Positions 1-10,029 of a stretch of 10,029 nucleotides of DNA are shown in pieces (the stretch's first letter is position 1; each line of letters starts with the position of its first letter). The DNA is from a bacterium (GTDB lineage Archaea; Nanoarchaeota; Nanoarchaeia; Woesearchaeales; UBA10216), in NCBI GenBank assembly GCA_024206195.1, contig JAAGZO010001297.1:1-10029 (forward strand), given 5' to 3'. The notes below the pieces were generated by a model, which saw only the letters and a program-made list of their open reading frames with translations, was not told the DNA's origin and searched no databases. A program made the translations under genes and the position numbers.

Positions 1-1
1 A

Positions 2-283
2 ATAAGAATAGAATGTGGGGGAAATGATGCAAAAGAGACGGGTACTTATAGAACAGCAAACGGCACATACACAGAAATATTAAAAGCGGTTAGTGGACAA
101 ACAGTATTTATAGAGGCCGATATAATAGCCTTCACTGGTGATATTGACAACGTCTCAGTAACTCTAATCTCCGCAGACAATATCGAAACAGACTTGGAAA
201 CAAACAGAGCAGGAGCATCCGACCATATTGTTATGACAGAACTAGAGGGTCAAATTATAACAGCGACGGTACAGGAGTCTTAA
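2..283 (+). CDS. C-terminal part of a beta-rich virion or appendage protein (partial)
   Basis: The frame is open from the window edge to TAA at 281-283 and gives about 93 residues with no start in view. The sequence alternates polar and hydrophobic residues, with stretches such as GTYTEILKAVSGQTVFIEAD and DIDNVSVTLI. These resemble the strands of a jelly-roll or carbohydrate-binding-like module of the kind found at the ends of phage tail and appendage proteins. Its stop abuts the ATG of the fibre gene (TAAATG), so the two are probably co-transcribed and both belong to the adsorption apparatus. The fold is inferred from pattern only; no catalytic motif is visible and the N-terminal domains lie outside the window. 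Confidence 0.72.
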   Translation: MRIECGGNDAKETGTYRTANGTYTEILKAVSGQTVFIEADIIAFTGDIDNVSVTLISADNIETDLETNRAGASDHIVMTELEGQIITATVQES

Positions 284-1474
284 ATGGCAAATCCTTTGAT
301 AAGGAAATATCCTAAGAGGGTGAATAAACCTTTACCAAATAAGAGCGCAGGGATTCTTGACGACCACGCGGTTAGGAAGGTGTTAAATAGTGTGGAGGGT
401 ACAGTAGAGAAGGAGGCAATTAATGATAACGACATTTCTAATAAAAAATATGTTGATGATGCCATCGAAGCACGAATTGGGGCGGGGACTGTTCAAGGTC
501 AGATGTTATATTGGGATACAACGTCGGTAAAATGGTTGAAAGCTACTGGGGTTTTTTGGGATAAGGTGAATAAAAGATTAGGTATTGGGACGGATAGTCC
601 AGATGAATTGCTTGTCCTACAGGGGGCAGCGGCAGGACAAAGAATCAAATCTACAACTGACTCCACAATGAGAGGGCTTCAATTAGAAAATGATACTACT
701 GGAAGCATAAGAATACACTATACTAGGTCAGGGGGAGCTAATCAAAGAGGGATTATTAACTCTATAAATGAATTATCGTTAAGAGTAGGTGGAAATCCCG
801 GGGTAACAATAGATTCATCTCTTGATGTAGGGATTGGGACAACATCACCACAGGCAAAACTTCATACTGTAGGAGACACAAGACTAGGCGACCAAGCGAC
901 AAACTATGCAGAGTTTAAAGCAGATGGAGAATTAGAATTGGTAGGAACAGCGAGGGTACATAAGTCTCACACTATTGCATTAAGTAAAATGAAAAAAGGT
1001 GTTGGTAATCCTCCGGCAGATGGGATAAAGGATGGCTTTGCTACGTTAGACTTTAGTCCTACAAGAGAGGAAGAAGTATTTTTTAAATTCATTGCTCCGG
1101 CTGACATGGACACAACCCAAGACATGAGTATGCACTTAATGTTTTTTGTTGATACAGCCCCGGCAAGTGCGCAGGGAGTTCGTTGGTGTGTTGAGTGGAA
1201 GACAGTCGCAGCAGGAGAGGCTGTTGATTTTACATCTGGAACAGGAACGCTATGTGAAACCATCGCAGTAACCACAGGAACACCGGCAAATGATGCAATC
1301 CTTTTAGAATGTGAGGATATTACAGGAGGGGCTGGAACTATTGCTGCAGATGATTTGTTAATGTGTAGACTTTGTAGGGATGCCACTCATGCAGATGATA
1401 CATTCACAGGAGACGCTAGATTAATAAAAGCCCATGTTCATTACACTTCTAACAAATTAGGTGAAGCTTTGTAA
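284..1474 (+). CDS. Tail fibre / receptor-binding-like structural protein
   Basis: This 396-aa protein starts at ATG directly after the previous stop. Residues 50-62 (NDNDISNKKYVDDAI) resemble the xxKxYVDDAI linker common in phage fibre proteins. Two copies of a GIGT-x-SP motif (about residues 100-106 and 183-189), each followed by a short beta segment, are typical of repeats in trimeric fibres and structural proteins. The C-terminal ~165 residues (from about 228) are rich in beta strands, Gly, Thr and Asp and end in a strand reading KAHVHYT, which looks like a jelly-roll head domain. Inferred role: the distal part of the virion that contacts the host surface. No peptidase or lyase motif is visible. 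It is the last gene before a new promoter. Confidence 0.75.
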   Translation: MANPLIRKYPKRVNKPLPNKSAGILDDHAVRKVLNSVEGTVEKEAINDNDISNKKYVDDAIEARIGAGTVQGQMLYWDTTSVKWLKATGVFWDKVNKRLGIGTDSPDELLVLQGAAAGQRIKSTTDSTMRGLQLENDTTGSIRIHYTRSGGANQRGIINSINELSLRVGGNPGVTIDSSLDVGIGTTSPQAKLHTVGDTRLGDQATNYAEFKADGELELVGTARVHKSHTIALSKMKKGVGNPPADGIKDGFATLDFSPTREEEVFFKFIAPADMDTTQDMSMHLMFFVDTAPASAQGVRWCVEWKTVAAGEAVDFTSGTGTLCETIAVTTGTPANDAILLECEDITGGAGTIAADDLLMCRLCRDATHADDTFTGDARLIKAHVHYTSNKLGEAL

Positions 1475-1482
1475 TACAAACA

Positions 1483-1490
1483 TTTATATA
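1483..1490 (+). promoter_or_regulatory. Archaeal-type TATA box (TTTATATA)
   Basis: TTTATATA lies in the short gap after the fibre gene, with A-rich sequence upstream. Archaeal transcription normally starts about 25 nt downstream, which here is near 1512, leaving a leader of about 30 nt before the ATG at 1541. That leader carries a strong ribosome binding site. It would drive the 1541-2523 cluster. Confidence 0.65.
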
Positions 1491-1527
1491 GTAGGATGTA
1501 TGTATATATGTATGGAAATGACAAATG

Positions 1528-1537
1528 AAAGGAGGTT
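1528..1537 (+). promoter_or_regulatory. Strong Shine-Dalgarno site for the OB-fold gene
   Basis: AAAGGAGGTT sits with its GGAGG core six bases before the ATG at 1541 and matches the 16S rRNA 3' end almost perfectly. It is the clearest ribosome binding site in the window and fixes the start of the 1541 gene. Most other genes have weak or no such site. Confidence 0.8.
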
Positions 1538-1540
1538 AGA

Positions 1541-1984
1541 ATGGAAAAGATAACTATACAAGGAATAGAAGAAAAGAAGTCGAAAACTAATGTACCTTTT
1601 TGGGCAGTTAAGTTTACTGATGGTAGAAGTGGTACAGTTTGGGATGACCAAATTGCAAACTATATGAGCAAAGATGTTAAGATTGGTGGTTCTTGTGAGG
1701 TTGAAATTAAAACAACACCAAGCGGATATAATAACATTAGAAGTGTTAATTTTGAAAGCGCACAAGGAAACACTCAACCGGTACAAGAGAAAGTTGTTGA
1801 TGTTGTGCCAAGTGTGCAGAATAACGCACCTAATCCACAGAGAGTAGGATTATATATTAAGTTGGCTGTTGAGATGTTAATTGCTGCCCCAGTTGAAGGA
1901 AAAACTGTTGAAGAAAATCTTTGTGAGAACATACAAGAAATTAAGAAACTTGAAGAGTTTACTATTGGTCTGTTGAGTCAATAA
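1541..1984 (+). CDS. OB-fold-like protein, possible single-stranded DNA-binding protein
   Basis: This 147-aa protein has two parts. Residues 1-72 look like a small OB-fold: strand ITIQGIEEK, then VPFWAVKFTDGRSGTVWDD, then a strand-rich segment with GGSCEVEIKTTP and a closing IRSVNF. The aromatic and basic residues on these strands are typical of nucleic-acid-binding OB-folds in phages. A Pro/Gln/Asn linker (about 73-100) leads to a helical C-terminus of ~45 residues. The start is fixed by a strong Shine-Dalgarno site. It leads the promoter-driven cluster, and its stop overlaps the next ATG (TAATG). Inferred role: binding ssDNA during replication or recombination. Other OB-fold roles are possible; the acidic C-terminal tip typical of bacterial SSB is absent. 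Confidence 0.6.
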   Translation: MEKITIQGIEEKKSKTNVPFWAVKFTDGRSGTVWDDQIANYMSKDVKIGGSCEVEIKTTPSGYNNIRSVNFESAQGNTQPVQEKVVDVVPSVQNNAPNPQRVGLYIKLAVEMLIAAPVEGKTVEENLCENIQEIKKLEEFTIGLLSQ

Positions 1985-2238
1985 TGGCAAATTCAAATTG
2001 TAACTCTTGTGAATATTGTAATTCTTGTGATTCTTGTGAATATTGTAATTCTTGTAATTTTTGTAAAAAGTGTATAAACCTAGTTAATGGGTTTATGTGT
2101 ATAAATCTAAAGTTAGATCAGAAAGATAAATCGAAATATTGGATTTTCAACAAAGAAGTTTCAAAGGAAGTCTGGGATAAGCGTTGGGATATTGGGGAAC
2201 CAAACAGATGTTCGAAGTGTGGATATTCCATTAAGTAA
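1984..2238 (+). CDS. Cysteine-repeat small protein, probably metal-binding
   Basis: This 84-aa protein has an N-terminal third that is nearly all Cys, Asn, Ser and Tyr. Cysteines occur every two or three residues (CNSC, CEYC units), with a nine-residue repeat encoded by a near-perfect 27-nt DNA repeat. A further cysteine follows in FMC, and the C-terminus has RCSKCG, half of a zinc-ribbon knuckle. The middle is a charged, Trp-containing segment (KYWIFNKEVSKEVWDKRW). Similar CNSC/CDSC-type repeats are known from uncharacterised phage proteins. Zinc or iron-sulfur binding or a disulfide-rich stack are all possible. Start and upstream gene overlap by one base (TAATG), so it is translationally coupled to the OB-fold gene. 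Function unknown. Confidence 0.72.
   Translation: MANSNCNSCEYCNSCDSCEYCNSCNFCKKCINLVNGFMCINLKLDQKDKSKYWIFNKEVSKEVWDKRWDIGEPNRCSKCGYSIK
2005..2055 (+). repeat. 27-nt tandem repeat inside the Cys-rich gene
   Basis: The segment from 2005 is repeated from 2032 (period 27 nt, nine codons: CEYCNSCDS then CEYCNSCNF), identical over about 24 nt. TGTAATTCTTGT and TGTGAATATTGT units make up the repeat. It explains the periodic cysteines and could expand or contract by slippage. Confidence 0.85.
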
Positions 2239-2242
2239 GATA

Positions 2243-2386
2243 ATGAATGACATCGAAGCAACAGCGACGACGGAAAGAACGTTTGGAGAACTATCGCAAA
2301 GACTACGTGAGCAAAGACCAATATTCGAAAGAATGTTCAAAGAAACACAACACTATGAATATCTCGAAAACAGATTCTACTTGTGA
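2243..2386 (+). CDS. Small charged helical protein of unknown function
   Basis: From ATG 2243 this encodes 47 aa, predicted to be mostly helical and strongly charged (TTERTFGELSQRLREQRPIF then ERMFKETQHYEYLENRFYL). The frame stays open upstream to a TTG at 2192, which would give 64 aa but overlap the Cys-rich gene by 47 nt. The ATG, four bases after that gene's stop, is the simpler choice, although neither has a clear Shine-Dalgarno site. Its TGA overlaps the ATG of the next small gene (ATGA), as expected inside an operon. No recognised family or motif. Confidence 0.55.
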   Translation: MNDIEATATTERTFGELSQRLREQRPIFERMFKETQHYEYLENRFYL

Positions 2387-2523
2387 TGAATGAACAACAA
2401 GCCTTAAAGATGATGAAAGAGAGTCTAGATGACTTGAAGGTATTAGAGAAGTTCATGGATATTGAACTGTATCACCTCTTTGAATCGTTAAGGATGAATG
2501 TTAACGGAAAGATAAAGATTTAA
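2386..2523 (+). CDS. 45-aa helical small protein of unknown function
   Basis: ATG 2386 overlaps the previous TGA (ATGA). The product begins MNEQQALKMMKESLDDLKVL and ends LRMNVNGKIKI. Hydrophobic residues are spaced in a heptad-like way (L, M, L, L, V, L, F, M), so a short coiled coil or helix-turn-helix dimer is plausible. It is the last gene of the cluster that starts at 1541 and is followed after six bases by a small stem-loop. The coupled start and clean charged composition support it being real. Function cannot be assigned. Confidence 0.5.
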   Translation: MNEQQALKMMKESLDDLKVLEKFMDIELYHLFESLRMNVNGKIKI

Positions 2524-2529
2524 ATTAAG

Positions 2530-2544
2530 CCCCTACTTAAGGGG
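2530..2544 (+). terminator. Small stem-loop after the 1541-2523 cluster, possible transcription end
   Basis: CCCCT pairs with AGGGG around a five-base loop (ACTTA), with AA/TT able to extend the stem past a bulged G. It begins six bases after the last stop of the cluster. There is no downstream T run, so termination is only a suggestion based on position. Confidence 0.35.
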
Positions 2545-2649
2545 TTCATACTCAATCATCCTCTGCTACGGCTAGAGGTAGAGAGCAGACGAGAACGCCA
2601 TAGAAATCCCTCTTTGAGGTCTTGGTTAAGAAAGAGCTTCGACTCCGTG

Positions 2650-2679
2650 GACTTGCAGGTTCGAATCCTGCCGTTTGCT
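2650..2679 (+). other. tRNA 3'-end-like sequence (T arm plus acceptor strand), possible attachment site
   Basis: GCAGG (2655-2659), loop TTCGAAT and CCTGC (2667-2671) form a textbook tRNA T arm, followed by a seven-base acceptor strand CGTTTGC and a T at 2679. GCAGACG at 2585-2591 could pair with the acceptor (one G-T pair), but the 63 bases between contain no acceptable D arm or anticodon arm, so a complete tRNA is not supported. Viral genomes often carry just the 3' end of a host tRNA as the attP core for integration, and this fits that pattern. No integrase is in the window. An intron-containing, decayed or unusual tRNA gene is the alternative. Confidence 0.5.
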
Positions 2680-2680
2680 T

Positions 2681-2803
2681 ATGATTTGCGAAATATGTGG
2701 AGAAGACGAAGAGAATTGTTTTATGCTATCCGGAGGTAACATGTGGATGGCACCAAAGGAGATCAATGGAATACCTAACAGAAGACCAAAGTCTTCAGTA
2801 TGA
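2681..2803 (+). CDS. Possible 40-aa protein with an N-terminal CxxC motif
   Basis: ATG 2681 lies one base after the tRNA-like element and opens a 40-codon frame. The product begins MICEICGEDEENCFMLSGG, with C3-x2-C6 and C13 able to form half of a zinc site, and ends in a basic tail (NRRPKSS). It overlaps the next frame by 38 nt. There is no clear Shine-Dalgarno site before 2681. A strong-looking GGAGGT precedes an internal in-frame ATG at 2741, but that would leave only 20 residues. It could be the remnant of a longer zinc-binding protein. Uncertain. Confidence 0.35.
   Translation: MICEICGEDEENCFMLSGGNMWMAPKEINGIPNRRPKSSV
2755..2763 (+). promoter_or_regulatory. Shine-Dalgarno site that fixes the start at 2766
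   Basis: AAAGGAGAT ends two bases before ATG 2766. The frame is open further upstream to a GTG at 2697, but that start has no comparable site, so the ATG is preferred. Confidence 0.55.
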
Positions 2804-2966
2804 ACCTTTAAGGGTACTTACAGGAGACCTATTAGAGAAGAGAGTCGTTGAGTGGTGTAGACTAGTTGATGAGACTCTTAATGTGTTGGAGACAGATAGA
2901 ATAATGGCTTATCGTTATGAAAAGGAACAAAAGACTTACAAAACACCATATAATGCCGAAGAGTAG
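2766..2966 (+). CDS. 66-aa acidic helical protein of unknown function
   Basis: This frame starts at ATG 2766 behind a good Shine-Dalgarno site and gives 66 aa. The middle is a likely helix or helical hairpin (VLTGDLLEKRVVEWCRLVDE, then TLNVLETDRIMAYRYEKEQ). The protein is acidic overall with a mixed, charged C-terminus. It overlaps the CxxC frame upstream and runs 50 nt into the HNH gene downstream, an unusually long overlap that suggests tight coupling or that one of the starts is wrong. No family was recognised. Its position before an HNH gene might make it an accessory of that nuclease, but this is only context. Confidence 0.5.
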   Translation: MEYLTEDQSLQYEPLRVLTGDLLEKRVVEWCRLVDETLNVLETDRIMAYRYEKEQKTYKTPYNAEE

Positions 2967-3177
2967 GGGTGGGAGTAATAATTTGGAGAATATCTGTCGG
3001 GTGTCTGGACGAGAGCATGAGAAGTATCATAGTTTATTTAGTAATAAGACTCCTAATGAGATATTGGATTATTTGACAGATGTATTTTGGAAAGGGGATG
3101 ATAAGTATATAAGGGGGTATTATGATGAGTATATTAGTGGAGATTCGGGAATTGATGGGGTTCTTAGTGATGAGTGA
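2917..3177 (+). CDS. Short HNH endonuclease-like protein
   Basis: The 86-aa product carries an HNH-type beta-beta-alpha-metal core: KHHIMPKSRGGSNNLENIC at about residues 9-27, then REHEKYH at 32-38. Key residues are H10/H11, N25, H34 and H38, and the P-x-S-x-GG spacing matches small HNH nucleases. The conserved tail SLFSNKTPNEILDYL matches a small HNH-like group that I recall from phages and archaea. The usual upstream CxxC zinc knuckle is missing from this frame. Inferred activity: metal-dependent DNA nicking or cleavage, possibly as a homing nuclease or in packaging. The ATG at 2917 lies inside the previous gene, and no better start is available because the motif begins almost at once. Confidence 0.72.
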   Translation: MKRNKRLTKHHIMPKSRGGSNNLENICRVSGREHEKYHSLFSNKTPNEILDYLTDVFWKGDDKYIRGYYDEYISGDSGIDGVLSDE

Positions 3178-3289
3178 GGATGATGTTATATTAAGTGGAG
3201 AGGTGGGGTTGCGTGGGTTTATGAATGTTTATGTGTCTTATTTGGTTATTTTGTTGGTGGAGATGGGAACTAAAGCCATGCTGTCGTAA
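3170..3289 (+). CDS. Possible 39-aa small hydrophobic protein
   Basis: ATG 3170 overlaps the end of the HNH gene by eight bases and opens a frame of 39 codons to TAA at 3287-3289. The second half (VYVSYLVILLVEM) is hydrophobic enough for a short membrane segment. There is no Shine-Dalgarno site. The DNA here is strikingly rich in G and T and poor in C, like the end of the HNH gene, so the hydrophobic codons could be a by-product of composition. The stop codon lies inside the left arm of a long inverted repeat. Confidence 0.35.
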   Translation: MSEDDVILSGEVGLRGFMNVYVSYLVILLVEMGTKAMLS

Positions 3290-3366
3290 ACGATAGCCTA
3301 TTAAGGCTCGTTATATATCAGTTAGCAAGCTAACTGTTCACACAAAGCTTCTCTGGCTGTTTACGA
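3284..3366 (+). repeat. Long-stem structured element with internal hairpin
   Basis: TCGTAAAC (3284-3291) plus AGCC (3295-3298) are complementary to GGCT-GTTTACGA (3355-3366), forming a 12-bp stem with a three-base bulge. Inside sits a perfect 8-bp hairpin, CAGTTAGC-AA-GCTAACTG (3319-3336). A smaller competing hairpin AGCC-TATTAA-GGCT lies between. As RNA this would be a stable branched structure; as DNA it could extrude a cruciform. It starts at the end of the HNH-linked frames, so it may end that transcript, or be part of a replication origin or a small structured RNA. Confidence 0.65.
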
Positions 3367-3374
3367 GCTATTTG

Positions 3375-3394
3375 GCTAAAACTCTCGTTTTAGC
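3375..3394 (+). repeat. Perfect 8-bp hairpin with TCTC loop
   Basis: GCTAAAAC (3375-3382) is exactly complementary to GTTTTAGC (3387-3394) around the four-base loop TCTC. It follows the larger structured element by nine bases. Confidence 0.75.
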
Positions 3395-3401
3395 TGATTT
3401 A

Positions 3402-3421
3402 AGCTAGCTTTTTAGCTAGCT
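3402..3421 (+). repeat. AGCTAGCT palindrome pair
   Basis: Two copies of the self-complementary octamer AGCTAGCT (3402-3409, 3414-3421) are separated by TTTT. They can pair with each other or fold singly. A 12-base form of the same palindrome recurs at 4005-4016, so the motif flanks the gene-poor segment on both sides. Confidence 0.75.
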
Positions 3422-3480
3422 ACCCCCCGTAAGCATAAGAATCGTCACTTTCGTTCCTCATCTTAAGCTTAAGCAACTGC

Positions 3481-3604
3481 GTTGAGCCGGCTTAGCCTGC
3501 TTGCTAAGCCTCCACCCCCACTCGTATCGCCTGTCGGGCTCACTCGCCCCCCTCGGCTCCGCTGCGGCTTGCCTCGCCCGCTCGCCTCGGCTCGCGGGCT
3601 TAGC
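3481..3604 (+). other. GC-rich, hairpin-prone island
   Basis: Base composition changes abruptly here. In an otherwise AT-rich window these ~125 bases are mostly C and G, with repeated CTCG, GGCTC and GCCTCG motifs and C runs on the + strand. It opens with a perfect hairpin, GGCTTAGC-CTGCTT-GCTAAGCC (3489-3510), and closes with another copy of GGCTTAGC (3597-3604), so the whole island can be closed by pairing 3503-3510 with 3597-3604. Frames across it code only low-complexity Pro/Leu/Arg peptides and I do not call a gene. An acquired repeat element, replication origin or packaging signal are possible readings. Confidence 0.7.
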
Positions 3605-3616
3605 TTGTATGAATAT

Positions 3617-3760
3617 ATGTTTATTATGTATGATGCGATTATTGGGTTTTGTTTTTTTGTGTTTGTATGTAGGACACCAGAGAATAATAAAATATATAAA
3701 CTAAAGAGTTTTAGTAATATCAACATACCAATGACGGACTTCAAGAAATTTTTTAGTTAA
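3617..3760 (+). CDS. Doubtful 47-aa protein with one membrane segment
   Basis: From ATG 3617 the frame gives a hydrophobic N-terminal segment (IIGFCFFVFVC) followed by a basic, polar tail ending FKKFFS. This would be a single-pass membrane peptide. A second overlapping frame (ATG 3609 to TAA 3704, 31 aa) is also hydrophobic, which suggests the T-rich DNA rather than selection is the cause. No ribosome binding site is seen, and a TATA box at 3693 lies within it. I list it only because nothing else explains this stretch. Confidence 0.22.
   Translation: MFIMYDAIIGFCFFVFVCRTPENNKIYKLKSFSNINIPMTDFKKFFS
3693..3700 (+). promoter_or_regulatory. Orphan TATA box (TATATAAA)
   Basis: This octamer is identical to the boxes at 4062 and 9661, and has A-rich sequence before it. 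By the same spacing (29 nt), transcription would begin near 3722. No start codon sits there (the nearest ATG at 3731 opens only nine codons), so the transcript would be non-coding or have a leader of about 75 nt before the frame at 3799. Confidence 0.5.
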
Positions 3761-3798
3761 GCGCTTGATTATGGGGTTGGAAATGTGTGGGTTGGATA

Positions 3799-3972
3799 AT
3801 GAGGAGTGGTGCAGGTGACCTTAATCAAATCCACAAGAACCTCCGGTTTGATGATTCGCCGGAAGTAGGGGGAAGTAGCCCCTACGTGAGAAGTATACAA
3901 GAAGATGATTCACCACCAGGTAGAAAGAGAGATGCAGCCTCGAAAAAACCCTCTTTTAACCATTGGTCATAG
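3799..3972 (+). CDS. Possible 57-aa hydrophilic protein, or a structured RNA in its place
   Basis: The frame from ATG 3799 (open upstream to GTG 3787) encodes a very hydrophilic product with two DDSP motifs and a basic C-terminus (GRKRDAASKKPSF). The two DDSP-coding sites (3850-3860 and 3904-3914) differ only at third codon positions, a weak hint of coding. Against this, the DNA forms several stems: TGTGGGTT (3786-3793) with AATCCACA (3828-3835), and GTAGGGG (3865-3871) with CCCCTAC (3879-3885). There is no ribosome binding site and no relatives were recognised. With the TATA box at 3693, a non-coding RNA of about 240 nt ending near the T-rich run at 3952-3957 is equally likely. Confidence 0.35.
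   Translation: MRSGAGDLNQIHKNLRFDDSPEVGGSSPYVRSIQEDDSPPGRKRDAASKKPSFNHWS
3865..3885 (+). repeat. Perfect 7-bp GC-rich hairpin
   Basis: GTAGGGG (3865-3871) pairs with CCCCTAC (3879-3885) around GAAGTAG. It is preceded by CCGG (3843-3846) and CCGG (3859-3862), which can close a second small stem. Together with the long-range 3786/3828 pairing, this supports a structured transcript. Confidence 0.6.
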
Positions 3973-4004
3973 TCGCAGCTATGTTAATAAAGGGCTTTTA
4001 GCTT

Positions 4005-4016
4005 AGCTAGCTAGCT
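4005..4016 (+). repeat. 12-base perfect palindrome AGCTAGCTAGCT
   Basis: This is an extended form of the AGCTAGCT units at 3402-3421. It sits in TTAGC-rich sequence (TTTTAGCTTAGC before, GTTTTAG after) about 45 bases upstream of the main late-type promoter. It could be an operator for that promoter or the right boundary of the hairpin-rich island. A second inverted repeat, CATAG/CTATG (3968-3983), lies just upstream. Confidence 0.65.
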
Positions 4017-4061
4017 GTTTTAGTTAAGGAGAATAATTCTAGTCTACATAAAACCGAAAAG

Positions 4062-4069
4062 TATATAAA
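4062..4069 (+). promoter_or_regulatory. Archaeal promoter of the packaging/head operon (TATATAAA)
   Basis: TATATAAA is preceded by CCGAAAAG, a purine-rich stretch in the position of a TFB-recognition element. The first T is 29 nt before ATG 4091, so the predicted start of transcription falls on or next to the start codon and the mRNA would be leaderless. It should drive the long run of overlapping genes from 4091 to 9667. Confidence 0.75.
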
Positions 4070-4090
4070 GGAGTATATATATGTATAGGG

Positions 4091-4255
4091 ATGGAATTAG
4101 AAAGATTTGAAACACAAGAAGAAGTTAAGGTTGCTATTAAAACATGTGAAGGAAAACATGAACAACAAGTAGCTTATAGTTCATATCACGATGCATTAAC
4201 ACAAATATGTTTCGGATGTAATAAAGTGAGGACTAATTTAAAATCAAATGGGTAG
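4091..4255 (+). CDS. 54-aa small protein with Cys/His residues, possible zinc finger
   Basis: The start is set by promoter spacing, as a leaderless ATG. The product begins MELERFETQEEVKVAIKTCE, followed by GKHEQQ, and ends with ICFGCNKVRTNLKSNG. C19, H23 and the CFGC pair (C40, C43) could coordinate one zinc ion. Its last eight bases overlap the next gene. As the first gene of the packaging operon it may be a small regulator, but only the metal-site pattern supports that. An out-of-frame ATG at 4081 opens only nine codons and lies upstream of the predicted transcription start. Confidence 0.6.
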   Translation: MELERFETQEEVKVAIKTCEGKHEQQVAYSSYHDALTQICFGCNKVRTNLKSNG

Positions 4256-4463
4256 AACAAGATACAACAGGATTTCAGAACTCTTAAAACCAATTGTAGG
4301 GAAAACTTTACATAAAAATAAGATTTGGAGACGAATTGTTATTGATATTGGCGCATCCGAAACATTAGTCCGGGAATCTATGAACTTAATGATTACTTTG
4401 GGACTGATTCAAGAAGTAAAACAAGATTATTTTAAAGTTATTTCTAATAAAGCAGATATATGA
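4248..4463 (+). CDS. Winged-helix-like DNA-binding protein, candidate small terminase subunit
   Basis: This 71-aa protein reads as a compact winged helix: a first helix (YNRISELLKPIVGKTL), a second (KNKIWRRIVIDIG), a recognition-type helix (SETLVRESMNLMITLGL), then a two-strand wing (IQEVKQDYFKVIS). Its ATG overlaps the preceding stop, and its own TGA overlaps the next ATG (ATGA). Small terminase subunits carry an N-terminal helix-turn-helix and usually precede terL, and no other candidate exists here. At 71 residues it would lack the oligomerisation domain typical of TerS, so a transcription regulator of the operon is equally plausible. The role is inferred from fold pattern and place. Confidence 0.55.
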   Translation: MGRTRYNRISELLKPIVGKTLHKNKIWRRIVIDIGASETLVRESMNLMITLGLIQEVKQDYFKVISNKADI

Positions 4464-4912
4464 AAAATCCCGAAAAAGTAGAACAGGGTAAGAAGTCAAG
4501 ACGTCTGGGGGCGGCTTTTGAGGTGGCTGTACGTAAAGATTTAGAGTCTCAGGGGTATATTGTTGATAAATGGACAAATAACATTGATTTAGACACCGGA
4601 GAGATTGTAAAAGCCAAAACTCGGTTCTTTAGGGGCAAACCCTTAGGTCTAGGGAGTGGATTCCCGGATTTTCTCGCTATGATGCCTGTATTTGAGTCCA
4701 GAAACAGATTAAAGACCAAATATCGAGTAATTCTAGTAGAATGTAAAACAAATAACATATTATCAAAAACAGAGAAACTGAAAATGAACGCATATATTAA
4801 AAAGGGAATTGATTGTTGGGTGGCATATAAAGATGGCAGAGATAAATTGTACCGAAACTTTGTGGAATACAAAGAACGTAATACAGTACGCAGAAAAAAA
4901 ATTAGGAATTGA
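4460..4912 (+). CDS. PD-(D/E)XK-family nuclease
   Basis: This 150-aa protein has the features of a restriction-like nuclease fold. An N-terminal helix with RRLGAAFEVAVRKDL contributes E21, a central strand and turn GSGFPDFLAM gives the PD pair (D70), and ILVECKTNN gives E94-x-K96. A basic helix (SKTEKLKMNAYIKKGID) and a WVAYK strand follow, the order seen in archaeal Holliday-junction resolvase-like and VRR-NUC-like nucleases. All catalytic residues are present, so it should cleave DNA with Mg2+. Its 3' end contains the start of terL (80-nt overlap). Possible jobs are resolving branched DNA before packaging or assisting terminase cleavage; both are inferred from position. Confidence 0.78.
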   Translation: MKNPEKVEQGKKSRRLGAAFEVAVRKDLESQGYIVDKWTNNIDLDTGEIVKAKTRFFRGKPLGLGSGFPDFLAMMPVFESRNRLKTKYRVILVECKTNNILSKTEKLKMNAYIKKGIDCWVAYKDGRDKLYRNFVEYKERNTVRRKKIRN

Positions 4913-6125
4913 ATTAGATGATTGGCAAAAAGAATATATCACACACGAAGGAAACACTGTGGTTAGAGCAGGTAGGCAATCTGGGAAAAGTTTTGCGGAA
5001 TCGCTTAGAGTTGCGTTGTTCGCATTACTTAATAATAAGACATCTACGCTTATTATCGCCTCGGTGGATAGACAATCAATCGAATTACTGGAAAAGGTTA
5101 AGAGTCAAATTATGGGGCTTGCCAAAAACCAAATCAAAGGAAGACCAACATTTCATAAAATCGAACTCAAAAACGGGTCTATCATTAGAGCGGAACCTGC
5201 CGGACAGACGGGATACGGACTTCGTGGGTTCACGGTCGATAAGCTTGTCGCCGACGAAGCCCATTATATTCCCGAGGCGGTATTTGTCGCTGTCCAACCA
5301 ATGTTGGCAACTACGGGAGGGACAATCGACTTACTATCTACCCCTAGGGGTAATGTCGGATTTTTTTACGACTGCTGTCAAGACAAAGAGAACTTCTACG
5401 AAATTCATATAATATCAGCAGACTGCCCGAGAATCACAGACGAATTTCTAAAACAACAAAAACAATCTATGAGTAAATTACAATTTGCACAAGAGTATGA
5501 GGCCATCTTTATCGACGCTCTCCAAGCCTTCTTCCCTAAAGATTTAATAGATGAATGTATAGGTGAGACAGGATTAACAAATGGACGAAATTATTTAGGA
5601 GTAGACTTTGCGGGATATGGGGGAGACCAAAACGCATTCATCACTCTAGAAAACAAAGGGAAAAGGAGTTATGTTAAGAATTATGTAATAACCGAAAAAG
5701 TGAGGGCTTGGGAAACAGTCAATGAAATTATTCGGTTAAACGAACAACACAATTACAAACAAATCGGGGTAGATGATGGGGGACTAGGGACACCAATACT
5801 AGATTATATCCTACGAGAAACCTCATTAAAGAGAAAGACAATCGGACTTAACAACGCCTCACGGAGTATCAACGCCGACAAGGGAGTGAAGAAGTTGTTG
5901 AAGGAGGATATGTATGGGAACCTAAAAATGATGATGGAACAAGGATTATTAAAATTCCCAAAGGACGACGAATTAATCAGAAGCTTAACAAGTATACAAT
6001 TTGAAATCGATAAGGAAACGAAAAGAATCAAAATCTACGGGAAATACTCACATATCACAGAGGGACTGATAAGGGCGGCGTGGTTGGTGAAAACAAAAGG
6101 ATTAAATATTATGGCTTTCTGTTAA
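4833..6125 (+). CDS. terL: Terminase large subunit (DNA-packaging ATPase and nuclease)
   Basis: From ATG 4833 the protein has 430 aa. The N-terminal ATPase carries an adenine-side segment (DDWQKEYI), Walker A RAGRQSGKS (45-53), Walker B LVADEAH with D141-E142, and a coupling motif STPRGN (169-174). The C-terminal RNase H-like nuclease starts near 253 with YLGVDFAGYGGD (D258) and has a second acidic site GVDDGG (D314/D315). Length and order match phage terminases. It cuts concatemeric viral DNA and pumps it through the portal. A TTG at 4809 would add eight residues, but ATG is preferred. The start lies 80 nt inside the upstream nuclease gene, suggesting coupled translation. The next gene follows four bases after the stop. 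Confidence 0.93.
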   Translation: MAEINCTETLWNTKNVIQYAEKKLGIELDDWQKEYITHEGNTVVRAGRQSGKSFAESLRVALFALLNNKTSTLIIASVDRQSIELLEKVKSQIMGLAKNQIKGRPTFHKIELKNGSIIRAEPAGQTGYGLRGFTVDKLVADEAHYIPEAVFVAVQPMLATTGGTIDLLSTPRGNVGFFYDCCQDKENFYEIHIISADCPRITDEFLKQQKQSMSKLQFAQEYEAIFIDALQAFFPKDLIDECIGETGLTNGRNYLGVDFAGYGGDQNAFITLENKGKRSYVKNYVITEKVRAWETVNEIIRLNEQHNYKQIGVDDGGLGTPILDYILRETSLKRKTIGLNNASRSINADKGVKKLLKEDMYGNLKMMMEQGLLKFPKDDELIRSLTSIQFEIDKETKRIKIYGKYSHITEGLIRAAWLVKTKGLNIMAFC

Positions 6126-6129
6126 TTCA

Positions 6130-6492
6130 ATGGCACACACAGGAATATTCGCAACGTCGGCAGAATGTATCTTTAAAATGGGGAATGGTTACGATTCAAC
6201 CAATGTAGATGAGGATAGAATCAATGAATTATGTTCACAAGTAGAAGGGTTCTGTTGTGCTCTGGCGCGTTACGACTTCGCGACAAACTGGGCGGCATTG
6301 GATGCAGTTACCAAAACACTTCTGACAGAAATAGAAAGTAACTACGTAGGATATTATGGAGCAATGTATGCGGCTGCTGGATATGGGTCACAAAGGGAAC
6401 AGGAGAATATTATCAATACGTGTTGGGCACGATTCGTTCAATGTATCGGATTATTAAAAGACCAAAAGACAGTCACGGAGATAAAACCATAA
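6130..6492 (+). CDS. Small head-tail connector-like virion protein
   Basis: This 120-aa protein starts four bases after the terL stop. The pattern FATSAECIFKMG-N-DST at the N-terminus, an alpha-helical middle (DRINELCSQVEGFCCALARY then NWAALDAVTKTLLTEIESNY) and the end REQENIINTCWARFVQCIGL with LLKDQKTVTEI resemble a recurrent group of short helical tailed-phage proteins encoded beside packaging and head genes. Many of these are thought to be gp6/gp15-type connectors that sit below the portal. The resemblance is recalled from pattern, not from a search. It overlaps the next gene by one base (TAATG). It has no enzyme motif. Confidence 0.6.
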   Translation: MAHTGIFATSAECIFKMGNGYDSTNVDEDRINELCSQVEGFCCALARYDFATNWAALDAVTKTLLTEIESNYVGYYGAMYAAAGYGSQREQENIINTCWARFVQCIGLLKDQKTVTEIKP

Positions 6493-7091
6493 TGGCAGAC
6501 CAACTATTAACAGGAACCACATTAGTTGAAAAGGAGAGTAGGAGCGCGGGGGATGTGGCGATTGGGGGAATCATTGAATGGGATGATACCTATACAACGA
6601 TACCGGACAATTTCAGACTATGTGATGGGGGTACAGTAACAGACCCAACAAGCCCTTATAACGGGAACACAGTCCCAGATTATAATACGGAATACTTAAG
6701 CATACCAGCGAGTAACCCAATAACACAAAATGCAAATATATCATACACAGGAAATGCAGCCCAAAACACACTAACGGCAGGAGCTACGTTAATGTTTTTA
6801 GTCCCGATAAACTTACCAAACGGAGCAACAATAACAGAAGTATTATTTAGTGGAAGCGACGCAACAGAACCATACACAATAAAAAGAATAGGAAACGGAG
6901 CATCAAGTGGCTCGGAAACAATGGCAACGGATAACCTTAACACAGCGTCGACGACAATAACAAGCGGAACAATAGATAATAAAAATTATAGATATTTCGC
7001 ATATATAGGATCATTAACATCAACAGACGTGTACTATGGTGGACTAATAACCTACACACCAAGAATGAAATTCATAATTAGGATAAAATAA
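6492..7091 (+). CDS. Tail-collar / spike-like structural protein
   Basis: From the coupled ATG at 6492 (TAATG) the product has 199 aa. Residues 25-65 contain GGIIEW, then IPDNFRLCDGGTVTD and NGNTVPDYN, matching the phage tail-collar domain core (IP-x-G-x-x-x-CDG, followed by a VPDL-like turn). The remainder is Thr/Asn/Ser-rich beta sequence with the pattern LPNGATITEVLFSGSD and a terminal MKFIIRIK strand, like the beta-sandwich tips of virion decoration or spike proteins. The frame is open upstream to 6420, but that would overlap the previous gene. Finding a collar-type protein between connector and portal genes is atypical; it may decorate the neck or head rather than the distal tail. Confidence 0.68.
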   Translation: MADQLLTGTTLVEKESRSAGDVAIGGIIEWDDTYTTIPDNFRLCDGGTVTDPTSPYNGNTVPDYNTEYLSIPASNPITQNANISYTGNAAQNTLTAGATLMFLVPINLPNGATITEVLFSGSDATEPYTIKRIGNGASSGSETMATDNLNTASTTITSGTIDNKNYRYFAYIGSLTSTDVYYGGLITYTPRMKFIIRIK

Positions 7092-7525
7092 TGGCACATG
7101 ACTTTAATAAATTCCCGGAACTGACGAACAACCAGATGAATCTCTATTACTTTGACAGCCCGCATCAACAAATTACAGACGATTTTGATGCTCGAGTTGT
7201 TAAGGTGGTTGATGGGGACACAGTAAGAGTAGAGTGTCCTTTTAGAAACTTCGACTTTCCGATACGTTTCTCAAATATAATGGCGGCGGAGATGAATGAG
7301 AGTGGGAAATCTTCCCGAGACCATTTATCAAACTTAGTATTAAACAGGGAGGTAGAAGTTATTATTGATAAGAATAATCGTGTTGGGAAATACGGACGAT
7401 TACTGGGACAGATTAGACAGAGTGGATTTGACGTCGGGGAACAAATGAAGACGGACGGTTACGCAGTAGGAGTATGGCAGGAGCAGATGGGAATTAAAGA
7501 TTTAATGGTAACACTAGATATATAA
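7091..7525 (+). CDS. Staphylococcal-nuclease-family (SNase-like) protein
   Basis: This 144-aa protein carries the SNase OB-fold: ARVVKVVDGDTVRVEC with the calcium-binding acids D41 and D43, IRFSNIMAAEMNE with R59 and E67, and GKYGRLLGQI with R103, matching the Asp/Arg/Glu/Arg catalytic set of micrococcal nuclease. The order and spacing fit the family, so it should be an active calcium-dependent nuclease. The first 30 residues (FPELTNNQMNLYYFDSPHQQ) are an extension unlike a signal peptide, so it probably works inside the cell or in the virion. It is coupled to both neighbours by TAATG overlaps. An SNase directly before the portal suggests a role in packaging, ejection or host-DNA breakdown. 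Confidence 0.85.
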   Translation: MAHDFNKFPELTNNQMNLYYFDSPHQQITDDFDARVVKVVDGDTVRVECPFRNFDFPIRFSNIMAAEMNESGKSSRDHLSNLVLNREVEVIIDKNNRVGKYGRLLGQIRQSGFDVGEQMKTDGYAVGVWQEQMGIKDLMVTLDI

Positions 7526-8619
7526 TGGGAGATTTGAAAATATCCTCAATGGAGGCAGGAAGTAGTAGCAACACTATTACAAACTACTCGGTAGATGCTC
7601 AAGACCTAGATTCTCCAACAGACCAAAACGAAACAATTTGGGTAAATCAAAAATTCACTCAATGGCTAGGATACTTCAAAGAGATACCAGAACTCAACTC
7701 CGCTATCAATGCCAAAGCAACATGGACTATCGGAAAAGGATTTGAGGCAGACCCAGAGACAACATTCTTATTAGATTCAATAAGGGGATTTGGGAAAGAT
7801 ACATTTAACACAATCCTAGAAAATATGATTCGAACCTACTACATAGGGGGGGACGCTTTCTGTGAAATAATTAGAGACGATAAAGGGAAACTAATAAATC
7901 TAAAACCATTAAACCCAGCGACGGTACAAATCGTTGTCGGGAAAGATGGGATAATGAAACGTTACGAACAAATCAACACTACCAAAAAAGGGAAGAATAC
8001 AAAGTTTAAAGTAGAAGATATTTTCCACCTAGCGCGTAATCGTATAGGGGATGAAGTACACGGGAACTCTGTTATTGAATCAGTAGAAAATATTATTTTG
8101 GCACGTAATGAGGCGATTAGTGACTATAAGGACGTGATGCACGATAACGTAAGACCACGTTGGAAATTCAAATTAAAGACAGACGACCCAACGGAAATCG
8201 CAGCCTATAAGGCGAAGATGGATGCAGTAACAGCAACCAAGTCACAAAACGTTTACGAACCTTTTGATGTAAGTGAGAGTGAATTGATATCCGTGGCGCC
8301 TAATGCAACCCTAGACCCTAAGGCGTGGATAGACCAACAGGGAGACTTTTTCTATGAGGCGGTAGGTACTCCTCAAATCATAATGGGTGGCTCCGGGGAG
8401 TTTACCGAAGCCTCCTCAAAGATAGCATACTTAGCCTATCAACAAAACATAGAAGAAGAACAATTATTTATCGAAGAACAAACAGGACTACAATTAGGAC
8501 TAGAAATAGACTTAGAATTCCCTGCCTCTTTGGAGAACGAATTACTATCAGACAATAAGAAGGATGGGGATATGACAGAATCTAAACCAAGCGAAACAAC
8601 CGCGGGGATGGGACAATGA
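7525..8619 (+). CDS. Phage portal protein
   Basis: The 364-aa product has the portal order. An N-terminal clip/wing helix (PELNSAINAKATWTIGKGFE) comes first, then the segment YYIGGDAFCEIIRDDKGKL, then the LKPLNPATVQIVVGKDG strand pair. The stem region DIFHLARNRIGDEVHGNSVI is followed by a long helix (LARNEAISDYKDVMHDNVRP), and the C-terminal part GTPQIIMGGSGE leads into a final helical segment. The portal ring forms one capsid vertex, binds TerL during packaging and then the connector proteins. At 364 residues it is short for the family, consistent with compact HK97-like portals. It is coupled by TAATG to the SNase gene, and its TGA overlaps the next ATG. Confidence 0.88.
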   Translation: MGDLKISSMEAGSSSNTITNYSVDAQDLDSPTDQNETIWVNQKFTQWLGYFKEIPELNSAINAKATWTIGKGFEADPETTFLLDSIRGFGKDTFNTILENMIRTYYIGGDAFCEIIRDDKGKLINLKPLNPATVQIVVGKDGIMKRYEQINTTKKGKNTKFKVEDIFHLARNRIGDEVHGNSVIESVENIILARNEAISDYKDVMHDNVRPRWKFKLKTDDPTEIAAYKAKMDAVTATKSQNVYEPFDVSESELISVAPNATLDPKAWIDQQGDFFYEAVGTPQIIMGGSGEFTEASSKIAYLAYQQNIEEEQLFIEEQTGLQLGLEIDLEFPASLENELLSDNKKDGDMTESKPSETTAGMGQ

Positions 8620-8747
8620 TAGAAAATGTTAATTTAATATCGAGTGTTGGGTTTCCTATATTCTTGTGTTTATGGTTTATGTTTAGAACGGAGAAGGTAA
8701 TCAATAACAATACTACTGCAATGAAGGAGGTTTTGCGTAAATTATAA
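8616..8747 (+). CDS. YvrJ-like small membrane protein
   Basis: ATG 8616 overlaps the portal stop (ATGA) and the frame gives 43 aa. The pattern LISSVGFPIFLCLWFMFRTE followed by a charged helix (KVINNNTTAMKEVLRKL) matches the YvrJ family: a short N-terminus, a single membrane segment beginning GFPI, an R-x-E/K after the membrane, and a Lys/Glu/Leu-rich tail. YvrJ-type proteins are common in phages of Gram-positive bacteria, often near lysis genes. The function is not established; a holin-like or membrane-anchor role is possible. Here it sits between portal and a hydrophobic 299-aa protein. The family assignment is from pattern only. Confidence 0.7.
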   Translation: MIENVNLISSVGFPIFLCLWFMFRTEKVINNNTTAMKEVLRKL

Positions 8748-8767
8748 TAGCAAAGAAGAAATATTAG

Positions 8768-9667
8768 ATGGTAACAGCAAAAGAAAAACAAGAAAAAAAT
8801 AGAATCCTATTAGCGGAGAAAGCAAAGAAAAGAGAAGAAAGACAAAAACTAATAGAAAAAGGGAAGACAAGAAAAGAAGCAATAGAAGAACTGAAACAAA
8901 GAGAACCAAAAGAATCACCTACTATCGACTTATCAAAACAACGAGAGGAACAGAAACAACAAATCACAGGAGAGACAAGTTTCAAAGAGGCGCAAGAACA
9001 AGTAGCAGGAATAACAGGGGCAGAGTTTGGGGAGCGTAAGAGGGAAGTATTTGCAGAGGAAAGACCAACGGAGAAAAGGGTTTTGGAGTTTGCGTCTGCT
9101 GGGGCAGTTGGTCTTTTGGGGGGATTAGGATTGGGTAATGTATTAACAACAGCGTCTAAGATAGCAAGAGGAACAGCAAAAGTAAGACAGGCAAAAAGCG
9201 TCTCTAAAATATCTCAAGCGTTCGGAGTAAGTGAAAAGAAAATAAACGACGCTATTAGTAAGAGAGCATTAAATAAAGCATTAGACAAAGCAGTAAAAAA
9301 TATTAATCCAACATCATTTGCAAAGAAAGCTGGGGGAGTTGCGGGGACTATTGCGGGCGTGGATGTATTAACAGATTGGTACGCGCTAGACAACGTAATT
9401 GGAGGACAAAAGTTTTATATGAAAGATGTATTAAAGGAACTTAGGACGGGGACTATCTCCCAAGAAGACGCGATAAAGGCAATTAATGAATCTCGAGAAG
9501 TGAGAGAGATAGCGATTAATAAAGTAATAATATCAGCCTCAATAAATCCATTGATATGGCCAATGAGGAAACTTATATTAACAGGGATGGAAGGGGATGA
9601 GGTGGCAATCGATTTAATTGAACAACAGATTGAAGGATTTGTTATTGAAGAACCACAAACTATATAA
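8768..9667 (+). CDS. 299-aa protein with charged coiled coil and hydrophobic segments
   Basis: The first ~100 residues are extremely charged (Lys, Glu, Arg, Gln) and likely a long coiled coil. A Gly/Ala/Leu-rich hydrophobic stretch (107-130: FASAGAVGLLGGLGLGNVLT), a basic helical region (131-185), a second Gly/Ala-rich segment (185-203) and a third hydrophobic helix (248-272) follow. No enzyme motif is seen. Internal head or ejection proteins and tape-like proteins often combine coiled coil with glycine-rich membrane-active helices, and its place between portal and probable capsid genes allows that, but this is inference. The start is ATG 8768 with only weak A/G-rich sequence before it. The stop overlaps the next promoter's TATA box. 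Confidence 0.75.
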   Translation: MVTAKEKQEKNRILLAEKAKKREERQKLIEKGKTRKEAIEELKQREPKESPTIDLSKQREEQKQQITGETSFKEAQEQVAGITGAEFGERKREVFAEERPTEKRVLEFASAGAVGLLGGLGLGNVLTTASKIARGTAKVRQAKSVSKISQAFGVSEKKINDAISKRALNKALDKAVKNINPTSFAKKAGGVAGTIAGVDVLTDWYALDNVIGGQKFYMKDVLKELRTGTISQEDAIKAINESREVREIAINKVIISASINPLIWPMRKLILTGMEGDEVAIDLIEQQIEGFVIEEPQTI

Positions 9668-9668
9668 A
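9661..9668 (+). promoter_or_regulatory. Archaeal promoter overlapping a stop codon (TATATAAA)
   Basis: TATATAAA includes the TAA of the 299-aa gene (9665-9667). Its first T is 29 nt before ATG 9690, the same spacing as at 4062, so the next gene should have a leaderless or near-leaderless mRNA. It probably boosts expression of abundant virion genes downstream of the packaging genes. Confidence 0.7.
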
Positions 9669-9689
9669 CCCTATATACATACATATTAT

Positions 9690-9986
9690 ATGAACAATGA
9701 AGAAACCAATGAGAATAACGAAACAGGAACGGAAACTAATCCTACTGATACGTTATTCGATAAGACTAATGCGGCTACTGATAGGCTTGAAAAAGCCAAT
9801 GAGAAGAAAGAAGAGTTGTTGAATAGAGAAGAAGAACTCTACGCAAAGCAAAAACTAGGCGGACAGTCTACCGCAGGGGAACAACAAACACCTGTAAAAA
9901 CAGAAGACGAAATTTCTAGGGATAACGCAAAGGAGATGTTTAAGGATACACAATTAGAGAGGGATATTGAAAAGGCATATGGATAA
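9690..9986 (+). CDS. 98-aa acidic coiled-coil protein, possible head-assembly protein
   Basis: The start is set by promoter spacing. The frame stays open upstream, but an earlier start would overlap the previous gene and lie above the predicted transcription start. The N-terminal ~20 residues are almost all Asn, Glu and Thr (disordered). Residues ~24-55 form a charged helix (NAATDRLEKANEKKEELLNR then EEELYAKQKLGG). A flexible Gln/Thr/Gly linker follows, and the end has DNAKEMFKDTQLERDIEKAY. Small acidic coiled-coil proteins with their own promoter often lie just before the major capsid gene and act as scaffolds or minor head proteins. This role is inferred from place only. It overlaps the next gene by eight bases. 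Confidence 0.68.
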   Translation: MNNEETNENNETGTETNPTDTLFDKTNAATDRLEKANEKKEELLNREEELYAKQKLGGQSTAGEQQTPVKTEDEISRDNAKEMFKDTQLERDIEKAYG

Positions 9987-10029
9987 AGAAAAATTACAAG
10001 AATCAATTAAGAATATAGAAGATGGAATC
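9979..10029 (+). CDS. Start of a small charged helical protein (cut by window end)
   Basis: ATG 9979 overlaps the previous stop by eight bases, and the frame is open to the window edge. The visible 17 residues read MDKEKLQESIKNIEDGI, a helix with heptad-spaced hydrophobic residues. It is probably another short coiled-coil protein co-transcribed from the promoter at 9661. The true length and role cannot be judged. Confidence 0.5.
   Translation, partial: MDKEKLQESIKNIEDGI

Follow-up and report, generated by a model that had tools for sequence, protein, structure and literature searches.

What does a very small virus keep in a stretch of some 740 bases that holds no confident gene and is crowded with inverted repeats? 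The window studied here (the whole stretch of DNA that was analysed, 10,029 bases) belongs to a large uncultivated clade of circular tailed-type virus genomes. The initial annotation had singled out positions 3284 to 4020 as a structured gap likely to be functional, with a replication origin, a recombination or packaging site, or a cluster of structured RNAs as candidates. Here we report that the same folded plan has been kept in relatives though the letters have largely changed, with two-sided substitutions in the stems of the kind that annotation had proposed to look for. Function is thereby strongly supported: the island is very likely functional, and is probably either a structured RNA not yet described or a viral control region. 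From the candidate list we rank a structured RNA first and retain the replication origin and packaging site, while a recombination site found no support.

Pfam searches of ten window proteins returned a large terminase subunit (PF03237, E 3.9e-10; positions 4836 to 6122, plus strand), which serves as the landmark downstream of the element, together with a portal (PF04860, E 3e-12), a staphylococcal-type nuclease and an HNH protein. PHROGs added tail-fibre-like matches among the window proteins and a major-head-protein match in the related locus L024 (E 3e-8). Megablast against 50,697 phage records gave zero matches to the window. The terminase has 1590 homologues in the protein collection, few of them named among the 120 listed; the best-ranked annotated one belongs to Halogranum tailed virus 1, with 28.9% identity at 95% query coverage. 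As relatives we used loci drawn from viral contigs, which together with the window make a non-redundant set of 171. In one of these (L012) the terminase frame is broken, at about 4995 to 6286, with pieces in two frames.

Five of the contigs (L022, L023, L024, L025 and L030) carry end repeats of 127 or 99 bases and are read as complete circular assemblies. Their genomes measure 10.2-12.8 kb with the repeat excluded, and the clade as a whole spans roughly 10-13 kb, compared with 143,855 bp for the record of Halogranum tailed virus 1. The smallest genome of an isolated tailed phage is given as 11.6 kb (PMC7762592), which places the clade near the lower size limit of tailed phages. TATA-like boxes and the nearest relative suggest that the host is probably archaeal. 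A search of genome contigs with the conserved core pattern described below yielded three loci (Sulfurospirillum, Halorubrum, Pseudomonadales) with core scores at chance level (E 0.58 to 7.6) and thus no host, and a second core pattern found nothing in viral contigs.

The inverted repeats named in the island are present in the sequence, far above chance, and conserved in relatives. The outer stem pairs TCGTAAAC (3284-3291) with GTTTACGA (3359-3366) around an inner hairpin at 3319-3336 (CAGTTAG-CAAG-CTAACTG), which has 7 bp and a 4-base loop, not the 8 bp first reported. Next come an 8-bp hairpin at 3375-3394 (GCTAAAAC-TCTC-GTTTTAGC), the paired repeat AGCTAGCT-TTTT-AGCTAGCT at 3402-3421, and a GC-rich block at 3481-3604, C-rich on the plus strand, that contains the hairpin GGCTTAGC-CTGCTT-GCTAAGCC at 3489-3510. 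GC content is 0.605 in 3401-3600 against 0.389 in the whole window, and several relatives show GC-rich blocks at the same place (by eye). The proposed closure of this block by its own ends, GCTAAGCC with GGCTTAGC, does exist, but the same GCTAAGCC pairs equally well with GGCTTAGC at 3489. The 12-mer palindrome AGCTAGCTAGCT at 4005-4016 completes the set.

These repeats are unevenly spread. Counting perfect hairpins with stems of 7 bp or more and loops of 3-11 gives seven in 3284-3604, one in 3605-4020 and three in the remaining window, and the hairpin-rich part is thereby narrowed to 3284-3604. The plus-strand fold of 3260-4030 (771 nt) has a z-score of -3.9 (20 shuffles) and the minus-strand fold of 3268-3670 one of -5.0. 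The right part, 3605-4020, has ordinary hairpin density though it ends in the 4005 palindrome; it holds the best conserved DNA sequence of the island, at 3634-3699, and two smaller conserved elements. That core was missed by the initial annotation, as was the organisation of the palindromes, which are not loosely assembled but form the helices of one nested module.

The island's description as gene-poor holds. Searched with tblastn against the other 170 loci at E 0.01, the open reading frames at 3787 and 3122 had zero matches, and the frame at 3482 had four weak ones (E 5e-4 to 0.008), which we read as DNA similarity because they overlie the GC-rich block and the core. A coding role was rejected, since two of the frames have no relatives and the matches of the third track conserved DNA. 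We also set aside a recombination or attachment site: no integrase was named among ten window and ten L024 proteins scanned with Pfam and ten mixed proteins scanned with PHROGs. Nor was a replication initiator or polymerase named in these scans, which covered the small open reading frames in part.

Immediately right of the GC-rich block and upstream of the terminase gene lies the core (3634-3699, plus strand), which comprises a box TGCGATTATTGGG, a G/T-rich tract, a second box TGTAGGANCCCAGA and an A/T block; the profile match spans 3634-3687, and the A/T block up to 3699 was added by eye. The core was found at E up to 0.05 in 61 of the 171 non-redundant loci; many loci stop short of the core region. 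It is present in single copy in each, and all 61 matches share the orientation of the terminase (plus); the reversed control gave 0. With an earlier iterated profile and a limit of E 1, 58 of 108 loci had it and none of the reversed sequences did, one locus having an extra chance-level match on the opposite strand. Where at least 1500 bases are available upstream of the terminase (54 loci), 31 have the core at E up to 0.01; among the remaining 23, several have weak or right-half matches only and others none. In 48 loci the terminase match follows the start of the core at a distance of 81 to 1226 bases.

Archaeal TATA boxes lie about 26 bp ahead of the transcription start. Measured from the A/T-block anchor, an ATG follows after 28-29 bases in three of the 58 profile rows (L004, L085, L037) and a start after 34-41 bases in six; two further rows have starts nearer, and the rest have them further away or have no open reading frame in range. 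This spacing suggests a promoter in the members with a start at 28-29 or 34-41 bases. The right part of the island would contain a promoter-like core, which in some relatives directly precedes an open reading frame and in several precedes the terminase.

Four of the five complete genomes (L022, L023, L024, L025) have exactly one core; in L030 it is absent. It falls within the longest stretch free of ATG-started open reading frames of 60 codons in L022 and L023, four bases beyond the end of that stretch in L025, and in a shorter gap in L024. A single copy adjoining the terminase is what a cis-acting DNA element would provide, that is, a replication origin and/or packaging site in which host or viral proteins recognise hairpins or cruciforms that adjoin an A/T-rich block for unwinding. 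The G/T-only tract and A/T block of the core fit such a site, as does the lack of a named replication initiator or polymerase in the scanned proteins, which makes an origin served by the host necessary on that account; L030, a complete genome without the core, speaks against it. A weak likeness to single-strand binding proteins in one window protein can be counted in its favour as well. Weighed with the evidence on the fold given below, a DNA element seems to us a possible reading, though not the likeliest.

The protein in question is small (1541-1981, plus strand) and conserved in four aligned relatives at 22-38% identity. Its predicted structure (mean pLDDT 78, pTM 0.46) has the strand-helix order of an OB fold and a C-terminal helical hairpin, and its likeness to SSB/RPA is weak (best Foldseek E 1.5e-3); the model makes a single-strand binding protein possible.

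Upstream of the core, strong folding recurs in relatives. Across 24 loci (24 shuffles each), the 250 bases upstream of the core have mean z-scores of -3.5 on the plus and -4.4 on the minus strand, compared with -0.5 on both strands for the 250 bases downstream and +0.1 (plus) and -0.05 (minus) for a coding control 2.5 kb further on (23 loci). Minus-strand values of individual loci include -6.1 (L009), -3.9 (L002) and -2.2 (L025). Hairpins occur at 11.2 per kb upstream of the core (21,643 bases) versus 0.74 per kb in downstream coding sequence (176,291 bases).

The outermost part of the plan, P1/P2 (3284-3366), is an 8-bp long-range stem around the hairpin at 3319-3336. A descriptor of it (perfect 8-bp outer stem enclosing 60-105 bases, among them a hairpin with 6 bp or more) matched 35 of 50 core-bearing upstream regions; dinucleotide shuffles matched in 24 of 1000 cases, downstream windows in 3 of 184. 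The 50 regions came from 60 loci with usable core coordinates, less L049 (a near copy of L012) and those with fewer than 150 bases upstream; 15 of them fail the descriptor. The P1 arms found have 33 different sequences. An earlier count had given 29 of 41 loci, 14 of 820 shuffles and 3 of 148 downstream windows.

Turnover within P1 was followed in alignment A5, which keeps 8 of the 13 sequences of A4; A4 and A3 were dropped for poor alignment of P1. Two-sided changes affect six of its eight P1 pairs (13 cells), a result reached by 0 of 500 shuffles and destroyed by sliding the partner. The rows were chosen for having the stem, which favours the better-behaved sequences, so the alignment shows sequence turnover and is not an independent test, and the lack of G.U in it follows by construction. 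A covariance model of the P1 pairs, searched against 76 sources, gave nine strong matches (E 2e-11 or lower), namely the eight building sequences and L049, followed by L066 and L069 (5e-4) and L061 (0.023); of its 42 matches up to E 5 the remainder prove little. In eight locus pairs, 44 two-sided changes were counted against 18 to wobble (7 plus, 11 minus) and 33 to mismatch; related loci are not independent, and this affects such counts across relatives.

Two near-identical loci offer a closer view. L012 (about 3630-3680) and L049 (about 1245-1320) differ in a stem and its inner hairpin, which stay paired around a kept loop, TTACATC. Over these 90% identical loci, paired sites show ten two-sided changes, four to mismatch and one to wobble, as if hairpins had been exchanged whole. 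Such replacement would suit a mutational by-product, in which template switching or whole-hairpin exchange renews palindromes and the fold is unselected. That account leaves the nested plan, the core, the tetraloop bias and the A.A/G.G restriction described next unexplained, and we consider it very improbable, the least probable of the four readings weighed here.

Two further helices, P3 and P4, lie between P1/P2 and the core. P3, the hairpin at 3375-3394, has the loop GAGA (GNRA type) on the minus strand, and L001, L012 and L047 also have minus-strand GNRA-loop hairpins with different stem sequences. P4 (3430-3471) is a helix with a single A.A mismatch (3435/3466) in the context C-A-UAA / UUA-A-G; helices of this type sit nearer the core and share the context C-N-UA / UA-N-G. 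All ten P4 instances with at least 9 Watson-Crick pairs have either A.A (six) or G.G (four), where a shuffle set yields 0.58 instances. All 17 instances, in 14 of 47 loci, comprise nine A.A, five G.G and three others, while a coding control of 176 kb gave 11 of mixed mismatch type. The restriction to A.A and G.G, which read on the minus strand is U.U or C.C, suggests a specific non-canonical pair.

Of 103 four-base hairpins, 14 on the minus and 4 on the plus strand carry a stable RNA tetraloop on the correct closing pair; in shuffles the corresponding counts are 11 (minus) and 8 (plus) of 1863. Such loops are enriched, chiefly on the minus strand. In DNA too, C(GNNA)G and G(CNNG)C give stable loops, so the tetraloops are compatible with DNA as well. 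Even so, the nested plan, the strand-biased RNA-type tetraloops and the A.A/G.G restriction fit RNA better than a DNA site.

Signs of the transcribed strand diverge. The tetraloops lean to the minus strand, which also has the relatively better fold in 16 of 24 loci. Mismatches lean the other way and count against a minus-strand RNA: in helices of at least 10 pairs, purine.purine (27) exceeds pyrimidine.pyrimidine (12), which favours plus. Wobble pairs give no answer; helices of at least 10 pairs with one mismatch have five G.U on the plus strand, five on the minus and 39 other mismatches, a weak test given that many of the helices are chance ones or few in number. Conserved pairing with two-sided changes, expected of a structured noncoding RNA, was found in the descriptor counts, in the locus pairs and in A5, whose rows were selected for the stem, whereas the tolerance of G.U on the transcribed strand was not, there being no wobble excess on either strand. 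The lack of excess weighs against RNA and suits DNA; the small number of wobble changes in the eight locus pairs weighs against RNA too. Further points against RNA are that no clear promoter for the folded part is seen on either strand (by eye), that the A/T block resembles a rightward promoter in some members, and that the P1/P2 descriptor fails in 15 of 50 loci.

An RNA need not be independent. As an untranslated region, either the 3' end of the upstream operon or the leader of the terminase operon, the island would act in cis in the nascent transcript. It does lie between the upstream genes and the terminase, and transcripts coming from the left could terminate at the T-rich tract of the core; in several members the same strand carries T-arm-like tRNA sequences further upstream, which might, speculatively, be processing sites. 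Several relatives have a hairpin and then a T-run just left of P1 (by eye), which would stop readthrough, and in L008, L004 and L037 the genes immediately left of the element lie on the minus strand (partly by eye). With the tetraloops also leaning minus, we regard an untranslated region as unlikely.

Weighing the tetraloop, strand, mismatch, wobble and promoter evidence together, we tentatively favour a structured noncoding RNA as the identity of the folded part, ahead of a DNA origin or packaging site, at a rough probability of 0.45. The island would then be a main control region in the small circular genome of a tailed-type virus, and its left part (3284-3604; as long as about 500 bases in relatives) a folded element whose plan recurs: P1 around P2, one or more hairpins, P4 with its symmetric mismatch, and the GC-rich helices. 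This part would act as a structured noncoding RNA whose shape is selected while its sequence is nearly free. We observe conservation of core and folds, two-sided substitutions, position and orientation, and infer its transcription, strand, start site and any role: it would more likely be read leftwards, on the minus strand, from a start near the A/T block of the core, with the complement of the G/T tract, rich in A/C, as an unstructured 5' leader.

Smaller elements lie to the right of the core. The 28-mer TCAAGAAATTTTTTAGTTAAGCGCTTGA (3741-3768, plus strand) is conserved in the window, L009, L012, L047 and L049 of the 171 loci, a count that has no shuffle comparison. A hairpin of the form TTTAACC..GTTAATAA (TTTAACC..GTTAAnAA; 3955-3990, plus strand) recurs in the window, L009, L025, L002 and, on the opposite strand, L008 of the 171, compared with 0.33 per shuffle; in L009 and L025 it is also followed by GCTAGCTAGC. 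The 28-mer and the hairpin may be parts of a second noncoding transcript, the hairpin being its 3' part. Left of the terminase in L050 and L051, about 250 bases running from a TATA-like box to a T-run are nearly identical (by eye); this stretch, without an obvious open reading frame, is perhaps another noncoding transcript.

T-arm-like tRNA sequences of the GGTTCGAATCC type lie left of the island in the window (2655-2671, within a stretch of about 2580-2690) and elsewhere at L007 3008 and 3236, L016 1595, a copy in L022 at 10635, L058 985, L117 522 and L122 2798. In some, an acceptor-like stem can pair at close to normal spacing. ARAGORN called no tRNA in the window or in the L007, L016 and L022 contigs, and these sequences could be degenerate tRNAs or tRNA-like processing sites. 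The palindrome ATTCGGTATACCGAAT, or variants around TACCGAATAA, occurs at L058 2114 and L122 3033, partially at L037 1724, L081 1955, L089 2590 and L092 2217, and is absent from the window.

Rfam 15 covariance models (GOLLD, ROOL, OLE, phage pRNA and others) were applied at the gathering score. With E values up to 5 allowed, the window gave three matches, none of which reached gathering or fell within the island, and 12 relatives (114,173 bases) gave as their sole match a borderline tRNA in L122 (29.9 bits, cut-off 29), outside the element. Known RNA families were rejected, the element having no Rfam match. By behaviour, the closest kind is GOLLD/ROOL, of which we do not claim membership. These are structured RNAs found in phages and prophages, frequently close to tRNA islands, and are described as large, heavily folded, non-coding, phage-borne and of unknown function (PMC12286853); the element shares these traits, with tRNA-like sequence nearby in several members. 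It differs in size (about 320-500 nt, versus 659 and over 800 nt for GOLLD/ROOL; PMC12286853), in its lack of an Rfam match, in its transcript being putative, in its probably archaeal viruses and in its near-complete sequence turnover.

Origins offer other parallels. The intergenic region of filamentous phages and the single-strand origins of rolling-circle plasmids likewise line up hairpins in the largest gap between the genes of a small circular genome. They serve single-stranded DNA stages and need a rolling-circle initiator, whereas none was named in the proteins scanned here. Archaeal ORB origins combine an A/T-rich block with a conserved box, as the element does, and by eye CTCCAGAGAAAA, present in a few members, looks like half of an ORB box. 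An ORB-type origin was rejected, the resemblance to the consensus being lost in most listed members and no G-string standing at the expected side.

Titles and abstract beginnings in the open-access literature yielded no description of the clade or the element, and PMC12324425, in the part consulted, describes a different element. Judged from Rfam and this literature, the structured element is apparently undescribed, though of a known general kind. A bolder reading is a new class of large structured noncoding RNA in very small archaeal tailed viruses without a recognised replication protein, started at the core, its shape kept, covarying A.A/G.G pair included, while nearly all its sequence turns over, and driving a step usually carried out by proteins, such as priming replication or packaging; we hold this to be rather unlikely.

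These observations would add a clade-wide structured element without an Rfam match to the uncultivated tailed-type viruses. With no replication initiator named in the scans, the element is a natural place to ask about replication, packaging and regulation in this clade, and the core together with P1-P4 provides a defined stretch for transcript mapping, structure probing and read-depth tests. Two-sided changes combined with no wobble excess and with the A.A/G.G restriction also make it a case on which to test whether evolution alone can separate RNA folds from DNA folds.
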